Part shown: in pieces, positions 1-64,000 of the stretch
How the letters are laid out: each line of letters begins with the position of its first letter
Position numbering within the stretch: the stretch's first letter is position 1
Source: Nitrososphaerota archaeon
Lineage (GTDB): Archaea > Thermoproteota > Nitrososphaeria > Nitrososphaerales > Gagatemarchaeaceae
Assembly: GCA_027886885.1 (NCBI GenBank)
Contig: JAPCJP010000001.1
Coordinates: 1-64,000 of the forward strand
Direction: 5' to 3'
DNA: 64,000 bases
Translations under genes and position numbers: made by a program
The notes under the pieces: generated by a model
Databases searched by the model: none
Seen by the model: the letters and a program-made list of their open reading frames with translations, nothing else
Told to the model about the DNA's origin: nothing

Positions 1-120
1 GGGAGGATTAGGTCTTGGGAGTCCATCATGAAAGAGCTTGACAAATGCATCCTCATTTGCGCCAATTGCCATCGAGAGGTCGAGGCCGGCGCTAGGGCCA
101 TTCCAGCCCAGTCGGGCTAG
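1..120 (+). CDS. HNH-type endonuclease, C-terminal fragment (cut by window start)
   Basis: Frame 1 is open from the first base to a TAG at 118-120 and encodes about 39 residues. The visible peptide contains WESIMKELDKC followed by ICANCHREVE. The Cx2CH-type cluster at the end is the usual C-terminal zinc/HNH signature of small HNH nucleases. The start lies outside the window, so the length of the protein and its context are unknown. It runs toward the convergent MFS gene 22 nt away. The family assignment rests on one short motif. Confidence 0.55.
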   Translation, partial: GRIRSWESIMKELDKCILICANCHREVEAGARAIPAQSG

Positions 121-142
121 TGGCACTCAAGAGCCGGTTCCT

Positions 143-1663
143 TCATTCTGTCACGACAGGCGGTCCTCCCGAGGGGCCCGGACCGGGTTGACGCGGACCG
201 CTCGTAGACGAAGATGCGACCGGGTGGCCGCCACCCGAACTAACTTTGAGGGCGAGCACCGCGCCGATAGCGGCAAAGGCTGATGCCGCTTCGAGGGCGT
301 CTCGGAAGCCGGAGACCAGAGAGGCCGGGGCTGCGTTGGCGCCGAGGCCGTTGGTGACCAGGTCTATCACCACGACTATCACCGCCAGCCCGATCGGCCC
401 ACCGACCTGCCTCGATGTGTTGACCAGACCGGAGGCGATCCCTTCCTCACCAGGTTTCGCTCCCCCGAGAGCGGCTATGCTGGTCCCGGTAAATGTAAGG
501 GATCCTCCCACGGCCGCGATGAGCAAGGGCCCCAGTAGGTCCGTCGTGTAGTCCGAGGTAAGCGAGATTCTGGACAGCAAGAGGAGCCCGAGAACGAGAC
601 ACAACATCGCCGCGATGAGCATCCTCCTCGCGCCCACGCGCTTCACCAGGCGAGGGGCCACGAACCCTCCAAGGACGAAATAGACCACTGCTGGAGGAAC
701 CAGCGCCAATCCGGCGTCGAGGGAACTGTATCCCCTGACATCCTGGAGGTATATTGTCATCACGAAGACCATCGAGGTGTTCGCCGCGAAGACCAGGAGC
801 GCGATGGCGTTCGGCCAGAAGATGGCTCCTCTGCTTATGAACGAGAGGGGCACCAATGGTCCCTTGGACCGGTGTTCTACAAACACGAAGCCGCCCAGCA
901 CGACGATGGCAGCCCCGAAGAACCCGACCGTCCGCAGGGAGAGGTCGCCGCTGCCAAGGTTGGTGAGGGCGTAGACGAGGAGCATCAACCCAGCGGTGAT
1001 AGTCAGCGCGCCCGGGACGTCGAGATGCTTCCCCTTTGCGCGGATTCCCACGGGAAGGGCCGACATTGCGATGATCGCCGCTAGGATTCCTATGGGTACG
1101 TTGACGAAGAAGACCCAGCGCCAACCGAGGGCGTTGGTGATCACTCCCCCGAGGACGACGCCGGCAGTGAAGCCGGCCGAGGATACCGCAGTGAATATGC
1201 CGAGGGCCCAGTTCAGCCTCCCCAGAGGGGCGAACGTAGTCACGATGAGCGCGAGACCGGCCGCCGATGCGAGCGCCGCCCCCACGCCCTGAGCCGCCCT
1301 GGAGACTATGAGCGTCGTCTCGTCGATGGCCAGTCCGCCGGTCAGGGAGGAAATCGAGAAGATGGCCAACCCCAATATGAACAGGTTCTTGCGACCGTAG
1401 ATGTCTGAGGCCCTCCCGCTGAGCATCAGAAGTCCGGCGAAGGTCAGACCGTAGGCCCCTACGATCCACTGAAGGTCGCTCAGAGGCATGTCGATCTGCT
1501 TTTGGATGGTTGGGAGTGCTATCTGGACGATTGAAAAGTCAAGGACGACGATGAACTGCGCGGTGACGAGAAGCCCAAGGATCAAGCCCAGCCTTGCCGG
1601 CTTCTTCGGCGCCGCTTGACCGGGGCTAGATGGAGGCTGCCCTGCTCCAGGAGGAGATGACAT
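143..1663 (-). CDS. MFS drug/proton antiporter, DHA2 (14-TM) type
   Basis: A protein of about 506 residues with a proline-rich cytoplasmic N-terminus and roughly 14 hydrophobic helices. The first helix carries VVLDFSIVQIALPTI, the DHA2 motif D1-like segment, and the loop after helix 2 has SGRASDIYGRKN, the MFS motif A. WRWVFFVNVPIG is motif C-like. Proteins of this family export drugs or other small amphipathic molecules in exchange for protons. I chose ATG 1663 over the longer start at 1687 because a TATA-like element at 1698-1704 would place transcription start near 1674. The substrate cannot be read from the sequence. Confidence 0.88.
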   Translation of the reverse strand: MSSPPGAGQPPSSPGQAAPKKPARLGLILGLLVTAQFIVVLDFSIVQIALPTIQKQIDMPLSDLQWIVGAYGLTFAGLLMLSGRASDIYGRKNLFILGLAIFSISSLTGGLAIDETTLIVSRAAQGVGAALASAAGLALIVTTFAPLGRLNWALGIFTAVSSAGFTAGVVLGGVITNALGWRWVFFVNVPIGILAAIIAMSALPVGIRAKGKHLDVPGALTITAGLMLLVYALTNLGSGDLSLRTVGFFGAAIVVLGGFVFVEHRSKGPLVPLSFISRGAIFWPNAIALLVFAANTSMVFVMTIYLQDVRGYSSLDAGLALVPPAVVYFVLGGFVAPRLVKRVGARRMLIAAMLCLVLGLLLLSRISLTSDYTTDLLGPLLIAAVGGSLTFTGTSIAALGGAKPGEEGIASGLVNTSRQVGGPIGLAVIVVVIDLVTNGLGANAAPASLVSGFRDALEAASAFAAIGAVLALKVSSGGGHPVASSSTSGPRQPGPGPSGGPPVVTE

Positions 1664-1697
1664 CGAAAGAACCTTGGGGCGGCGCAAAATCCGTGCT

Positions 1698-1704
1698 AAT
1701 ATAT
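1698..1704 (-). promoter_or_regulatory. TATA-like promoter element of the MFS gene
   Basis: The AT-rich element TAATATAT lies about 38 nt before ATG 1663 in an otherwise GC-rich stretch. Initiation about 27 nt downstream would give a leader of roughly 10 nt. Inferred by pattern only. Confidence 0.4.
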
Positions 1705-1756
1705 CCGATAGTCGCTCTCCAGATACTAGGTAAAGCTGCTCGTACCGCCGCCCCGT

Positions 1757-1960
1757 TCAGTTGTATTTTATGACGATGGCGAAGGCGCCAGCGACCATCA
1801 ACAGTACGGCGCCAAGATAGAAGACAGGAACGATCTGGGGGACCAGAGAGTTGGCGGTGTGGTAGGTGAAGAAGGTGAGGGTAGCCCCTATCGCCAGGAA
1901 GACGACTCCGACCAGGCGTATGACCATGTTTATCCTCGAAGCTCCCGAATCGAAGGTCAT
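1757..1960 (-). CDS. Small two-helix membrane protein
   Basis: A 67-residue protein with two hydrophobic helices (about residues 12-32 and 42-63) joined by a short polar loop, ending in IKYN. I recognise no family. A divergent promoter with mscL lies immediately upstream, and the start is preceded by a TATA-like element at the spacing expected for a leaderless transcript. This supports it as a real gene. Function unknown. Confidence 0.6.
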   Translation of the reverse strand: MTFDSGASRINMVIRLVGVVFLAIGATLTFFTYHTANSLVPQIVPVFYLGAVLLMVAGAFAIVIKYN

Positions 1961-1986
1961 GTCTCTCTTCCCACCCGCTCAGATGG

Positions 1987-2017
1987 CTAATTAACCATTC
2001 ACAAAGAATGCTTAAAT
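1987..2017. promoter_or_regulatory. Divergent promoter pair (small membrane protein / mscL)
   Basis: CTAATTAA at 1987-1994 lies about 27-34 nt before the start of the minus-strand gene at 1960. CTTAAAT at 2011-2017 lies about 28-34 nt before ATG 2045 on the plus strand. Both spacings predict leaderless transcripts. Confidence 0.45.
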
Positions 2018-2044
2018 CTGGAACCAGCTGCAACTTCTTCCTGA

Positions 2045-2425
2045 ATGCCGGCGTCCAATGATGATATCCTGGCCGAGCTGAAGGAGATTCGGAAACTGCT
2101 GACTCCCGCGGCTGCCCCTCCAGCCCCGAAGGGTATGTTGAACGAATTCAAGGCGTTCCTCGACCAGTACAAGGTCCTGGGCCTGGCAGTCGCGTTCATA
2201 CTGGGTGTCTATCTCGGCGCTCTCGTGAAGTCGCTCGTAGGGGATGTGATTCTGCCCATCATCGGACTGGTGTACCCGAGCGCCAACCTCACGACCTTTA
2301 CGGCTAGCTTGAGAGGACAAACCTTCGCCTTGGGCGACTTGCTAAACTCGATCATCACATTCGTGATCGTGGCACTGGTTGTCTTCCTGATAGTGAAGAT
2401 CGCAGACAGAGCGAAGATGAAGTAA
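2045..2425 (+). CDS. mscL: Large-conductance mechanosensitive channel MscL
   Basis: A 126-residue protein. After a short N-terminal amphipathic segment (DDILAELKEIRKLL) comes FKAFLDQYKVLGLAVAFILG, matching the MscL N-terminal helix and TM1, then SLVGDVILPIIGLV, the conserved TM1 end. TM2 covers about residues 95-118, followed by a short charged tail ending ADRAKMK. The length is normal for MscL (about 130). The channel forms a homopentamer and opens under membrane tension to release solutes on hypo-osmotic shock. It is monocistronic, with its own TATA element. Confidence 0.88.
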   Translation: MPASNDDILAELKEIRKLLTPAAAPPAPKGMLNEFKAFLDQYKVLGLAVAFILGVYLGALVKSLVGDVILPIIGLVYPSANLTTFTASLRGQTFALGDLLNSIITFVIVALVVFLIVKIADRAKMK

Positions 2426-2463
2426 TCTTCCCGGGTTACTGGGGGTCTTCAGGAGCTCCGCGG

Positions 2464-3561
2464 TCAGTAGCTCTTGAGCAGTTGCAGCTTCTCGGGAAGG
2501 TACTTGTCCACGATGTAACTGAGGCCGTACCGCGAGAAGGCTTCCTGTTCGCTCTTCTTCTTGATCTTCAGAAAGGTGTCCAACTCCCCGTGCCACATCT
2601 TGTCCTTGTACCTAGGGTCCGCCTTGAGCTCGTAGAGCCTCTTGATGTCAATCTCGGTCAGCGGGTCTGAGGGGAGTTTGTACTTTACAATGTCCGAGGC
2701 CCATACCCCAAGCCAGACCCCGGATGGGGTTGTCAGGTCTCTCAGGTGTGCCGCTCCTGCCGACCCGCTCTTGATCACCATCGCGATGTGCGCTCCCCAG
2801 GGGTCCGCGTCGCACAGTATGCCGATGGGCAGCTTGAGTTCTTCGTGCAACCGCCTGAGCAGGAAGCGAGTGGACCGCGGAGGCTGCCCGGCCGTGTTGA
2901 CCAATATCGCTTTGTACCTCTCGTGGACCTTCTCTTCGATGAATCTGGTGAAGAGGCCTCCCTTCTCGATGGCGATTACGATGTCCGCGTCTGTGTCCTT
3001 GAACTCGGCCGTGGTGAGAGCGGGCCCTATCATCATGCCATCCGGGTGAGAGGACAGGTCGAGCGTCTTACCCTCATACCCTCTAACCGTGTACTCCACC
3101 GTCAGGTTGCCGAAGATGGCGCTCCTCTCCTCCGGGAACACGTTGAACTCCTCCCTGGCGGACTCTAGCAGCACCTCCAGGTCAGTGATGAGCTCATCGG
3201 ACTCTGCCTGATCCATGAACTCGACGTCGAACGCCTGTGCAGAATAATAGACATCTCTGAGCGTAGAGGTGCGCTTCTCATGGACCAGCTTGTTCGAGAA
3301 GTAGGCGAGCCAGAGCAGCTGAGTGAAGGGCCTGATGTGCTTGATGTTGCCCGCGGCCCGCTTTACCTGTGCAGAACCGAGGATGAACTGTTCCAGCTTC
3401 CTGTCGTAGACGATGTTCCTGACGGACCTGCTGGCAAATGTCACGCTAGGGAATCTTCCACTGTCCAGGTCCTGGTAGACCTTGTCCCCGAGGGACGATA
3501 GGGCCTTCTCAACCTTGTCCTTTCGCGCTTCAGCGGTAGTCTTCGATCGTGGTTTGTTCAA
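2464..3561 (-). CDS. top6A: DNA topoisomerase VI subunit A (Spo11-like)
   Basis: A 365-residue catalytic subunit of the type IIB topoisomerase that cuts both strands of DNA with a 2-nt stagger. The winged-helix (5Y-CAP) domain carries TSTLRDVYYSAQAF around residues 98-111; Y106 is the likely nucleophile. The Toprim domain shows AIEKGG (E199) and CDADPWG (D251, D253), the metal ligands. It starts with TTG 32 nt inside the end of top6B, so the two are translated from one transcript, as is common in archaea. No key residue is missing. Confidence 0.95.
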   Translation of the reverse strand: MNKPRSKTTAEARKDKVEKALSSLGDKVYQDLDSGRFPSVTFASRSVRNIVYDRKLEQFILGSAQVKRAAGNIKHIRPFTQLLWLAYFSNKLVHEKRTSTLRDVYYSAQAFDVEFMDQAESDELITDLEVLLESAREEFNVFPEERSAIFGNLTVEYTVRGYEGKTLDLSSHPDGMMIGPALTTAEFKDTDADIVIAIEKGGLFTRFIEEKVHERYKAILVNTAGQPPRSTRFLLRRLHEELKLPIGILCDADPWGAHIAMVIKSGSAGAAHLRDLTTPSGVWLGVWASDIVKYKLPSDPLTEIDIKRLYELKADPRYKDKMWHGELDTFLKIKKKSEQEAFSRYGLSYIVDKYLPEKLQLLKSY

Positions 3562-5135
3562 TTATCTTTTCACCATCAGTCTTCTCTCCTTCCTCTGCGG
3601 TGACTTCGGGTTGCGCTTCCGTAGCCGCCTCCTCCTCGTCCTTGAGCAGTTGCTTGTACCTCGGCTCTCTCTTCTTCCCGGCGAGCTCAGTGGAGAATTT
3701 CGCGAGTAAGGGAAGGTACTTGCCGTAGATGTTCATCTTCCTCTGGACTGCTTCCATGCTCCCCTTCTTCGAGAGGAAGACCGAGAGCCTCCTGAGGGAT
3801 TCTCTGACCGCGTTCTTGATCTCTGCCTCAATCTCCGGCCTGTCGGCGATATACTCCTTCCCGACGGTCTTGTAGGGTATCTTGGTGCTCGCGATGTGAG
3901 TGATTACAGCGATAGGTGCTTCGTCGGGCACGTGGTATCTCCTCCAGTCTATCTGTTCGTTGATGACCTGGAACGAGACGTCGCTGCTCTCGTCATAGAG
4001 CAGGGGAATACGGTTTGCGAACCTGAAGAGCTTCCTTCCCGGCTCGAGGACCTTGCCGCCATAGACGAGCCCCACCTCGACGAGGAAAGGAAAACCGGAG
4101 TAGGAAGATGGCGGTCTCAGGACCACAGTCGAGAACTCGGGCGCTAGCTCCTTGATTATCCCGGTCTGAAGTATCTGCTCTCCGACCGGAGAGAGGCAAG
4201 AGGCGTCGGGCGGGAGGAAGTCGGGGAACCTCTGCAGCGCGTCAACGATCCTGACTATCTGCTCGTTGGTGAGTTTCTCGGGGGCGACGCGCCAGTCGAT
4301 GCCTGCGAAGGTAAGGAACTTCTTCGCGATGGTGTCGCCGACCCGGTGGAAATGCTTGTTGGCCATGAAGTTCACCATGTTTTTCTCGTCGGTGATCTTG
4401 ATCATGCGCTTCAACGCCTCCACGTCGATACCATAGGGGTGTGGGAGTGTCTCCTTCGGAGTCGGGGGCATGGCTTCGGTGGCCCTCTCGTAGGTGGATA
4501 TCCTCCCGATCGGGTCCACGAAGGTCAGGTTGGCATAGCTCCCGACGAGCGCTGTCTGCTTGAAGTAGTCGTTGATCTTCTGCGCCGACCGGGTGAAGTC
4601 TCCCTCCATGACGAGGTCCACCCTCGTCCCGGTCTTGCCCATGGCGTCCTCGACGTCCTTGCGGACGATGATTGGCTTGTTCTCTGAGATGTCGATTAGC
4701 ATCTCGAAGACGTGTCTGCTCTTTCCGTCCGTTGAGGTTGTTATCTTCACCGGCTTGTTGGTCGTGATCTGACCGTAGAGTATGGCCATGGTCCCTCCGA
4801 GGCCAAACATCCCCCTCGACTGTCGCAGGACGTACTTTGAGCCGTAGAAGACCTTCCCGAACGCTCTCGGCACCTGGTGGGGGTCGACGCCCGGACCGTT
4901 GTCGGCCACCGATAGCCTGTATGCCCTTGGCTCGGTGTTCTCAGGCGAGGCCTCGTTGGCGACGATCCTGACATAGACGTCAGGTAGAATCCCAGCGAGC
5001 TCCGCAGCGTCCAGCGAGTTCTCGACGAGCTCCCTTACGCCCATGTAGAGCGCGCGCGCAGGGTTCGTGAAGCCTGCAAGATCTCTGTTACGGTAGAAAG
5101 AATTCAGACGGACTTATCTCAGAAAAAGTTACCAA
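3530..5135 (-). CDS. top6B: DNA topoisomerase VI subunit B, with an apparent +1 frameshift near its start
   Basis: The ATPase subunit (GHKL fold) of topoisomerase VI. RELVENSLDAAE (Bergerat N-box), DNGPGVD and GMFGLGG are present, followed by the transducer domain and an acidic tail. The frame is open from 5098 to the stop at 3530 and includes FYRNRDLAGFTNPARALY before the first ATG at 5044. The residues that should precede this strap, VTFSEISPSEF, lie at 5132-5100 in another frame. They follow TTG 5135 and a GGAGGTGA Shine-Dalgarno. One extra T at 5099 separates the two frames. Either this is an assembly error, or +1 frameshifting is used, or translation starts at 5044 and lacks the dimerising N-terminal strap. 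A homing endonuclease gene lies directly upstream. Confidence 0.85.
5100..5135 (-). repeat. Second (recoded) copy of the Top6B N-terminal codons
   Basis: The 36 nt read on the minus strand give L/M-VTFSEISPSEF. The stretch 5134-5116 is identical over 19 nt to 6099-6081. The following 18 nt differ at 7 positions from the copy at 6065-6080, and every change is synonymous, including Ser TCG versus AGT. See the matching entry at 6065-6100. Confidence 0.85.
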
Positions 5136-5140
5136 TCTGC

Positions 5141-6100
5141 TCACTCACCTCCAACGATATCATTATACCACGTATTCAGATATCTCATTGTCTCTTCCCT
5201 GGTGCTGCATTGCTCGAACCAGCCCCTTCGTCCTGAAGCTCTGGCTTGATCCTGCCGTCCGTATACCTCCAAGCACAACTTTGTGAGGATGAACTTCTCT
5301 TTTCCGTACCACGTTGACTGACCCGCTTTCTTTCTTATTACCTTGATGCCAGGCGAGAAACCTACCGTTTCGATGAATTTTCGAATCTGAGGTTTCGAAC
5401 TAATATTCACCCCGTTTTTCCCGACGTGCGAAACAACTCCCAAGTTAGCAAGCATGGCCGCGATTTGCTCACTGAATGCTCTATTCTTGCTAGCCAAAAC
5501 CACCCTGCATTCTACGCTGAAGTTTCGAGGAGATCTCTTCGGAGAAATAATCATCGAGCCCTCGGTGTCGGCCACAATTCGAAGCACTTTCTTGGTTACT
5601 GACCGAGAAGCTAGGATTTGCGAGAGTATCGGCCCGGAAAACGTCTTGTGAACCATGTTGCTGCTGAGGTCCTTGGAGATTTCCGTGCTCGAGAATCTTG
5701 TCGTAATCTTATTTTCTCCTAAGTGGACTCCCCCATAGACCATCTCGATTAAGTTCCGAAATTGGTCTTTCAAAGCCGACTGAGTATTCGTGAATCCCAC
5801 GGAGGTTCTGTCCGCATAACCTTCCGTGATGACCATCGCCAAGACGAGTATTTTGTCATTTGATACCCGTTTCTCATCCTTGACTTGATACTTGATGAAC
5901 TGTCGCGACCACTCGGGATGGATTCTGACATGCAGTCTTGTTCCATCCGCCTTCGACCTAAGAATGGCTCGCGAGGACGCCAAGTTGTTCCTTACGAAGG
6001 TGTAGGACCTTTCAGCCCTGGCTGCTATTTCACTGATTGACATTCCGCCTGAATACATCGAAGGGAACTCGGATGGCGAAATCTCAGAAAAAGTTACCAT
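5141..6100 (-). CDS. LAGLIDADG homing endonuclease fused to the Top6B N-terminus
   Basis: A 319-residue ORF. Residues 1-12 (MVTFSEISPSEF) are the N-terminus of topoisomerase VI-B. The nuclease begins at about residue 13 with a helix-turn-helix (SISEIAARAERSYTFVRNNL, 21-40). It continues with two degenerate LAGLIDADG helices, LVLAMVITEGY (acidic residue E94) and VLRIVADTEGS (acidic residue E180). Such enzymes cut a long asymmetric site and promote copying of their own gene into it. There is no intein splice motif, and the ORF ends with TGA just before a second copy of the Top6B start. It shares the strand and probably the transcript of rio1-KH upstream and top6BA downstream. Confidence 0.8.
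   Translation of the reverse strand: MVTFSEISPSEFPSMYSGGMSISEIAARAERSYTFVRNNLASSRAILRSKADGTRLHVRIHPEWSRQFIKYQVKDEKRVSNDKILVLAMVITEGYADRTSVGFTNTQSALKDQFRNLIEMVYGGVHLGENKITTRFSSTEISKDLSSNMVHKTFSGPILSQILASRSVTKKVLRIVADTEGSMIISPKRSPRNFSVECRVVLASKNRAFSEQIAAMLANLGVVSHVGKNGVNISSKPQIRKFIETVGFSPGIKVIRKKAGQSTWYGKEKFILTKLCLEVYGRQDQARASGRRGWFEQCSTREETMRYLNTWYNDIVGGE
5145..5152 (-). promoter_or_regulatory. Shine-Dalgarno for the TTG start of top6B
   Basis: On the minus strand this reads GGAGGTGA, a full match to the archaeal anti-SD. It is 9 nt before TTG 5135 and lies inside the last codons of the endonuclease gene. It argues that 5135 is a genuine translation start and that the upstream ORF is not simply a spliced intron. 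Confidence 0.65.
6065..6100 (-). repeat. First copy of the Top6B N-terminal codons, at the start of the endonuclease ORF
   Basis: Encodes MVTFSEISPSEF from ATG 6100. It shares TGGTAACTTTTTCTGAGAT (19 nt) exactly with the copy at 5116-5134 and then diverges only at synonymous positions. The two copies flank the endonuclease as a 965-nt-apart direct repeat. Confidence 0.85.
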
Positions 6101-6199
6101 TTCGCTAATTCAACGACCATTTGTCTTCCGGCCTCAAGGTGCTGGTAAAATCACGTTAATAATCATCCGGCCGGTTTGGTCGACTTTTCTCCGCGAAGT

Positions 6200-6781
6200 C
6201 TAGCTTTTCTCCAGGATTTCGGGGGTTTGGTCCTCCCAGAGGAGCATCCGGTCCATCTTCTTCCTCGTCCTTGCGCGCTGGAGCATGTTGAATACCGAAC
6301 GATGCCGGCTCCCCGAGGCGAGCATGTCAACCGCTTCCTTGGCCAACTTTGCCTCCCCACTCTCTCCGATTATCGCCACGGTCCTGCCGTAGACCGAGAC
6401 GGAGGTCTTTGTGAGCTCCTCGATGGTCTTCCTCGATTTTCCCTCGAGCCCTATGATCCTCCCCCTTATCCTCTCGAGGCTGTTCGCGCTCCGACCGGCG
6501 TAATCACGGAGGTCAAGCACTTCGATCGTCATATCCGGTTCCAGCAACCTCAGGGCCCTTTGTGGCGAGAACCCCCTGCCGACCGCCTCGACGACGTTCA
6601 TCGCCTTGAACGGGTCGCCCTCCTCTGCCGAGGATGACTTCACAGATACTTCGCCGGTATCGCTCTTGATGTCGAGGGAGACGTGGCACATCTCCTCCAG
6701 GTTTTTCTTGCTCTCCCCCTTCTTCCCGATGAGGGCTGCGACCCGCTCGACGGGAATCCTGACCGTCTTCTCGTAGCTCAA
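6200..6781 (-). CDS. Archaeal two-KH-domain RNA-binding protein (Dim2/Pno1-like)
   Basis: A 193-residue protein. The first KH domain shows IPVERVAALIGKKGESKKNL (about 9-28, with the GKKGE GXXG loop). The second shows RGRIIGLEGKSRKTIEELT (about 106-124, with LEGKS). The C-terminus is basic (RARTRKKMDRML). This is the archaeal counterpart of eukaryotic Pno1/Dim2, which helps mature the 3' end of small-subunit rRNA. Its start overlaps the stop of rio1 by 4 nt (ATGA), the usual archaeal pairing, so both probably act in 30S assembly. Confidence 0.88.
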   Translation of the reverse strand: MSYEKTVRIPVERVAALIGKKGESKKNLEEMCHVSLDIKSDTGEVSVKSSSAEEGDPFKAMNVVEAVGRGFSPQRALRLLEPDMTIEVLDLRDYAGRSANSLERIRGRIIGLEGKSRKTIEELTKTSVSVYGRTVAIIGESGEAKLAKEAVDMLASGSRHRSVFNMLQRARTRKKMDRMLLWEDQTPEILEKS

Positions 6782-7542
6782 GAGATTATCTCCTCCACCA
6801 GTCCCACCGGGTCCTTTGAATCTATTCCTCTCTTCCTGAAAAACCTCGCCATGTTGGTGACATCCCTTGTCAGCAGCTCCTTCGATTCGGGATGGCTCGT
6901 GAGGACGGCTGAGCCCATGTCGAAGAGGACCCTCTCGCCCTTTGCAGTCTTGAAAATGTTGTATTCAGAGAGGTCTGCGTGCACGAGCCCGGCCTTGCGA
7001 TAGAGGTTTTTGATGGTCTTCATGGTCCAGTTGTAGTCGTCCTCGTCGACCTCTGTCTCAGCGAAGAGCGGCGCGGGTCGCGGGGGTTCACCGATGTACT
7101 CCATGATCAGGATGTTTGAGTTCAACGAGTACGGAACCGGCACCCGGACTCCCTTCTCGCTCGCAGCCTGCAGATTCTTGAATTCCTTTTGGACCCATAG
7201 CCGGATAATGTCCCTCGAGGAGCTTGGAATCTTCTCGAATCTCCTGTCCCCGGCGATGTATCTCATCCGCTTCCTGAAATCGGCCGAAACCATAAGGTAG
7301 ATTTTCACAGCCAGCGGAGCGCCGTCTAGGGCGACGCCCCAGTAGACCCGTGCCTCCTTTCCCGCGGCGACGACGCCATTGAGGTAGTCCAACTGTCCTC
7401 TTTGGCGCAGCACGTTCAGGGAGCGGATGGTCGCCCCGTCGAAGACCTCCTCGACGACCTTCCTTTCGTTCGAATCCTTGGTGAGGTACCTGTTCGCCCT
7501 CTGGTTCTTCAGCATCTGCTCCCGCAGCTTCTCCTTTCGCAA
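6778..7542 (-). CDS. rio1: RIO1-family serine protein kinase
   Basis: A 254-residue atypical kinase/ATPase of small-subunit biogenesis. Visible motifs are GKEARVY (61-67, the glycine-loop equivalent), LAVKIY with K80, the catalytic segment LVHADLSEYNI with D190 and N195, and LFDMGSAV with metal ligand D208. The length is normal for archaeal RIO1. The start at 7542 is TTG. The KH-domain partner follows with a 4-nt overlap. The aIF1A gene that often precedes this pair in archaea is not here. Confidence 0.92.
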   Translation of the reverse strand: MRKEKLREQMLKNQRANRYLTKDSNERKVVEEVFDGATIRSLNVLRQRGQLDYLNGVVAAGKEARVYWGVALDGAPLAVKIYLMVSADFRKRMRYIAGDRRFEKIPSSSRDIIRLWVQKEFKNLQAASEKGVRVPVPYSLNSNILIMEYIGEPPRPAPLFAETEVDEDDYNWTMKTIKNLYRKAGLVHADLSEYNIFKTAKGERVLFDMGSAVLTSHPESKELLTRDVTNMARFFRKRGIDSKDPVGLVEEIIS

Positions 7543-7714
7543 GCGTTATGTTGACGGGATTACGATGGGAAAAGGGTTGTGCTGGCCGAGCCATTGGAAG
7601 AGAAGGGCTTAACCGCCCGGGAGGTATTGGAGCAGGAAATCAACAAGAGGTTGAAGAGCTAGAAATTGAGCCTTCTTTCAGCGTGCAAGCAAGGCAGCAA
7701 TATCCCTCAGGCGT
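7543..7714. other. Intergenic stretch between rio1 and the chaperone operon
   Basis: I see no RNA gene here. A short open stretch at 7579-7662 (plus strand, GTG start, ending INKRLKS) looks protein-like but has no ribosome site and no recognisable family. The right edge runs into the promoter of the chaperone operon. Confidence 0.4.
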
Positions 7715-7749
7715 AAAATTTATATTGCTATACAACTTCAAGTTGTATA
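7715..7749 (+). promoter_or_regulatory. Promoter and palindromic operator of the grpE-dnaK-dnaJ operon
   Basis: A strong TATA element (AAAATTTATATT, 7715-7726) is followed 2 nt later by a perfect inverted repeat. The arms are TATACAACT (7729-7737) and AGTTGTATA (7741-7749), separated by TCA. Transcription should begin near 7747-7750, so the palindrome fills the space between TATA box and start site. This is where archaeal repressors commonly bind. The repressor is unknown. Confidence 0.65.
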
Positions 7750-7770
7750 CCTGACGGAGCAAGACGAAAA

Positions 7771-7836
7771 ATGACCGAAACAGCACCAATCGCGACGGTT
7801 AGTAGGTCATGCCGCGGTCCCGCCCTATCTAGGTGA
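7771..7836 (+). CDS. Possible 21-codon leader ORF before grpE
   Basis: ATG 7771 opens MTETAPIATVSRSCRGPALSR and stops at TGA 7834-7836, which overlaps ATG 7836 of grpE as TGATG. The chaperone mRNA would have a leader of about 85 nt, unlike the leaderless neighbours. A GGAG at 7755-7758 could serve as ribosome site. Such an overlap would couple grpE translation to the leader. It may be chance; there is no homology evidence. Confidence 0.3.
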   Translation: MTETAPIATVSRSCRGPALSR

Positions 7837-8480
7837 TGACTGTGGGTTCGGAGACTCCCGAAGGAGAACGAGAAGGTAACGAGATGAAGAGATTGCAACA
7901 ATCGAATTTGGTCGAGGAAGGGGCCGATACCCCGCGCCCTACCGACAGGGAGGAGCTCGAGCGGATGCAAGAGGAGATTGGCAGGCTACTGGACCTGCTC
8001 CAGGAAGAGAGAAAAAAGAGCGACGACTACCTCACCAACCTGAAGTACACGCAGGCTGACCTGGAGAACTACAGGAAGCGCATGGATAGAGAGGTCCGTG
8101 AAATCGAGGAGTTCTCGACCGCGGGGCTGGTCAAGAAGCTAGTCCCGGTGCTCGACGACCTTGAGATGGGAGCGGTGTCGGCCGAGAGCACGCCCCAGAC
8201 AAAGGAGTTCTTGGAAGGGATAGCGATGGTGAGGAAGCGCCTCTCCTCCTCCCTCGAGAACGAGGGCCTAGAGGAGATCAAAGCCGTGGGGGAGACGTTC
8301 AACCCAGAGCTGCACGAGGCTGTGGACACGGCACAGGGTACAGGGGAGAAGGATATCATAGTAGAAGAGATTCGCAAGGGTTACATCTTCAAAGGGAAGA
8401 TACTGAGACCGAGCATGGTCAAGGTAGAATTGGCGATGAAAAAGAACAGTAAGGAATCAAAGAGTGGGACAGAGCAATGA
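7836..8480 (+). CDS. grpE: GrpE nucleotide exchange factor
   Basis: A protein of about 214 residues that releases ADP from DnaK. The N-terminal half is a long coiled coil ([20 protein letters not shown]). The conserved GrpE core follows: [21 protein letters not shown], then the beta domain with [12 protein letters not shown] and [18 protein letters not shown]. It heads the chaperone operon and overlaps dnaK by 4 nt (ATGA). The start is uncertain: GTG 7833 or ATG 7836 overlap the leader ORF stop, and ATG 7884 has a better-spaced GAAGGT upstream. Confidence 0.92.
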
Positions 8481-10375
8481 GCGCACCTCGTGAAAAGATA
8501 ATCGGGATCGACCTGGGGACGACGAACTCCGCAGCCGCGGTCATGGAAGCGGGTCGCCCCACGGTGATTCCCAGCGCCGAGGGTCCGACCGCCGCTGGGA
8601 AGATGTTCCCATCGGTCGTAGCCTTCAGCGCAGACGGCACTCTCCTGGTGGGAGAGCCTGCCAAGAGACAATACGTCACCAATCCCGAGGCTACCATCTT
8701 CGAGATAAAGCGCAAGATGGGTACGGACTACACCGTCCGCATCGGGGGCAAAGAGTTCACTCCCCAGCAACTGAGCGCGTTCATCCTTCAGAAGATCAAG
8801 AAGGACGCCGAGACCTTCCTCGGGTACACCGTCAAGAAGTCAGTGATTACTGTGCCTGCCCACTTCAACGACAACCAAAGGCAAGCCACCAAGGACGCGG
8901 GCGAGATCGCCGGGCTCGACGTCGTCAGGATAATCAACGAACCCACCGCAGCCTGCCTCGCCTATGGGCTCGACAAGACCGAGAAGGAGATGAAGGTGCT
9001 TGTCTTCAGTTTCGGTGGAGGCACCCACGACGTCACGGTGATGGAGTTCGGGCAGGGCGTCTTCGAAGTGCTCGCGACCAGCGGGGACACACAAACCGGC
9101 GGCGCGGACATCGACAGGGCCATAGTCAACCTCCTGCTCGACGACTTCAAGGTCAAGACCGGGGTCGACCTCAGGAACGACCAGACGGCCATGGCGCGGC
9201 TCAAGGAGGCCGCAGAGAGGGCGAAGATAGAGCTCTCCAACGTCATCACCACGGATGTGGACCTGCCGTTCATCGCCAGTGACGCGGGCGGTGCGAAGAA
9301 CCTCCACTACCAGCTGACCCGTGCCCGGCTCGAGGAGCTCGCACACCCCATCGTCGCCAAGATACAGGACCCGATCAAGCGGGTCATATCTGACGCCAAG
9401 CTCGAGGTCAAGGACATCGAGAAGGTCATCCTGATCGGTGGAATGACCAGGATGCCGCTCGTTCGAAAGACTGTGGAGGACGTCATGGGCAAACCCGCAG
9501 AACGAGGGGTCGACCCCATGGAGGCAGTGGCGCTGGGCGCGGCCATACAAGGGGCCGTCCTCGCCGGGGAGGTCAAAGACATCCTGCTGCTTGACGTGAC
9601 CCCGCTGACGTTGGGGGTCGAGACCAAGGGCGGTATCATGGCGCCCATCGTCGAGCGTAACTCCACCATCCCCACCGAACGGACCCAGACCTTCACGACC
9701 GCCGAAGATTTCCAGACGGCCGTCACCATCCACGTCGTGCAGGGCGAGAGGAAGATGGTCGGGGACAACATTTCACTCGGGATGTTCAACCTGACGGGAC
9801 TACCCCCGGCACCACGCAATGTCCCCCAGATCCAGGTCAAGTTCGTCATAGACGCCAGCGGCATCCTGAACGTCTCGGCGAAGGACCTCGGTTCCGGCAA
9901 GGAGGCGAAGATCGCGATCACCGCATCGACCAAGCTCTCGAGCCAGGACAAGGAGAAGATGGTGAAGGAAGCCGAGCAGTACGCGGAGCAGGACAAGAAG
10001 AAATTCGAGGAAGCCCAGCAGATGAACGACGCGGACTCGATGCTCTACACCGCTGAGCGGACCAAGACTGACCTTGCGGGGAAGATCACCCAGCCCGACA
10101 TCGACAAGATCGACGCAGCAGCCAAGGAGGTCCGACAGGCCATCGCGGCCAAGGATGTGGAGGCCGTAAGGTCAAAGTCCGAGTCCCTGAAGAAGGTGCT
10201 GCAGGACGTAGGCACCGCCATCTATCAACAACAGCAGGCTGCCGCGGCCGCCGGCGGTCAACAGCCAGCCTCCGCAGGAACAGAGCAACAAACCGGTCCC
10301 GCCACGCCGGGTCCGGATGGCAACGTGACGGACGCAGAGTACAAGGTAGTCGACGACGAGAAGAAGCAACCATAA
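8477..10375 (+). CDS. dnaK: Chaperone DnaK (Hsp70)
   Basis: A 632-residue Hsp70. The ATPase domain has [16 protein letters not shown] (the catalytic lysine), [14 protein letters not shown] and [11 protein letters not shown]. The substrate domain starts about residue 370 ([17 protein letters not shown]). The C-terminal lid ends in a Gln/Ala/Gly-rich tail and the motif [13 protein letters not shown]. The phosphate-2 motif reads [10 protein letters not shown] where DLGGGTFDV is usual, so the Asp that helps bind Mg-ATP is Ser. This may be a clade trait. It works with GrpE and DnaJ, encoded on either side. Confidence 0.96.
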
Positions 10376-10408
10376 GCCAGGTGCAGATGGCAGAAGGGCG
10401 AAGGTGGA

Positions 10409-11518
10409 TTGAGCAGCGACGCCGGTGGTCCCGAGCCCCGCGATTTCTACGACGTCCTGGGGGTCCCCCGTAGTGCGTCCAAGGACGAGATAAAGTCCGC
10501 CTACAGGAAGATGGCGCTGCAGTACCACCCCGATAGGAACAAATCGCCAGAAGCGGAAGCGACGTTCAAGCGCGTCTCAGAGGCCTACGCCGTTCTCTCC
10601 GACGAGGACAAGCGCAAGCAATACGATACCTACGGCAAGGAGGGCGTCTACCAGAAGTACGGTTCCGAAGAGGAGGTCTTCAGGGGCGCCGACTTCTCGG
10701 ACGTCTTCAGGGGAACCGGCTTCGGGGACTTCAACGACGTCTTCAGTCAGTTCTTCGGGGGAGGGATGGGTCGCCGGGGTCCGGCCAGGGGCGACGACCT
10801 CTCGCTTCACCTCCAACTCAGGCTCGAGGACGTCATAACCGAGACGGCCAAGGAGATAGACATCCCCCGGACGGAGGCATGTCAGGTCTGCGGTGGGAGC
10901 GGCGCTGCCCCAGGAACATCGCCGAAGCGATGCTCTCAATGCGGAGGCGCGGGCCAGGTCCAGAGGGTCCAGAGCACCGGGTTCGCCAGGTTCATCAGGG
11001 TGGAGCAGTGCGACAAGTGCAAGGGACGTGGGGTCATCATCGAGAATCCGTGCAAAGAGTGCAAGGGTAGAGGCACAGTGAAGAAGACGAGGAGGATCCG
11101 TATCCAGATACCGGCGGGCGTGGACGACGGTCACACGCTCCGCCTTAGGGGAGAGGGTGAAGCAGGTCAGCGCGGCACCCCTCCAGGCGACCTCTACGTG
11201 GTGGTCAACATCCCCGAGCACCCGATATACAGGCGCAGGGACAGCGACCTCTACGTGGACACGAGGATCAACGCAATCGAGGCCATGCTCGGGACGGAGG
11301 TCAGGGTCCCGACCTTGTACGGAGACGCGAAGCTGGACATACCAGCGGGTACGCAGCCTGGAGCCACGTTCAAGATCAAGGGGAAGGGGCTGCCGAGGGT
11401 CAACTCCTTCGGAAAAGGGGACGAGTTCGTCGTGACGGGAGTATACGTGCCGAAGAGCCTGAGCGGGAGGCAGAAGGAGATGCTCCGGGCCCTCGTCCAA
11501 GAAGGGAAGGTCCAGTAG
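10409..11518 (+). CDS. dnaJ: Co-chaperone DnaJ (type I Hsp40)
   Basis: A 369-residue protein. The J domain (about 11-76) contains YHPDRN, with the HPD that stimulates DnaK ATPase. A Gly/Phe-rich linker ([20 protein letters not shown]) follows. The four zinc repeats are [24 protein letters not shown] and CKECKGRG. The C-terminal substrate-binding domains complete a type I DnaJ. It begins with TTG 34 nt after dnaK. Nothing is missing. Confidence 0.95.
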
Positions 11519-11529
11519 AACTCCCGGAG

Positions 11530-12105
11530 TTGCAGCGCGTGTCCTCGAATCCCGTGATGGAGGCCATCCGCAACAGGAGGAGCATACGGAAGATGCGTCC
11601 GGACATGATCCCTACAAAGGAGCAGGTCGCGGCGCTCATCGACGCTGCCACCTGGGCCCCGAACCACCACCTCACGGAACCCTGGAGGTTCATCGTCATC
11701 GCCGGAGACGAAAGAGGGCGCCTGGGCGAGGCGCTCTCATCTGCTCTCGCCGCGTCGTTCCCAGACACGGCCAGGGAGAAGCTCGACATGGAGAGGGTCA
11801 AGCCACTCTCAGCGCCCGTGATCCTCGTCGTCATCGCAGCTCCCAAGATAGGGCCAAAAATCATGGAGCGCGAGGAGCTGATCGCCGCAGGCGCCGCCCT
11901 CCAGAACGTGCTTCTAGCCGCCCACGCGCTCGCCCTCAGCACCATGGTCAGGACGGGAGCGCACGCCTATTCCGAGGCGATGAGGTCTTTCTTTGGGCTC
12001 GGGGATGGCGAGTCCTTGGTGGCCATGGTGTATCTCGGCTTCGGGTCCGAGTCTCAGCCGATCGGGAAGAGGAACGGGGCGAGTGTAGAATGGCGAGGAA
12101 TGTAG
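11530..12105 (+). CDS. Nitroreductase-family FMN oxidoreductase
   Basis: A 191-residue protein with the FMN-binding opening MEAIRNRRSIRKMRPDMIP, then AATWAPNHHLTEPWRFIVI and the C-terminal MVYLGFGSESQPIGKRNG. Members form FMN homodimers and reduce nitro groups, quinones or flavins with NAD(P)H; the physiological substrate is unknown. It follows dnaJ by 11 nt and probably belongs to the same transcript. The start is TTG 11530, or an internal ATG at 11557. Confidence 0.85.
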   Translation: MQRVSSNPVMEAIRNRRSIRKMRPDMIPTKEQVAALIDAATWAPNHHLTEPWRFIVIAGDERGRLGEALSSALAASFPDTAREKLDMERVKPLSAPVILVVIAAPKIGPKIMEREELIAAGAALQNVLLAAHALALSTMVRTGAHAYSEAMRSFFGLGDGESLVAMVYLGFGSESQPIGKRNGASVEWRGM

Positions 12106-12112
12106 CTGCGGC

Positions 12113-12424
12113 CTACAAGCCAAACTTGTAGATCATCAGGAACGGGACGCCCTGGATCATCTTGATCGCTTCCTTGTGACCGAGGTGGTTAGCGACCGCT
12201 ATCTGGACGGCTTTCTCCCCTGCGAGGTTGATGATCGAGGACTCCTTCATCATCTTCAGGGCCTCGGAGTCGTCCACCAGCTTGCCACCGAAATAGGCGG
12301 GGGAGATGTGCATCTTCAGCTTCCCTTCGCTCAGCGTCTTCCCGATGAGACTGTTGTCGCAGATGTTGATCAATGTGGTGTCCCTCCAGGTGAGGCTCCT
12401 CACCGAAAGGCTCTCCTCGGTCAT
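12113..12424 (-). CDS. DUF424 family protein
   Basis: A 103-residue archaeal protein. The segments CDNSLIGKTLSEGKLKMHISP, AYFGGKLVDD and SIINLAGEKAVQIAV are the DUF424 core. The gene sits 3 nt after aIF2-beta, an arrangement common in archaea, so a role tied to translation is likely but unproven. Confidence 0.8.
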   Translation of the reverse strand: MTEESLSVRSLTWRDTTLINICDNSLIGKTLSEGKLKMHISPAYFGGKLVDDSEALKMMKESSIINLAGEKAVQIAVANHLGHKEAIKMIQGVPFLMIYKFGL

Positions 12425-12427
12425 ATC

Positions 12428-12844
12428 CTAGTTCACCTTGGCTGAAGAGCGTGCTCCGCACGCCTCGCAGACCCTAAAGTGGAGCCTGCTCACGGTCTCT
12501 ATGTGGGTGTCTGGGCTGCCGCACACGGGGCAGGTGACGTTGTCTGACATGTACTTTTGGAAGAGCTGGACGAAGGAGGCCTTGTCCTTGCGGCCGATGA
12601 AAATCGCCCTCTCCCCGTCGATGGATGCCGCCGTCGCCAATTCCTTTGCGAGGTACATCAGGACCCTGTCAGGGTCCCTCCTGAACAGCTTTGGATACTC
12701 CCCATAATTCCTGAGGATCGTCTTGTTCCCCACCCAGAGCACCTGAGGGTCCGGGAGCTCGAGCCTATTCAGCGATGACTTTGTGGAGATCTTCTCCAGG
12801 CTCACCCTTGCTTTCGAAAGGAGGTCATCGTACTGGCGGCTCAT
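12428..12844 (-). CDS. eif2b: Translation initiation factor aIF2 subunit beta
   Basis: A 138-residue protein. The middle alpha/beta domain contains LWVGNKTILRNYGEYPKLFRR and PDRVLMYLAKELAT. The C-terminal zinc ribbon uses C105, C108, C126 and C129 (CPVCGS and CEACGA). Together with alpha and gamma subunits it forms the ternary complex that brings initiator Met-tRNA to the 30S subunit. The length is typical of archaea. DUF424 follows in the same transcript. Confidence 0.93.
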   Translation of the reverse strand: MSRQYDDLLSKARVSLEKISTKSSLNRLELPDPQVLWVGNKTILRNYGEYPKLFRRDPDRVLMYLAKELATAASIDGERAIFIGRKDKASFVQLFQKYMSDNVTCPVCGSPDTHIETVSRLHFRVCEACGARSSAKVN

Positions 12845-12861
12845 GCGGTTTTTGAAACCGC
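12845..12861. repeat. Inverted repeat abutting the aIF2-beta start
   Basis: GCGGTTT (12845-12851) and AAACCGC (12855-12861) form a 7-bp hairpin with loop TTG directly before ATG 12844. A TATA-like TATTTC at 12871-12876 would place the transcript start at or inside it. Confidence 0.4.
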
Positions 12862-12952
12862 GGTTCCAGGTATTTCAACTCTTCTCAGCCCCTGCCTCCC
12901 TTCCAGTTCCCACCTGTCAGGCAATTATAGGGGGTCCCCGCCCACTCTCGGA

Positions 12953-13366
12953 GTGTCGATGCAATGCTCCTGCGTCGTAGCCTACGACTCCAAGTGCGGC
13001 CCCTGCACTTCGTTCAAGCGGGCTCTTCGCTTCCTCGACCCCAACCGTAGAATCGCATTCGTCCCGCTCTCGGAGGCGGTACTGAATGGCTCGCTCCGAC
13101 AGGTTCCTCCCTCGAGAAGGTTGTCCTCCTTCCACGCAATACTCCCAGATGGCGCCGTGAAGAGCGGTGCCTCGGCGCTCCCGGACCTCCTGGCATTGTT
13201 ACCGCTGGGACCCTATCTCTGCAATTACGTCAGGTCAGCCCCTGGCGGCATGAGGGCCCTGAGCTGGGCTTACGCCATCCTCTCGAGGCTTCACGACTCC
13301 GGTTCGTGCCTTGGCCAAGCGGCGACAGCCGGGGCCGGGGGCCCTGGTTCAGGCGCGACGCTCTAG
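12953..13366 (+). CDS. DCC-family (DUF393) thiol oxidoreductase-like protein
   Basis: A 137-residue protein with YDSKCGPCTSFKRALRFLD near the N-terminus; C15 and C18 form the CxxC of the DCC family. ILPDGAVKSGASALPDLLALL is the usual second half. These proteins have a thioredoxin-like fold, but their reaction is not established. A TATA element (CAATTATAG, around 12917-12925) suits a leaderless start at GTG 12953 or ATG 12959. The 3' end overlaps the convergent methyltransferase by 18 nt. Confidence 0.72.
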   Translation: MSMQCSCVVAYDSKCGPCTSFKRALRFLDPNRRIAFVPLSEAVLNGSLRQVPPSRRLSSFHAILPDGAVKSGASALPDLLALLPLGPYLCNYVRSAPGGMRALSWAYAILSRLHDSGSCLGQAATAGAGGPGSGATL

Positions 13367-14113
13367 CTGTTCGGGAGTCCAGACCACCAGGTCGATGGCG
13401 CTGGTCGTCTTGAAAGACTCTCCAGAGTGCCTTGCTCTGAGCTCGGCTATCACCCTCTGATGCACGTCCTCGGGTAGGTCCCAGGTCAACGACTCCTCCC
13501 TCCTCAGGAGGCTCGCTATCTCTTCGTCCGACGAGAAATCCCGCTCGACCTCCCCGACCCTGATCAGCTTCGCCGGAGGGACCCTGTCCTGGAGCCCACG
13601 CTCCCCCGCCTCGAACCTGTTGAGGGGATACCCCAGCTGGGTCCTTATGGCAAGGTAGTCCTCCTCGAAGCTGGGGCCGACCGTGCTACCGGTCACGGTG
13701 AGAACCATGGCCCTCGAGACCCGGGCGGCCTCCTTGACGACCCTCTGCCAGTCGGCGACGAGGTGAAGAAGATGAACCATGATCGAGGCCTCGAACCTCT
13801 TGTCCTGGAACGGCAAGTGATGGACGTCCGCTAAGAACAGGCCTTGCACCCGCTTCTCCTTGGCCTTCGCCATCATGCCCCTAGAGATATCGACGCCGAG
13901 CACTTCGAGCCCGGACTCCTGAAGGGGCTTGGCGAACCTCCCGGTCCCGACCCCGATGTCGATTAGGGTGTTTCCAGGACCCACCTGGTCCCTTATGGCC
14001 CCGGTTAGCGCCCTCATCTGGTCCTCGGGGAGCGAGCGCGTCGCATCGTAGATATCGGCGACCCGCCCAAAATCCTGAGTCGGCAACCGCCGCTCTTGCG
14101 CTAGGAGCGCCAT
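13349..14113 (-). CDS. Class I SAM-dependent methyltransferase
   Basis: About 254 residues. LIDIGVGTGRFAKPL is motif I for SAM binding, VLGVDISRGMM is motif II, and FLADVHHLPFQDKRFEASIMV covers the following conserved blocks (UbiE/Methyltransf_11 type). The substrate is not identifiable. I prefer ATG 14113 over 14137 because the shared TATA box at 14140-14147 predicts transcription start near 14117. It is divergent from the methylthioadenosine phosphorylase gene. Confidence 0.8.
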   Translation of the reverse strand: MALLAQERRLPTQDFGRVADIYDATRSLPEDQMRALTGAIRDQVGPGNTLIDIGVGTGRFAKPLQESGLEVLGVDISRGMMAKAKEKRVQGLFLADVHHLPFQDKRFEASIMVHLLHLVADWQRVVKEAARVSRAMVLTVTGSTVGPSFEEDYLAIRTQLGYPLNRFEAGERGLQDRVPPAKLIRVGEVERDFSSDEEIASLLRREESLTWDLPEDVHQRVIAELRARHSGESFKTTSAIDLVVWTPEQLERRA

Positions 14114-14139
14114 AAAAGGAATCCCAGTGACCTTCAAAC

Positions 14140-14147
14140 ATTTTAAT
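14140..14147. promoter_or_regulatory. Bidirectional TATA element (methyltransferase / mtnP)
   Basis: ATTTTAAT lies 27-31 nt from the chosen starts of both divergent genes (14113 minus, 14169 plus). One element could serve both directions, giving leaderless transcripts. Confidence 0.45.
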
Positions 14148-14168
14148 CCCCAGCAGGCAAGGACCCAC

Positions 14169-14972
14169 GTGAAAAGGGCGACAATCGGTGTGTTCGGCGG
14201 GTCGGGCTTTTACAAGTTCCTCAAGAAATACGATGAAGTGACCGTCGAGACCCCTTACGGTTTTCCAAGCGCCGCACTGAAGCTCTCAAAGATTGGACCC
14301 CGGTCGGTCGCGTTCCTACCACGTCACGGCGAGCATCACCAGTATCCGCCGCAGACGGTCCCCTACAGGGCCAACATCTTCGCCCTCAAGTCCATCGGGG
14401 TCGAGCGGGTCCTGGGTCCCTGCGCAGTGGGCAGCCTCAACCCGAAGAGAAAGCCTGGCGATTTTGTGATCTGCGACCAGTTCGTGAACTTCACGAGCGG
14501 GAGGAGGGACACCTTCTACGACGGACCAGAGACCACCCACATCAGCTCCGCGGACCCCTACTGCCCTGAGCTGAGGAAGATAGCGAAGAGCGTGGCGAAA
14601 GAGATCGGGCTGCCGTTCCACTATGGAGGGACCGTGGTCGTTATCCAGGGGCCCAGGTTCTCCACCCGGGCCGAGAGCGTCTTCTTCAGGAAGCAGGGTT
14701 GGGACGTAATCAACATGACCCAGTACCCCGAGGCGGTCCTCGCCCGTGAGCTGGAGATGTGCTACGCGAACATCTCCCTCGTCACTGACTACGATTCGGG
14801 GCTGGAGGGGGACCCTGCGGTCAAGCCCGTGACCCACGAAGAGGTGATCCGGACCTTCAACGAGAACATCGCCAACCTGAGGACCCTCATCACCCGCATC
14901 ATCGAGGCGGTACCAGTGGAGCGTTCCTGCGACTGCGGAAGCGCCTTGAAGGGTGCGAGGCTGAGCGCATGA
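14169..14972 (+). CDS. mtnP: S-methyl-5'-thioadenosine phosphorylase
   Basis: About 267 residues. GVFGGSGFY is the phosphate-binding loop, LPRHGEHHQYPP and GPCAVGSLNP the next conserved blocks, and VVIQGPRFSTRAES and VINMTQYPEAVLARE line the active site. The enzyme splits methylthioadenosine, a by-product of polyamine synthesis, into adenine and methylthioribose 1-phosphate. Adenine is then reused by Apt, encoded next with a 4-nt overlap. The start is GTG 14169, which has a correctly spaced TATA box; upstream ATG 14127 overlaps the divergent gene. Confidence 0.92.
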   Translation: MKRATIGVFGGSGFYKFLKKYDEVTVETPYGFPSAALKLSKIGPRSVAFLPRHGEHHQYPPQTVPYRANIFALKSIGVERVLGPCAVGSLNPKRKPGDFVICDQFVNFTSGRRDTFYDGPETTHISSADPYCPELRKIAKSVAKEIGLPFHYGGTVVVIQGPRFSTRAESVFFRKQGWDVINMTQYPEAVLARELEMCYANISLVTDYDSGLEGDPAVKPVTHEEVIRTFNENIANLRTLITRIIEAVPVERSCDCGSALKGARLSA

Positions 14973-15517
14973 CCGACGCTGACCTCGAGGGCCGGCTGAA
15001 GAGCGCCATAAGACGGATCCCGGACTTTCCGACCAAAGGGATAGTCTTCCGGGATATCACCACCCTGTGGAAGGACAACGCGCTGATGAGGAGCGCAGTG
15101 GAAGCTCTCTACGAGCACTTCAAGGACTCCAAACCCCATGTGATTCTGGGGATAGAGGCCAGAGGTTTCGTATTCGGCGCGCTTCTCGCCCAGCGGTTCG
15201 GGGTCGGATTCGTCCCCGCTAGGAAGCTCGGGAAGTTACCCTTTGACAAGGTGACGGAGAGGTACCAGCTCGAGTATCGCACGGACGGTCTGGAGCTGCA
15301 CCGGGACGCCATAGACAAGGGCGACCGAGTCCTCATCGTCGACGACCTCATGGCCACAGCGGGGACCGCGCTCGCGGCCGCGAAGATGGTGGAGACGCTG
15401 GGCGGGGTCATCGTCGGCCTAGCCGTCATCGTGGAGCTGTCCTTCCTTCACGGTCGGGAGAAGCTCAAGAGTTTCGACGTCTTTTCCCTGGTGGCATACA
15501 ATTCCGAGGCTGAATAA
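14969..15517 (+). CDS. apt: Adenine phosphoribosyltransferase
   Basis: A 182-residue type I phosphoribosyltransferase. RIPDFPTKGIVFRDITTLWK is the adenine-binding N-terminus, GIEARGFVFGALLA follows, and the PRPP loop is VLIVDDLMATAGTA (about 122-135). It converts adenine and PRPP to AMP. It overlaps mtnP by ATGA, which links methylthioadenosine breakdown to adenine salvage. Confidence 0.94.
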   Translation: MTDADLEGRLKSAIRRIPDFPTKGIVFRDITTLWKDNALMRSAVEALYEHFKDSKPHVILGIEARGFVFGALLAQRFGVGFVPARKLGKLPFDKVTERYQLEYRTDGLELHRDAIDKGDRVLIVDDLMATAGTALAAAKMVETLGGVIVGLAVIVELSFLHGREKLKSFDVFSLVAYNSEAE

Positions 15518-15548
15518 GCCCGGCTGGGCGGTCGTCGGCGGGAGCGGC

Positions 15549-16244
15549 ATGGAAGCTCTCTTCCCGGTCAAGGAGGACAAGCGCGTCAGGACGGAACACG
15601 GCGAGGTCACGGTCCACGTCTGTTCGACGGGGAAGACCGAGTTCTACTTCCTCCCGCGCCACGGTAGAGAGCACGAAATCCCCCCACACTTGATAAACCA
15701 CAAGGCAAACCTGCGCGCGCTGGCCTCGCTGGGAGTGCGTGGCATCATCGCCACCAGCGCGGTCGGCGCTGTCAGCACGAAGATCAAGGTCGGGGGGATC
15801 GGTCTCCTTGACCAGTTCATCGACATGTCCGCCCGCCATCTCACATTCTTCGAAGGGTCTCCCGTGCACGCGGACATGACCAACCCCTATGACCGAGGCC
15901 TCCAGGAGGCGATGGCTTCGGCGGCGTCCAAGGAGCGGATACCGCTGAGCCGGGGCTTGACCTATGTGTCGGTGCACGGGCCGCGGTATGAGACCGCCGC
16001 CGAGATCCGCATGTTCAAACTCCTCGGCGGGGACGTAGTTGGAATGACCGGGGCGCCAGAAGCCATCCTTTCGAACGAGCTCAGCATCAAGTACGGCTCC
16101 ATCGTCGTCGCGACGAACAAGGCAGCGGGGTTGCAGACTGAGGTATCCCACGAGGAAGTCCTCTCCGTCATGGCCTCGACGGCTGGCAGAGTGACCCGCC
16201 TAATCAGGAGTACTGTGGACGCGCTTGGCGCCGATTCTCTGTGA
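15549..16244 (+). CDS. Second purine-nucleoside/methylthioadenosine-type phosphorylase; true start upstream
   Basis: 231 residues from the first ATG. FLPRHGREHEIPPHLINHKAN, ATSAVGAVS, GPRYETAAEIR and VGMTGAPEAILSNE place it in the PNP/MTAP family, beside the mtnP-apt pair. The family's phosphate loop, here WAVVGGSG, is encoded in the same frame at 15525-15548, before the ATG. No ATG, GTG or TTG precedes it in frame; CTG 15510 or ATT 15501 could start it, overlapping the end of apt. It is probably a purine or methylthioinosine phosphorylase. Confidence 0.82.
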   Translation: MEALFPVKEDKRVRTEHGEVTVHVCSTGKTEFYFLPRHGREHEIPPHLINHKANLRALASLGVRGIIATSAVGAVSTKIKVGGIGLLDQFIDMSARHLTFFEGSPVHADMTNPYDRGLQEAMASAASKERIPLSRGLTYVSVHGPRYETAAEIRMFKLLGGDVVGMTGAPEAILSNELSIKYGSIVVATNKAAGLQTEVSHEEVLSVMASTAGRVTRLIRSTVDALGADSL

Positions 16245-16273
16245 GCCACGTCGGCGCTTGACAGCCGAAGTGT

Positions 16274-18949
16274 ATGTACGGTGCACAAGGTTTAAGCCGA
16301 GAAAATCGCCTCGACCGCAAGCCGGTACTCCAAGCGGGGAAGAAAAGAACGCAGCTTAACACAGATCTGAACCACGACCTGAGATTGGGTCGCGAGGAAG
16401 TAGAGCTCGATGACGTCGCCCTGAGCGTGTCGAAGGATGGCACAGTAATCGCCAGGATCGAGGTCAAGGAAATCGCGAAGGCGAGGGTGGAGGAAGGCGT
16501 CGGGATAGCTAGGTTGGTCATCGAGACCAAGGGCGGAGATATCCAGGAGGTCGCCTTCTTCACGAAGAGAAAGATCGACCAATTCCGCGGTCTGGCCAGC
16601 GCCATCAACGAGCACATGTCAGGCGCCGCCATCACGAACATGCCCGACCAGGAAAGCACATCGAAGGAGGACCGAGCGAGCACCCTGGGATGGCTCCTGA
16701 ACTTCATGGGCCCGTACAGGCGAAAGCTCCTCTTCGGGGTGTTCTTCTCGATACTTCTTGCCGGGTTCAGCCTGGTCCCTCCCTATCTCCTGCAGATCCT
16801 AATCGACAGCGTCCTACTCGTCCAGACGCCGTCCCAGGGCCTCTTCCTCTCGCTGACCCTGGTCCTCCTCGGCTCCTTCGGCGCGATCATGGTACTTACG
16901 GTCCTCCAAGGGTACTTCCTCAACACGCTCGGTCAGAGAGTCGTCAACGACCTCAGGGGCCGAGTCTACCTGCACGCCATCAGCCTACCCTCATCCTTCA
17001 TAGAGAGGATGACGACGGGAAGGATCCTCTCGAGGTTGACCACGGACGTGGGCAACACTCAGTGGCTCATGGTATGGGGGCTCCCGACGTTGACCGTGAA
17101 CGTGCTCACACTGTTTGGCATAGGCATTATCCTATTCATCCTCGACGCCGGGCTCGCCGTCTTCGTCCTGATACCCGTCCCCTTCATCATCTATGCGCTG
17201 GTGCGCTACAGGAAGGGGTCGTTCATGGTCTACCACCGAAACTGGAGGAGGAGCGCGGACGTCACCGCCATGATAGCGGACACGGTGCCAGCCTACCAGG
17301 TGGTAAAGTCCTTCGCAAGGGAGGACCGCGAGGGGCGGAGACTGAGCGACAGCCTGGACCGGCTCTACAACGCCCAGGTGGACGCGGTCAAGATGAACCT
17401 CCTGTACTGGCCGGCTCTCGGCTTCCTGACCTCCCTGGCGACCATCGCCATCTGGTGGGTCGGAGGCAATCAGGTGCTCGTCGGCGGGGTCAAGCTGGGA
17501 ATAGTCACGGCGTTCGTCGCCTACCTGGCTCTGTTCTACACCCCGATAAACAACCTTAGCAACATCGTACCCTTCATCCAACAGGGAATTACGTCTGGGG
17601 ACCGCCTCAGGGAGATAATCGACTCGGATCCGGAGGTCCAGAACAAGAAGGGAGCCCTGCGGCCCCCGGACCTCGGAGGGGAGATAGCGTTCGAGAAGGT
17701 CTGGTTCGGTTACGAGCCATTCAACCCGGTCATCAAGGACTTCAACCTCCTCATCCCCAGAGGGCAGCGCATCGCCATAGTAGGGAGGAGCGGTTCCGGG
17801 AAGACCTCGGTCTCGAAGCTGCTCATGAGGTTCTACGACGTCAACCAGGGGTCTGTACGCATCGGCGGCATCGATGTCAGGGACATCGAGCTCAACTTCC
17901 TGAGGAGCAAGATAGCCTACGTTCCTCAGGAGGTGATCCTGTTCGACAACACCGTCGCGCACAACGTAGCCTACGGGGTCCCTGACCTTGAGGGGTCGAC
18001 GGCGGGGCCCCTCCAGGTCCTACAAGCCTGCAAGGCTGCAGGAATCCACAGAGAGATAATGGGGCTCCAGCTCGCCTACGACACCAACCTCGGGGAGAAG
18101 GGTTCCACTCTCTCGGGGGGTCAGCGCCAACGGATATCCCTCGCCCGGGCGATAATCAAGAGTCCAGACATCTTCATCCTGGACGAAGCGACGTCGGACC
18201 TCGACGTCCTCAGCGAGAGGGAGATCTATCGCAGGATGCTCAAGCTGGCCGAGGGGAAGACGACCCTCCTCGTGACCCACAACATGTACGAGGCAATGAG
18301 CGTCGACAGGGTGCTCGTGATGAACAGTGGACGGGTCGTGGAGCAGGGCGACCCCAGGGACCTCCTCGCCATGGGAGGGCAGTTCACATCCATGTTCAAG
18401 GAGTTCAATGGGGAGAACCCCTTCCAATTCGAGTCCGACCTTTCCAAGACGAACCTGGGAGACGTCTCGGTCAGGCTTCCCGCGAGCCGGCCCGAAGACC
18501 TGAAGGTCAAAGGGAGTTCTAGGGCGAGCGAGGTCGACGTCGTTGACAGAGAGAGGTCATGGTCCAATCTCACGGCGAGGCGGCCGTTCCCTCTGAGCGA
18601 ACCCCAGATCATCATCCTCCAGAACCGTGAAGGAGAAGAGGCTCTAACCATAGCCGATTCCTCGATGCTGGAGCCGAGCTCACGGACAGCACTGGAGAAG
18701 GCCGCCCGAGCGAACAGCTTCATCCTCAAGGTCCACGAGATCAAGAAGGTGGTCGTGCGGGGCGATGAGCTGGATTGGCACGTTCGCGTGGACGGAGGGC
18801 AGATTATGGTGGTGAACACGAGAGGCAGACGGAACGTCGTGGTCATGGACGGAAAGGTCATCCTGATCGACCCCCACGACAACGTCTCGGAGGTCGACCT
18901 GAAAGAGGTGGACAAGAGGAGCCTCAGGCTGATCAACAGGACCGTCTAG
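16274..18949 (+). CDS. ABC exporter fused to an N-terminal PH-like domain and C-terminal DUF1854
   Basis: An 891-residue half-transporter. Residues about 35-115 form a small all-beta/helix module (VELDDVALSVSKDG to EVAFFTKRKIDQF) resembling a bacterial PH domain. An ABC type I exporter membrane domain follows (about 139-435, six helices). In the ATPase, Walker A is GRSGSGKTS (about 503), the signature LSGGQRQR (about 612) and Walker B IFILDEATSDLD (about 634). The last 125 residues (RRPFPLSEP to DVSEVDLK-like end) match DUF1854. It should act as a dimer; the substrate is unknown. A TTTAAG element at 16301-16306 hints at an internal start such as TTG 16384. Confidence 0.85.
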   Translation: MYGAQGLSRENRLDRKPVLQAGKKRTQLNTDLNHDLRLGREEVELDDVALSVSKDGTVIARIEVKEIAKARVEEGVGIARLVIETKGGDIQEVAFFTKRKIDQFRGLASAINEHMSGAAITNMPDQESTSKEDRASTLGWLLNFMGPYRRKLLFGVFFSILLAGFSLVPPYLLQILIDSVLLVQTPSQGLFLSLTLVLLGSFGAIMVLTVLQGYFLNTLGQRVVNDLRGRVYLHAISLPSSFIERMTTGRILSRLTTDVGNTQWLMVWGLPTLTVNVLTLFGIGIILFILDAGLAVFVLIPVPFIIYALVRYRKGSFMVYHRNWRRSADVTAMIADTVPAYQVVKSFAREDREGRRLSDSLDRLYNAQVDAVKMNLLYWPALGFLTSLATIAIWWVGGNQVLVGGVKLGIVTAFVAYLALFYTPINNLSNIVPFIQQGITSGDRLREIIDSDPEVQNKKGALRPPDLGGEIAFEKVWFGYEPFNPVIKDFNLLIPRGQRIAIVGRSGSGKTSVSKLLMRFYDVNQGSVRIGGIDVRDIELNFLRSKIAYVPQEVILFDNTVAHNVAYGVPDLEGSTAGPLQVLQACKAAGIHREIMGLQLAYDTNLGEKGSTLSGGQRQRISLARAIIKSPDIFILDEATSDLDVLSEREIYRRMLKLAEGKTTLLVTHNMYEAMSVDRVLVMNSGRVVEQGDPRDLLAMGGQFTSMFKEFNGENPFQFESDLSKTNLGDVSVRLPASRPEDLKVKGSSRASEVDVVDRERSWSNLTARRPFPLSEPQIIILQNREGEEALTIADSSMLEPSSRTALEKAARANSFILKVHEIKKVVVRGDELDWHVRVDGGQIMVVNTRGRRNVVVMDGKVILIDPHDNVSEVDLKEVDKRSLRLINRTV

Positions 18950-18980
18950 CTCCGGCCCCGGGTGGCCCGGAGCACTGCGA

Positions 18981-20255
18981 TTGGATTTAATAATAGTCGA
19001 GGGGCCGCGTCGCCGAAGAATCTTGGGGAAGATAGCCAACCCGAAGCTCGAGGCTGAAGGTAAGAAGAACTTCTTGTGGGCGAAGGATCACATGGCAGCG
19101 CTGACCACGCTCTCGAAGCGCCACGGGGCGGGGAGGCCCCTGAAGGGCGTGGTGGTGGGTGTGTGCCTCCACGTCACAAAGGAGACATCGGCACTCATAG
19201 ATGCTCTCGTAGCTGCGGGCGCCGATGTCAAGCTGGCAGCCGCAAATCCGCTCTCTACCCAGGACGACATAGCCGCATACCTCTCCACCATGGCGGAGGT
19301 ATGGGCCTGGCGGGGACAGACGGCCAAGGAGTACGACTGGTGCATCGAGGAAGTACTGCGGGCGAAGCCAGAGGTGCTGATTGACGACGGAGCTGACCTT
19401 CACGTCGCCGCCCACAGGGCCAAGCTAGGGAGCGTCCTGGGAGGGTGCGAAGAGACGACCACCGGAGTTGTACGGCTGAAAGCGCTGGAGAAAGAAGGAC
19501 TGTTGAGATATCCGATAGTGGCGATAAACAACGCACGGACGAAGTACCTGTTCGACAACCGCTACGGCACGGGACAGAGCACGTTCGACGGGATACTGCG
19601 GGCAACCGCCCTCCTCATCGCAGGCAAGACCGTGGTCGTCGTGGGCTACGGCTGGGTGGGCAAGGGCGTGGCGATGCGCGCCAAGGGGCTGAACGCCAAT
19701 GTCACCGTGGTCGAGATCGACCCCATCAAGGCGCTGGAAGCACATCTGGACGGGTTCGATGTCATGAGCATCGAAGACGCCGCCCCCAGGGGCGACATCT
19801 TCATCACCTGCACGGGCCAGAAGGGGGTTATACCCTTCTCCTCGGTGCCCCTCATGAAGGACGGGGCGATACTCGCCAACGCAGGGCACTTCGACGTGGA
19901 GATAGACACGAAGACCCTGCTCGCAAAGGCGCGGTCGGTCACCGCCGTCAGGCCGAACGTCGACGAGGTCGTGCTTCCCGGTGGGAAGCGGGTCTACCTC
20001 CTGGCCAAGGGGAGGATCGTCAACCTCGTGGCCGCCGAGGGTCACCCCCCAGAGGTGATGCAGATGTCCTTCGCGAACCAGTTCATGTCCGCGCTCTACG
20101 TCCTGAAGAACCACGAGAAACTGGGTAAGAGGGTGCTGGACGTCCCTCCAAAGAACGAGAACGAGGTCGCACTGGCGACGCTCGATTCCCTGGGGATCTC
20201 CATCGGATCCGCGACCAAGGAGCAGCTCAAGTACGCCGAGAGTTGGAGCCTCTAG
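18981..20255 (+). CDS. ahcY: Adenosylhomocysteinase
   Basis: 424 residues. DDGADLHVAAH, GGCEETTTGVVRLKAL and NNARTKYLFDNRYGTGQS are substrate-site blocks. The NAD-binding loop is VVGYGWVGKG (about 218-227), and GHFDVEID and AEGHPPEVMQMSFANQF are C-terminal signatures. It splits S-adenosylhomocysteine into adenosine and homocysteine, clearing the product of methyltransferases. It lies in the same direction as the methylthioadenosine/adenine salvage genes, forming a SAM by-product recycling block. Confidence 0.94.
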   Translation: MDLIIVEGPRRRRILGKIANPKLEAEGKKNFLWAKDHMAALTTLSKRHGAGRPLKGVVVGVCLHVTKETSALIDALVAAGADVKLAAANPLSTQDDIAAYLSTMAEVWAWRGQTAKEYDWCIEEVLRAKPEVLIDDGADLHVAAHRAKLGSVLGGCEETTTGVVRLKALEKEGLLRYPIVAINNARTKYLFDNRYGTGQSTFDGILRATALLIAGKTVVVVGYGWVGKGVAMRAKGLNANVTVVEIDPIKALEAHLDGFDVMSIEDAAPRGDIFITCTGQKGVIPFSSVPLMKDGAILANAGHFDVEIDTKTLLAKARSVTAVRPNVDEVVLPGGKRVYLLAKGRIVNLVAAEGHPPEVMQMSFANQFMSALYVLKNHEKLGKRVLDVPPKNENEVALATLDSLGISIGSATKEQLKYAESWSL

Positions 20256-20265
20256 CCAGAGGCAC

Positions 20266-20274
20266 GTTTATAGC
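20266..20274 (+). promoter_or_regulatory. TATA-like promoter of metG
   Basis: GTTTATAGC at 20266-20274 is about 28 nt before GTG 20299, predicting a nearly leaderless transcript. Confidence 0.45.
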
Positions 20275-20298
20275 GAAGAAAGGAGGAATATTTTCAAG

Positions 20299-21960
20299 GT
20301 GCAAGGCAAGCTCAAGAACACTATCATTACGGCCGCTCTCCCATACGCCAACGCGGACCTACACCTCGGGCACATAGCGAGCACGTACCTACCCTCGGAC
20401 ATCCTGTCCCGGTACCTGAGGCATGGGAAGGCTAACGTGATACAAGTGTGCGCATCCGACGATTTTGGCACGCCCATCCTCATCGCCGCTGAGAGGGCAG
20501 GCAAGAAGCCCGAGGACTACGTCGCCTACTGGCGCCAGCGGTTCGAGGAAGACCTCGGAGCTCTGGGGATCCGCTTCGACCTCTTCTACAAGACCAGCTC
20601 CGAGGAGAACGTCAAGCTCGTCCAGCACTTTTTCACCACGCTCCACAAGAACGGCTTCATCTACCCTGGGGACGTCGAGCAGTTCTACTGCAACGTCGAC
20701 AAGAAGTTCCTCCCAGACAGGTATGTCAAGGGAAGGTGCCCCTATTGCGGGGCGCTGGACCAGTACTCCGACGGCTGCGAGAACTGCGGGAGGACGCTCC
20801 AACCCGGGCAGATCCTCGACCCCAAGTGCTCCATCTGCGGCACGCCCCCGGTAAAGAAGAGCAGCAAGCACTACTTCTTCAAGCTCTCGGCTTTCTCCGA
20901 CCAACTCAAGGACTGGCTGGAATCGAACGCCAACCTCCAGTCCGAGCCGAGGAACTACGTCCTCAACTGGATCAAGGAGGGCCTCCAGGACTGGGACATC
21001 ACGAGGGACATCACCTGGGGCATCAAGATTCCTCTCCCCGAAGCTGACGGCAAGGTCCTCTACGGTTGGTTCGACAACCACCTCTGCTACATATCGACGG
21101 CCATCAAAGCCTCAGGGAAGACGGGCAAGGAGGGCATCGAGTTCTGGAACGACTCCACCGTGTACCACTTCATCGGCAAGGACATCGTCTATCACCACTA
21201 CCTGTTCCTCCCCAGCATGAGGCTGGGCGAGGGCGAGTACAAGCTCCCGGACTACATACCCACGAGGGGGTTCTTGCTTCTCGAGGAGAAGAAGATCTCG
21301 AAGAGCAGGAGGTGGGGGATCACGATTCGGGACTACCTTGGTGTCCTCCCGCCCGACTACATCCGTTTCTACCTTACCAGGATCACCCCCTACGCGCAGA
21401 CCGACCTGAACTTCGACCTCGAGGAGTTCCGTTCCAAGATCAACAACGAGCTTGTGGCGAACATAGGGAACTTCGCCTACCGCTCCCTGGTCCTGCTCGA
21501 CAGAGGGTACGGACGCGTCGTCCCACAGCCTGGCGAGTCTGGCGACGCCGAGAAGGCGCTGGCCCAGGCCCGGTCCAAAGCTTTCCAGGAATCGTCCAAG
21601 CTCATCGAGGCCGGCGGCTACGACCGGGCGCTCAAGGCCATACTGGAGTACAGCACGAGCTGCAACCAGTATCTCCAGGCCAAGGCCCCGTGGGAGAAGC
21701 GCGATGGAGCTGAGACGGCGATTCACGCCTCGGTGAACGCCGTGGCGTCCCTGGCCCTGCTTCTTGAGCCGTTCCTCCCGTTCGCGTCCGCAGAACTCTG
21801 GCGACAGCTCGCCATCGAGAGACCTCTCTCGCTAGAGTGGGAAGAGGGGAACAAGGACCTTCTAAGGTCCGGCCACAAGACCCTCGAACCGAAACCCCTC
21901 TTCAGGAAGGTGGAGGAGACCGACCTGGAGTCCCTGAGGAAGTTCCTCGAGAAGAAGTAA
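20299..21960 (+). CDS. metG: Methionyl-tRNA synthetase
   Basis: A 553-residue class I synthetase. ALPYANADLHLGH holds the HIGH-type motif HLGH (about 22-25). The zinc domain has CPYC (147-150), CENC and CSIC. WFDNHLCYIS and the KMSKS-type KISKS (332-336) complete the active site, and the anticodon-binding helical domain fills the C-terminus. There is no C-terminal EMAP/tRNA-binding extension, as in shorter archaeal forms. The start is GTG. Confidence 0.95.
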   Translation: MQGKLKNTIITAALPYANADLHLGHIASTYLPSDILSRYLRHGKANVIQVCASDDFGTPILIAAERAGKKPEDYVAYWRQRFEEDLGALGIRFDLFYKTSSEENVKLVQHFFTTLHKNGFIYPGDVEQFYCNVDKKFLPDRYVKGRCPYCGALDQYSDGCENCGRTLQPGQILDPKCSICGTPPVKKSSKHYFFKLSAFSDQLKDWLESNANLQSEPRNYVLNWIKEGLQDWDITRDITWGIKIPLPEADGKVLYGWFDNHLCYISTAIKASGKTGKEGIEFWNDSTVYHFIGKDIVYHHYLFLPSMRLGEGEYKLPDYIPTRGFLLLEEKKISKSRRWGITIRDYLGVLPPDYIRFYLTRITPYAQTDLNFDLEEFRSKINNELVANIGNFAYRSLVLLDRGYGRVVPQPGESGDAEKALAQARSKAFQESSKLIEAGGYDRALKAILEYSTSCNQYLQAKAPWEKRDGAETAIHASVNAVASLALLLEPFLPFASAELWRQLAIERPLSLEWEEGNKDLLRSGHKTLEPKPLFRKVEETDLESLRKFLEKK

Positions 21961-21964
21961 GCGC

Positions 21965-22978
21965 TCAGCCGCAGAATTCGAGCCCTTCCAGGCCCGATTG
22001 GATAGAGTAGTCCATGCTGTCGTCGATGCTCCTGAGAGAGGCCAGAGGGTCGTATTCGTCGTACCTGGTGCCTTTGAACCCGGAGGCCAGGACGCTCACC
22101 TGGACCTGGGCGCCACCCCTATAGCTCACGGCGTACTCGACGTCCATGGCTTCGCTCCCGAACATCGAGCCGAGCCTCTTCACCGCCGTGGCCGTCTCGC
22201 CGGCGCTGACGCCCGAGTCGCCCGTGAGGACCACGATCGCGTGTCTCGCTTCCTTGGTCTCTGCGTGCTTGCTGATCCCTATTATCGCCCTAGAGAGCGC
22301 CTCCTCCGTCTTGTCGACCGACCCCGAGGAGGCGGAGGACAGGAACGAGTAGCCGTCCTGCATCACAGTACCGAGCACCTTGTTCAGTCCAACCGGGATG
22401 GACGCCTCCGACTGGCGCGCCAGGAGCGAGCCAAGCGCCTTTACCGCCTCTGCGTTCGCCATGTCATAGAGGTCCTTTATGGTCGCGCCGCTGCTCGTCT
22501 TGAGCAGAGCGTCGTTGTCGACCACAACGACCCCCCTGGAGGTCTGTCTGAGCCTTCTGAGCGCCACACCTGCGTAGAATCTGAGCTTCTCCTCGAACCT
22601 GAACGGCATCACCGCGATGCTGACCGTCTCCGCCCCGGCCTCGCTCGCGAGCTGCGAGACCACCGGCGCCAGTCCGCTCCCCGTCGCCCGGCCGAGCCCA
22701 GCCACGATGAAGACCACCTTGGCCCCTTGCACCAGACTGGCTATCTCCTGCTGGTGCGGGATCGACAGACCTCTCACCATGGGAGGCGTCAGCTTCTGGT
22801 CGATGGGGCAGTCGATGACGACCTTGCTCCCCTCCACGGACTCGAGGTCTGACTCGTCGCAGGTGATGTACGCGAACCTGTCCACCAGGGTCGTTTCCTT
22901 GCTTAGCGCAGAGACGATTCTCGCTCCCGCGCTCCCGATACCCAGAGCCAAGACTTGAGTGGAGGTGCTGTTTGACAT
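21965..22978 (-). CDS. Divergent FtsZ/tubulin-superfamily protein
   Basis: 337 residues. The N-terminal strand and loop VLALGIGSAGARIV match the FtsZ G1 region. FIVAGLGRATGSGLAPVV is at the place of the tubulin signature GGGTGTG, of which only the last glycines remain. VAVMPF-like IAVMPFRFE and VVVDNDALLK match later FtsZ segments. GTP binding may be weakened or lost. It could be a cytoskeletal paralogue and not the cell-division FtsZ. A GGATTAATCC TATA-like palindrome at 23005-23014 precedes the start by about 27 nt. Confidence 0.72.
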   Translation of the reverse strand: MSNSTSTQVLALGIGSAGARIVSALSKETTLVDRFAYITCDESDLESVEGSKVVIDCPIDQKLTPPMVRGLSIPHQQEIASLVQGAKVVFIVAGLGRATGSGLAPVVSQLASEAGAETVSIAVMPFRFEEKLRFYAGVALRRLRQTSRGVVVVDNDALLKTSSGATIKDLYDMANAEAVKALGSLLARQSEASIPVGLNKVLGTVMQDGYSFLSSASSGSVDKTEEALSRAIIGISKHAETKEARHAIVVLTGDSGVSAGETATAVKRLGSMFGSEAMDVEYAVSYRGGAQVQVSVLASGFKGTRYDEYDPLASLRSIDDSMDYSIQSGLEGLEFCG

Positions 22979-23004
22979 CTTATGGGGTTCCTTCGGGGGC
23001 TACG

Positions 23005-23014
23005 GATTAATCCG
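23005..23014 (-). promoter_or_regulatory. TATA-like palindrome before the FtsZ-like gene
   Basis: GGATTAATCC is a perfect 10-nt palindrome at the distance expected for a leaderless start at 22978. Confidence 0.4.
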
Positions 23015-23074
23015 CCCCACAACTAAAACCTTGAACCAATGGTTACGTAATGTTTACCTGAGTCTTGTTACGCG

Positions 23075-23368
23075 CTATTTTTCTAGATTGACGAGCCTGT
23101 TGACCAGCTCGTCCTGCATGTGGCCGCTGCACTCCACGACCATCTTCTTGAGGCCGGACACCTTCTCCCCCGCGGCCTTGATCCGCCTCCCCAGGTCCAC
23201 GGCCGTGGGGCTGTAGACAGAGAGCGGGGTGAACCTCGCCTTGACGACGTCGGGCGTTACCTCGAAGACCTCCGTCACGATGCTCAGCTCTCCAAGCTTC
23301 CTGCCGGTCTCTTCCTCCACAAGCTCGAAGATGTTCGCCCGGACGGCATCGACGACCTCTTTGCTCAA
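23075..23368 (-). CDS. Small MIP18/DUF59-like protein in the gcvP operon
   Basis: 97 residues. The C-terminal half, KMVVECSGHMQDELVNRLVN, resembles the end of MIP18/SufT-type domains that assist Fe-S assembly. The N-terminal ANIFELVEEETGRKLGELSIV also fits loosely. The usual DPE motif is absent, so the assignment is weak. It lies 19 nt after gcvPB on the same strand and is probably co-transcribed. Confidence 0.45.
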   Translation of the reverse strand: MSKEVVDAVRANIFELVEEETGRKLGELSIVTEVFEVTPDVVKARFTPLSVYSPTAVDLGRRIKAAGEKVSGLKKMVVECSGHMQDELVNRLVNLEK

Positions 23369-23387
23369 GCGCTGCTCGACCTCCTTC

Positions 23388-24872
23388 TTACCACTTAACC
23401 TTGAGGGACAGAGGGTGCGAGGCCTTGACCTCGTCGATCCTCTTGACGCTGGTGTTCTTCGGCTCGTCCTCCAGCTCCCCCCGTTCGAGCTTGGCGAAGA
23501 GGTCGTTGAGCAGGTCGGCGTACTCGTCGAGCGCCTCGACGGTCTCCGTCTCCGTCGGTTCGATCATGAGCGCCTCCTCCACAGTCAGAGGGAAATACAC
23601 CGTGGGCGAGTGGACCCCATAGTCCAAGAGCCCCTTGGCGATCTTCATGGCTCCGCCGCTCATCGTCCCCTTCACAGAGACCACGGCCTCGTGCTTCCTA
23701 CGAAGCCCCTTGCCCTGGATTATGGGGAACGCGTTCGGGTTGAGGCGGGAGAGCAGGTAGTTCGCGGCCAGCACGGAGAGGCTCGAGACGTTGTCGAGCC
23801 CGTCGCTGCCGAGCAATCTGATGTAGCAGTAGGCTCTGAGGAGTATGGCCGAGTTGGCGTAGCACCCCTTCAGCCTCCCTATGGTGTGCGGCAGTTCGTG
23901 GTCGAAGTGGTACCTGTCGTCGACCTTGGTCACGACCGGGACGGGGAGATAATCCTGCAATTTCTCCGAGACGCCCACCGGTCCAGCACCGGGACCGCCA
24001 CCCCCGTGCGGCGTCGCGAAGGTCTTGTGGAGGTTGAGGTGCACGATGTCGAAACCCATGTCCCCCGGGCGGGCCTTCCCGAGCATGGCGTTCATGTTCG
24101 CCCCGTCATAGTACATTAGGCCCCCCGCCCGGTGGACCACCTCGGCAACCTTTGCCACGTCGCTCTCGAATAGGCCCAGCGTGTTCGGGACCGTCATCAT
24201 CATGCAGGCTGTCCTCTCGGAGACGACCTTCCTCACCTCCTCCACGCTGACGAGGCCCCGGGCGTCGGACGGCACCTTGACGACCATGAATCCGCCCATC
24301 GCCGCGCTCGCCGGGTTCGTCCCGTGTGCCGAGTCCGGCACGAGTATCTCGTCCTTTTCTGGATGGCCCGTCTCCCTGAGGTATTTCCGGACCATGAGGA
24401 CGCCCGCGAACTCTCCCTGAGCTCCCGCGGCAGGAGTCAATGAGAACCTCTTCATGCCCGTTATCTCACACAGGTATTGAGAGAGGTCGTAGAATATCCC
24501 CATCAGGCCCTGAAGAGTCTCCTCCGACTGCAAGGGGTGCGCCTCCCGCATGCGGGGTGACGACGCAATGTATTCCGAGACCTTGGGATTGTACTTCATG
24601 GTGCAGCTCCCCAGCGGGTAGGTCCCCGTCTCCACAGAGAAATTCATCTGTGAGAGCCTGTTGAAGTGTCGGAGGACCTGCAATTCGGAGATCTCGGGAA
24701 GCTTGAGCTCCTCCTTCCTCCTGAGGCTCGCAGGGATGAGCTCCTTCCCCGTGGTCCAGGCAACTATCTTCCCGTCCTTGGGAGGGACGAAACCTGTCCT
24801 CCCCTTGCGGGTGAGGTCCTTGAGCAGCGGCTCGTCCCACTGTGCTTGTCTGAACCTTCTCGGCACGCTCAC
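23388..24872 (-). CDS. gcvPB: Glycine dehydrogenase (decarboxylating) subunit 2
   Basis: About 494 residues. SVETGTYPLGSCTMKYNPK is the subunit-2 signature. The PLP-binding segment is VHLNLHKTFATPHGGGGPGAGPVGV, with the lysine in NLHKTF. With GcvPA it decarboxylates glycine and passes the aminomethyl group to GcvH. The start is GTG 24872, overlapping the gcvPA stop (GTGA) after a GGAGGTG ribosome site. The frame is open farther upstream, but only as an antisense-like shadow within gcvPA. GcvH and GcvT are not in the window. Confidence 0.94.
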   Translation of the reverse strand: MSVPRRFRQAQWDEPLLKDLTRKGRTGFVPPKDGKIVAWTTGKELIPASLRRKEELKLPEISELQVLRHFNRLSQMNFSVETGTYPLGSCTMKYNPKVSEYIASSPRMREAHPLQSEETLQGLMGIFYDLSQYLCEITGMKRFSLTPAAGAQGEFAGVLMVRKYLRETGHPEKDEILVPDSAHGTNPASAAMGGFMVVKVPSDARGLVSVEEVRKVVSERTACMMMTVPNTLGLFESDVAKVAEVVHRAGGLMYYDGANMNAMLGKARPGDMGFDIVHLNLHKTFATPHGGGGPGAGPVGVSEKLQDYLPVPVVTKVDDRYHFDHELPHTIGRLKGCYANSAILLRAYCYIRLLGSDGLDNVSSLSVLAANYLLSRLNPNAFPIIQGKGLRRKHEAVVSVKGTMSGGAMKIAKGLLDYGVHSPTVYFPLTVEEALMIEPTETETVEALDEYADLLNDLFAKLERGELEDEPKNTSVKRIDEVKASHPLSLKVKW

Positions 24873-26248
24873 AGCACCTCCCTCAAGCCGTCTGCTAGGC
24901 GGGAGATGTCGTCCGCTGAGTGGACCTCGGTGACGCAATAGCCTCCAGCCTCGCCGATGCCAGGGAATCGCTCGGTGAGAGGGTAGCCAGCCATGATGCC
25001 AAACCTGGCGAGGCCGTCGTAGACGTCCTTCGCTTTGGCGTTCTTGTAGCCCACGACGAACTCCTTGAAGAATGCCCCCTCGAAGAGGGGAGCCTTGGCC
25101 CCGTCCAGCTCCGACAGCATCTGGGCTGCGTAGTGCGAACTGGCCAGGATGGTCTCTCCCAGCTTTCCGAAACCGTTCTTCCCGAGCAGGGCGAGGTAGG
25201 CCGTGGAGGCGAGAGCCAGAAGGGCCTGATTCGTGCAGATGTTGGACGTCGCCGCTTCCCTTCGTATGTGCTGCTCCCTCGTCTGGAGCACCATGCAATA
25301 GGCAGTCTCACTCCCGTCCCTGGAGGTCGTCTTGCCGATCAGCCTCCCGGGCATGTTCCTCGCCAGGCTCATGTCCCGGACGGCGAAGATGCCGACGTGG
25401 GGGCCCCCGAAATTCATAGGTATGCCGAGCGGTTGGCCGTCTCCCACCACGACGTCCGCTCCGTAGGACCCGGGGTTACCGAGCACCGAGAGGGACATGG
25501 GGTCCACCCCAACGACCGCAAGGCCGCCCGCGCGATGGACCCGGTCGGTCAACTCAGAGGCTGCCGACTCTATGACCCCGAAGAAGTTTGGATTCTCGAA
25601 ATACATCCCCGCCACTTTCTCCCCCAGGTTGGCGTCGAGCGAGGCCGTGTCCACCTCCCCCGTCTTCTTGTCAAAGGCGACTGGCTTCAGCTTGAGACCC
25701 ATGGGCTCGACGTAGGTCCGTATCACATCCAGCCTCTGGGGGCCCACGGTGTCGGCGACCAGGAACTCGTGTCTTCCCGGTCTGACGCGGGCGACGAGCC
25801 TCGCAGCCTCCGCGGCCGAGGAGGCCCAGTCGTACATGGAACTGTTGCACGCCTCCATGCCGAGCAGGTCGCACATCAAGCTCTGGTACTCGAAGAGCAC
25901 CTGAAGCATCCCTTGGCTGATTTCAGGCTGGTACGGGGTGTAACTGGTGTAGAATTCCTGTCTGGACATTATGGACTCCACGGCGGCCGGGATATAGTGT
26001 GGCGCGACACCTCCCCCCAGGAAGCATAACGCCTCAGGACCAGTCACGTTCTTGGCGAGCTTGGCCGCGACCTCCCTTCTCACGGTCGCCTCGGGGGCTC
26101 CCAGGGGGACAGATAGCCGGCGCTTCAGCGCGAACTCCGAGGGAATGTCCGAGAAAAGCTCGCTGACCGACTCGGCACCCACCTGCTTTAGCATCCTCTC
26201 GATTATCTCTTCGTCGAGATTTGGTAGGAAGGGGTGAGGTTCCTGCAT
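24869..26248 (-). CDS. gcvPA: Glycine dehydrogenase (decarboxylating) subunit 1
   Basis: About 459 residues. HPFLPNLDEEIIERML at the start, CFLGGGVAPHYIPAAVE, EFYTSYTPYQPEISQGMLQ and QTREQHIRREAATSNICTNQ are subunit-1 blocks. It forms the P-protein with GcvPB. I chose ATG 26248 (MQEPHPFLPN): homology begins here and a TATA-like element lies about 30 nt upstream. The longer ORF start at 26419 runs into the divergent gene. Confidence 0.94.
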   Translation of the reverse strand: MQEPHPFLPNLDEEIIERMLKQVGAESVSELFSDIPSEFALKRRLSVPLGAPEATVRREVAAKLAKNVTGPEALCFLGGGVAPHYIPAAVESIMSRQEFYTSYTPYQPEISQGMLQVLFEYQSLMCDLLGMEACNSSMYDWASSAAEAARLVARVRPGRHEFLVADTVGPQRLDVIRTYVEPMGLKLKPVAFDKKTGEVDTASLDANLGEKVAGMYFENPNFFGVIESAASELTDRVHRAGGLAVVGVDPMSLSVLGNPGSYGADVVVGDGQPLGIPMNFGGPHVGIFAVRDMSLARNMPGRLIGKTTSRDGSETAYCMVLQTREQHIRREAATSNICTNQALLALASTAYLALLGKNGFGKLGETILASSHYAAQMLSELDGAKAPLFEGAFFKEFVVGYKNAKAKDVYDGLARFGIMAGYPLTERFPGIGEAGGYCVTEVHSADDISRLADGLREVL

Positions 26249-26277
26249 CTTTTCAATCGCCTTGGCCCGACAAAAAT

Positions 26278-26287
26278 GGTTAAAATA
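26278..26287. promoter_or_regulatory. Bidirectional TATA element between gcvPA and a surface-protein gene
   Basis: GGTTAAAATA reads as a TATA box in both directions. It is about 30 nt from ATG 26248 on the minus strand and about 30 nt from GTG 26313 on the plus strand. Confidence 0.45.
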
Positions 26288-26312
26288 CGTATTCACTCGG
26301 GCTAGGAATTCA

Positions 26313-28019
26313 GTGTCGCGCAGAATAGTCATCGGGGCATTGGCGGTCCTGATGTTCGCCTCCATGGTGGCCCCGGCCCTCGTCCAGGCACAGACTGGGA
26401 CCCCGCAGATTTCTCTCATCCATCAATACAGGATCACCGACTTTGGCCTCGGCATTCTGAACGATACGATAACGTTCGCCAATAATGGCACGTCCTCCGA
26501 AAGCATACCCTCTGTCCAATTGGGTATTCCGGACAACGTCTCTTCGCACGCTGCCGGCTGGGTGCTGAGCCCGAGCGCTCAGTACACGATGACCAGCAAC
26601 GACGTGGACGGAGTCACGATGTTCACGATAACGCCCGTCTCCGCCTCGCTAGCCGCGAACGCCACGAGCACAGTCTCGCTTAAGACGTTCCTCACGGGAG
26701 TCCTGAACATTACCGCCGGCCAGAAGACGAACTGGAACGTGGAGTTGCTGCTCACCCCCTCATTGAACATGGAAGTGTCATCGCTCATCTCCAGGGTCAT
26801 CGTGCCCCAGAGCGGCTCCTTCCTCCCGACACCGTCGGTCTCCGGCACGGTCTTCAACTCGACCCTTGGCGAGACCCCTCCGGGGTACACCCTCACAGAG
26901 AGCAACATCACCCCCTCCATAGCGATGGAGTCCAGTATCTTCAACGACACCAGCACGACGGGTTTCTTGCCCATCCTGGTCTACAGCGCCTCCACCTCCA
27001 TAGTCCCCTCAACGAGCGGGCTTCCGTTGGTGGTCCAACAGGTCACGCTGAGGAACCTTGCCTACTATGCCATCGACAGCCTGCCCCTGAGCCTGCTCGA
27101 CAATAACGTCACGGAGGTAACGATCCTGCCCTCGACGGAGACTCCAACGATCAACCCGACGGACGCGAACCTCACGACCGGTGACCTCTCCCTGACCGTC
27201 GCACCCTTCTCGGCGGGCATTGCACCCGGTGACAACTTCACCTTCACAATGAGCTATACTGCCCCCCAGACCATCGTGCAGGGCTCTGGCACGACGGTAT
27301 CGGTCTCGGTGCCCTACGTGCTCCCAGTGAACACACTGGTCCAGGTGTACACCGTCTCGGTGCAGACGCCCCAGGGTGTCTCAGGACAAGGACAGACCGT
27401 ATCGACGGTGGACAACGCGAGCCCGATTTCGCCTGGGACGGTGACCGTAGCCTATCACATCAATGCGGGTATCGCAGCCAACGGAGCGGTCCCCGCGGGA
27501 GCGCTAGTCTTCGCTACGGCGTTGATACTGCTCATGCTCAGGTCTTCATCCAAGAGCGAAGAGGAGGAACTCGAAGAAGAGGGTGACGACCAGAAGAAGA
27601 GCGTTTCCAAGCTGGCCGACATCATAAAGGCTGTGGAAGACAAGATGTCGCTCACAGAGACCTTCGTGGCCGACCTCGCCTCCAAGGCACCAGGAACCGT
27701 ACCCAAAGCCGATTTCACCAAACTCAGGACTGAGCTCGACTCTCTCAAGAGCAGGACGTTCCACAGGATAGGCGAGGCTAAACAGGAGACGGACTCCAAG
27801 CGCCTCACCGCGGTCCTCAACCAGCTCCTCGAGGCAGAGAGGGAGGAAGACAGGGCAGCCAAGGACCTGCTGAACCTCTACGAGCAGTACCAGACGAAGA
27901 AGATGCGCGAGGACACCTTCCAGAGGCTACTCCCGTCCTACAGGAAGCGTCTCTCGACAGCGACTAACTCAGTGTCAGACCTCGTGAACCAGGCCCAGAT
28001 GGACAGCAACCAAGGCTAG
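26313..28019 (+). CDS. Membrane-anchored surface protein with cytoplasmic coiled coil
   Basis: About 568 residues. A signal peptide (VIGALAVLMFASMVAPALVQA) is followed by about 370 residues rich in Thr, Ser, Val and Asn-X-Ser/Thr sites, which suggests a glycosylated beta-sandwich ectodomain. One membrane helix (GAVPAGALVFATALILLML) leads to an acidic stretch (KSEEEELEEEGDD) and a helical, charged cytoplasmic domain of about 140 residues predicted to form coiled coils. I recognise no family. The GTG start at 26313 fits the promoter; the ORF is open farther upstream. Confidence 0.65.
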   Translation: MSRRIVIGALAVLMFASMVAPALVQAQTGTPQISLIHQYRITDFGLGILNDTITFANNGTSSESIPSVQLGIPDNVSSHAAGWVLSPSAQYTMTSNDVDGVTMFTITPVSASLAANATSTVSLKTFLTGVLNITAGQKTNWNVELLLTPSLNMEVSSLISRVIVPQSGSFLPTPSVSGTVFNSTLGETPPGYTLTESNITPSIAMESSIFNDTSTTGFLPILVYSASTSIVPSTSGLPLVVQQVTLRNLAYYAIDSLPLSLLDNNVTEVTILPSTETPTINPTDANLTTGDLSLTVAPFSAGIAPGDNFTFTMSYTAPQTIVQGSGTTVSVSVPYVLPVNTLVQVYTVSVQTPQGVSGQGQTVSTVDNASPISPGTVTVAYHINAGIAANGAVPAGALVFATALILLMLRSSSKSEEEELEEEGDDQKKSVSKLADIIKAVEDKMSLTETFVADLASKAPGTVPKADFTKLRTELDSLKSRTFHRIGEAKQETDSKRLTAVLNQLLEAEREEDRAAKDLLNLYEQYQTKKMREDTFQRLLPSYRKRLSTATNSVSDLVNQAQMDSNQG

Positions 28020-28057
28020 ACCCGGTACTCACAGAACCGAGGGACGACAGCCGAATA

Positions 28058-28066
28058 GGTTTTATC
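28058..28066 (+). promoter_or_regulatory. TATA-like promoter of trxB
   Basis: GTTTTATCC lies about 30-38 nt before ATG 28096, giving a very short leader. Confidence 0.4.
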
Positions 28067-28095
28067 CCTGCACCCAAGCTTTTGTAGCGTTTCCT

Positions 28096-29031
28096 ATGGA
28101 GGATGGAGTCAGCAAGGTAGTGATAATTGGCTCGGGTCCCGCGGGGCTCACCGCAGGCATCTACTGCTCCCGGGCTGGGCTGGAGCCGGTGCTCTACATG
28201 GGGTCGAAGTACGGCGGGCAGCTCATGGTCACGAGCGAGGTCGAGAACTTCCCAGGTTTCAGGGACCCCATCCTTGGCCCGGAGCTGATGGACCAGATGA
28301 AGACGCAGGCGGAGCGACTCGGGACCAAGCTCATCCAAGACGACGTGACAGAGGTGGACCTTCGCTCCTACCCCTTCGTCATAAGGACCGCATCCGAGGA
28401 GAGACGCGCGCTGAGCCTCATCATCGCGAGCGGGGCAAACCCTCGGCGCCTGAACCTCGAGTCCGAGATGAGGCTCATGGGCAGGGGGGTTTCAAACTGC
28501 GCGGTCTGTGACGGTTTCTTCTTCAGGGGGAAGAAGCTCGCGGTCGTGGGCGGGGGAGACAGCGCCATGGAAGAAGCAACCTATCTGGCCAACCTGGCGA
28601 GCAGCGTGACCGTCATCCACAGACGTGACTCCCTGAAGGCCTCGCACATCATGCAGAAGGAGGCCTTCTCCGACCCCAAGATCAGCTTCATGTGGAACTC
28701 CGGGGTCACGGAGGTCATCGGCGAGAAGAAGGTGGAAGCCCTAAAGGTAAAGGACCTGAAGACCAACGAGGAGAGGGTCATCCCGTTCGACGGGCTGTTC
28801 GTCGCCATCGGCTACGACCCCAACACGAAGATTTTCGCCGGCCAGTTGGAGATGGACCAGAATGGCTACCTCATCGTGAAGGACGAGACGAAGTCGAGCA
28901 TCGAGGGGGTCTTCGTCGCAGGCGATGTCAAGGACTTTCTCTACAGGCAAGCGGTGACAGCTGCTTCCGACGGGTGCAAGGCCGCGATAGACGCGGAAAG
29001 GTTCCTGAAAGAGACCCAGGCTGCTAATTGA
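28096..29031 (+). CDS. trxB: Thioredoxin reductase
   Basis: A 311-residue FAD/NAD(P)H flavoprotein. The FAD loop is IIGSGPAGLTAGIY and the redox-active pair is CAVC (C135, C138). The NADPH loop is VVGGGDSAMEEA, and GVFVAGDV is the second FAD signature. It passes electrons to thioredoxin-type proteins. The length is normal. The 3' end overlaps the convergent radical-SAM gene by 8 nt. Confidence 0.93.
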   Translation: MEDGVSKVVIIGSGPAGLTAGIYCSRAGLEPVLYMGSKYGGQLMVTSEVENFPGFRDPILGPELMDQMKTQAERLGTKLIQDDVTEVDLRSYPFVIRTASEERRALSLIIASGANPRRLNLESEMRLMGRGVSNCAVCDGFFFRGKKLAVVGGGDSAMEEATYLANLASSVTVIHRRDSLKASHIMQKEAFSDPKISFMWNSGVTEVIGEKKVEALKVKDLKTNEERVIPFDGLFVAIGYDPNTKIFAGQLEMDQNGYLIVKDETKSSIEGVFVAGDVKDFLYRQAVTAASDGCKAAIDAERFLKETQAAN

Positions 29032-31174
29032 TTACCGGGACGAACCTTGTCTCGTTCGCCGACGAGCTGAGGGGTCCGACTACCGGTGTCTGGTAACCGC
29101 AGTCCTTGCAGCGGTTCTTGGCGTCCAGATTGTAAGCGCCAATCGAGTAGCCGCTTCGCTCGATCAGAACCTTCCCGCACCCGGGGCAGTAGGTGTTCTC
29201 CGCCGGGTGCCCCGGGACGTTCCCGATGTAGACGTACCTCAGCCCCGCCTCCCTCGCCACTCTGTGATGCGCCTCCAGGGTCTTGACCGGGGTGACCGGG
29301 ATGTCCATCATCTTGTAGTCAGGGTGGAAGCGGAGGAAGTGGATTGGCGTGTCCGGGCCAAGTTTGTCGTAGACCCAGCTAGCAAGCTTCCTGGCGCTCT
29401 CCAGGTCGTCTCCCACCCCCGGCACTATCAGGTCCGTTATCTCGGTGTGGATCCTGGTCTTCTCCTTCACCTGTAACAGCGTCTGGAAGATCGGCTCCGC
29501 GTTGGGGATACCGATGAACTTCCTTACGAACCCCGTCTCGCCGCTCCCCTTGAAGTCCACGGTCAAGCAGTCCAGAAACTGGCCCATGGCGTCGACCGCC
29601 TCCGGGGTATCGTAGCCGTTCGAGACAAAGATGTTGAAGATTCCCTTTTCGTGGGCGACCCTGCCGACATCCCTCGCATACTCGATGAATATCGAGGGCT
29701 CGTTGTACGTGTAGGCCATCCCTTGGCAACCGTATCCGGCCGCCAGGTCCGCCACCTGCGCCGGCGAGAGCTCCTCTCCCTCCACCTTCCTCCTCTGGCT
29801 GATCTCGGAGTTCTGGCAATACCTGCAATTGTGGACAAGAATTCCATCTGCAACATAGTTGTGATCCGGGATGGTCTCAAGTCCGTAAACGGTCTCCGCC
29901 CTACCTGTTGGCTTCACTGACTTGACTTGGACCCAGTACCGCATATTCTGCATCGGAGGCTTGGCGAGCCGCTCGAGTATGAGCTTCTTCACTTCGTCCG
30001 GGTGATTATGGAGGCACGACCCAGAGATTCTGAGGGTCTCCCAACCGTTCGCCTTCAAGGTCTCGTTTCTCACGATGTCTGACGCCTTCACGTCATCGTT
30101 GTTGAAGTGCCACCAGCCATCGACTTCTATGTCGAGTTTGGCCGCCAGCAAGGCAGCGTCCGCGATGTAGGATGGTCTAGATGACGCCGACCTGACTTTC
30201 ACGAGAATCCTATACTCGCGCTCATATTGGACTCCGATTTCGTCGAGAAGCGCGTAGAGGAGGAGCTGTGAATTTGACGGACGTTCGTGCAACCATCGTC
30301 TCATTCTCTCAACGTTTCTGTTCCAACCATGTGTCGGGTCGACAAGGTATCTTGCTTTGCTTGAGGCAATTGCTCTGGCGGCGACCGAAGGGTCGCTCAT
30401 GGGGTTGTGCTCCATCCGCTGACTGTACCTGGCCCGGAGTTCCTGTGATTTCACGAGCCCTTTGGTGTAACATCTTCCTCGGTGCCTATTCCATTCGACC
30501 ATGCCATCGAGCGACTCTCCGCACTTACCACAAACAAATCGACGGGTCTTCATCGCCTCAGCCTGTTTTACTAGCCGAGACTCGGTGACCTGATTCCATA
30601 CTCTTAGAATCTTATCTCCAACCTTGAGTTCACTCGCGGGTCTCCAGCCGTCCTTCGTTAGGACCGGGTGCTCTGCGGTAAGAAGTAGCCTACCATGCGA
30701 GTGGTTCCCGAAGCGTATTTCCCACACCTCTGCACTTCTCGTCGCCGTATGCGTGACGATGTTGGGATGAATTTCCATTCCGTCGCCGAGATCGTACGAC
30801 CAAAGGCTGTCCCCTTTGATGATTTCCTCGACGTTCTTGGTTTTGCCGTCCGCCATCAATATCTTCACGCCAGAAGGATGGCACAGCCAGTTGCAACCGG
30901 TGGTCGCTATGGAGAAGATCTTCGAACCTGGCCTGTAATGTATTACGGGCTTTTTCTCGATGGGGTCTATCTGCCCGGCGATTATCTTGCCGTAGTTGAG
31001 GAGGTAGAGCTCTCCTTTCACCACGCCCCTGATGCCGCACAGCCCGACCTGCCCTTCCCCAATCTGACACCCTCTGGCACACGCCGTGCACTGTACTCGA
31101 CCGCTCCCAAGGACTCGGAAAAGCTCTGCCTTCTTGCCGGTAGCCTCGAGCAGCCTTGGGGGCGGAGAAGACAT
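29024..31174 (-). CDS. AmmeMemoRadiSam-system radical SAM enzyme, intein-containing precursor
   Basis: A 716-residue precursor, about 364 after splicing. The N-terminus has VQCTACARGCQIGEGQVGLCG, the family's first Cys cluster. The radical-SAM motif is split: TTGCNWL precedes the intein and CRYCQNSEISQ follows it, restoring CxxxCxxC. A C-terminal zinc ribbon, CPGCGK and CKDCGY, is also typical. Related proteins (pyruvate formate-lyase-activase-like) sit with AmmeMemo partners; their reaction is not settled. The start is ATG 31174, matched by a GATAAAAG element at about 31198-31206; ATG 31183 is also possible. Confidence 0.88.
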   Translation of the reverse strand: MSSPPPRLLEATGKKAELFRVLGSGRVQCTACARGCQIGEGQVGLCGIRGVVKGELYLLNYGKIIAGQIDPIEKKPVIHYRPGSKIFSIATTGCNWLCHPSGVKILMADGKTKNVEEIIKGDSLWSYDLGDGMEIHPNIVTHTATRSAEVWEIRFGNHSHGRLLLTAEHPVLTKDGWRPASELKVGDKILRVWNQVTESRLVKQAEAMKTRRFVCGKCGESLDGMVEWNRHRGRCYTKGLVKSQELRARYSQRMEHNPMSDPSVAARAIASSKARYLVDPTHGWNRNVERMRRWLHERPSNSQLLLYALLDEIGVQYEREYRILVKVRSASSRPSYIADAALLAAKLDIEVDGWWHFNNDDVKASDIVRNETLKANGWETLRISGSCLHNHPDEVKKLILERLAKPPMQNMRYWVQVKSVKPTGRAETVYGLETIPDHNYVADGILVHNCRYCQNSEISQRRKVEGEELSPAQVADLAAGYGCQGMAYTYNEPSIFIEYARDVGRVAHEKGIFNIFVSNGYDTPEAVDAMGQFLDCLTVDFKGSGETGFVRKFIGIPNAEPIFQTLLQVKEKTRIHTEITDLIVPGVGDDLESARKLASWVYDKLGPDTPIHFLRFHPDYKMMDIPVTPVKTLEAHHRVAREAGLRYVYIGNVPGHPAENTYCPGCGKVLIERSGYSIGAYNLDAKNRCKDCGYQTPVVGPLSSSANETRFVPVIN
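29828..30883 (-). mobile_element. Intein with a Vsr-like (EDxHD) nuclease and a zinc finger
   Basis: 352 residues. Splice block A starts at Cys (CHPSGVKILMADGK) and block B is TAEHPVLT. Blocks F and G are VYGLETIPDHNYVADG and ILVHN, with Cys as the +1 residue. Between them lie a zinc-finger-like CGKCGESLDGMVEWNRHRG segment and a Vsr/DUF559-type nuclease core (IADAALLAAKLDIEVDGWWH, then NDDVKASDIVR and GWETLRIS). No LAGLIDADG helices are seen. The +1 Cys is a ligand of the host's radical-SAM cluster, so the enzyme cannot bind its cluster until splicing. Confidence 0.85.
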
Positions 31175-31381
31175 CGAGAACAAAACGCTCTCACGCTCTT
31201 TTATCCTTTCATGGGTGGGAGGAATCCTCGCCAGCCTAGGACCCTCCTGGGCTAGCCCTACAGAACATGGAATATTTGCAACACTGCCCCCGTCCGTTGC
31301 CCTGTTTGTCCGTGCGTTCTAGCTAGGAGAACGCCCGTTCGGTTGCGTAGGATTATCATCTCTTCTCCACACCCATTGCCC

Positions 31382-32572
31382 ATGGAAACAAATCAAGCCG
31401 TCTTGGCAGGAAAGACGGGAATCGGCAGGAAGCACATCGTGGGTGCTCTTCTGACCTTCGCACTTCTCGCAGTTGCGGTCGCCACCTACGGCGGAATTCT
31501 CTCCGCAAGGGGCAGCACCACGGCACCCCCCTTGGAAACCGTCCAAGTCTCTGTCGTCACCACCTACGGCATTGCCGACTACCAATACTCCGTGTCAGCG
31601 TACAACTCCACAGGAGGACTGGTCGCGTCCTATCAGAGCCAGTACGCAGCCGCTGCCTTCGAGCTCCCAGCGGGAACTTACATCTTTGCTGCCACTGCCG
31701 ACCAGCAGGCCGGGTACTACTACCCCATCGCCATGAGCGACGGAGTCTCGACAACGTCGACGTCGGCCAGCTCGGCGGGCTCTGCAGCCATCATATGCTG
31801 TATGGCCTCATCGCCAAGCGGAAAAGCGACCGCCTGCTGCGGCGGGTCGCCCCAGGTAGAGTACGGCTATGTGAGGCAGCAGGTCTCAGGACAAGCTTCC
31901 CTGACGATCGATACCAAGCCGATCAACCAGACGTCCGTCTCCACGCTCACGCTGCGCGTCAACTATCCTAACGGGACCGCAGCGAGCGGGGTCTATCTCT
32001 ATGGCTCGGTCTTGGGCGACGAGTACGGCTGGGCCTACGGCGGCAACGCGGTCTCCCTTTCGAACACCACGGACCAGACCGGCACCGCGACCCTGACGGT
32101 GCCCGATGCGCCCATCCTGGTCAGCGCGGACGCAAGCATCCCCATTACCCTCCCCTTGAACCAGACCACCATACAGGTGACGGTCGCCGGGGAGAAGGTG
32201 AACGTCACGGCCTACTGGCAGCCTAACTACGTCAGCTTCGCAGCTCAAGCCCTGATAGTCCCTCCCCAAAACAGCGCGACGCTGACGCTCCAGTACCAGC
32301 CACAATCGGTGGGACCGATACCCTTGGAGGCGTCTACGCAGACACAGACCGCCGTCGCGTCTCCACCGTTGGCCAGTGTCCAGTCCAACTCACCGAGCCA
32401 GACCTCTAGCCAAGCTGCCGTGGCCGCCGACCCCGCAACCTCCACTGGCGGCCAAGCGTCTACCGGTTCAGGAGGTCTCTTGATCTCCCTTGGCGCGGTC
32501 GCGATGGCCGCGGTGGCGATAGGTGTGGCTCTCTTTGCGGTTCGGAGCCGCTCTGTGCCTACGGCCAACTAG
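31382..32572 (+). CDS. Membrane-anchored surface protein
   Basis: About 396 residues from ATG 31382. An N-terminal membrane helix (HIVGALLTFALLAVAVATYGG) is followed by Ig/carboxypeptidase-regulatory-like beta segments (VQVSVVTTYGIADYQYSVSAY, TLRVNYPNGTAASGVYLYG) with several N-glycosylation sequons. An unusual Cys cluster, IICC and ACCGG, occurs near residues 135-155. A Ser/Thr/Gln-rich stalk and a C-terminal membrane helix ending VRSRS follow. Function unknown. A GGATTATCA element at 31349-31357 fits a leaderless start. Confidence 0.6.
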   Translation: METNQAVLAGKTGIGRKHIVGALLTFALLAVAVATYGGILSARGSTTAPPLETVQVSVVTTYGIADYQYSVSAYNSTGGLVASYQSQYAAAAFELPAGTYIFAATADQQAGYYYPIAMSDGVSTTSTSASSAGSAAIICCMASSPSGKATACCGGSPQVEYGYVRQQVSGQASLTIDTKPINQTSVSTLTLRVNYPNGTAASGVYLYGSVLGDEYGWAYGGNAVSLSNTTDQTGTATLTVPDAPILVSADASIPITLPLNQTTIQVTVAGEKVNVTAYWQPNYVSFAAQALIVPPQNSATLTLQYQPQSVGPIPLEASTQTQTAVASPPLASVQSNSPSQTSSQAAVAADPATSTGGQASTGSGGLLISLGAVAMAAVAIGVALFAVRSRSVPTAN

Positions 32573-32585
32573 GCCGAAGCCATCC

Positions 32586-33527
32586 CTACTTGCTGAGGAA
32601 GATTGGGCTCCCGCTCTTGCTCGACGCCAGGACGGCCTCTGCGATCCTGATGACGTTCAGGCCGTCCTTCCCGGTCACCAGGGCCGGCCGCTGCTCCTGG
32701 ATCGCGGCGATGAACTCCTTGAGTTCCAGGGTCAGCGGCTCCTGGACCACGTGTTGGGGCACCGTAGTCTCGTTCTCTTCGTGGACCTGCATCTCCTGAG
32801 TGATGAAATTCACCGTGACCACGCCCTTGGCGAAGACTGCGTCAAGTTGCCTCACCCTCTTGGGCGTCACCCAGTTGGTGATTATGAACGCCGTCCGCTC
32901 GCCACTGAACCCGAGGAGTATTGCAGCAAAATCCTCGTTCTTCCCCATCACGCTCCCAACGCGGGCGTAGACCGTCTTCGGCTCCTCCCCGAAGAGCCAC
33001 CTCGCCGTGTCGATGTCATGGACCGACGCGTCCTTCACCACTCCGACGTCGGTTATGTTCTCGCCTCTCCTGTTCTCCCTGTGGTACTCGAAAAGGATGG
33101 GTCTTCCCAACCTGCCCCCCAATGTGATCTTCCTTAGCTCGGTTATGGCAGGATTGAACCTCTCGATGAACCCTACCGTGAGGATCCTCCTGGACTGCTC
33201 GGCGATCTCGATTAGATCCTCTCCCTCCTTCACCGTTGCGGTCATCGGCTTCTCGACGAAGGTGTTGACCCCCGCCCTCAGCGTCTTCGAGGCGACGGAG
33301 AAGTGGGTCGAGGCAGGCGTGCAGATGGTGACCCCGTCAGGAGCCACTTCCTTGAGCATGACATCAACGTCTGTGTAGCCCTTGACCCTGTATTTCTCAC
33401 CGAACGCGGCCGCCCTCTCCCTGTCGATGTCGCAGACCGCAGCTAGCGCGCCCAGCTCGCTCAGCACTCTGACATGATTCTTACCCCAACCCCCAGTCCC
33501 TATCACTGCGATCCTAGTCTGCGCCAC
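32586..33527 (-). CDS. Gfo/Idh/MocA-family NAD(P) oxidoreductase
   Basis: 313 residues. The Rossmann start is IAVIGTGGWGKNHVRVLSEL, the family lysine is in EKPMTATV, and VKDASVHDIDTARWLFG is the substrate-domain histidine motif. Closest in feel to UDP-sugar 3-dehydrogenases of the WlbA/WbpB kind, but the substrate cannot be proved. It starts with GTG and diverges from a DapA-family gene. Confidence 0.82.
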   Translation of the reverse strand: MAQTRIAVIGTGGWGKNHVRVLSELGALAAVCDIDRERAAAFGEKYRVKGYTDVDVMLKEVAPDGVTICTPASTHFSVASKTLRAGVNTFVEKPMTATVKEGEDLIEIAEQSRRILTVGFIERFNPAITELRKITLGGRLGRPILFEYHRENRRGENITDVGVVKDASVHDIDTARWLFGEEPKTVYARVGSVMGKNEDFAAILLGFSGERTAFIITNWVTPKRVRQLDAVFAKGVVTVNFITQEMQVHEENETTVPQHVVQEPLTLELKEFIAAIQEQRPALVTGKDGLNVIRIAEAVLASSKSGSPIFLSK

Positions 33528-33557
33528 AGTCTTTCTGGGGGCCCGCAGCCCTCCCCC

Positions 33558-33600
33558 ATTATAATTTGCGCGGAGGCCCGGGATTCGACCCCGTGCCTCC
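33558..33600. promoter_or_regulatory. Divergent promoter with a strong hairpin
   Basis: ATTATAAT (33559-33566) is about 31 nt from the minus-strand start at 33527. Next to it, GGAGGC (33572-33577) pairs with GCCTCC (33595-33600). Inside are CGGG and CCCG and a loop GATTCGAC-like that recalls a tRNA T-arm. I could not fold a full tRNA on either strand. Confidence 0.4.
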
Positions 33601-33644
33601 CCCTTGGAAACGCCTATAGAGCGCAGCTCCGAGATGCGAGGCCA

Positions 33645-34592
33645 TTGGCCTCAACCCGAAGGAAGGAGAACGTCAGGGGCGCCGTGATATCTATCCCGAC
33701 CGCCACAAATAGAAAGTATGAGCTGAACATCCCCGCGATGAAGGACCAGGTCGAGTGGATCGTTGACCAGGGTGTCAGGACTGGCAAAGGGGTCGTGATG
33801 TTGGGCGGAGGGTCCGGCGAAGGCTACTTCCTCCCATGGGAGGACCACAAGAGGATAATCAAGACCCTCGTCGACGCTGCCAACGGGAAGGTCCCGACCA
33901 TGACGGGCATATTCGAGGTCAACACCGACACCGCGGTGATGAAGGCAAAGTACGCGTCTGACGCTGGGGTCGACTTCATCCAGTACAACCCCGCTCACTA
34001 TGAAATGCCCGGCGACGACGAGGTCCTGACGCACTACAAGTTGATGAGCGACAAGGTGGACGTGGGTATCGTCGCCTACAACTCCCCGTGGGCCACCATG
34101 AACTACGAGTTCACGGCCCCGACCATCAAGAAACTGAGCGAGCTCGAAAACGTGTGGGGGATAAAGTGGTGGTCAGCCGTCCCCGGTAACTACGTGCAGT
34201 GCATGGCGCAGTACGCAGACAAGGTCGCCTTCGTCGTCAACACAGGTCCGTATACGCAGTACAGGGCCCTGGCGTACCTCATGGGGGCGAAGGGCTTCAT
34301 CTCAGCGCTGGGTATCTTCAACCCAAAGGCCGAGCTCCGACTCCTCGACCTCCTCGAGAGGGGGAAGTTCGAGGAGTACATCACCGAGGATGAGAAGTTC
34401 CACTCCTACGAGAGGGAGATAGCCGGGGACGCGACGATCGTGAAGGGCGGTGTAGGAGAGGGTACGCTCGCAAGGGGAGAGATGCTCGCCGTCGGAAAGG
34501 ACTTCGGGCCGCCCTACCGGCCACAGCGGGAGATGACGAAGGAAGATATCGAGAAGATGCGGAAGATAATCAAGAAGGCAAAGCTCATCTAG
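33645..34592 (+). CDS. Dihydrodipicolinate synthase/N-acetylneuraminate lyase family aldolase
   Basis: About 315 residues, a TIM-barrel class I aldolase. MLGGGSGEGYFL is the GxxGE substrate loop. YNSPWATMNYE holds the YNxP tyrosine. The Schiff-base lysine is in VWGIKWW. The family includes DapA, NanA and several sugar-acid lyases; the tryptophans after the lysine suggest a substrate other than the DapA one. The start is uncertain: TTG 33645 or GTG 33684, the latter 13 nt after a GGAAGGAGAA. Confidence 0.8.
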   Translation: MASTRRKENVRGAVISIPTATNRKYELNIPAMKDQVEWIVDQGVRTGKGVVMLGGGSGEGYFLPWEDHKRIIKTLVDAANGKVPTMTGIFEVNTDTAVMKAKYASDAGVDFIQYNPAHYEMPGDDEVLTHYKLMSDKVDVGIVAYNSPWATMNYEFTAPTIKKLSELENVWGIKWWSAVPGNYVQCMAQYADKVAFVVNTGPYTQYRALAYLMGAKGFISALGIFNPKAELRLLDLLERGKFEEYITEDEKFHSYEREIAGDATIVKGGVGEGTLARGEMLAVGKDFGPPYRPQREMTKEDIEKMRKIIKKAKLI

Positions 34593-34614
34593 CTTCTCGG
34601 ACCTCGCAAACCTG

Positions 34615-35100
34615 TTGAGGCTCACACCGCGGGAGATGAAGGCAAGGATCGCGCGGTACTTCGCCGCGTGCAACTCAGGAGACGCGAAAGCCATCGCGGA
34701 CTCCCTGAGCCCCAGGGCTGTCCACTACTTCCCAGGAATCGAACCCGTAAGAGGTGCCCAAAAGATCGGGGCGCTATGGGCAGGGCTCGTAAACCGCAAA
34801 GGGTCGCAATGGACGATTGACAGGTTCCTCGCCGGGAGGGACGGAGCGGTCATAGAGTGGACGCACTATCAGACGAAGAGCGGGCGCCTCCTTAGAGGAG
34901 CAGAATGGTACAGCTTCGATGAGGACGGAAGGATAGCCGAGTTGAAGGCGTACTACGCAGCCCCGTCAGGCTGGGCGAACGAATCAGTCCAGCTGAAAGG
35001 ATACCCGTACAAGGAGCGAGGATATCACAGCAAGTCTCCGACCCTCCCAAAGGGAAGCAGGACGGCAAAGACGCCCCGCGCCGGTCCGAATGATCGGTGA
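34615..35100 (+). CDS. SnoaL-like (NTF2-fold) protein
   Basis: 161 residues. REMKARIARYFAACNSGDAKAIADSLSP, VRGAQKIGALWAGL and AEWYSFDEDGRIAELKAYY follow the SnoaL/NTF2 cone fold pattern, and a basic tail of about 30 residues is added. Members bind or isomerise small hydrophobic or sugar-derived ligands. It follows the DapA-family gene by 22 nt and could share its transcript. The start is TTG 34615, or ATG 34636. Confidence 0.65.
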   Translation: MRLTPREMKARIARYFAACNSGDAKAIADSLSPRAVHYFPGIEPVRGAQKIGALWAGLVNRKGSQWTIDRFLAGRDGAVIEWTHYQTKSGRLLRGAEWYSFDEDGRIAELKAYYAAPSGWANESVQLKGYPYKERGYHSKSPTLPKGSRTAKTPRAGPNDR

Positions 35101-35101
35101 C

Positions 35102-36244
35102 TCACTCTCTTTCGAGTGAGGGGGTGGCGTTCAGGACCGTGATTTCGTTCGACCTGATTCCCTTGCGAAGGGTCTTGATCCACTCTCTGTCTCTCTCTGA
35201 GCAGGCGATGATGACGTTGTGCTTGAACGTGTCAGTTACCTCTTCCGCCGATTCCGACTGGACGTGCCTGACGTCCGTGACGTAGTCTCTTAGCCTCTCC
35301 ACCAGACCTTCTGCCGTCCTCATCCTGTCCGCGCGCATCTCGTACTTGTCTATCGTCCAGGCGACTAGAACCTTCGTCCTGCTCGCCTTCAATTGCATCT
35401 CACGGAGCAGCTCACGGGTTTCGTCGACGATGTACCGGACGTCGTTCTCGAGGCTACGCAGGGCTGCGCCCGCCATGTAGGTGAGCGGTTCTCCCACGTC
35501 CTCGCTCGCCTGGACCGCGGTGAGGTCATAGGCGAATGACGCGAGGTCGTCTATGTACTTCTTCCCCTCCACCCCGCCGGCCACCCCCGTCAGCATCGTG
35601 GCGCGGTCCAGGGCCCGCGCCTTCCTCATCAGCTCGACCTCGACCGCTATCTCCGCGCTCCGGTTCAGCACCGATGAGACGTAGCTCAGTTCGGATACGG
35701 GGATGCTTCCGTAGTTGCTCTTCATCCCCACCTCCTCGGGGGTGAGGGCGTCCCGCATCTTTACCGAAAGGGTGGTCATCCCCGGCTGCCCCCGCGGGGC
35801 GATGGGACAGTACCCGTAGTTGATGGTCTCCCCAACCTTCATCCCGGTCTGTTTTTCTATTACCGAGAGGTTGTCCAGGTTCCCACCGACGCCCACGGGG
35901 AGCGTGTTCACAACGGTCGAACCCTTGGAGACGTGCGAGGCCACGTCCCTCAGCTTCGTGCTCGACTCGATGATCGACTCGTCCCCCGTCTTTTTGAGCT
36001 TCGGGGCGAAGAAGACGAGCCTCGCTTCTGACAGTACCTGTGAGACGGGTTTGAGTCCCATGAGAGACTCGCCGCCCAGGAGCTCCTGGAGGCTTGAGTT
36101 CCCCTTGACCAGCTGAGGGGTGAGGTCCATCGCCATCTGAAGCGTGTCATCCACTATCGTTACCGAGGCAGCATCGATTGTCTTGGCTGCGATCGCATAT
36201 CCTTCGGTGGTCAGACCGTAGATAGCGACCCTGGGTTTCGGCAA
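35102..36244 (-). CDS. Rossmann-fold protein, nucleotide-sugar-dehydrogenase-like, unknown function
   Basis: About 380 residues. RVAIYGLTTEGYAIAAK starts a dinucleotide-binding fold, and STVVNTLPVGVGGNLDNL is reminiscent of UDP-sugar dehydrogenases. A helical middle domain (SYVSSVLNRSAEIAVEVELM) follows. The catalytic Cys motif of UDP-glucose dehydrogenases is not visible, so a different reaction or a regulatory role is possible. I chose TTG 36244, which has GGAGGAGAG upstream. It diverges from the DUF354 gene. Confidence 0.6.
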   Translation of the reverse strand: MPKPRVAIYGLTTEGYAIAAKTIDAASVTIVDDTLQMAMDLTPQLVKGNSSLQELLGGESLMGLKPVSQVLSEARLVFFAPKLKKTGDESIIESSTKLRDVASHVSKGSTVVNTLPVGVGGNLDNLSVIEKQTGMKVGETINYGYCPIAPRGQPGMTTLSVKMRDALTPEEVGMKSNYGSIPVSELSYVSSVLNRSAEIAVEVELMRKARALDRATMLTGVAGGVEGKKYIDDLASFAYDLTAVQASEDVGEPLTYMAGAALRSLENDVRYIVDETRELLREMQLKASRTKVLVAWTIDKYEMRADRMRTAEGLVERLRDYVTDVRHVQSESAEEVTDTFKHNVIIACSERDREWIKTLRKGIRSNEITVLNATPSLERE

Positions 36245-36332
36245 CTCGCTGACTCTCCTCCAGCACACGTCCAAGAGGCGTTATAGCCTTTCGAGGTGTG
36301 TTTTTATCGGGCAGGCGGTCAGAGCGCTTCCC

Positions 36333-37385
36333 TTGCGACTCTGGGTCGATCTCTTGACGCCGAAGCAGATTCTCTTCTTTGGACCGTTGATTACAGAGAT
36401 GCAAGTCAAGGGGCACGATGTCTTCGCGACGTCCAGGAGCTATCGTGAGGTCGAGCAGCTGGCCAAGATGAGACGCCTCGAGGTCGAGTTCGTCGGGGCC
36501 AGGGGCGGGAAGGAGCCGCTAGACCAGCTCGGCGCTAGCCTTGAGCGGATGAGGGCACTCCTGCCTCGGGTGGCGGAGTTCCGCCCCGACGCCGCCCTCT
36601 CGGTGGCTTCGGCGGATTGCGCCAGGATCGCCTTCGGATTGAGGACGAGGCACATCGCGGTCAACGACTCCCCACACTCCATCATCGCCGGGAAGCTCGC
36701 GCTCCCGCTCTCGAACCATTTGCTATGCCCCTGGGTCGTCCCGTACTCTGCCTGGTACAAGTTCGGCCTCAGGAGGCAGGAGATAACGCGCTACAAGGCG
36801 CTCGACCCAGCCGTCTGGCTCAAGAGGGAGAAAGTCGGCGCCGCAACCGGCGGAAAGCCGCCGTCGAAGCCCACGATTCTGGTCCGCCTCGAGGAAGCCT
36901 ACGCGCCATACATGCTGGGTACTGACGAATCATGGCCGAGCAAGGTCCTGGAGAGGCTCGCCTCCCGTTTCGGCGATTGCAGGCTGATCGCCCTGTGCCG
37001 CTACGATGACCAGCTGCAGAAGGTGAAGCGGAGGTTCGGGCGTTCATTCGAGGTCCCCGACAAGGTCGTGGACGGAGCCGAAGAGATCAGGCGCTCCGAC
37101 GTCTTCATGGGGATGGGCGGAACGATGACGACTGAGGCCGCCCTGCTCGGGGTCCCGACCATATCCGCTTACCAAGGGTCGGGGCTCTACACAGAGCGGT
37201 ATCTTCTCTCGAAGAAACTCCTGCTGAAGACGCGGAGCCTGGAAACGTTGACCCGCTACGTGGAGAAGGCCCTCACGCCAGAGTACCGGGAGCACTGCGC
37301 CGTCACCTCAAGGAAGCTTCTGGACTCGATGGAGGATCCGGTCCAGAGGGTCGTCGAGTACCTGACCGGGCAACATACATCCTGA
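36333..37385 (+). CDS. DUF354-family glycosyltransferase-like protein
   Basis: 350 residues. LWVDLLTPKQILFFGPLITEM at the N-terminus, HIAVNDSPHS, and the C-terminal GGTMTTEAALLGVPTIS follow the DUF354 pattern, a GT-B fold with a UDP-GlcNAc 2-epimerase-like C-terminus. Members occur in surface-polysaccharide loci; the reaction is unproven. It starts with TTG. A GTTTTTATC element at 36300-36308 fits a leaderless transcript. Confidence 0.72.
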   Translation: MRLWVDLLTPKQILFFGPLITEMQVKGHDVFATSRSYREVEQLAKMRRLEVEFVGARGGKEPLDQLGASLERMRALLPRVAEFRPDAALSVASADCARIAFGLRTRHIAVNDSPHSIIAGKLALPLSNHLLCPWVVPYSAWYKFGLRRQEITRYKALDPAVWLKREKVGAATGGKPPSKPTILVRLEEAYAPYMLGTDESWPSKVLERLASRFGDCRLIALCRYDDQLQKVKRRFGRSFEVPDKVVDGAEEIRRSDVFMGMGGTMTTEAALLGVPTISAYQGSGLYTERYLLSKKLLLKTRSLETLTRYVEKALTPEYREHCAVTSRKLLDSMEDPVQRVVEYLTGQHTS

Positions 37386-37442
37386 GCTGACTGGCGGCGC
37401 CGAAAAGTTCAAGACGACGGCGGCCGGAATTCAGGTCGGCTC

Positions 37443-38663
37443 GTGCTATCGACAGAAGTCATCATTACCGGTTTCTTGGGAATCGCTGTAGCCGCAACGA
37501 TAATCTCGCGCAAGACGAAGCAGCCGTACACCGTGGTGCTTGTCATCATAGGTGTGGCGCTGGCAGCTTCCTCCGCCTCCAACCTTCTGGGTGTCGGCGT
37601 GATCTACGACCAGCTCGTCAGCAACGGCCTTCTCGTCGGTCTTGTTCTGCCCCCGCTCCTCTTCGAGACGATGATGAGTATCAACTACACCGAGTTCAGG
37701 GCGACCGCCCCGGCCGCCCTTCGTATGGCCACCGTGGGGGTCGTCATAGCCACCGTCGCCGGAGGGTTGCTGCTGTGGCTCATCGGCGGCCTTCCCATTT
37801 ACTCAGCTTTCCTCTTCGCGGCTCTAATCTCTCCGACGGACACGGCGACGGTGCTGGAGGTGTTCAGGCGCACGAAGGTCCCCTCGAGGCTCGCGACGAT
37901 GATGGACACCGAGGCCGTCTTCAACGACGCGACCGGAATCACGGTGTTCGCCATAATCCTCGGGTTCTCTCAAAATACTACATCGTTCCAATTGTTCCCC
38001 GCAATCCTCCAGTTCATCCTTCTTTTCGGAGGCGGGGCGGCGGTAGGCGTCATCGTGGGCGCCACTGCCCAGGGCGCCCTGCGAGTCTTGGACGATCCGA
38101 CGTCGGAGACGGTCCTTACGCTGGTCGCGGTCTACGGTTCCTACTCCCTGGCGAGCGCTCTCGGTGTCTCGGGCCTCGTCGCCGTGGCCGTCGCGGGCAT
38201 CAGCTATGCCGTTGCGTCCAGCAGGAGCCGGACCCCGGAATACAGAGAGCAAGTGAGGGGGTTTTGGACCATACTCGCCTTCATCGCCAACTCGGCGGCC
38301 TTTCTCATCATCGGCCTCAGCACGAACCTACACAACCTGGCCGTCTTCATCATCCCCATTGGCATTGCCTTCATCGTCATCCTTGCGGCCCGTTTCGTCT
38401 CCGTCTACTCGGTGCTCGGACTCTCAAGGATAGATGGGAAGAAGATCCCTGGACCGTGGAAAGCGGTGGCGACCCTGGGCGGCATGCGAGGGGCGCTGTC
38501 CATCGTTCTAGTTGCCTCCCTCCCGGCGACCGTGGAGGACCACGACCTGATCGTAACCGCAGTCCTGGGCATAGCTTTCATCTCAATCGTGTTCCAGGGG
38601 TACCTCCTGTCCAGATATGTGAGGCGCAAATTCGGGGTCGAAGAGTCCCTGGCCGTCGCCTGA
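37443..38663 (+). CDS. Na+/H+ antiporter, CPA1 (NhaP) family
   Basis: A 406-residue protein with about 12 hydrophobic helices. LVLPPLLFETMMSINYTEF, LISPTDTATVLEVFRR, MMDTEAVFNDATGITVF (with the ion-binding ND pair) and WKAVATLGGMRGALSIVLV are CPA1 signatures. It exchanges Na+ or K+ for protons across the membrane. It lacks the long cytoplasmic C-terminal domain. The start is GTG. Confidence 0.9.
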   Translation: MLSTEVIITGFLGIAVAATIISRKTKQPYTVVLVIIGVALAASSASNLLGVGVIYDQLVSNGLLVGLVLPPLLFETMMSINYTEFRATAPAALRMATVGVVIATVAGGLLLWLIGGLPIYSAFLFAALISPTDTATVLEVFRRTKVPSRLATMMDTEAVFNDATGITVFAIILGFSQNTTSFQLFPAILQFILLFGGGAAVGVIVGATAQGALRVLDDPTSETVLTLVAVYGSYSLASALGVSGLVAVAVAGISYAVASSRSRTPEYREQVRGFWTILAFIANSAAFLIIGLSTNLHNLAVFIIPIGIAFIVILAARFVSVYSVLGLSRIDGKKIPGPWKAVATLGGMRGALSIVLVASLPATVEDHDLIVTAVLGIAFISIVFQGYLLSRYVRRKFGVEESLAVA

Positions 38664-38750
38664 GTGGGCCGTTGGAGTATGGCCAGAACGACGAGCCGAG
38701 AAGAGCCCAGTGAGGCTTATCTATCGAAAAAACCGGGTCAACGAGTGAGC

Positions 38751-38823
38751 AGCCCTGTGGTGTAGCGGCCAAGCATACTGGCCTTTGGAGCCGGTGACCT
38801 AGGTTCGAATCCTAGCAGGGCTA
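38751..38823 (+). tRNA. tRNA-Gln (anticodon TTG)
   Basis: AGCCCTG (38751-38757) pairs with CAGGGCT (38816-38822) and the discriminator is A. The T arm is CTAGG-TTCGAAT-CCTAG. The anticodon stem CTGGC/GCCGG carries the loop CTTTGGA, giving anticodon TTG, glutamine. The D stem uses two wobble pairs. There is no intron and no encoded CCA. A1-U72 is the identity pair used by archaeal GatDE for Gln. A TTATCTAT element near 38717-38724 may be the promoter. Confidence 0.93.
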
Positions 38824-39080
38824 CTTCTTGTTCTGGGCTCGGCCGGGGCCCGTTTCTTTATCTTCGTGAATCAAATTTCATCTCGAAGTATCTGCACGCG
38901 ATAAACGCCCTCGATGGTACCCGGACTTCCCAAACGCCGCATTGCAAGGACCGCGCTCGCCCCAGGCATTTCTGATACACGGATTATTCTCTCTCGGCTC
39001 ACTATCTCACGTCCTGTGTTCAGGAGTTTGCGCCGGTCACCCGCACCAGTTTTATTTTTCTCTAACTTAATCACTTTCTA
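38824..39080. other. Intergenic region after tRNA-Gln
   Basis: T-rich runs follow the tRNA (CTTCTTGTTCT) and may end transcription. TTTTATTTTT at 39050-39059 is a promoter element for the M48 gene at 39081. A 67-codon minus-strand frame here has no ribosome site or TATA box. I see nothing else. Confidence 0.5.
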
Positions 39081-40739
39081 ATGACGCTCCCAACGGCAAA
39101 TTGCCGCAATTGGAATCCGGTAATCGACGAACATCAGCGTTTTGGAGCAAACTCTGTGGGGCCGTCCGCAAAGGTAAGAGGACAGGCCGCCTTGGCAGCG
39201 AGAATCAAGTATTTCAGCAAGAGAATCGAGGCTGGCATCATGGCTGAGCCTGCTCCCGAGACAAGAAGGGAGATTCCGGTCCAGGGCGGGCTGTCGAACA
39301 AGGCTGTGCAGGGGATGGCCGAGTTCGTGAAGACCCACTACCTTGACGCTCGCCTGGGCGTACTGGGTCGCTCCTATCAGGAACTGTGGTCCGAGACCAA
39401 GGACTCCGTGGAGCTGTCGTGGACGCTCTCCGCCCCTTCAGGTCCGAACCCATTCCTAGACGCGGGGACCGGTCCCAGGGCTACGCTCGCTATCACCCCC
39501 ACCTCTGTCGCCGTGACTTCCACGGGGCTTGACGCCGGATTCCCGGGGGCGCGACAGCTCTTCCAGCGCGCCGCAGACGAGATAGAGGTGCTCGTCACCA
39601 CCTACATTGCAAGGGCCCGGACCACCAGCATGTACTTCATTCTCTCGAGCGGGAAGAGCCAGACGATGAAGGACGTGCCCGCCTCCGATTCCACCGGAAA
39701 GGAAGCCATGAAGACCCTCATGGCGGGGAACATGCTCAACGTCTACCTGATCATCATGGCCGCCAGCTTCGGCCTCTTCTTCATCATCGGCGTCGATGCC
39801 ATCTTCGTGGTGCTGGGGTTACAGCTCGTAGTCCTGTTCTTCTCCGACCGGCTCGCGCTCCGAGGCGGGCGGGTCCATCCAACGGCCGACAGGCCGAAGG
39901 TGACGCTCGTGAGCATCCCCGTCTCCCCCGAGACCAAGCAGATCGTGACAAAGTACGCAAGCAACATCGTCTCGGACACACGGGAAAAGCTCGAGCATGC
40001 GCTGTCGGTCGAGTCCCCCGAGGATTCAGCGGTGGCAGCATCGGTCAAGACGATAATGACCAACTCAGGGTTCAAGAGCGCGCCGGACGATGTGAGGATA
40101 GTCACAAGGGATGTCTACGACCTCGTAAAGGGCGTAGCCGACCGCTTCCGCATGCCGGTCCCGAAGATAGTCATCACAAACAACATCGCCGACAATGCAG
40201 CGGCCACCGGGGTATCTCCTCGGCGAGCCGCGATAAGCATCACCGCGGGGTCATTGGAGGACCTGGACGACCCGGAGCTGTCTTCGGTTATCGGACACGA
40301 GTTCGGGCACGTAAAGGGAAGGGACCCCCTGATCCTCTTCTCCGTGACCTTCCTCCTTTACGTCGGCGGACTCTTCTTGTGGTACCCACTCGTGCTCTAT
40401 CTGGGCATAGTCTACTACCTCCTTGTCTTCGCCGTCATCTACGCCGTGGGGAAGGTCCTTGAGACGCGGGCCGACACCGAGTCCTTCGCCAAGCTGGGGG
40501 AGCCTGCCGTCCTTGCCTCGGCCCTCACCAACATCGGGTTCCGACAGCTCTACTACGAGCGTTATTCTCCGGGCCTGAAGCTGGCCGACTGGCTCAGGTT
40601 CGACCCTCACCCGCCGATCTACTTCAGGGTCCAAAGGCTCTCGCGTTTCGCCTCTCTGCACTCACAAGTCAAGCACACGCTCCTGGTGTCCATCAGGGAT
40701 TGCGCGTCGGGATTTTTCAGCGCCCTCCTCGGCCGATGA
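39081..40739 (+). CDS. M48-family membrane metalloprotease (HtpX-like)
   Basis: 552 residues. The catalytic zinc motif is SVIGHEFGHVKGRDP (H406, E407, H410), with the third ligand in LETRADTESFAKLG (about E461). A membrane helix pair lies at about 215-255 and another at about 425-455. The N-terminal 200 residues are an added cytoplasmic domain of unknown type. HtpX-type proteases degrade damaged membrane proteins. ATG 39081 fits the TATA box at 39050; a second ATG at 39240 (MAEPAPETRREIP) may be the real start. Confidence 0.82.
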   Translation: MTLPTANCRNWNPVIDEHQRFGANSVGPSAKVRGQAALAARIKYFSKRIEAGIMAEPAPETRREIPVQGGLSNKAVQGMAEFVKTHYLDARLGVLGRSYQELWSETKDSVELSWTLSAPSGPNPFLDAGTGPRATLAITPTSVAVTSTGLDAGFPGARQLFQRAADEIEVLVTTYIARARTTSMYFILSSGKSQTMKDVPASDSTGKEAMKTLMAGNMLNVYLIIMAASFGLFFIIGVDAIFVVLGLQLVVLFFSDRLALRGGRVHPTADRPKVTLVSIPVSPETKQIVTKYASNIVSDTREKLEHALSVESPEDSAVAASVKTIMTNSGFKSAPDDVRIVTRDVYDLVKGVADRFRMPVPKIVITNNIADNAAATGVSPRRAAISITAGSLEDLDDPELSSVIGHEFGHVKGRDPLILFSVTFLLYVGGLFLWYPLVLYLGIVYYLLVFAVIYAVGKVLETRADTESFAKLGEPAVLASALTNIGFRQLYYERYSPGLKLADWLRFDPHPPIYFRVQRLSRFASLHSQVKHTLLVSIRDCASGFFSALLGR

Positions 40740-40801
40740 GGTTCGCGGTCGGCTCGCTCTGTTTCCGCTTGGGACTATGCATAGAGCCGATTGTAATTCA
40801 C

Positions 40802-40818
40802 TAAGCATATGCTTAAAT
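40802..40818 (+). promoter_or_regulatory. Palindrome overlapping the TATA box of a small gene
   Basis: TAAGCATATGCTTA (40802-40815) is a perfect 14-nt palindrome whose right half merges with CTTAAAT (40812-40818). Initiation about 27 nt later falls at ATG 40842. A bound protein would block TBP. Confidence 0.5.
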
Positions 40819-40841
40819 CTCAACATCGAGCATTCAGCGCC

Positions 40842-40961
40842 ATGACCATTGACGAAAAAGTCAAGATTGGAATGATGGCGGTCGGCGGAGCAAGCGTTGT
40901 TCTGACGGCTCTCGGGCTGCACCCCGGGCCCATCTCTGTCGTCGGCGGCGTCGGCGACTAG
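40842..40961 (+). CDS. 39-residue small membrane-type protein
   Basis: ATG 40842 to TAG 40961 encodes MTIDEKVKIGMMAVGGASVV followed by a hydrophobic, glycine-rich segment ending SVVGGVGD. One helix of about 20 residues could span the membrane. A TATA box at the right distance and a palindrome support expression. Its stop overlaps the convergent regulator gene by 4 nt. No family recognised. Confidence 0.5.
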   Translation: MTIDEKVKIGMMAVGGASVVLTALGLHPGPISVVGGVGD

Positions 40962-42139
40962 TTAGAACCCCGACTCAATCCGGAGTTCCCCCCAATCTTC
41001 ATCGCTAGGTTCTGGAACCGGGCGACCAGGTCGGGGACGTCCATCTTCCATGCTCTCTCGGCGCCGTCGAAGAGCTGGTAGCTGATTGTGAAGGTAAGAC
41101 CGTTGGTCTGGTCCATGACATGATAGGAAGCGCGACTGCCGAAACGGGCAATGGGACCCTCCAGGAAGGAGAAAGCGTCGTTGACCATCTCTACAGGGAA
41201 GCTCAGTTGGCAGTGGTAGTCCTCTCCCGCGGTCTCGCACCATAGGAAGGGTAGTCTGTTCATATCGCTCCGGATGCTCGCCCGCTCGGCCTGCGACACG
41301 CCCTTCACGAACACTGCTACTATCATGTATTTGTGTTGTCTCTGCTTCGGCTTGTCTGCCGCCCAGTCGTAGCTCGTGCCCATCCAGTTGAGCCTGTAGC
41401 CCTTTATCATCTTCTTCTCCTGGACGTGCTTTATCCAGTGCCAGGCTAGGGTCTTGTAGTTGATGTCGATGCCGTCCTCCTCCTTGATCTTGTCCCGTAT
41501 CTCGCTGATGCTGCGCGTCGCGTCCTTGTGCATCTCCTTCAGTATCAGGAGGTCGAACTTGTCGAAACTCAGCTCCGAGGGGGTCTCTTCCACCTGGTCC
41601 TTGGAGGGCTCGACCCCTTCCGTCCAGTCGAAGTCCCAGACCCCGTGGTCAAAGTCGTAGTACTCCGCCCTCATGGGAATGTTCCTGAACCATTCGAAGT
41701 TGAAGACCTCCACCGTCTCGAAGATCCCCATCTCCTTCAGCTTGTTCATGAATTCGACGAACCGCCCCCTGAACGCCTTCGGGACGTTCGCGTGCAGCAT
41801 GTAGAGCCCTTCCGGGAGGAGGAAGGTGAAACTGGTGACGTAGCACAGCTTGTGCATCGCGGAGAACATTTCCTTCGCATAGGGGGCGTAGGTCTCGCTC
41901 ACCTTCACCTTCAACACGACCCTGGAGAGCCCCAAGCCCTCGTAGTCCATTATGGCCTGCAGAGCGAATCCCTTCTTGAGTATCTTCTCCTTGTACCTGT
42001 ACCTGATGGTCTCCTTGTATTGCCCTGAGATCCTCGCGATGTTGTCGATGTCTGGACCGTGCCTCATCAAGAGCTTTGCGAGTTGGGCCATTTCAGGGAG
42101 CGGGTTGCCTGGCTTCTTACCCGTCGGCTCACTGACCAT
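40958..42139 (-). CDS. Archaeal transcription regulator with two winged-helix/Lrp-like units
   Basis: About 393 residues. The first HTH is at about 35-60 (DNIARISGQYKETIRYRYKEK), followed by an alpha/beta unit. The second HTH is at about 210-245 (LSFDKFDLLILKEMHKDATR, SISEIRDKI), with another such unit to the end. The repeat of HTH plus ligand-domain-like fold suggests a tandem Lrp-related regulator. I chose ATG 42139 because the TATA-like TATTTAA at 42165-42171 would start transcription near 42142. An inverted repeat lies just upstream. Confidence 0.65.
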   Translation of the reverse strand: MVSEPTGKKPGNPLPEMAQLAKLLMRHGPDIDNIARISGQYKETIRYRYKEKILKKGFALQAIMDYEGLGLSRVVLKVKVSETYAPYAKEMFSAMHKLCYVTSFTFLLPEGLYMLHANVPKAFRGRFVEFMNKLKEMGIFETVEVFNFEWFRNIPMRAEYYDFDHGVWDFDWTEGVEPSKDQVEETPSELSFDKFDLLILKEMHKDATRSISEIRDKIKEEDGIDINYKTLAWHWIKHVQEKKMIKGYRLNWMGTSYDWAADKPKQRQHKYMIVAVFVKGVSQAERASIRSDMNRLPFLWCETAGEDYHCQLSFPVEMVNDAFSFLEGPIARFGSRASYHVMDQTNGLTFTISYQLFDGAERAWKMDVPDLVARFQNLAMKIGGNSGLSRGSN

Positions 42140-42188
42140 TCCTAGGGATACCATAGTACTTTGTATTTAAGATTATGAAAATGCTGGC

Positions 42189-42234
42189 TTTTTGGCCTTG
42201 GAGAGGGCTCTGAAACTGTTCAAAAGGCCAAAAA
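42189..42234. repeat. Long inverted repeat upstream of the regulator gene
   Basis: TTTTTGGCCTT (42189-42199) and AAGGCCAAAAA (42224-42234) are perfect 11-nt arms with a 24-nt spacer. They lie just beyond the regulator's TATA element. They could be an operator for autoregulation or a structured RNA end. Confidence 0.55.
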
Positions 42235-42333
42235 AGTCGGAAAACGAATGAAGAAGCTCAGGAATGCCCTATTATCACGCTAACCCAAAAATTCGGCCGG
42301 ACGCGAAGGCTCGAAATGAGACCAGAAAGTGTC

Positions 42334-42366
42334 GCCCCCCGCAGGGGGCCGTGACCCTGTTTATCT
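42334..42366 (+). promoter_or_regulatory. GC hairpin and TATA element before the acetyltransferase gene
   Basis: GCCCCC (42334-42339) pairs with GGGGGC (42344-42349). TGTTTATCT at 42358-42366 is about 25-33 nt before TTG 42391, so it is the probable promoter. Confidence 0.4.
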
Positions 42367-42390
42367 AGACGAAAAGGGGGACTCAGAGCC

Positions 42391-42888
42391 TTGGCCTCTC
42401 GCCCCAAACCGGTGAACTACATCGCGGAAGACGCGAAGCTCGGAAAGAACGTGAAGATTTGGCACTTCGCATATCTTGGATCCGGAAGTTCAGTGGGCGA
42501 TAACGTCATGATAGGTTCTCTCTCGCACGTCGACTACAACGTGAAAATAGGCGATAACACCAGGATCGAAGGCTCTGCCTACATAGCGCCCCTCACGCGC
42601 ATCGGCAAGAACGTCTTCATCGGCCCGGCCGCGGTCATCACCAACGACCCATACCCCATGACCAAGAAGATGGTCGGAGTGAAGGTCGGGGACGGCGCGA
42701 TAATCTGCGGAGGTGCGATGTTGAAGGCCGGGGTCCGCATCGGGAAGAACAGCGTCGTCGCAATGGGCGCGGTGGTTACGAAGGACGTTCCGCCAAACGT
42801 CGTCGTGATGGGCGTGCCGGCTCGAATCGCTTATTCGAGGAAGGAGTACGACGCTAAGAAGCTGAAGTGGGAGTCAACCTCGACCTAG
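42391..42888 (+). CDS. Left-handed beta-helix N-acetyltransferase (WbpD/WlbB-like)
   Basis: 165 residues built of hexapeptide repeats (AKLGKNVKIWHFAYLGSGSSV, VKIGDNTRIEGSAYI, VRIGKNSVVAMGAVVTKDV). It ends with VPPNVVVMGVPARI, the usual C-terminal coil of sugar acetyltransferases. WbpD/WlbB acetylate a UDP-3-amino sugar, which would pair with an oxidoreductase such as that at 32586, but the genes are 9 kb apart. It forms a trimer in known cases. The start is TTG. Confidence 0.82.
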   Translation: MASRPKPVNYIAEDAKLGKNVKIWHFAYLGSGSSVGDNVMIGSLSHVDYNVKIGDNTRIEGSAYIAPLTRIGKNVFIGPAAVITNDPYPMTKKMVGVKVGDGAIICGGAMLKAGVRIGKNSVVAMGAVVTKDVPPNVVVMGVPARIAYSRKEYDAKKLKWESTST

Positions 42889-43111
42889 TGTAGAATGTGT
42901 CCAGGGCGAACATTACTCCCACCCAGAGCAAGCCCAGGCCCGCGGTGAGCATGAGCTTCAAGACCGTGGAGGGTATGGGTCCGCCGTGGAGGTTCGGTCC
43001 TTCGGGCCTAATCACGGCGACGAAAAAATAGGACTCAGCCACTATCAACAGCCAGGCCACCGATACTATCACCATCAGACCGTAGATGTTCCTCGTTTTC
43101 ATCTCAACCAC
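42854..43111 (-). CDS. Small two-helix membrane protein next to aglH
   Basis: 85 residues with two hydrophobic helices (YGLMVIVSVAWLLIVAESYF and LMLTAGLGLLWVGVMFALD) and a basic C-terminus. It begins inside the end of the GlcNAc-phosphate transferase gene (13-nt overlap) and so is translated from the same mRNA. Its end overlaps the convergent acetyltransferase by 35 nt. No family recognised. Confidence 0.55.
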   Translation of the reverse strand: MVEMKTRNIYGLMVIVSVAWLLIVAESYFFVAVIRPEGPNLHGGPIPSTVLKLMLTAGLGLLWVGVMFALDTFYTRSRLTPTSAS

Positions 43112-44133
43112 GTGATTGCTGATGTGAGGACCGAGAGAACCCCGGCGAAGAGAGCAAGAACCAGGATGAAGTTCACGAGCTCCTTCTCGCTCCGGGGCTC
43201 CCCGAGAAGAATCATCCTAACCAGGGTCGTCGGGGCGCCAGGTTGATCCGAAGCGTGCAGCTTACCGTCCTCACCAAGATAGGTAGGTCTGGCGCCCATC
43301 TTCTTGTGCTCCACGAATCCCCTCACGCTGAGAATAATGTAGTAGGAGTTGATCACAGCCGGGATTACCGCCACCAGAGCCGCGATCTCGACTCCGCCAA
43401 GGATCGCGAGTGTTGCGAAGGTGGCCCCGAACATCAGGCTCCCGCTGTCTCCGTCGAATATCCTGGCCGGATAGCGGTTGTAGAAGTAGAAGCAGAGGGC
43501 GACCGCGGCGAGGGGAAGCGTGGCTGCGAGCCGGTCCCAGTTAAAACCCGCGGTGACGTAGCCGCGCATGACGATGCCGATTATCAGCGACGCGGACGCG
43601 ATGAGCGTGAAGCCGGAGATCTCCCCATTGAACGAGTCCAGCATGTTGAACGCGTTCGAGGCCACGGGCATGGCAGCGATGATCAGGATGGCGAAGATTA
43701 TGAAGTGCGTCCCGGTGCTGCCGAAGAACGGGAAATACAGCTGGGCGGTGTAGAGGCTCTGGTTCGCCTGCTGCTCTACGATCAGAGGCACCGCCACCAA
43801 CGCCATCAGCGCTGGCTTCACGATACCGCCGAGCCCCTTCAGGTCGTCGTAAAGGCCGATGGCTCCTGCGAAGACGGCCACTTCGACTACGACGACCGGA
43901 ATTGTAGACTCGTGGACCAGATAAACTGCTGCCTCACCCAGAACCAGGGCAAGGACGAGCATTGGGCCCGCGGGCGTAGCGACCTTTGGGGCGCCCGGCT
44001 TGTGGACGTCGGACGCTACGCTGCCCTTTGCTCTCAGGAACGAGATGTAGCGTGGCATGACTGTGACGAGAACGATGCACGGGACGGCAAAGGCGAGCAC
44101 GATGCCCATCAGGTCGCTCGCAGACGGGAGCAA
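43099..44133 (-). CDS. aglH: GlcNAc-1-phosphate transferase of the MraY/AglH/GPT family
   Basis: A 344-residue protein with about 10 membrane helices. DVHKPGAPKVATPAG, GLYDDLKGLGG, NAFNMLDSFNGE and ARIFDGDSGSLMFG are the cytoplasmic catalytic loops with the Asp residues that bind Mg-UDP-GlcNAc. It should move GlcNAc-1-phosphate onto dolichyl phosphate, the first step of archaeal N-glycosylation. The surface proteins in this window have many sequons. CTTTATAAG at 44157-44165 suits a leaderless start at 44133. Confidence 0.85.
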   Translation of the reverse strand: MLPSASDLMGIVLAFAVPCIVLVTVMPRYISFLRAKGSVASDVHKPGAPKVATPAGPMLVLALVLGEAAVYLVHESTIPVVVVEVAVFAGAIGLYDDLKGLGGIVKPALMALVAVPLIVEQQANQSLYTAQLYFPFFGSTGTHFIIFAILIIAAMPVASNAFNMLDSFNGEISGFTLIASASLIIGIVMRGYVTAGFNWDRLAATLPLAAVALCFYFYNRYPARIFDGDSGSLMFGATFATLAILGGVEIAALVAVIPAVINSYYIILSVRGFVEHKKMGARPTYLGEDGKLHASDQPGAPTTLVRMILLGEPRSEKELVNFILVLALFAGVLSVLTSAITWLR

Positions 44134-44282
44134 TCTCTTCCCATCGGCCGGAACCTCGCTTTATAAGGTTCGACTGGAGGTTTCGCGACCGTTCCGCTAG
44201 GGGACCACGGCGAAGCGGGTCAGTCCGGGCAGTTCAAGGATTAAATATCTGTCAAAGATGGGTACAGAGTGATTAATCACCG

Positions 44283-44576
44283 ATGAATATCAAGGATCTC
44301 AGGGACGGGATGCGAACGGTAGAGGTAGAAGGGGAGATCATGGACATCTCGTCTCCGCGCGAAGTGTCCCTCAGGACCGGCGGTCAGGCCAGGGTCGCGG
44401 ACGCGACTCTGCGAGACGAAAGCGGCACGATAAAGCTCTCCCTATGGGACGCACAGATCGACGCGGTGTCCAAGGGTATCAGAGTGAAGGTCACCAACGG
44501 CTACATCAACACGTTCAGGGGCGAGAGGCAGCTCAATGTCGGCCGCTACGGCAAGCTTGACATACTGGAAAGCTAG
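44283..44576 (+). CDS. ssb: Single OB-fold ssDNA-binding protein
   Basis: 97 residues, one OB fold. IKDLRDGMRTVEVEGEIMDI, ARVADATLRDESGTIKLSLWD and GIRVKVTNGYINTFRGERQL follow the crenarchaeal SSB/RPA pattern, but there is no long acidic tail. It binds single-stranded DNA (or RNA) in repair and replication. ATTAAATATC at 44240-44249 is a good TATA element. Confidence 0.82.
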   Translation: MNIKDLRDGMRTVEVEGEIMDISSPREVSLRTGGQARVADATLRDESGTIKLSLWDAQIDAVSKGIRVKVTNGYINTFRGERQLNVGRYGKLDILES

Positions 44577-44670
44577 CCGCAATAACCTTCGTCCAATCGA
44601 CAAACTCTCTTCCTTTATGTCTGGGAGTCGGTCGTTCATTTTCTGTTTCAAGGACAGGTTTTGAGCCCAA

Positions 44671-45177
44671 ATGGGAAGAACAGGCAAGGTATACCGTCGC
44701 CTGAGGTCTGCCGTGACCGACAAGCCCACCTACTTCAGCTGGGTGATAGAGGAAAAGCTGGCCGCCTCTGGGCTCCCGTCGTCTGCCTCGCAGGTACGAT
44801 GGCTGGAGCGGAACGGGATAGATTCGATTCTATCACTGACGGAGACCCCCATCCCCGCAAAGTGGTTCTCGGGGACGAAGGTCTCCTCCAAGCACATCTC
44901 GATGGAGGACCATGCGCCTCCCTCGGCCGAGAAGCTCCAAGAGGCCGCGGACTACATCGACCTACAACTGAGAGACGGAAAGACGGTCCTGGTGCACTGC
45001 CTGGCCGGGATAGGAAGGACGGGTAGCTCCATCTCGGCGTACATGATAGCGTATGGAGGCAAGAGCGCAGACGAGGCCATCGAGAGCCTTCGCGGGTTGA
45101 GGCCCGGCTCAGTCGAGCGCGCACAGGAGAATGCGGTGAGGGATTTCGCGAAACACGTCAAAGCAGGCCGGAGATAG
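44671..45177 (+). CDS. Dual-specificity-type protein phosphatase
   Basis: 168 residues. The P-loop is VHCLAGIGRTG with catalytic C110 and R116. DHAPPSAEKLQEAADYI before it supplies the general-acid region, and AIESLRGLRPGSVERAQ is the usual C-terminal helix. It removes phosphate from Tyr or Ser/Thr by a cysteinyl-phosphate step. The 3' end overlaps the convergent LysE gene by 20 nt. Confidence 0.88.
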   Translation: MGRTGKVYRRLRSAVTDKPTYFSWVIEEKLAASGLPSSASQVRWLERNGIDSILSLTETPIPAKWFSGTKVSSKHISMEDHAPPSAEKLQEAADYIDLQLRDGKTVLVHCLAGIGRTGSSISAYMIAYGGKSADEAIESLRGLRPGSVERAQENAVRDFAKHVKAGRR

Positions 45178-45754
45178 CTGAGTAGAGGAACCATCCGCCG
45201 AACCCGAGGAGCACGAGTCCCGAGACATACGCTATCGTGGAGTACGCCGATTCATATCTCGCTATGCTCACGTGAAGTACCTCCGTGAATGCTATGGTCC
45301 ACGCGATTATCCCCGAAAAGAACCCAAAGACGATGCCCAGGCCGAAGGCCGAGACCATGCCAACGCCCACGGTCAACCACCAAGCTAGCTGGATGGGATT
45401 CGTGAGCCCGATGACCAGACCCAAGAGGTAGGGGTATCTGCCGGTCCGATTCGGGCTCTTTCCAGGTCCCCCGGTGCTCCGGAGGGTAATGAAAGCAAGG
45501 TAGATCAAGAGTGCGCTCCCCATGAGAAGGAGGAGCTCGTGTATCTGCTGGGAAGCCACGAAAGCCGTTATGCCATAGTATGTCAGCAGGAAGAACAATC
45601 CGTCCGCCGTCGCCGCCCCGAGGAGCACGAGCCATCCAGAGAACCATGACCTTCTAGCCTCGGAGGCTGAGGTGGCGTTGACTGGGCCAGGCGGGGCCGC
45701 GATTGTCAGACCGAGCAGGACTCCGCTAAAATAGACTTGCCAGCCGGGCAGCAA
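45158..45754 (-). CDS. LysE/RhtB-family exporter
   Basis: A 198-residue protein with six hydrophobic helices. FSGVLLGLTIAAPPGPVNA is the LysE signature at helix 1, and GLTNPIQLAWWLTVG is the second conserved loop. Members export amino acids or other small solutes; the substrate is unknown. AGTATAACC near 45776-45784 suits a leaderless start. Confidence 0.82.
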   Translation of the reverse strand: MLPGWQVYFSGVLLGLTIAAPPGPVNATSASEARRSWFSGWLVLLGAATADGLFFLLTYYGITAFVASQQIHELLLLMGSALLIYLAFITLRSTGGPGKSPNRTGRYPYLLGLVIGLTNPIQLAWWLTVGVGMVSAFGLGIVFGFFSGIIAWTIAFTEVLHVSIARYESAYSTIAYVSGLVLLGFGGWFLYSAISGLL

Positions 45755-45876
45755 TGCGCTGGCACGGCCGAGCGGAAGTATAACCTTTCAGACTCGAAGG
45801 AGTACTTTCTGCCCCGCAGATGAAAGAAGTCTGGTAAGCCTTTTCAATGTCCAATCACTTGGCTCGGGAAAATAGG

Positions 45877-46473
45877 ATGAAGTGCTACAATCACCCTCAA
45901 GTGGACGCGATAGGTGTGTGCACGGTTTGCAAGCGACCGGTCTGCAAGTCTTGCCAGGTGGTCATGGAAGGAAGGCGATTTTGCAAGGATCATGCCGAGA
46001 AGCAACTCATCCGCGAGGAACGGGTCGCCTCCCTGCAAGGGCGTGGAAGGGCGCTGACTTTCGCGACGTTGTTCGCCGAACTCAACGGCCTGGCCGGCGC
46101 CTTCGTCGGATTTCTGTTGATCCTAATCGGGTTGCTTGCCCCGACGGCCCAGGGGTCGCCGGTGGTCGCTTCGAGCGTGGCCCCGTTCCTGACCTACTTC
46201 AGCGCCGTGACCAACTATCAGCCGGGGGAAGTACTCACCGTCGGATTCGCCGCATTCACAGCCGGGTCGGTCGGCATGGTCGCTGGATATTTCCTATGGA
46301 AACGCTCTAAATGGGGAGCGATAGCGTCCATAATCCTCGCGATCTTCGGTGAGGCCCTGATCGCAACCTACCTCGAGATCCTAGCGCTAGCGGGGCCGTT
46401 CACCTTCGTGTGGGTCGGGACCGCAGCGCTGCGGGTGACACTCATAGCCCTCGGATGGAAGCACCTGAAGTAG
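45877..46473 (+). CDS. B-box-type zinc finger membrane protein
   Basis: About 198 residues. The N-terminus MKCYNHPQVDAIGVCTVCKR with PVCKSCQVV and RRFCKDHAEK arranges Cys and His like a B-box zinc finger. Four hydrophobic helices follow. Similar small zinc-finger/TM proteins occur in archaea and bacteria without known function. The ORF also has an ATG at 45847, but its ten extra residues look non-conserved. Confidence 0.6.
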   Translation: MKCYNHPQVDAIGVCTVCKRPVCKSCQVVMEGRRFCKDHAEKQLIREERVASLQGRGRALTFATLFAELNGLAGAFVGFLLILIGLLAPTAQGSPVVASSVAPFLTYFSAVTNYQPGEVLTVGFAAFTAGSVGMVAGYFLWKRSKWGAIASIILAIFGEALIATYLEILALAGPFTFVWVGTAALRVTLIALGWKHLK

Positions 46474-46518
46474 TCGTGCCAGAAACGCTTAAGAAAAGCC
46501 CGCTGGTCCTATTGGCCT

Positions 46519-46600
46519 GGCGGTGAAGCTCGCCGTTAACCGCTCGCAACGCGAGTTGTGGGCCAATAGCTTCTACAAAACGAGACAAGAGCGAGCGGTT
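46519..46600 (+). ncRNA. Fluoride riboswitch (crcB motif) with a visible switching helix
   Basis: GGCG (46519-46522) pairs with CGCC (46531-46534). The loop GAAGCT (46525-46530) pairs with AGCTTC (46568-46573) as the pseudoknot, followed by TAC. The aptamer 5' half matches the known fluoride aptamer GGCGATGAGGCCCGCC closely, with compensating changes in the pseudoknot. P2 is CCGCTCGC/GCGA plus GTGG. AACCGCTCGC (46538-46547) can instead pair perfectly with GCGAGCGGTT (46591-46600), 6 nt before the crcB start. Fluoride binding should favour P2 and free the start. A TTAAGAA element at 46489-46495 would begin the RNA here. Confidence 0.85.
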
Positions 46601-46606
46601 GACAAA

Positions 46607-46999
46607 GTGAGATGGGATATTCTCTGGGACGCGGGATGGGTCAGCTTAGGAGCGATTATCGGCGCCCTCTTGCGCTATGGGGTTACGGGCGAGAACCTTT
46701 CTCTCGGCGAGCTCCCGGTCAGCGTGTTGCTCATCAATATACTCGGCAGCTTCATCTTGGGGGTGACGGCAACCGCCACGGTCCGCCTCGGAGCTGACCC
46801 TCGTCTGACACTGTTCGTCGGCATCGGTTTCTGCGGCTCCCTGACGACCATGTCATCATTCGCGTTTGAGACGGCCAGCCTCCTCGACCTCGGGAAGACC
46901 GCCGTGGCCTTCGCTGACATCCTCCTCAACGTCGGTGCGTCGATAGCCGCCATCTTCTTAGGCAGGGCCGTGGTCATGGTGCTGATGGGCGCCGTATGA
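46607..46999 (+). CDS. crcB: Fluoride exporter CrcB/Fluc
   Basis: About 130 residues, four membrane helices. SLGAIIGALLRYGV, LLINILGSFILG and GIGFCGSLTTMSSFAFET are Fluc signatures; the last holds the pore Phe and Ser/Thr residues. Fluc works as a dual-topology dimer to let F- leave the cell. The frame is open back to 46523, but that part is the riboswitch, so GTG 46607 is the likely start. DUF190 follows with a 4-nt overlap. Confidence 0.92.
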   Translation: MRWDILWDAGWVSLGAIIGALLRYGVTGENLSLGELPVSVLLINILGSFILGVTATATVRLGADPRLTLFVGIGFCGSLTTMSSFAFETASLLDLGKTAVAFADILLNVGASIAAIFLGRAVVMVLMGAV

Positions 47000-47337
47000 G
47001 CGACGGGAAAGCGGAAGGGTTCGATTCAACCAACAGGAGACTCAGGCTCACTGTTAGGGTCAGGCACAGGGACGAGCACGATGGTAAGCCGATCGTCGAC
47101 CTGCTTCTTTCGCTCTACAAATTGAACGGCATTTCAGGCGCAAGCGTCTTTCAGGGAATCCGGGGCTACGGTCGCCGGGGCGTCGCGAGGGCCGACCTCC
47201 TCGGACTGTCGGTCAATCTTCCAGTAGTCATCGAGACGGTCGATGAACCGAAGAAGATTGAATCGGTCCTCTCCGAGGTCAAGCGAATTGTGGGGCACAA
47301 CGGCCTGGTCACGCTCGACGAGACCTTTGTCATCTAG
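46996..47337 (+). CDS. DUF190 family protein
   Basis: 113 residues with a PII-like ferredoxin fold pattern. KPIVDLLLSLYKLNGISGASVF and RGYGRRGVARADLLGLSVNLPVVIE are the DUF190 core, and LVTLDETFVI ends it. DUF190 genes are often next to crcB, so a regulatory or trimeric PII-like role in fluoride resistance is likely. Co-transcribed with crcB (ATGA overlap) and therefore under the riboswitch. Confidence 0.88.
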   Translation: MSDGKAEGFDSTNRRLRLTVRVRHRDEHDGKPIVDLLLSLYKLNGISGASVFQGIRGYGRRGVARADLLGLSVNLPVVIETVDEPKKIESVLSEVKRIVGHNGLVTLDETFVI

Positions 47338-47356
47338 CGCTCCCCAAAACTAAAGT

Positions 47357-47773
47357 ATGGAATCTACGCCGCGCGGTCTCATGGCGTCGAAGTCGAAGCA
47401 CAAGCTAACGGCGTGGACTGAGATCGAAGAGGAATGGCTCAACCCGAAGGTCTCCAGAAGGATGATCGTGGGGGAGAACGCGATGCTAGCTCGGCTTGTG
47501 CTGAAGAAAGGCTCCTTCGTCCCTCCGCACAAGCACGCCAGCGAGCAACTCTCATCGGTGTTGACTGGCTCCCTCGAGTTCAGGATTGGACGCAAGTCAA
47601 TACTCGTGGGACCGGGTCAAGTCCTCGTCATTCCGCCCAACGCGGTTCACTCTGCCTTGGCCCTGGAGGATACCGACGCGATCGACGCGTTCAGTCCTCT
47701 CAGGGAGGATTGGCTCAGTGGCGACGACTCATATCTGCGGACGGGCAAGTCTTCGATGAGGAAGGGTCGCTAG
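47357..47773 (+). CDS. Cupin-fold protein
   Basis: 138 residues. The metal-binding motif 1 is SFVPPHKHASEQLSSVLTG and motif 2 is GPGQVLVIPPNAVHSALAL, with two His, one Glu and a last His as ligands. It is a single-domain cupin, so function could be an isomerase, dioxygenase or sensor. Start ATG 47357, or ATG 47381. Confidence 0.78.
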   Translation: MESTPRGLMASKSKHKLTAWTEIEEEWLNPKVSRRMIVGENAMLARLVLKKGSFVPPHKHASEQLSSVLTGSLEFRIGRKSILVGPGQVLVIPPNAVHSALALEDTDAIDAFSPLREDWLSGDDSYLRTGKSSMRKGR

Positions 47774-47850
47774 CCCAGCGAACCCGGCGGACCCCGACGC
47801 CACATGGATTCTAGGCTCAACTTATCTAGAAGCACGAGGCGCATCCCACC

Positions 47851-48609
47851 GTGATTACCTTCAAGGCGGTCAAGACCGCAAGGAAGAACTCACCATTCCC
47901 GCTCGGGGAGCTCATCGACGAGCTCATCGGGCCCCAACTCCGGGACGGGGACGTGCTCGTCCTCTCGAGCAAGTTCATCGCCATCTCGGAGGGCAGAATA
48001 GTCTCTCTGGACACCGTCAGGCCCGGGGAGCGGGCCCTGCAACTCTCTAGGGAGTATGATATTCCGGCGGAGCTATGCGAGTTGATAATTCAAGAGTCGG
48101 ACCAGATTCTCGGCGGAGTCAAGGGCTTCCTTCTGACGTTGAGGTGGGGTCTCTTCACCCCCAACGCTGGGATCGACAAGTCCAATATCGAGCACGGGAG
48201 GGTCGTCCTGTATCCAGCTGATCCGCTGATGTCCGCGCTTGGCATAATCGAGGACGTCATGTCCCGTCGTAGGGTCAGAATCGGGGTAGTCGTCTCCGAC
48301 AGCAGGTTGATGCCCACGCGAATCGGTACCACCGGGGTGGCGCTCGCAGCGGCCGGATTCCAGGCCATCCGGGATAGACGTGGGAACGCGGACCTGTTTG
48401 GGAACCCCCTCAAAGTCACTCAGCAGGCGCTGGGGGATGACCTTTGCTCGGGCGCCCAGCTCCTCATGGGCGAGGCGGACGAAGCGACACCAATAGTCGT
48501 GGTCAGCGGCCTCGAGCCCTCGCTCTTCGGGGACTACAGGTACGCCATGAAGGACTTCTCCGTCCCCATGGACCAGGACGTATACACGCAGAGCCTGAGC
48601 CGGAGATAG
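47851..48609 (+). CDS. cofE: Coenzyme F420-0:L-glutamate ligase
   Basis: 252 residues. VLVLSSKFIAISEGRIVSLDTV, FLLTLRWGLFTPNAGIDKSNIE and VVVSDSRLMPTRIGTTGVALA are CofE signatures. It adds glutamates to F420-0 with GTP, the last step in making coenzyme F420. No nitroreductase-like C-terminal fusion (as in bacterial FbiB). It implies F420 metabolism in the host. The start is GTG. Confidence 0.92.
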   Translation: MITFKAVKTARKNSPFPLGELIDELIGPQLRDGDVLVLSSKFIAISEGRIVSLDTVRPGERALQLSREYDIPAELCELIIQESDQILGGVKGFLLTLRWGLFTPNAGIDKSNIEHGRVVLYPADPLMSALGIIEDVMSRRRVRIGVVVSDSRLMPTRIGTTGVALAAAGFQAIRDRRGNADLFGNPLKVTQQALGDDLCSGAQLLMGEADEATPIVVVSGLEPSLFGDYRYAMKDFSVPMDQDVYTQSLSRR

Positions 48610-48614
48610 CTTCC

Positions 48615-49208
48615 TTGTCCGGCAGGCTGGCCCTCGTCTCGCTGATCATCCTGACGGGTTTCGTCGTAGCATCGGTTCTAATCGCCTGGTTTAACCCATT
48701 TTCATTCAGCTACTTTTACGCTGGGGCCCGCTTCGCGAACATCTCCGGCTTTCTCGCTCTTTTTTTGATAGCTGGAACGGGGATCATGATGGTCTTCAGG
48801 AAGCCTCTTCTCAGGTTCTCCAAGAACCCCGAGGGGCTCCGTCAGCTGCACGTCATCGTCTCCGCCCTGGGTGGGTTCTTCCTGATAGTCCACGTCGCAT
48901 TCTTCCTTCTCTTTCCGGTGACGCTGCCCGTCCTCTTCGGGTACCTCGGCACCTACGCTGCCTTCGCCATTTGGGTCACAGGCGTGATATTCATCGAAGG
49001 CTTTCGGAGCTCTCTCTTCTACCACAGCCTCCTCTCGGTGATCGGGGTCGCGCTCATTCTGATCCATGTCTTCGGCGCGGGAAGGGACATTCCCACACTG
49101 GTGTCTGGAGTCGCCCTTGTCGCCATAGCGAGCGTCGTCCTCGTGGGCGCTCTGAAGGAACAAGCAGGATTCCCCCCCGAACGGGGCCCTAGGAAAGCGG
49201 GCGTCTGA
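48615..49208 (+). CDS. Ferric-reductase-like heme membrane protein
   Basis: About 197 residues, five or six membrane helices. Two pairs of His, each about 13-16 residues apart in one helix (LHVIVSALGGFFLIVHV and YHSLLSVIGVALILIHVFG), fit bis-His binding of two b hemes, as in ferric-reductase-like membrane domains. No FAD/NAD domain is fused. TTG 48615 follows the cofE stop by 5 nt, so it may be co-transcribed. Electron donor and acceptor unknown. Confidence 0.65.
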   Translation: MSGRLALVSLIILTGFVVASVLIAWFNPFSFSYFYAGARFANISGFLALFLIAGTGIMMVFRKPLLRFSKNPEGLRQLHVIVSALGGFFLIVHVAFFLLFPVTLPVLFGYLGTYAAFAIWVTGVIFIEGFRSSLFYHSLLSVIGVALILIHVFGAGRDIPTLVSGVALVAIASVVLVGALKEQAGFPPERGPRKAGV

Positions 49209-49250
49209 ACCTTCACCCACAATGTTAGGCAAGGCAAATATGGTGAACGG

Positions 49251-49775
49251 GTGAACCCCGGCCACATGGACAGACCGGACGCTCGAGGGTCTCCGCTCTT
49301 CACCTTCACGGCCTATTCCGCGTTCATCAGCGTCGCAGTCGGCGTCGCTCTGCTTCTCATCTGGTCGGCGTGGGCGTTCTTTCCCAAGACGATTTCGGCA
49401 AAGCCCCCGGGAGACCCGGTCGCCGCCGCGGTCATCGTGTTCGACCTGTCGCTCCTTGGGTTGGGGCTTGCCGGGCTACACATCAGGGTTTGGAGGGTCC
49501 GGTTCTTCGACAAGGGTTTCGCAGTCCGCGCCAGGGGCGTGAAGAAGGAGTTCCCCTATTCTCAGGTGACCGGGGTTCACATCTATCTTGTCTCTTCGGG
49601 ATTGGTAAGGCGCCAGGTTCTTCGCATAGACATGGAAGATGGCGAGCCGGTGACGATAACGGCGAACCCAAAAAATAAGGTCCTGAAGACAGACCTCTAC
49701 CATTGGTTGAGGGATAAGACCGAGTTCCGAGTGACGACCGGTGCGGTTTCTTCGGCGCCTGAAGGGTTGACCTAG
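49251..49775 (+). CDS. Membrane protein with PH-like domain
   Basis: 174 residues. Two membrane helices (about 20-45 and 57-75) precede a beta-rich domain, RFFDKGFAVRARGVKKEFPY followed by SQVTGVHIY, RRQVLRIDMEDGEPV and TDLYHWLRDK. This is the layout of bacterial PH-domain membrane proteins. Function unknown. Its stop overlaps the convergent VOC gene by 4 nt. Confidence 0.55.
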   Translation: MNPGHMDRPDARGSPLFTFTAYSAFISVAVGVALLLIWSAWAFFPKTISAKPPGDPVAAAVIVFDLSLLGLGLAGLHIRVWRVRFFDKGFAVRARGVKKEFPYSQVTGVHIYLVSSGLVRRQVLRIDMEDGEPVTITANPKNKVLKTDLYHWLRDKTEFRVTTGAVSSAPEGLT

Positions 49776-50167
49776 ACTCCCTGCCAGAGCATCAGCAGAT
49801 TGCCCTCAGAGTCCTTGAAGAAAGCCTCGGCTCCCCAGGAGTGTCGGGCTATGGGTCCCTCGATCTTGGTGTCTTTTCCATACTTCTCGGCCTTTGTGAA
49901 CTTCACGCCTTTGGATTTCAGGTCCGCGACCGCCGCCCCGATGTCGTCCACGATGAACGCGTTGTAAGCGAGCTCACGCTTCTCCCACTCCGAGGGCACC
50001 ACCAGCCAGAACTCGTTCTTGCCCACTTTGACCGAGGCCCACGAATCCTCCATGTCGCCCTCTCCCTTCATCACCAGCTTCCCGCCCAACGCATCCGTGT
50101 AGAACTTCAACGCGCGGTCCATCTTCTTGACTGTGACGAAAGTTACAAAGTGTGCCTTGTCGAGCAT
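49772..50167 (-). CDS. VOC (glyoxalase/bleomycin-resistance) family protein
   Basis: 131 residues with two beta-alpha-beta-beta-beta units: FVTVKKMDRALKFYTDALGG and FIVDDIGAAVADLKSKGVKF. It ends FKDSEGNLLMLWQGV, the usual Glu/Asp-Pro-like metal motif region. Many family members are metal enzymes on small substrates; this substrate is not known. Confidence 0.85.
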   Translation of the reverse strand: MLDKAHFVTFVTVKKMDRALKFYTDALGGKLVMKGEGDMEDSWASVKVGKNEFWLVVPSEWEKRELAYNAFIVDDIGAAVADLKSKGVKFTKAEKYGKDTKIEGPIARHSWGAEAFFKDSEGNLLMLWQGV

Positions 50168-50221
50168 ATGCGAGAAATCCCGATACCGTCTAATAAGCTT
50201 GCCAGGCCCGATGTCGTCGCG

Positions 50222-51187
50222 CTAGGGGGCGCGGGAGAGGTTATCGATTACGGCAGACCAGGCTGAGTTGACGTTCTCCGCGGAATATCCGCCTCCCCCC
50301 ATCGCGAGGATACGCCCGCCGCAGACTTCGTGAGCAAGGTCGTGCAGACGCCTCGTTGCGTGTGCGTGGGCTGCCGATGAGTAGTGGAGGTTCGTCAGAG
50401 GGTCGCCGAGGAGTCCGTCGGCACCACACTGCAAGAGGATGAACTCGGGCCTAGATTTGGCGACGAAATCGTAGACGGTCTCAAAGGCGTTGATGAACTC
50501 AGCGTCCCCCGAACCCGCCCGCAGTGGGATGTTCAGCTTGGTGCCGACGGCCTTGCCTAGCCCAGTCTCTGTCGCCGCTCCTGTGCCTGGAAATAGGGTC
50601 CTTCCATCCTCATGTATATCCGCGAATATCAACCGAGGTTCGGACTCGAAACCGTAAAAGACGCCGTCTCCATGATGGGCGTCGATGTCGACGTAGGCCA
50701 CTCTGCCCAAGCCGTCCTTCAACGTCTTTGCTATCGCAATCCCGGCGTCGTTGAAGACGCAAAAGCCCGACGCTCGACTCCGAGCAGCGTGATGGAGCCC
50801 TCCCACGGGGTTGAAGAAATGGTCGAGGGTCCCGTTCGAGACCTGCTCCAGGCCGGAGAGAGTGCTCCCGACCGCGTAGAGCGATGCTTCGTAGACTCCT
50901 GGGAAAGCGGGGGTGTCGGGGAAGTCGAGATATCCCTCTCCGGATGCTGAGGCTTCCCTCACGAAATTGACGTACTCCTCGGTGTGGAAGAGGAGCAGGT
51001 CCCCTTCCTTTGACCGAACCGGCGGCACCACAACGGTCCCGCCCGCAGAGTCATCCGAGATACTCGCGATCGTCTTCTCGAAGAGTCTCGTGCGGTTCCT
51101 ATTCATGGGGTGTCCGTGGGGAAAAGAATAAAGGTTCGACTCTGGACCCCAGGAGACCCCGACCCTACAACCGTGGCTGTCTGGCAT
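50222..51187 (-). CDS. Histone-deacetylase-family amidohydrolase (AcuC-like)
   Basis: 321 residues. NPVGGLHHAARSRASGFCVFND holds the catalytic His pair. YVDIDAHHGDGVFYGF holds zinc ligands D169 and H171, and LQCGADGLLGDPL supplies the third Asp. GGGGYSAENV is the C-terminal glycine motif. Members remove acetyl groups from lysines or polyamines. ATAATAAT around 51217-51224 gives a leaderless start. Confidence 0.9.
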   Translation of the reverse strand: MPDSHGCRVGVSWGPESNLYSFPHGHPMNRNRTRLFEKTIASISDDSAGGTVVVPPVRSKEGDLLLFHTEEYVNFVREASASGEGYLDFPDTPAFPGVYEASLYAVGSTLSGLEQVSNGTLDHFFNPVGGLHHAARSRASGFCVFNDAGIAIAKTLKDGLGRVAYVDIDAHHGDGVFYGFESEPRLIFADIHEDGRTLFPGTGAATETGLGKAVGTKLNIPLRAGSGDAEFINAFETVYDFVAKSRPEFILLQCGADGLLGDPLTNLHYSSAAHAHATRRLHDLAHEVCGGRILAMGGGGYSAENVNSAWSAVIDNLSRAP

Positions 51188-51236
51188 CAGAGGTGATGGG
51201 TTGCCCGTTATTCGCTAATAATAATGACGACGCGAT

Positions 51237-51431
51237 TCAGGACTTTGCCTTTTCGAAGCCCTTGGTGAACCTTCGCAGGGCGAATCCCACCAGGAACACC
51301 AACAGTCCGAAGGATATCACCGATGCGGCGAACTCCAGGGCGTTGAAGTTGAAGTAACCGAAGACCAGAGGAGTCGCACCCAAGGCCATGATCATGATAC
51401 CCGGGATCATGATTCGGGTGGACCATCTCAT
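51237..51431 (-). CDS. Small two-helix membrane protein
   Basis: 64 residues with two hydrophobic helices (IMIPGIMIMALGATPLVFGYF and FAASVISFGLLVFLVGFAL) and a basic tail RRFTKGFEKAKS. A TATA element (ATATTATC, 51456-51463) is at the right distance for a leaderless start. No family recognised. Confidence 0.55.
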   Translation of the reverse strand: MRWSTRIMIPGIMIMALGATPLVFGYFNFNALEFAASVISFGLLVFLVGFALRRFTKGFEKAKS

Positions 51432-51584
51432 CGGGAAGGTACCCCTAGGGCCGTGGCATATTATCTTAGAGGGGCTGAGCCAAAGGCGAAGGATGAAAGC
51501 CCAGAGGGCGTGCGTGACCGATTGGCAAACTCGGCAGCTCCCGCCAAAGTTTAATGCGCTTCAAGGCGATGGTAGGCATCAGGG

Positions 51585-52844
51585 ATGTCAAAGACCCGTT
51601 CGACCGCGAGATCTCGACTCGCGCTCTATGGAGGAAGACCGGTGAGAACCGGCCCGCTCCCTGTGATGCACCCTGGGGCGAGCTTCATCGGGCGAGAGGA
51701 GCTCCATGCTGTCGAGAGGGTGCTGAAGAGCAAATCGCTCTACCGCTTCTACGGACCGCATTTCATGAACGTCACGGGCGAGTTCGAGGCCGACATGCGG
51801 GCCTACTTCACTAGAAGGTACGCCATCGCCGTGACCTCCGGGACAGCGGCGCTCCACACGGCCCTGGTGGGGCTGGGCATCGGGAAAGGCGACGAGGTGA
51901 TCCTTCCCACCTACTGCTGGGTGGCGTGCCCGGACGCGGTGGTAGCCACAGGCGCCAGGCCGACCCTGGCGGATGTCGACGACACCCTCACGCTCGACCC
52001 GGAAGACGTCGCACGACGCGTGACCAAGAAGACCAGGGCCATAGTCGCAGTCCACATGAGGGGAGTACCCGCCGACCTGTCGGGCTTGCGCAGGGTGGCC
52101 AAACAGCATGGGCTCTTCCTTGTTGAGGACGTGGCCCAGGGCGCGGGCGGGAGTTACAAGGGGAAGAAGCTCGGAAGTTACGGAGACGTCGCCACTTGCA
52201 GCTTCCAGCTCAACAAGATGATAACGGCGGGGGAGGGCGGCGCTATCCTCACGGACGAGAGAAGAACATACGAGCGGTCCTTGATGTTCCACGACGTCGG
52301 GACGCCGTACCGAGGTTTCTCAGGCAAAGGAGCGAGGCTCGAGATAGAGCCCTTCCCAGGGGTAAACTACAGAATGAACGAGCTCAGCGCTGCGGTCCTG
52401 AAGGAGCAGCTGAAGAAGCTGGACATGCTCGTCGAGAAGATCAGGGCGAACAAGCTCAAGGTCGAGAAGGGAATCTCAGGGACCGCGGGTATAGAGTTCA
52501 GGCGGCTGAACGATCCTCAGGGCGAGATAGGCGTCTCGCTCGTGTTCTTCGTAAAGACCCCCGAGCAGGCTCGCGAGTTCAAGGCCGCTCTGGCCGCCGA
52601 GAACATCACCACGCCGAGCGGAGCCTATCCGGGTGTCGGCTACGACCCGAGCGTCAACGACGGTCACGTCTTCGCTCACTGGGGCCACATCTTCCCCGGC
52701 ATGAGCCGCCTCATGAAGGAGCATGAGCAGACCCTTGGCCTTCTCAGCAGGGCGGTCCATCTGGACATCAGCCCCCTCCTCTCCGAGGAGGACGTGCAGG
52801 ACAACATAGACGCCGTCAAGAAGGTAGCAGAAGCGATTCTCTAG
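51585..52844 (+). CDS. DegT/DnrJ/EryC1/StrS-family PLP aminotransferase
   Basis: 419 residues. TSGTAALHTALVGLGIGKGDEV, VEDVAQGAGGSYKGKKLG and CSFQLNKMITAGEGG, with the PLP lysine K211, define the family. Members aminate keto sugars or keto-inositols, for example scyllo-inosose in aminocyclitol pathways. Followed 46 nt later by an IolG-like dehydrogenase, so a keto-inositol is an attractive substrate. GTTTAATG at 51549-51556 is the likely promoter. Confidence 0.85.
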   Translation: MSKTRSTARSRLALYGGRPVRTGPLPVMHPGASFIGREELHAVERVLKSKSLYRFYGPHFMNVTGEFEADMRAYFTRRYAIAVTSGTAALHTALVGLGIGKGDEVILPTYCWVACPDAVVATGARPTLADVDDTLTLDPEDVARRVTKKTRAIVAVHMRGVPADLSGLRRVAKQHGLFLVEDVAQGAGGSYKGKKLGSYGDVATCSFQLNKMITAGEGGAILTDERRTYERSLMFHDVGTPYRGFSGKGARLEIEPFPGVNYRMNELSAAVLKEQLKKLDMLVEKIRANKLKVEKGISGTAGIEFRRLNDPQGEIGVSLVFFVKTPEQAREFKAALAAENITTPSGAYPGVGYDPSVNDGHVFAHWGHIFPGMSRLMKEHEQTLGLLSRAVHLDISPLLSEEDVQDNIDAVKKVAEAIL

Positions 52845-52890
52845 CGGCCCCTCACAAGACTTAAAGAATCACGCCGGGTCGAACCGGAGG

Positions 52891-53910
52891 ATGGACAAGC
52901 AAATCGGCCTCGGCCTGATAGGCGCAGGAGCGATAGGTCGCGTTCACGCGAAGAACATCCACGAAAAGGTTCCCAACGCCACCCTGGCGGCGGTCGCTGA
53001 CATAGACCAGAAGGCGGCTGGGAGCATCGCGGAGCAGTGCGGACACGCGAAGGTCTATTCTGATTACGCGGATATGCTACGGGATGACTCCGTCCACGCC
53101 GTGGTCCTCTGTGTCCCACCATTCCTGAAGCTCGAGATCACCAAGGCAGCAGCGCAGGTGGGCAAGCACGTGTTCTGCGAGAAGCCGATGGCGCTCTCCA
53201 TGCAGGAAGCCGACGAGATGGTCTCTACAGTGGACAAGCATGGCATAAGATTCCAGGTAGGGTATCAGAGGCGATTCGACCCCTCCTATGTCAAGGCCCG
53301 ATGGGCCGTGGAGACCGGCAAGCTGGGCAAGCTCCTCATGGTGAAGGAGTACAACAGGGACCCCCCGGGCCCCATAACAGGCTGGTCCACCAACCCGAAA
53401 AGGAGCGGAGGGATTTTCCTCGACACGACGAGCCACGATTTCGATGCGGTGAGATGGCTCGCGGGGAGCGAGGTGGTCAGGGTCTACGCAGAGGGGGAGG
53501 CCATGGTCTATGAGGAGCTAAAGAAGAACGGGGACTTTGATACCGTCCAGGTGATGCTCAAGCTTGCGAACGGCGCGCTTGGGTTCGTCGACAACTGCTA
53601 CCACACCGTCTATGGATTCGACGGGCGGCTGGAGATCCTGGGCACGCAAGCGGCGGTCTCGACCTCGCTCGGAGAGTCGACCTTCGCCCACATCTACACC
53701 AAGGACGGGGCGAGCAACGAGTTCTTCGATGGCTACGCCACCAGGTGGGCCCAGGCTTACCTCGATGAACTGGTCGACTTCGTCCAGTGCATCATCAGTG
53801 GAAGGGAGACGAGGGCCACCGTGAGGGATGGAAGGGCTGCGGTCGAGATAGGTCTGGCGGCGCGGGCGTCCATAGAGCAGCAGAAGCCGGTATCCCTCCC
53901 TTTCCGTTGA
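52891..53910 (+). CDS. Inositol 2-dehydrogenase-like oxidoreductase (Gfo/Idh/MocA)
   Basis: 339 residues. IGLGLIGAGAIGRVHAKNI is the NAD-binding loop, CEKPMALSMQEADEM holds the family lysine and GYQRRFDPSYVKA the following motif seen in inositol dehydrogenases. GGIFLDTTSHDFDAVRWL provides the catalytic Asp/His. IolG oxidises myo-inositol at C2 to scyllo-inosose. The neighbouring IolE-, IolD- and IolC-like genes support an inositol role. ACTTAAAG at 52858-52865 precedes the start. Confidence 0.82.
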   Translation: MDKQIGLGLIGAGAIGRVHAKNIHEKVPNATLAAVADIDQKAAGSIAEQCGHAKVYSDYADMLRDDSVHAVVLCVPPFLKLEITKAAAQVGKHVFCEKPMALSMQEADEMVSTVDKHGIRFQVGYQRRFDPSYVKARWAVETGKLGKLLMVKEYNRDPPGPITGWSTNPKRSGGIFLDTTSHDFDAVRWLAGSEVVRVYAEGEAMVYEELKKNGDFDTVQVMLKLANGALGFVDNCYHTVYGFDGRLEILGTQAAVSTSLGESTFAHIYTKDGASNEFFDGYATRWAQAYLDELVDFVQCIISGRETRATVRDGRAAVEIGLAARASIEQQKPVSLPFR

Positions 53911-53922
53911 GCGGAAGGCCTT

Positions 53923-54666
53923 TCAGGCCTCGAGAAGCTTCTTGAGATACCTGTAGTTCGTCTTCGCGGACTCCGCCATACTGCCCTTGTGCGGAAAATC
54001 CACTTCTACCATGAGCCATCCCTTGTAGCCGATATCCTTGAAGGCCTTCATCACTGCCTTGAAGTCGACCACGCCTTCTCCCAGGTCCACAAAGTCGCGG
54101 TCGTAGTCTATCTTGGCAGGGTCCACGTGGTCCCTTAGGTCCTTGATGTGTGCGAGGACTATATTGTCCCTGTACTTCCTTATGAACTTGGGTAGGTCAA
54201 TCCTGAGAGCCTCCAGGTGTGCCGTATCGAAGCAGACATCCGCTTTGGAGACCTTCAGAAGGTCGTCGAGCTGTTTCAGGTTCTCGGCGTTGCTCCTGAC
54301 GTGCGGATGCACCGCGACCTTCATCCCCTTATGCTCGAAGGCCCGCGTCAGCTTTTTCGTCACGTCAGCCGCGGTCTTCTGGTCCTTCTCAAAGAGGCAG
54401 AGCCACCCAGATTCGGCCCCCATGTCTGCGGCCACGTCCGCCATATCGGTCGTCGTCTTGTTTATCGCCATGGAAACCACCTCTAGTCCCACCTCCTTGG
54501 CTATCTTCTTCACCTGCTTGGGATTCTTCTTCAGCACATCGGGTATGACGTCATATTCTACGCCTACGCCTTCATACCCTGCATCCTTGATTGATTGGAG
54601 TATTTCCTTGAACTCCTTGGGGGAGCCTATGTTGCCCCACCCAAGCGCCGCGCAGGATAGTCTCAT
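53923..54666 (-). CDS. Sugar phosphate isomerase/epimerase family (IolE/IolI-like TIM barrel)
   Basis: About 247 residues from ATG 54666. LSCAALGWGNIGSPKEF at the start, then DAGYEGVGVEYDVIPD and VVSMAINK. CFDTAHLEALRIDLPKFI and VLAHIKDLRDHV carry metal ligands. The family contains inosose dehydratase (IolE) and inosose isomerase (IolI). Placement next to IolG and in a window with IolD and IolC makes one of these likely. A GTG start at 54699 is also open. Confidence 0.75.
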   Translation of the reverse strand: MRLSCAALGWGNIGSPKEFKEILQSIKDAGYEGVGVEYDVIPDVLKKNPKQVKKIAKEVGLEVVSMAINKTTTDMADVAADMGAESGWLCLFEKDQKTAADVTKKLTRAFEHKGMKVAVHPHVRSNAENLKQLDDLLKVSKADVCFDTAHLEALRIDLPKFIRKYRDNIVLAHIKDLRDHVDPAKIDYDRDFVDLGEGVVDFKAVMKAFKDIGYKGWLMVEVDFPHKGSMAESAKTNYRYLKKLLEA

Positions 54667-54706
54667 CTCCCCCTTACCTTTGACCCGCTTGCTGGCCACT
54701 TGGGTT

Positions 54707-56599
54707 CTACCCCGCGAACTGGACCGTGTTGAATATCACGGTCGAGGACTGGCCGCTGAAGACTGGGTCCACATAGAAGCTCTTGACCACTGTGTTGTCC
54801 CACACTATTGACCCTGCACCGAAGAGCGGCTTGATCGTTCCCAGCCAGATGTAGGGGGCGTCATTGTAGACCTGGGCCTGAGCCTTCGTGCACAAGTCTG
54901 TGAGCAGGGTTGTGTTTGATGTCTGCGTCCAGGCGTTGATACAGGCCTGCACTGTGGGGTTGGAGTAGATCGCCCAGTTGTTGGAGGAGGTGTCGTTGCT
55001 CACGGAGAGGAGCCAGTTGTCGGCCGGGGTGAGCGCTGCAGGCGCGAAAGTACCCGTTCCGTACCACTCCATCTGAGCAACCTGGCTCGCATTAGCCAGC
55101 GCCGTCGTGTACGAGCAGGTACCAGCCGTGATTGGGCATCCATACTGCGATGGAGGCACGGAGTCGATGTTCACGGTGAGGCCGATGACGGCCAGGTCGT
55201 TCTTGACGATGGCTGCCGTGTCGGCGCAGTACGAGCAGCTAGAGGCTACGGTCAGGGTGATCGGCTGGAGCGTAGACGCGGTTATGCCGGCCGCTGAGAG
55301 TATCTGCTCCGACTCGGTCACATTGAAGCTGTACGGGGGCAGGTTACCCAGGTCGTAGAACTGGCTGAAGATCGGGTATTCGGGACCGACCATGGGGCTC
55401 AGACCGCCAAAGAAGACTTTGTCCGAGATGTCGGTGTAGTTGATCGCATGGACGATCGCCTGCCTCACGGCCGTGATGTTCGTTGGCGACCTCTGAGTGT
55501 TCATCGCCAGGCCGACGAAGACAGCGGCCTTGCTGGGGAAGTTGAACTCAGAGTACTTTGAGTTCTGCAGCACCAATGCATAGTTCTGCGACAGTATTCC
55601 GGCAATCTGCGCCTGACCCGATTGGAGGTCATTGTAGCGGGTGATGTCGTCAGACTTTGCGTTCACGATGACGTTCGCCGCATGTCCGGGGTCGAGGTAC
55701 GGGTTGCCCTTGACCTGCGCGGCAGTCAGACTATCGCCCCAATAGCTCGGGTTCTGGGTGAACTTGATGAAGGAGTTCTCCGAGAAGCTGCTGACCACGT
55801 AGGGGCCGGTTCCGGGGATGGTATTCTGGTTGAAGTACGTGTTCTCGCTGCCGGGCGCGCCGAAGCCGCCGTGGTCGAGGACAAACTGGCTGTCAAAGAT
55901 CAAGCCGACGTAGACCACCAAGGTGCCCAGGAAGTAGTTGAACGGGGCCTGCAGGTGGAAGACTATCTGGGAGGAACTCGGTGCATAGATCGGCCAGTTG
56001 GGGTTGCTCATCATGGAAACAGCAGCGGCCGACGGGTTGACCAAGCCGCTCTGGTTGAGGAGCGCCAACGAGGAGGGTCCGAAGTTCACATTCGTGAAGT
56101 TGAAGACGTTGTACGACTCGAAGAACGAGCCCGAGCTGTTACCCGAGAGATAGTAGAACCCATACATCTGGGCCCATACGTCGTAGGCGTTCAGCGGGTT
56201 TCCGTCGGAGAACTTCACTCCCTGGCGGAGGTTGAACGTGTAGGTCCTGCCGTCAGTCGACGCTGTCCAGTTGTTGGCGAGCGCCGGGAGATACTGTATG
56301 ACACCCTGGTTGTAGAGAGCGCTCGCGTTCAGGGTCACCAGGGGCTGGTAGACCGTGTACGTCAGCCAGTTCGGGTATGGAACCTCTCCAATGGCCGAGA
56401 GCTGGTTCTCGTCAGCCGGGCCCGGCCAGAAAACATCGTCTATCGTAAGCGTATTGTGCGTGGTGGAAGTCGTACTCGAGTTGTTCTTCAGGGTGGTGAG
56501 GTAGATCGCAGCGACAGCTCCTATCACTATCACGACAATCACGATACCAGCAGCTAGCGTCCGGGCAATCCCCTCCCTCTTCTTTGGCAAAAATTGCAA
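54707..56599 (-). CDS. ABC transporter substrate-binding protein, family 5 (Opp/Dpp type)
   Basis: 630 residues. One N-terminal hydrophobic helix (ARTLAAGIVIVVIVIGAVAA) anchors it. The extracellular domain has LANNWTASTDGRTYTFNLRQ and GVKFSDGNPLNAYDVWAQ, the family-5 signature region, then AVRQAIVHAINYTDI. It captures peptides, oligosaccharides or related solutes. It lies last in an oppBCDF-like block, with its own promoter (CTATTTAAG at 56628-56636). There is no lipobox; the anchor is a membrane helix. Confidence 0.88.
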   Translation of the reverse strand: MQFLPKKREGIARTLAAGIVIVVIVIGAVAAIYLTTLKNNSSTTSTTHNTLTIDDVFWPGPADENQLSAIGEVPYPNWLTYTVYQPLVTLNASALYNQGVIQYLPALANNWTASTDGRTYTFNLRQGVKFSDGNPLNAYDVWAQMYGFYYLSGNSSGSFFESYNVFNFTNVNFGPSSLALLNQSGLVNPSAAAVSMMSNPNWPIYAPSSSQIVFHLQAPFNYFLGTLVVYVGLIFDSQFVLDHGGFGAPGSENTYFNQNTIPGTGPYVVSSFSENSFIKFTQNPSYWGDSLTAAQVKGNPYLDPGHAANVIVNAKSDDITRYNDLQSGQAQIAGILSQNYALVLQNSKYSEFNFPSKAAVFVGLAMNTQRSPTNITAVRQAIVHAINYTDISDKVFFGGLSPMVGPEYPIFSQFYDLGNLPPYSFNVTESEQILSAAGITASTLQPITLTVASSCSYCADTAAIVKNDLAVIGLTVNIDSVPPSQYGCPITAGTCSYTTALANASQVAQMEWYGTGTFAPAALTPADNWLLSVSNDTSSNNWAIYSNPTVQACINAWTQTSNTTLLTDLCTKAQAQVYNDAPYIWLGTIKPLFGAGSIVWDNTVVKSFYVDPVFSGQSSTVIFNTVQFAG

Positions 56600-56684
56600 A
56601 GCCGGAGCGAAAAAACCCCAAAGACTCTATTTAAGGATTTTGAGAAGACGCCAGGTCTTGGTCATGGCTACTGTTTTCCGTCGT

Positions 56685-57680
56685 CTAGGCAGTCTTCTCG
56701 ACAAAATGACAGGCCACCCAGCGACCGGGCGTGATCTCTTCAAGCGGTGGATTGACCTCGGAGCAGACCGCCTGGGCGTAGGGGCACCGGGGGTGGAATT
56801 TACAGCCCGACGGTGGATTTATCGCGGAGGGGACCTCTCCCTTTATGTTGACGCTGAGAAGGTTCCTCTTCCAAGGGTCCGGGACCGGAGCAGAATTGAT
56901 GAGCGTGATCGTGTAGGGGTGCCGCGGCCTGCTCATCACGTCGGAGCAGGGGCCGTATTCGACCAGGTTCCCCGCGTACATGACGGCCATCATATCGGAT
57001 AGGTAGCCCGCGACGGCGATGTTGTGCGTGATGAGCATGTACGAGAGTGAGTATTTTTTCTGCAGGTCTACCAGGAGTCGAAGGATCTGGGCCTGCACAG
57101 AGGCGTCGAGCGCGCTGGTGGGCTCGTCCAGGATGAGCAGTCGGGGGTGAGTCGAGATGGCCCTGGCGACGGCGACGCGCTGCTTCTGGCCGCCGCTGAG
57201 TTGCCGCGGCAGCCTGTCGAAATAGTCCTCAGACATCCCCACGGCCTCGAGGCTCTCTACCGCAGCCTTTCGCACCTCTCGGTCGCTCATGCCGGTGAGC
57301 CCCTTCAGCGGCTGGCTGATCGAGTTCCCGACCTTCATCTGAGGGTCGAGGGAAGAGTCGGGGTCCTGGAAGACCATCTGCAGCTTCCTGTACACCTCCC
57401 TGTGGCTCTCGCGTCCGCCATCGATGCGTTGTCCGTCGAGGTAGATCTCGCCCCCACTCGGTTCGGTCAGTAAGGCTATGGTCCTGGCGAGTGTAGTCTT
57501 CCCGCACCCGGACTCCCCCACCACCGCGACCGTCTTCCCCGCTGGGATCGATAACGAGACCCCGTCGACGGCCCTGACTACCTGGGTCTTCGACCGGGAA
57601 CTGAGGTTGAGGCCTTTGCTCGCCCTGAAGTGTTTCTTCAGGTCGACCGTCCTCAGGACCATCCCGTCGTCATCTTTCAT
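56685..57680 (-). CDS. Opp/Dpp-type ABC transporter ATP-binding protein (OppF-like)
   Basis: 331 residues. Walker A is GESGCGKTT (55-63), the signature LSGGQKQRVAVARAI and Walker B LLILDEPTSALD. The C-terminal region GCKFHPRCPYAQAVC is the oligopeptide/dipeptide transporter extension. It pairs with the OppD-like ATPase, whose end it overlaps by 11 nt. Confidence 0.92.
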   Translation of the reverse strand: MKDDDGMVLRTVDLKKHFRASKGLNLSSRSKTQVVRAVDGVSLSIPAGKTVAVVGESGCGKTTLARTIALLTEPSGGEIYLDGQRIDGGRESHREVYRKLQMVFQDPDSSLDPQMKVGNSISQPLKGLTGMSDREVRKAAVESLEAVGMSEDYFDRLPRQLSGGQKQRVAVARAISTHPRLLILDEPTSALDASVQAQILRLLVDLQKKYSLSYMLITHNIAVAGYLSDMMAVMYAGNLVEYGPCSDVMSRPRHPYTITLINSAPVPDPWKRNLLSVNIKGEVPSAINPPSGCKFHPRCPYAQAVCSEVNPPLEEITPGRWVACHFVEKTA

Positions 57681-58734
57681 AGAGGAAGCACGCAGCTTTG
57701 TGTCCTTCCTTCACGTTCATGAGTGTCGGGTCCTTCTGCAGGCAGACATCCATCGCGCGTGGGCAACGGGGCTGGAACCTGCACCCCACGGCCTCCAGGG
57801 TCAGGTCCGGGATCGAGCCGGGAATCGGCTTCAGGTTCGACCCTTCCTTCGTCCCCGTGGGCATGCAGGAGAGCAGCCCCTGGGTGTATGGATGGAGCGG
57901 AGACGAAAACAGGTCGTAGATGTTGGAGTCTTCAGCTATCCGTCCAGCGTACATCACGATAGCTCTGTCCGCGACCTGGCTCGCGACCGCAAGGTCGTGC
58001 GTGACCAGCAGTATGGAGGTGCCGAGCTTGTCCTTGATCTCCTTCATCAGCCTCAGGACCTGAGCCTGGGTGGTCACATCGAGCGCCGTGGTGGGCTCAT
58101 CAGCCACGAGCAACGCGGGCTCCTGGGACAGGGCCATGGCGATCATGACCCTCTGCCTCATCCCTCCCGACAGCTCGAAGGGATACCTCTCTATCACCTG
58201 CCCGGGGTCGGGTATCCTGACGAGGTTCAGCCATTCGATGACCTGGTCCCGCAGGTCCCGTGGGATCTTGCTCCGTAGGCGCGGCCACCTTGAGAATCCG
58301 GACTTGTCGGTCCTGTAGAGCCTCTGCATCACCTCCCCGACGGTTCTCTGGTCAGAGCCCTTCCGCTGCCTTCGCAAGACGATCGCCTCCGCTATCTGGT
58401 CACCCACCCTTACGAGGGGATTGAGACTCGTGAGAGGCTCCTGAAAGATCATCGCCACCTCTGAGCCCCTATAGCGCCTCATCTCGTTCGGGTCCAGCTT
58501 CGCCAGGTCTACGCCCTTGTAGTCGATTGACCCCGAGGTGACCTTCGCCGACCTAGGAGGAAGAAGACCGATTATCGAGAGGCCCAGCGTAGTCTTTCCG
58601 CAGCCCGATTCTCCGACCACCGCCAGGAACTCCTCGCTTCCCAGCTCCAGGTCCACGTCGTCCAGAGCCCTCACCATTCCGCGGCTGGTCCGGTAGCCGA
58701 CCGTCAGTCCGGAGATCCTGAGGAGGTTTGCCAC
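57670..58734 (-). CDS. Opp/Dpp-type ABC transporter ATP-binding protein (OppD-like)
   Basis: 354 residues. Walker A is GESGCGKTT (41-49), the signature is LSGGMRQRVMIAMAL and Walker B is LLVADEPTTALD. The extension GCRFQPRCPRAMDVC follows. An insert of about 25 residues (RQRKGSDQRTVGEVMQ) after the Q-loop is longer than usual. It lies 1 nt after the OppC-like permease. Confidence 0.92.
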   Translation of the reverse strand: MANLLRISGLTVGYRTSRGMVRALDDVDLELGSEEFLAVVGESGCGKTTLGLSIIGLLPPRSAKVTSGSIDYKGVDLAKLDPNEMRRYRGSEVAMIFQEPLTSLNPLVRVGDQIAEAIVLRRQRKGSDQRTVGEVMQRLYRTDKSGFSRWPRLRSKIPRDLRDQVIEWLNLVRIPDPGQVIERYPFELSGGMRQRVMIAMALSQEPALLVADEPTTALDVTTQAQVLRLMKEIKDKLGTSILLVTHDLAVASQVADRAIVMYAGRIAEDSNIYDLFSSPLHPYTQGLLSCMPTGTKEGSNLKPIPGSIPDLTLEAVGCRFQPRCPRAMDVCLQKDPTLMNVKEGHKAACFLYER

Positions 58735-58735
58735 G

Positions 58736-59629
58736 CTATCTCGTCTCCTGCGCGTCCTTCACGCCATCTCCGAGGAGACTGAACCCAATCACTCCAAGGG
58801 AGATGACCAGACCTGGGAAAAGGGCCAGCCACGGAGCCGACAGAATGTAACTGTGGTAGTCGCTGACCATCTCCCCCCAGTCGGGCGTCGGGGGGTGGAC
58901 CGCGAGGCCCAGGTAGGTGAGGCCAGAGTACACTAGGATGACGGTCCCTATGTCCAGGGTGGCGTACACTAGCATCGTGCCGGAGATGTTGGGCAGCACG
59001 TGGCGGAAGAGGATCTTGCGGTGGCCGTTGCCAGAAAGACGTGCGGCCTCGATATAGTTCTGGTGCGCCACCTTTAGCGCCTCACCCCGGGCCAATCGTG
59101 CGTAGGCCGGCCACCAGACGATCATGAGTGCTATCGCCATGTTCGTCACGCCCGTCCCCAGGACGGCCGCGATCACCAGGGCTAGCACGAGGACGGGGAG
59201 AGCGAAGAAGACGTCCGTGAACCTCATCAGTATCTCATCTAGGATGCCTCCTCGGATACCGGCGTAACCCCCGAGCAGGGCGCCGATGACGAACGCAGAG
59301 CCGACAACGATGTAGCCTATGGCAATGTCGTAGGGCGTGGCCGAGACTATGCGGCTGAAGAGGTCCCTTCCCAGATTGTCGGTCCCAAAGAGGTATTTCA
59401 GAGAGGGCGGAAGAGCCCCGGGGGCGACCTCGGCCGTGGGAGAGTATGGAAGGATCGTGACATTGAGTAGGGTTGAGAGCTCGACCACGGCAGCTATCAG
59501 CAGGAACGAGACCACTATCGCAAGTCCGAAAATGGACTCCTTGTTCCTCGTCAGAGCCCTGAGCGCCCCGGTAACGCGGCCGCTCTTCCGAGGCTTAGTT
59601 GCTGTCTTGTCGCTCTCCAACAATATCAC
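58736..59629 (-). CDS. Opp/Dpp-type ABC permease (OppC-like)
   Basis: 297 residues with six hydrophobic helices. GTDNLGRDLFSRIVSATPYD near the start and the EAA loop RGEALKVAHQNYIEAARLSG, HRKILFRHVLPN are OppC signatures. It forms the membrane pore with the OppB-like partner. Its start overlaps the OppB gene by 4 nt. Confidence 0.92.
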   Translation of the reverse strand: MILLESDKTATKPRKSGRVTGALRALTRNKESIFGLAIVVSFLLIAAVVELSTLLNVTILPYSPTAEVAPGALPPSLKYLFGTDNLGRDLFSRIVSATPYDIAIGYIVVGSAFVIGALLGGYAGIRGGILDEILMRFTDVFFALPVLVLALVIAAVLGTGVTNMAIALMIVWWPAYARLARGEALKVAHQNYIEAARLSGNGHRKILFRHVLPNISGTMLVYATLDIGTVILVYSGLTYLGLAVHPPTPDWGEMVSDYHSYILSAPWLALFPGLVISLGVIGFSLLGDGVKDAQETR

Positions 59630-60645
59630 CCTAGCCTAATCTGTGGGTCAGCTATGGCGTATAGGATGTCGGCAGCAAGGTTCGTGGTGATGATTATGAT
59701 GGCGAAGACCAGCGTCGTGGCCATGATCCCTGGATAGTCTGTGCCTGCCAAGGCCTTGACGACGTAGAGCCCCATCCCCGGGTACCCGAAGAGGTCCTCG
59801 ACGAATATCGTTCCGGTCACGAGGAAGGTCACCAGCAGCGACGATATCGTGATGAGCGATACGGCGGCATTCGGCAGGGCGTGGCGATAGAAGACGCTCC
59901 CCTCGTCGAGGCCCTTGGCCCTCGCGGTGCGGATGTAGTCCGTCTGCATGACCTCGAGGAGAGAACTCCGGGCGACTCTGGTCAGGAGCCCGAAGGTCGC
60001 GACCGCCAAAGTCAGCGCGGGGAGGAAGACGTAGACCAAACCGCTCTCAAAGTAGGCGAAGTTCCCTTCGATTAGGCTGTCGAATATCGGTAGGCCCGTG
60101 ATGGCCGTCGGGGGTGTCAGGTTCGGGTTGGCCGCGTAGCCGCTCGGGATGTTCAACACGAAAGAGAGGACGATGAGGAGAACCACTCCAATGAAGTACG
60201 GGGGCGAGGAGTAGGCCCCGAGATAGAATATCCTGATCCCCTTGTCAAGGACGGTCCCGTTGTACCTCGCGGCTACAACGCCGAGGACGACCCCTATGGC
60301 TATGGTCATGATGAAGGCGAAGAAGACGATCTGCAGCGTGTAGGGCAACGTCTGGGCTATCACAGAGGTGACAGGTTGGAAACCCCGCGATGGCGAATAT
60401 CCTAGGTTCCCCTGCAGCATATTGACCAGGTAGTAGTAGTACTGAACGGGGATCGAGTCGTTGAGGTGGTACTTCGCGGCGGTGAGCGCCGCCAGCTTTG
60501 GCTGCGTGGCGGCCTCCTTCCCGAGCCATGCCTGGATGACGTCTCCCGGAATCAGGTGGGACAGCACGAACGTTATCGTGAGTACGCTCGCGAGGACCAG
60601 GACAGCGAAGACCATCCTCCTCAGGACGAACCTCAGCAGGTTCAC
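59626..60645 (-). CDS. Opp/Dpp-type ABC permease (OppB-like)
   Basis: 339 residues, six helices. FVLRRMVFAVLVLASVLTITF, LSHLIPGD and the EAA loop RSSLLEVMQTDYIRTARAKG mark OppB. It heads the transporter operon B-C-D-F-A. A TCTAAAAAGG stretch at 60669-60678 is a likely TATA element for a leaderless start. Confidence 0.92.
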   Translation of the reverse strand: MNLLRFVLRRMVFAVLVLASVLTITFVLSHLIPGDVIQAWLGKEAATQPKLAALTAAKYHLNDSIPVQYYYYLVNMLQGNLGYSPSRGFQPVTSVIAQTLPYTLQIVFFAFIMTIAIGVVLGVVAARYNGTVLDKGIRIFYLGAYSSPPYFIGVVLLIVLSFVLNIPSGYAANPNLTPPTAITGLPIFDSLIEGNFAYFESGLVYVFLPALTLAVATFGLLTRVARSSLLEVMQTDYIRTARAKGLDEGSVFYRHALPNAAVSLITISSLLVTFLVTGTIFVEDLFGYPGMGLYVVKALAGTDYPGIMATTLVFAIIIITTNLAADILYAIADPQIRLG

Positions 60646-60771
60646 GGAACACGAACGAGTCCCGTTAGTCTAAAAAGGCTTCTCGGAAGCCCGAGAGAAC
60701 CCCTCGGGGGGCCATCGAGCGGCGCGCTAAGTTCTAATGATGCTAGAGGATGCACCAGTGCAGATGGAACC

Positions 60772-61791
60772 ATGGTGTTCAAGCCGCTAGAGTTTCTCCC
60801 GACGGCAACATACAGTCGCATAACCGACCTCAGGTTGGCTGACCCTGACCTGCCATCGAGACTGGCCCGCGGGCGGACCAGAAGGAGCGGGATAACCAAA
60901 GACGGGAGGCTCGTCATGGTGGCCGCAGACCACCCCGGTAGGATGACCTTGTCCATCAGGGAAGACCCGCTCCGCATGGGCCGGAGACACGAGTTCCTGT
61001 CGCGCCTGTTGAGGGTCCTCGCATGTTCTGATTTCGACGGGCTCCTGGGGACCGCAGACGTGGTGGACGAACTCTTCTACATCTCTTCGCTGGCGACGGG
61101 ACAGCCGAGGAGCGGTTTCCTGAACGGGAAGATTATGCTGGGAAGCATCAACAGGGGCGGACTCGCTGGGAGCGCGTGGGAGCTCGACGACGGACCGACC
61201 GGCTACGACCCCGGAGGGATCGCATCGATGGGTCTAGACGGGGCGAAGTTTCTCCTGAGGGTTGACCTGGGTAACAGAGATGCTTCCAAGACGATGTCCT
61301 ATTGTGTCGACGCGATTAGGGACTGCAATTCTAGGAACCTCCCGATTTTCGTGGAGCCCCTCCCGGTCAGCGTGAGGGAGGGGGCTACGAAGCTCGAACC
61401 CGACCCAGAGAAACTCATCAAACTCGTCGGCGCGGCCACGGCCCTGAGCAGCTCTTCGACGAGGATGTGGCTCAAGCTGCCGTACACACAGAGGTTCGAC
61501 GAGGTCGCCGCATCGACGACCCTTCCCATACTCCTGCTCGGCGGCGAGGCCACCAAGGGCGTATCCGGCCTCCTGACAGAGGTCGAGCAGGCGATGAAGG
61601 CCGGTCCGAACGTGAGAGGCGTGCTTCTCGGCAGAAACCTCCTATACCCGCCGGGGGAGGACCCTCTTCCGCTGGCTCAGGCCATCAGCTCAATCGTGCA
61701 TAGAGGGGCGAACGCCAAAGAAGCTGAATCACAGATGCGGGATTGGGAAGGAAGGGACCTGACCGCATTCCAGAACAAAGAGGGGACTTGA
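60772..61791 (+). CDS. Cgl0159-like (beta/alpha)8 protein of inositol clusters
   Basis: About 339 residues. VMVAADHPGRMTLSIREDP, FDGLLGTADVVDELFYI, GSINRGGLAGSAWELDDGPT, GYDPGGIASMGLDGAKFLLR and IFVEPLPVSV follow the Cgl0159-like family, an aldolase-type barrel found in actinobacterial inositol loci. It could be the aldolase that splits 2-deoxy-5-keto-gluconate 6-phosphate, but this is not proven. The stop overlaps iolD (TGATG). The frame is open upstream to 60466 within oppB antisense; ATG 60772 is the likely start. Confidence 0.8.
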   Translation: MVFKPLEFLPTATYSRITDLRLADPDLPSRLARGRTRRSGITKDGRLVMVAADHPGRMTLSIREDPLRMGRRHEFLSRLLRVLACSDFDGLLGTADVVDELFYISSLATGQPRSGFLNGKIMLGSINRGGLAGSAWELDDGPTGYDPGGIASMGLDGAKFLLRVDLGNRDASKTMSYCVDAIRDCNSRNLPIFVEPLPVSVREGATKLEPDPEKLIKLVGAATALSSSSTRMWLKLPYTQRFDEVAASTTLPILLLGGEATKGVSGLLTEVEQAMKAGPNVRGVLLGRNLLYPPGEDPLPLAQAISSIVHRGANAKEAESQMRDWEGRDLTAFQNKEGT

Positions 61792-63554
61792 TGTCGCCTA
61801 ATACGCGGACCGGGGCTCAGTTCCTCGTAGAGTCCCTGGCGAGGGCTGGTGTCAAGTATCTCTTCGGAATCCCTGGCCACGGCAACGTCTCGGTCTTCGA
61901 CGCTGCGAGGGACCTCGCCCCGGAGATGAACGTCGTCCAGGTGAAGCACGAACAGTGGGGAGGTCACATGGCCGACGGATACTTCCGGGCGAACAGGAAG
62001 ACCCCGGCTGCGGTCACGACCTCCGTCGGTCCCGGGGCGACCAACCTCGCGACCGCTCTGGCGACTGCATACGTGGACTCCTCAAGCTTCATAGCCATAA
62101 CGGGCCAGATCCAGACCTACCTCTTCGGGATGGGGATATTCCAGGAGATAGAGAGGCAGCAGTGGGTCGACTTTCCGAACGCGATGAAGCACCTGGTCAA
62201 GGGCTCGTGGCAAGTTACAACGGGAGCGCAGCTTCCGAGGGTGGTGGTGAGGGCCCTCAGGACGGCGCTCGAGGGCAGACCGGGGCCGGTCCTCATCGAC
62301 CTACCCATGGACGTCCAGGTCGAGAGGTTGTCCTACGAGCTTCCCGACGCCGGTCTCGATGTGGTGCAGGGAAGGACGAGGCCGGACCCCGATTCGGTCA
62401 TGAAGGCGGCGAAGCTCCTCCTCTCGGCCGAGCGGCCCGTGGTCCTCATCGGCGGAGGGGTCACGATGTCCGGGGCCACGGAGGAGGTCGTGAAACTGGC
62501 CGAATTCCTGGGGGCACCCGTCCTGTGCTCCTTCAGAGGGGACGCTAAGGGAGGGTTCCCTGAGGACCACGAGTTGTACGCTTTCCACCCGGGGAACGTC
62601 AGTACGGCGGTCTCGAACGAGGTCGCGAAGAGCGCAGATGTCGTGCTCGCCGTTGGCGTGACCTTCAGCGACGAGACCACCAGCTCGTACAGGCCCGGAG
62701 TGACTTTCAACATACCACCCACGAAGGTCGTCCAGGTCGACATCGACGTCCACGAGATCGGCAAGAATTACCCTGTCGCTGTGGGGATGGTCGCCGACGC
62801 CAGGTCGGCTGTCTCGGACATCAACGCAGCCCTGGTCTCTCTGGGAAGGAGGGGTGATTACCACGGCACGGCATGGTTCGAGCGTCTGAAGGAACTCAAG
62901 TCTGTGTGGGCAGACGAGCTCCAGCGACTGCGGCAAGCGGCGCCCATGGGAATGCCCAACCTCGTCGCCGTCATGAGGGAGCGCGTCCCCAGAGAGGCGA
63001 TAATCACGGTCAGCGCCGGGCTGCCCCAGGAGGTACTCTCGCAGCAGTGGGTCGCCTACAGGCCACAGACATTCATAAGCTCGGGAGGTTTCTCTACCAT
63101 GGGGTTCGCGCTGCCCGCTGCGATAGGGGCTAAGCTAGCAAAGCCACAGACCCCCGTGATCGCGGTGGAGGGAGACGGCTCATTCATGATGAACAACGTC
63201 GAGCTCTCGACAGCCGTCCAGCTCCAGATGCCGCTCGTCGTGGTACTCCTGAACAACAGAGGGTGGATCTCCATCAGAGACCTCCAGATCCGGTCTTTCA
63301 AGAATCGCCTTGTCGCCACCGAGTTCAAGAAGGCGGACGGGAGCGAGTATTCCATAGATTTCGAGAAGATAGTGAGGGCCTACGGCGCCGAACACATCCC
63401 AGCAAAGACCCCGCAGGAGTTCGGAACCGCCCTGGAGAGCGCCCTGAAGATGGAGGTCCCCGTGGTCGTCGAGGCCTCGGTCGAGAGCGCCTTCCCGAGG
63501 AGCGGCACGTCCGCATTCGGATTCTGGGACATACCCTCTCCATACGGAGGATGA
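61791..63554 (+). CDS. iolD: Thiamine-diphosphate enzyme, IolD-like (trihydroxycyclohexanedione hydrolase)
   Basis: 587 residues. FGIPGHGNVSVFD, VVQVKHEQWGGHMADGYFRA with the cofactor-activating E54, and the ThDP motif EGDGSFMMNNVELS (about 461) define the family. It ends FGFWDIPSPYGG, like the WWDVP end of IolD. IolD opens the cyclitol dione ring to give 5-deoxyglucuronate. Acetolactate-synthase-like enzymes share the fold, but the neighbours (Cgl0159-like and IolC) favour IolD. It overlaps both neighbours by 1-4 nt. Confidence 0.8.
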   Translation: MSPNTRTGAQFLVESLARAGVKYLFGIPGHGNVSVFDAARDLAPEMNVVQVKHEQWGGHMADGYFRANRKTPAAVTTSVGPGATNLATALATAYVDSSSFIAITGQIQTYLFGMGIFQEIERQQWVDFPNAMKHLVKGSWQVTTGAQLPRVVVRALRTALEGRPGPVLIDLPMDVQVERLSYELPDAGLDVVQGRTRPDPDSVMKAAKLLLSAERPVVLIGGGVTMSGATEEVVKLAEFLGAPVLCSFRGDAKGGFPEDHELYAFHPGNVSTAVSNEVAKSADVVLAVGVTFSDETTSSYRPGVTFNIPPTKVVQVDIDVHEIGKNYPVAVGMVADARSAVSDINAALVSLGRRGDYHGTAWFERLKELKSVWADELQRLRQAAPMGMPNLVAVMRERVPREAIITVSAGLPQEVLSQQWVAYRPQTFISSGGFSTMGFALPAAIGAKLAKPQTPVIAVEGDGSFMMNNVELSTAVQLQMPLVVVLLNNRGWISIRDLQIRSFKNRLVATEFKKADGSEYSIDFEKIVRAYGAEHIPAKTPQEFGTALESALKMEVPVVVEASVESAFPRSGTSAFGFWDIPSPYGG

Positions 63555-64000
63555 AGGACACGTTCGACATCGTCGCGCTGGGGAGGGCCGGCGTCGACCT
63601 CTATTCTCTCGACTATGGCGCGCCTTTCAGCGACGTGAAGAAGTTCGCCAAATACGTCGGCGGCACCTCGGCGAACGTGATGGTGGGGGCGTCCCGCCTG
63701 GGCCTCCGCTGCGCCCTCATAACGAGGGTGAGCCGGGACGTCCTCGGGGACTATGTCATCGGCTATCTCAAGGCGGAGGGTGTGGAGACAAAGTACATCA
63801 AACAGGAGGAGGATGGGAAGACAGGGATCGTTTTTGCGGAGGTGACCCCCGGCAGGGATTCCTTCTTCATCTTCTACCGAGAGAACGTGGCGGACCTCCA
63901 CACAGACAAGAGGGACGTCAGGAAGAAGGTCATCGAGGCTGCGAGGTCGGTCCTCGTGACGGGGACCGGGTTGTCCCAGGAGCCCTCTTTCGGCGCCAAC
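63551..64000 (+). CDS. iolC: 5-dehydro-2-deoxygluconokinase IolC (PfkB family), cut by window end
   Basis: 150 residues are visible and no stop is reached. FDIVALGRAGVDLYSLDYG, FAKYVGGTSANVMVGASRL, GLRCALITRVSRDVLGDYVI and FIFYRENVADLHTD match IolC closely, more than generic PfkB sugar kinases. IolC phosphorylates 2-deoxy-5-keto-gluconate. The ATG overlaps the iolD stop (ATGA). The ATP-binding C-terminus lies outside the window. Confidence 0.88.
   Translation, partial: MKDTFDIVALGRAGVDLYSLDYGAPFSDVKKFAKYVGGTSANVMVGASRLGLRCALITRVSRDVLGDYVIGYLKAEGVETKYIKQEEDGKTGIVFAEVTPGRDSFFIFYRENVADLHTDKRDVRKKVIEAARSVLVTGTGLSQEPSFGAN

Follow-up and report, generated by a model that had tools for sequence, protein, structure and literature searches.

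The CxxxCxxC motif of an AmmeMemoRadiSam enzyme, which would bind the [4Fe-4S] cluster of this radical-SAM protein, is, on comparison of its sequences among relatives, a two-site intein hotspot. In the window (the whole stretch of 64,000 nucleotides analysed here), the original prediction had placed an intein at 29828-30883 exactly within this motif, and the 352-residue in-frame translation, the matches to both intein and enzyme profiles, and the existence of intein-free alleles bear this out; at the level of sequence, the element is confirmed as a real intein, well placed in the Fe-S cluster motif. A single intein of this type is a known sort of element, and the novelty lies in the two-site hotspot with twin inteins three residues apart. 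Our preferred reading, to which we assign a probability of about 0.87, is that the window element is a homing class 1 intein that would have to splice itself out before the cluster can form.

Results

The gene and its intein. The amrS-like gene with its intein occupies 29024-31183 on the reverse strand and encodes 719 amino acids from a TTG start as listed. Removal of residues 101-452 leaves a 367-amino-acid AmmeMemoRadiSam enzyme, and the joined exteins belong to TIGR04337, the AmmeMemoRadiSam system radical SAM enzyme, with 312.7 bits compared to a curated cut-off of 220 (E 2.6e-93); the ORF also matches the Radical_SAM domain (PF04055, E 1.1e-12). The N-extein (residues 1-100; 30884-31183, reverse strand) ends in TTGCNWL and the C-extein (residues 101-367 of the spliced protein; 29027-29827, reverse strand) starts with CRYCQN, and the predicted flanks, GCNWL and CRYCQN, are thus read exactly as claimed. 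On splicing, the motif would be restored as C97-NWL-C101-RY-C104 (CNWLCRYC). Cys97 (codon 30893-30895, reverse strand) is the first ligand and lies at position -4 to the intein; Cys101 (29825-29827, reverse strand) is both the second ligand and the +1 splicing nucleophile, the double role that had been predicted for it; and Cys104 (29816-29818, reverse strand) is the third ligand, which doubles in relatives as +1 residue for a second intein. The same genome encodes a Memo partner on another contig (C10; PF01875, E 7.8e-75). The window's genome, which is a draft and 73% complete, yielded only a single AmrS copy, as did G061-G069, so that no intein-free backup was seen there. A thioredoxin reductase gene (28096-29031, forward strand; TIGR01292) converges on the amrS-like gene, with an end overlap of 8 bp, and a trxB homologue adjoins amrS in more than 20 related genomes.

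The intein itself (CHPSGV...GILVHN; reverse strand) runs from Cys1 (codon 30881-30883, reverse strand) to His351-Asn352 and lies in frame precisely between CNWL and CRYC. Pfam Intein_splicing spans its residues 8-352 (E 9.6e-17), and TIGR01443 matches its C-terminal splicing region. It has the features of a class 1 intein, i.e. Cys at position 1, a block B TxxH, and HN followed by Cys at +1; moreover, Cys1, the TxxH residues T69 and H72 (TAEH), H341, H351, and N352 are invariant among 13 aligned site-a inteins (site a being the insertion point before the second ligand). In an AlphaFold2 model (pLDDT 80), most of both splicing halves is confident, and the best PDB matches of the model are intein splicing domains with a Hint fold (e.g. 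2in8, TMt 0.59, rmsd 1.8). Intein-free alleles from the same genus are uninterrupted (CNWLCRYC in L011 and CSWLCRYC in L012), and because they read straight through the motif they fix the splice junctions exactly. Many other genomes have an intein at the identical codon boundary; therefore, the position of the intein is not due to chance.

We considered that the element could be a plain in-frame insert that stays in the protein for good, so that the radical-SAM enzyme would either carry an additional domain or be dead. The few members without key residues (Cys1 to Trp in L048; deletions in L131) fit this explanation, but it does not account for the invariant splicing residues, for a C-extein that starts with Cys every time, for the conservation of the exteins, for identical junctions held by several unrelated inteins, or for intein dN/dS values well below 1, indicating purifying selection, in most pairs compared. 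We regard it as barely credible. Instead, the intein and enzyme families, the invariant catalytic residues, the modelled Hint fold, and the intein-free alleles from within the genus and the order support the class 1 homing intein, while the incompleteness of the draft genome and the decay of some relatives (L048, L006/L034, L131, and L041) count against it.

According to this class 1 mechanism, an acyl shift would begin with the attack of Cys1 on the Leu100 peptide bond, Cys101 would then take over the N-extein, and cyclisation of Asn352 followed by an S-to-N shift would join the exteins as CNWLCRYCQN. The [4Fe-4S] cluster would be bound by the complete CxxxCxxC only after splicing, making splicing an obligatory activation step, and the precursor would lack enzyme function.

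The probable endonuclease insert. The original prediction did not include the zinc-finger/DUF559 endonuclease insert of the intein. This insert carries a C2HC zinc-finger-like motif (CGKCGESLDGMVEWNRHRGRC; intein residues 118-138; 30470-30532, reverse strand) and a DUF559/Vsr-like nuclease domain (intein residues 234-306; 29966-30184, reverse strand) with an EVDGWWH motif and a match to PF04480 (E 7.7e-08), which makes it a probable homing endonuclease. Of 13 site-a inteins of more than 300 residues that were read completely, 12 have the ExDG..H nuclease motif; in L041 the nuclease motif is broken. By Pfam match and motif resemblance, the insert looks like a Vsr-like/EDxHD homing endonuclease; the EDxHD family is described in PMC3943268. 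Like EDxHD, Vsr-like, and DUF559 endonucleases, it combines an ExDG..H motif with extra DNA-binding modules, whereas its placement derives from the Pfam match and motif and its cleavage activity is predicted. The nuclease would probably cut intein-free alleles at the conserved site, thereby spreading the intein. At the intein site, DNA conservation exceeds the average without standing out (rank 32 of 337 windows); taken by itself, it does not single out the motif and is not usable as proof of nuclease targeting.

Two sites in relatives. The check suggested with the original prediction, a search of other AmmeMemoRadiSam proteins for inteins at the same point, was positive, and mapping of the exteins over every relative ORF revealed a second insertion point, site b, before Cys104. 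Among 90 distinct complete cases, 54 were empty, 17 had an intein at site a only, 14 at site b only, and five at both; two further twins were parsed after this count. No insertion before the first cluster ligand was seen among the relatives. Across Nitrososphaeria and Thermoplasmatota, each of the two sites has been occupied repeatedly, whether by mini-inteins or by inteins of the DUF559 or LAGLIDADG type. Site-a inteins have ~353 residues with DUF559 or ~174 residues without an endonuclease, with a few that have partly deleted inserts; site-b inteins have 399-470 residues, LAGLIDADG-like where scanned (PF14528), or ~181-196 residues, and end in VSN or VAN, lacking the usual His. A site-a intein is likewise present in L137 (G004:C32), a second and divergent AmrS paralogue, with its DUF559 nuclease reduced to a remnant. 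In a sample of 243 Thermoplasmatota genomes, 150 of which had an AmrS match, an intein-split AmrS was present only in G061 among the matches listed. None of the fetched inteins from the window's genus interrupts a CxxxCxxC motif apart from the AmrS case, and searches of viral contigs, phages, and plasmids returned no close relative of the window intein and no viral vector.

The intein pattern is sporadic. On an extein tree with 90 rows, we counted at least 24 changes of intein state, and neighbours on the tree differ (L074 with both inteins next to L092 with none; L129 with b next to L135 with both; L096 with both next to L134 with a). The DUF559 site-a inteins of the Thermoplasmatota L128 and L134 cluster with their Nitrososphaeria counterparts rather than with the mini-inteins that occupy this site in their own order, a grouping that points to intein transfer between the phyla in either direction. 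Similarly, between L026 and L029, dS is 0.010 for the shared site-b intein vs 0.17 for the C-exteins, a sign of recent transfer. The rapid gain and loss together with near-identical hosts that are intein-free fit a selfish element.

Some individual alleles deserve mention in their own right. In L048 (806-808), a site-a mini-intein has Trp (TGG) in place of Cys1 and is otherwise intact, and it may be dead, use an unusual splicing route, or reflect a sequence error. In L006/L034 (G025:C25), an AmrS with a site-a intein has an in-frame TAG in the C-extein, and this allele may be broken. In the window's genome, an intein was also found in an apparent Mrp/NBP35-type ATPase (G000:C80; L002 and L140; DLPPG/C...HN/TGD, with slashes marking splice junctions), the family being assigned by motif. 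Mrp/NBP35-type ATPases are a protein family linked to Fe-S carriage. The window's genus is intein-rich, with five to 22 Intein_splicing matches per genome in G001-G007 and several ORFs of more than 2000 residues that hold many; a published survey reported one intein in 18 Thaumarchaeota genomes (PMC10643990).

Twin inteins. The most unexpected feature of the hotspot is the twin arrangement. The Thermoplasmatota order of G061 comprised 37 genomes, 25 of which have the closer AmrS type. Nine of these 25 have both inteins (G061, G062, G063, G064, G065, G312, G323, G328, and G335), five have a only, one has a with b unreadable at a contig end, five have b only, and five are empty; two of the twin readings are partial, because G065 is on two contigs and G323 begins inside intein a. 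Because the twin assemblies come from several different studies, a single assembly error is an unlikely cause. A junction query of 400 genomes of the class Nitrososphaeria returned site-a or site-b inteins and no twin; accordingly, among the genomes searched, twins were confined to a single order of Thermoplasmatota. Wherever the inner junctions are readable on one contig, the extein between the twins is exactly the three residues CRY (HN/CRY/C), and the site-a intein is a mini-intein in every completely read twin. For the L072/L074 pair, we obtained dN/dS ratios of 0.18 (intein a), 0.15 (intein b), and 0.014 (C-extein), and dS was almost the same throughout, at 0.48-0.50; these values suggest joint inheritance of the two inteins and purifying selection on both. 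In L131 (G328:C154), the twins are shortened by deletions to 141 and 137 residues, the second without block B, and the allele is decayed or misassembled.

Two Hint domains just three residues apart, with Cys1 and Asn/Cys+1 also at the outer junctions, could in principle leave as one composite unit in which intein a, CRY, and intein b are excised together, cut at the N-junction of a and at the C-junction of b. We consider this very unlikely because the product, CNWLCQN, would be one cluster ligand short, and both the preserved inner junctions and the purifying selection on each of the L072/L074 inteins speak for two separate inteins. An AlphaFold2 model of the L096 twin precursor had a pLDDT of 60 and was too weak to judge the packing of the Hint domains.

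Possible gating of splicing. The original prediction held that the motif is broken until the intein is excised. It is correct that the intein interrupts the motif; however, as read from the sequence, the intein Cys1 occupies the register of the displaced ligand (C97-x3-Cys1 at site a), and the site-b precursor retains C-x3-C-x2-Cys1, which looks like a complete motif in which the intein nucleophile stands in for the third ligand. If this site-b motif binds metal, splicing would be blocked for as long as the metal stays. We also considered that the intein is redox- or metal-gated, such that clustered precursor cysteines (Cys-4, Cys1, the +1 Cys, and Cys104 at site a; Cys-3 and Cys1 at site b) engage in a disulfide or in metal binding and halt splicing until conditions suit an oxygen-sensitive Fe-S enzyme. 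The support for such gating is by analogy. According to the accounts in PMC10663303 and PMC3922620, a Cys-3/Cys1 disulfide blocks splicing of the intein in the radical-SAM enzyme MoaA of Pyrococcus abyssi under oxidising conditions; Cys-3 and Cys1 are present in every site-b case, and zinc is reported as an inhibitor of inteins. On the other hand, these cysteines are required by the enzyme in any case, so finding them conserved does not speak for regulation; the window site has Cys at -4 (CNWL/C), whereas the tested trap has Cys at -3, as found at site b in relatives; and the rapid turnover and intein-free near-identical hosts argue against a needed switch. Redox or metal gating of splicing, which the original prediction had raised along with sensitivity to oxygen, is possible, but we think it unlikely. 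More doubtful still is an extended version in which Cys1 mimics the displaced ligand, the Hint fold places the +1 Cys and the remaining ligand nearby, the precursor binds Fe-S or Zn or forms a disulfide via the splicing nucleophiles and so gates splicing, and the twins are chemically coupled because the +1 Cys of the first intein is Cys-3 of the second.

Discussion

The original prediction emphasised the direct use of a cluster ligand as the splicing nucleophile. The sequence predicts this for the window gene, but it is not unique to it. In NF038136, which describes an intein-containing Rv2578c-family radical SAM protein, the intein also lies in CxxxCxxC and the window protein matches the model from Cys1 to Cys+1, whereas that intein corresponds to site b and the host family is a different one. 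The intein-free homologues L118 and L120 have their third Cys at position 76 of the NF038136 profile, where the intein of the model starts, suggesting that the Rv2578c-family intein uses the third ligand as its +1 residue. The P. abyssi MoaA intein (Callahan et al. 2011), as portrayed in reviews, resembles the window intein in its radical-SAM host and in a conserved N-extein Cys near Cys1, and differs in its enzyme and in its Cys-3 spacing, which fits site b and not site a of the window; from this spacing, we infer that it probably precedes the third ligand. By these sequence comparisons, a ligand acting as nucleophile is a recurring feature of radical-SAM inteins and not peculiar to the window gene.

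In the literature searched, we found no precedent for an insertion before the second ligand or for both sites together, and no description of inteins in the AmmeMemoRadiSam enzyme family or of inteins this close to each other, although absence there is not proof. The haloarchaeal MCM-a/MCM-d double inteins (PMC10643990) are comparable in that two neighbouring inteins occur sporadically in one gene and move independently, while the AmrS pair lies three residues apart inside one metal-binding motif.

The twins show how short a natural extein between two inteins can be, which is useful for protein engineering, and they pose the puzzle of how two homing sites separated by nine base pairs can be occupied at once. 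More generally, the hotspot makes an old question testable, namely whether inteins reside in catalytic motifs solely because these are conserved and not easily lost, or whether they also serve as switches. It offers a small system for this purpose: one Fe-S motif with two independent sites, three endonuclease states (DUF559, LAGLIDADG, and none), matched empty alleles among close relatives, and natural twins with their three-residue extein.
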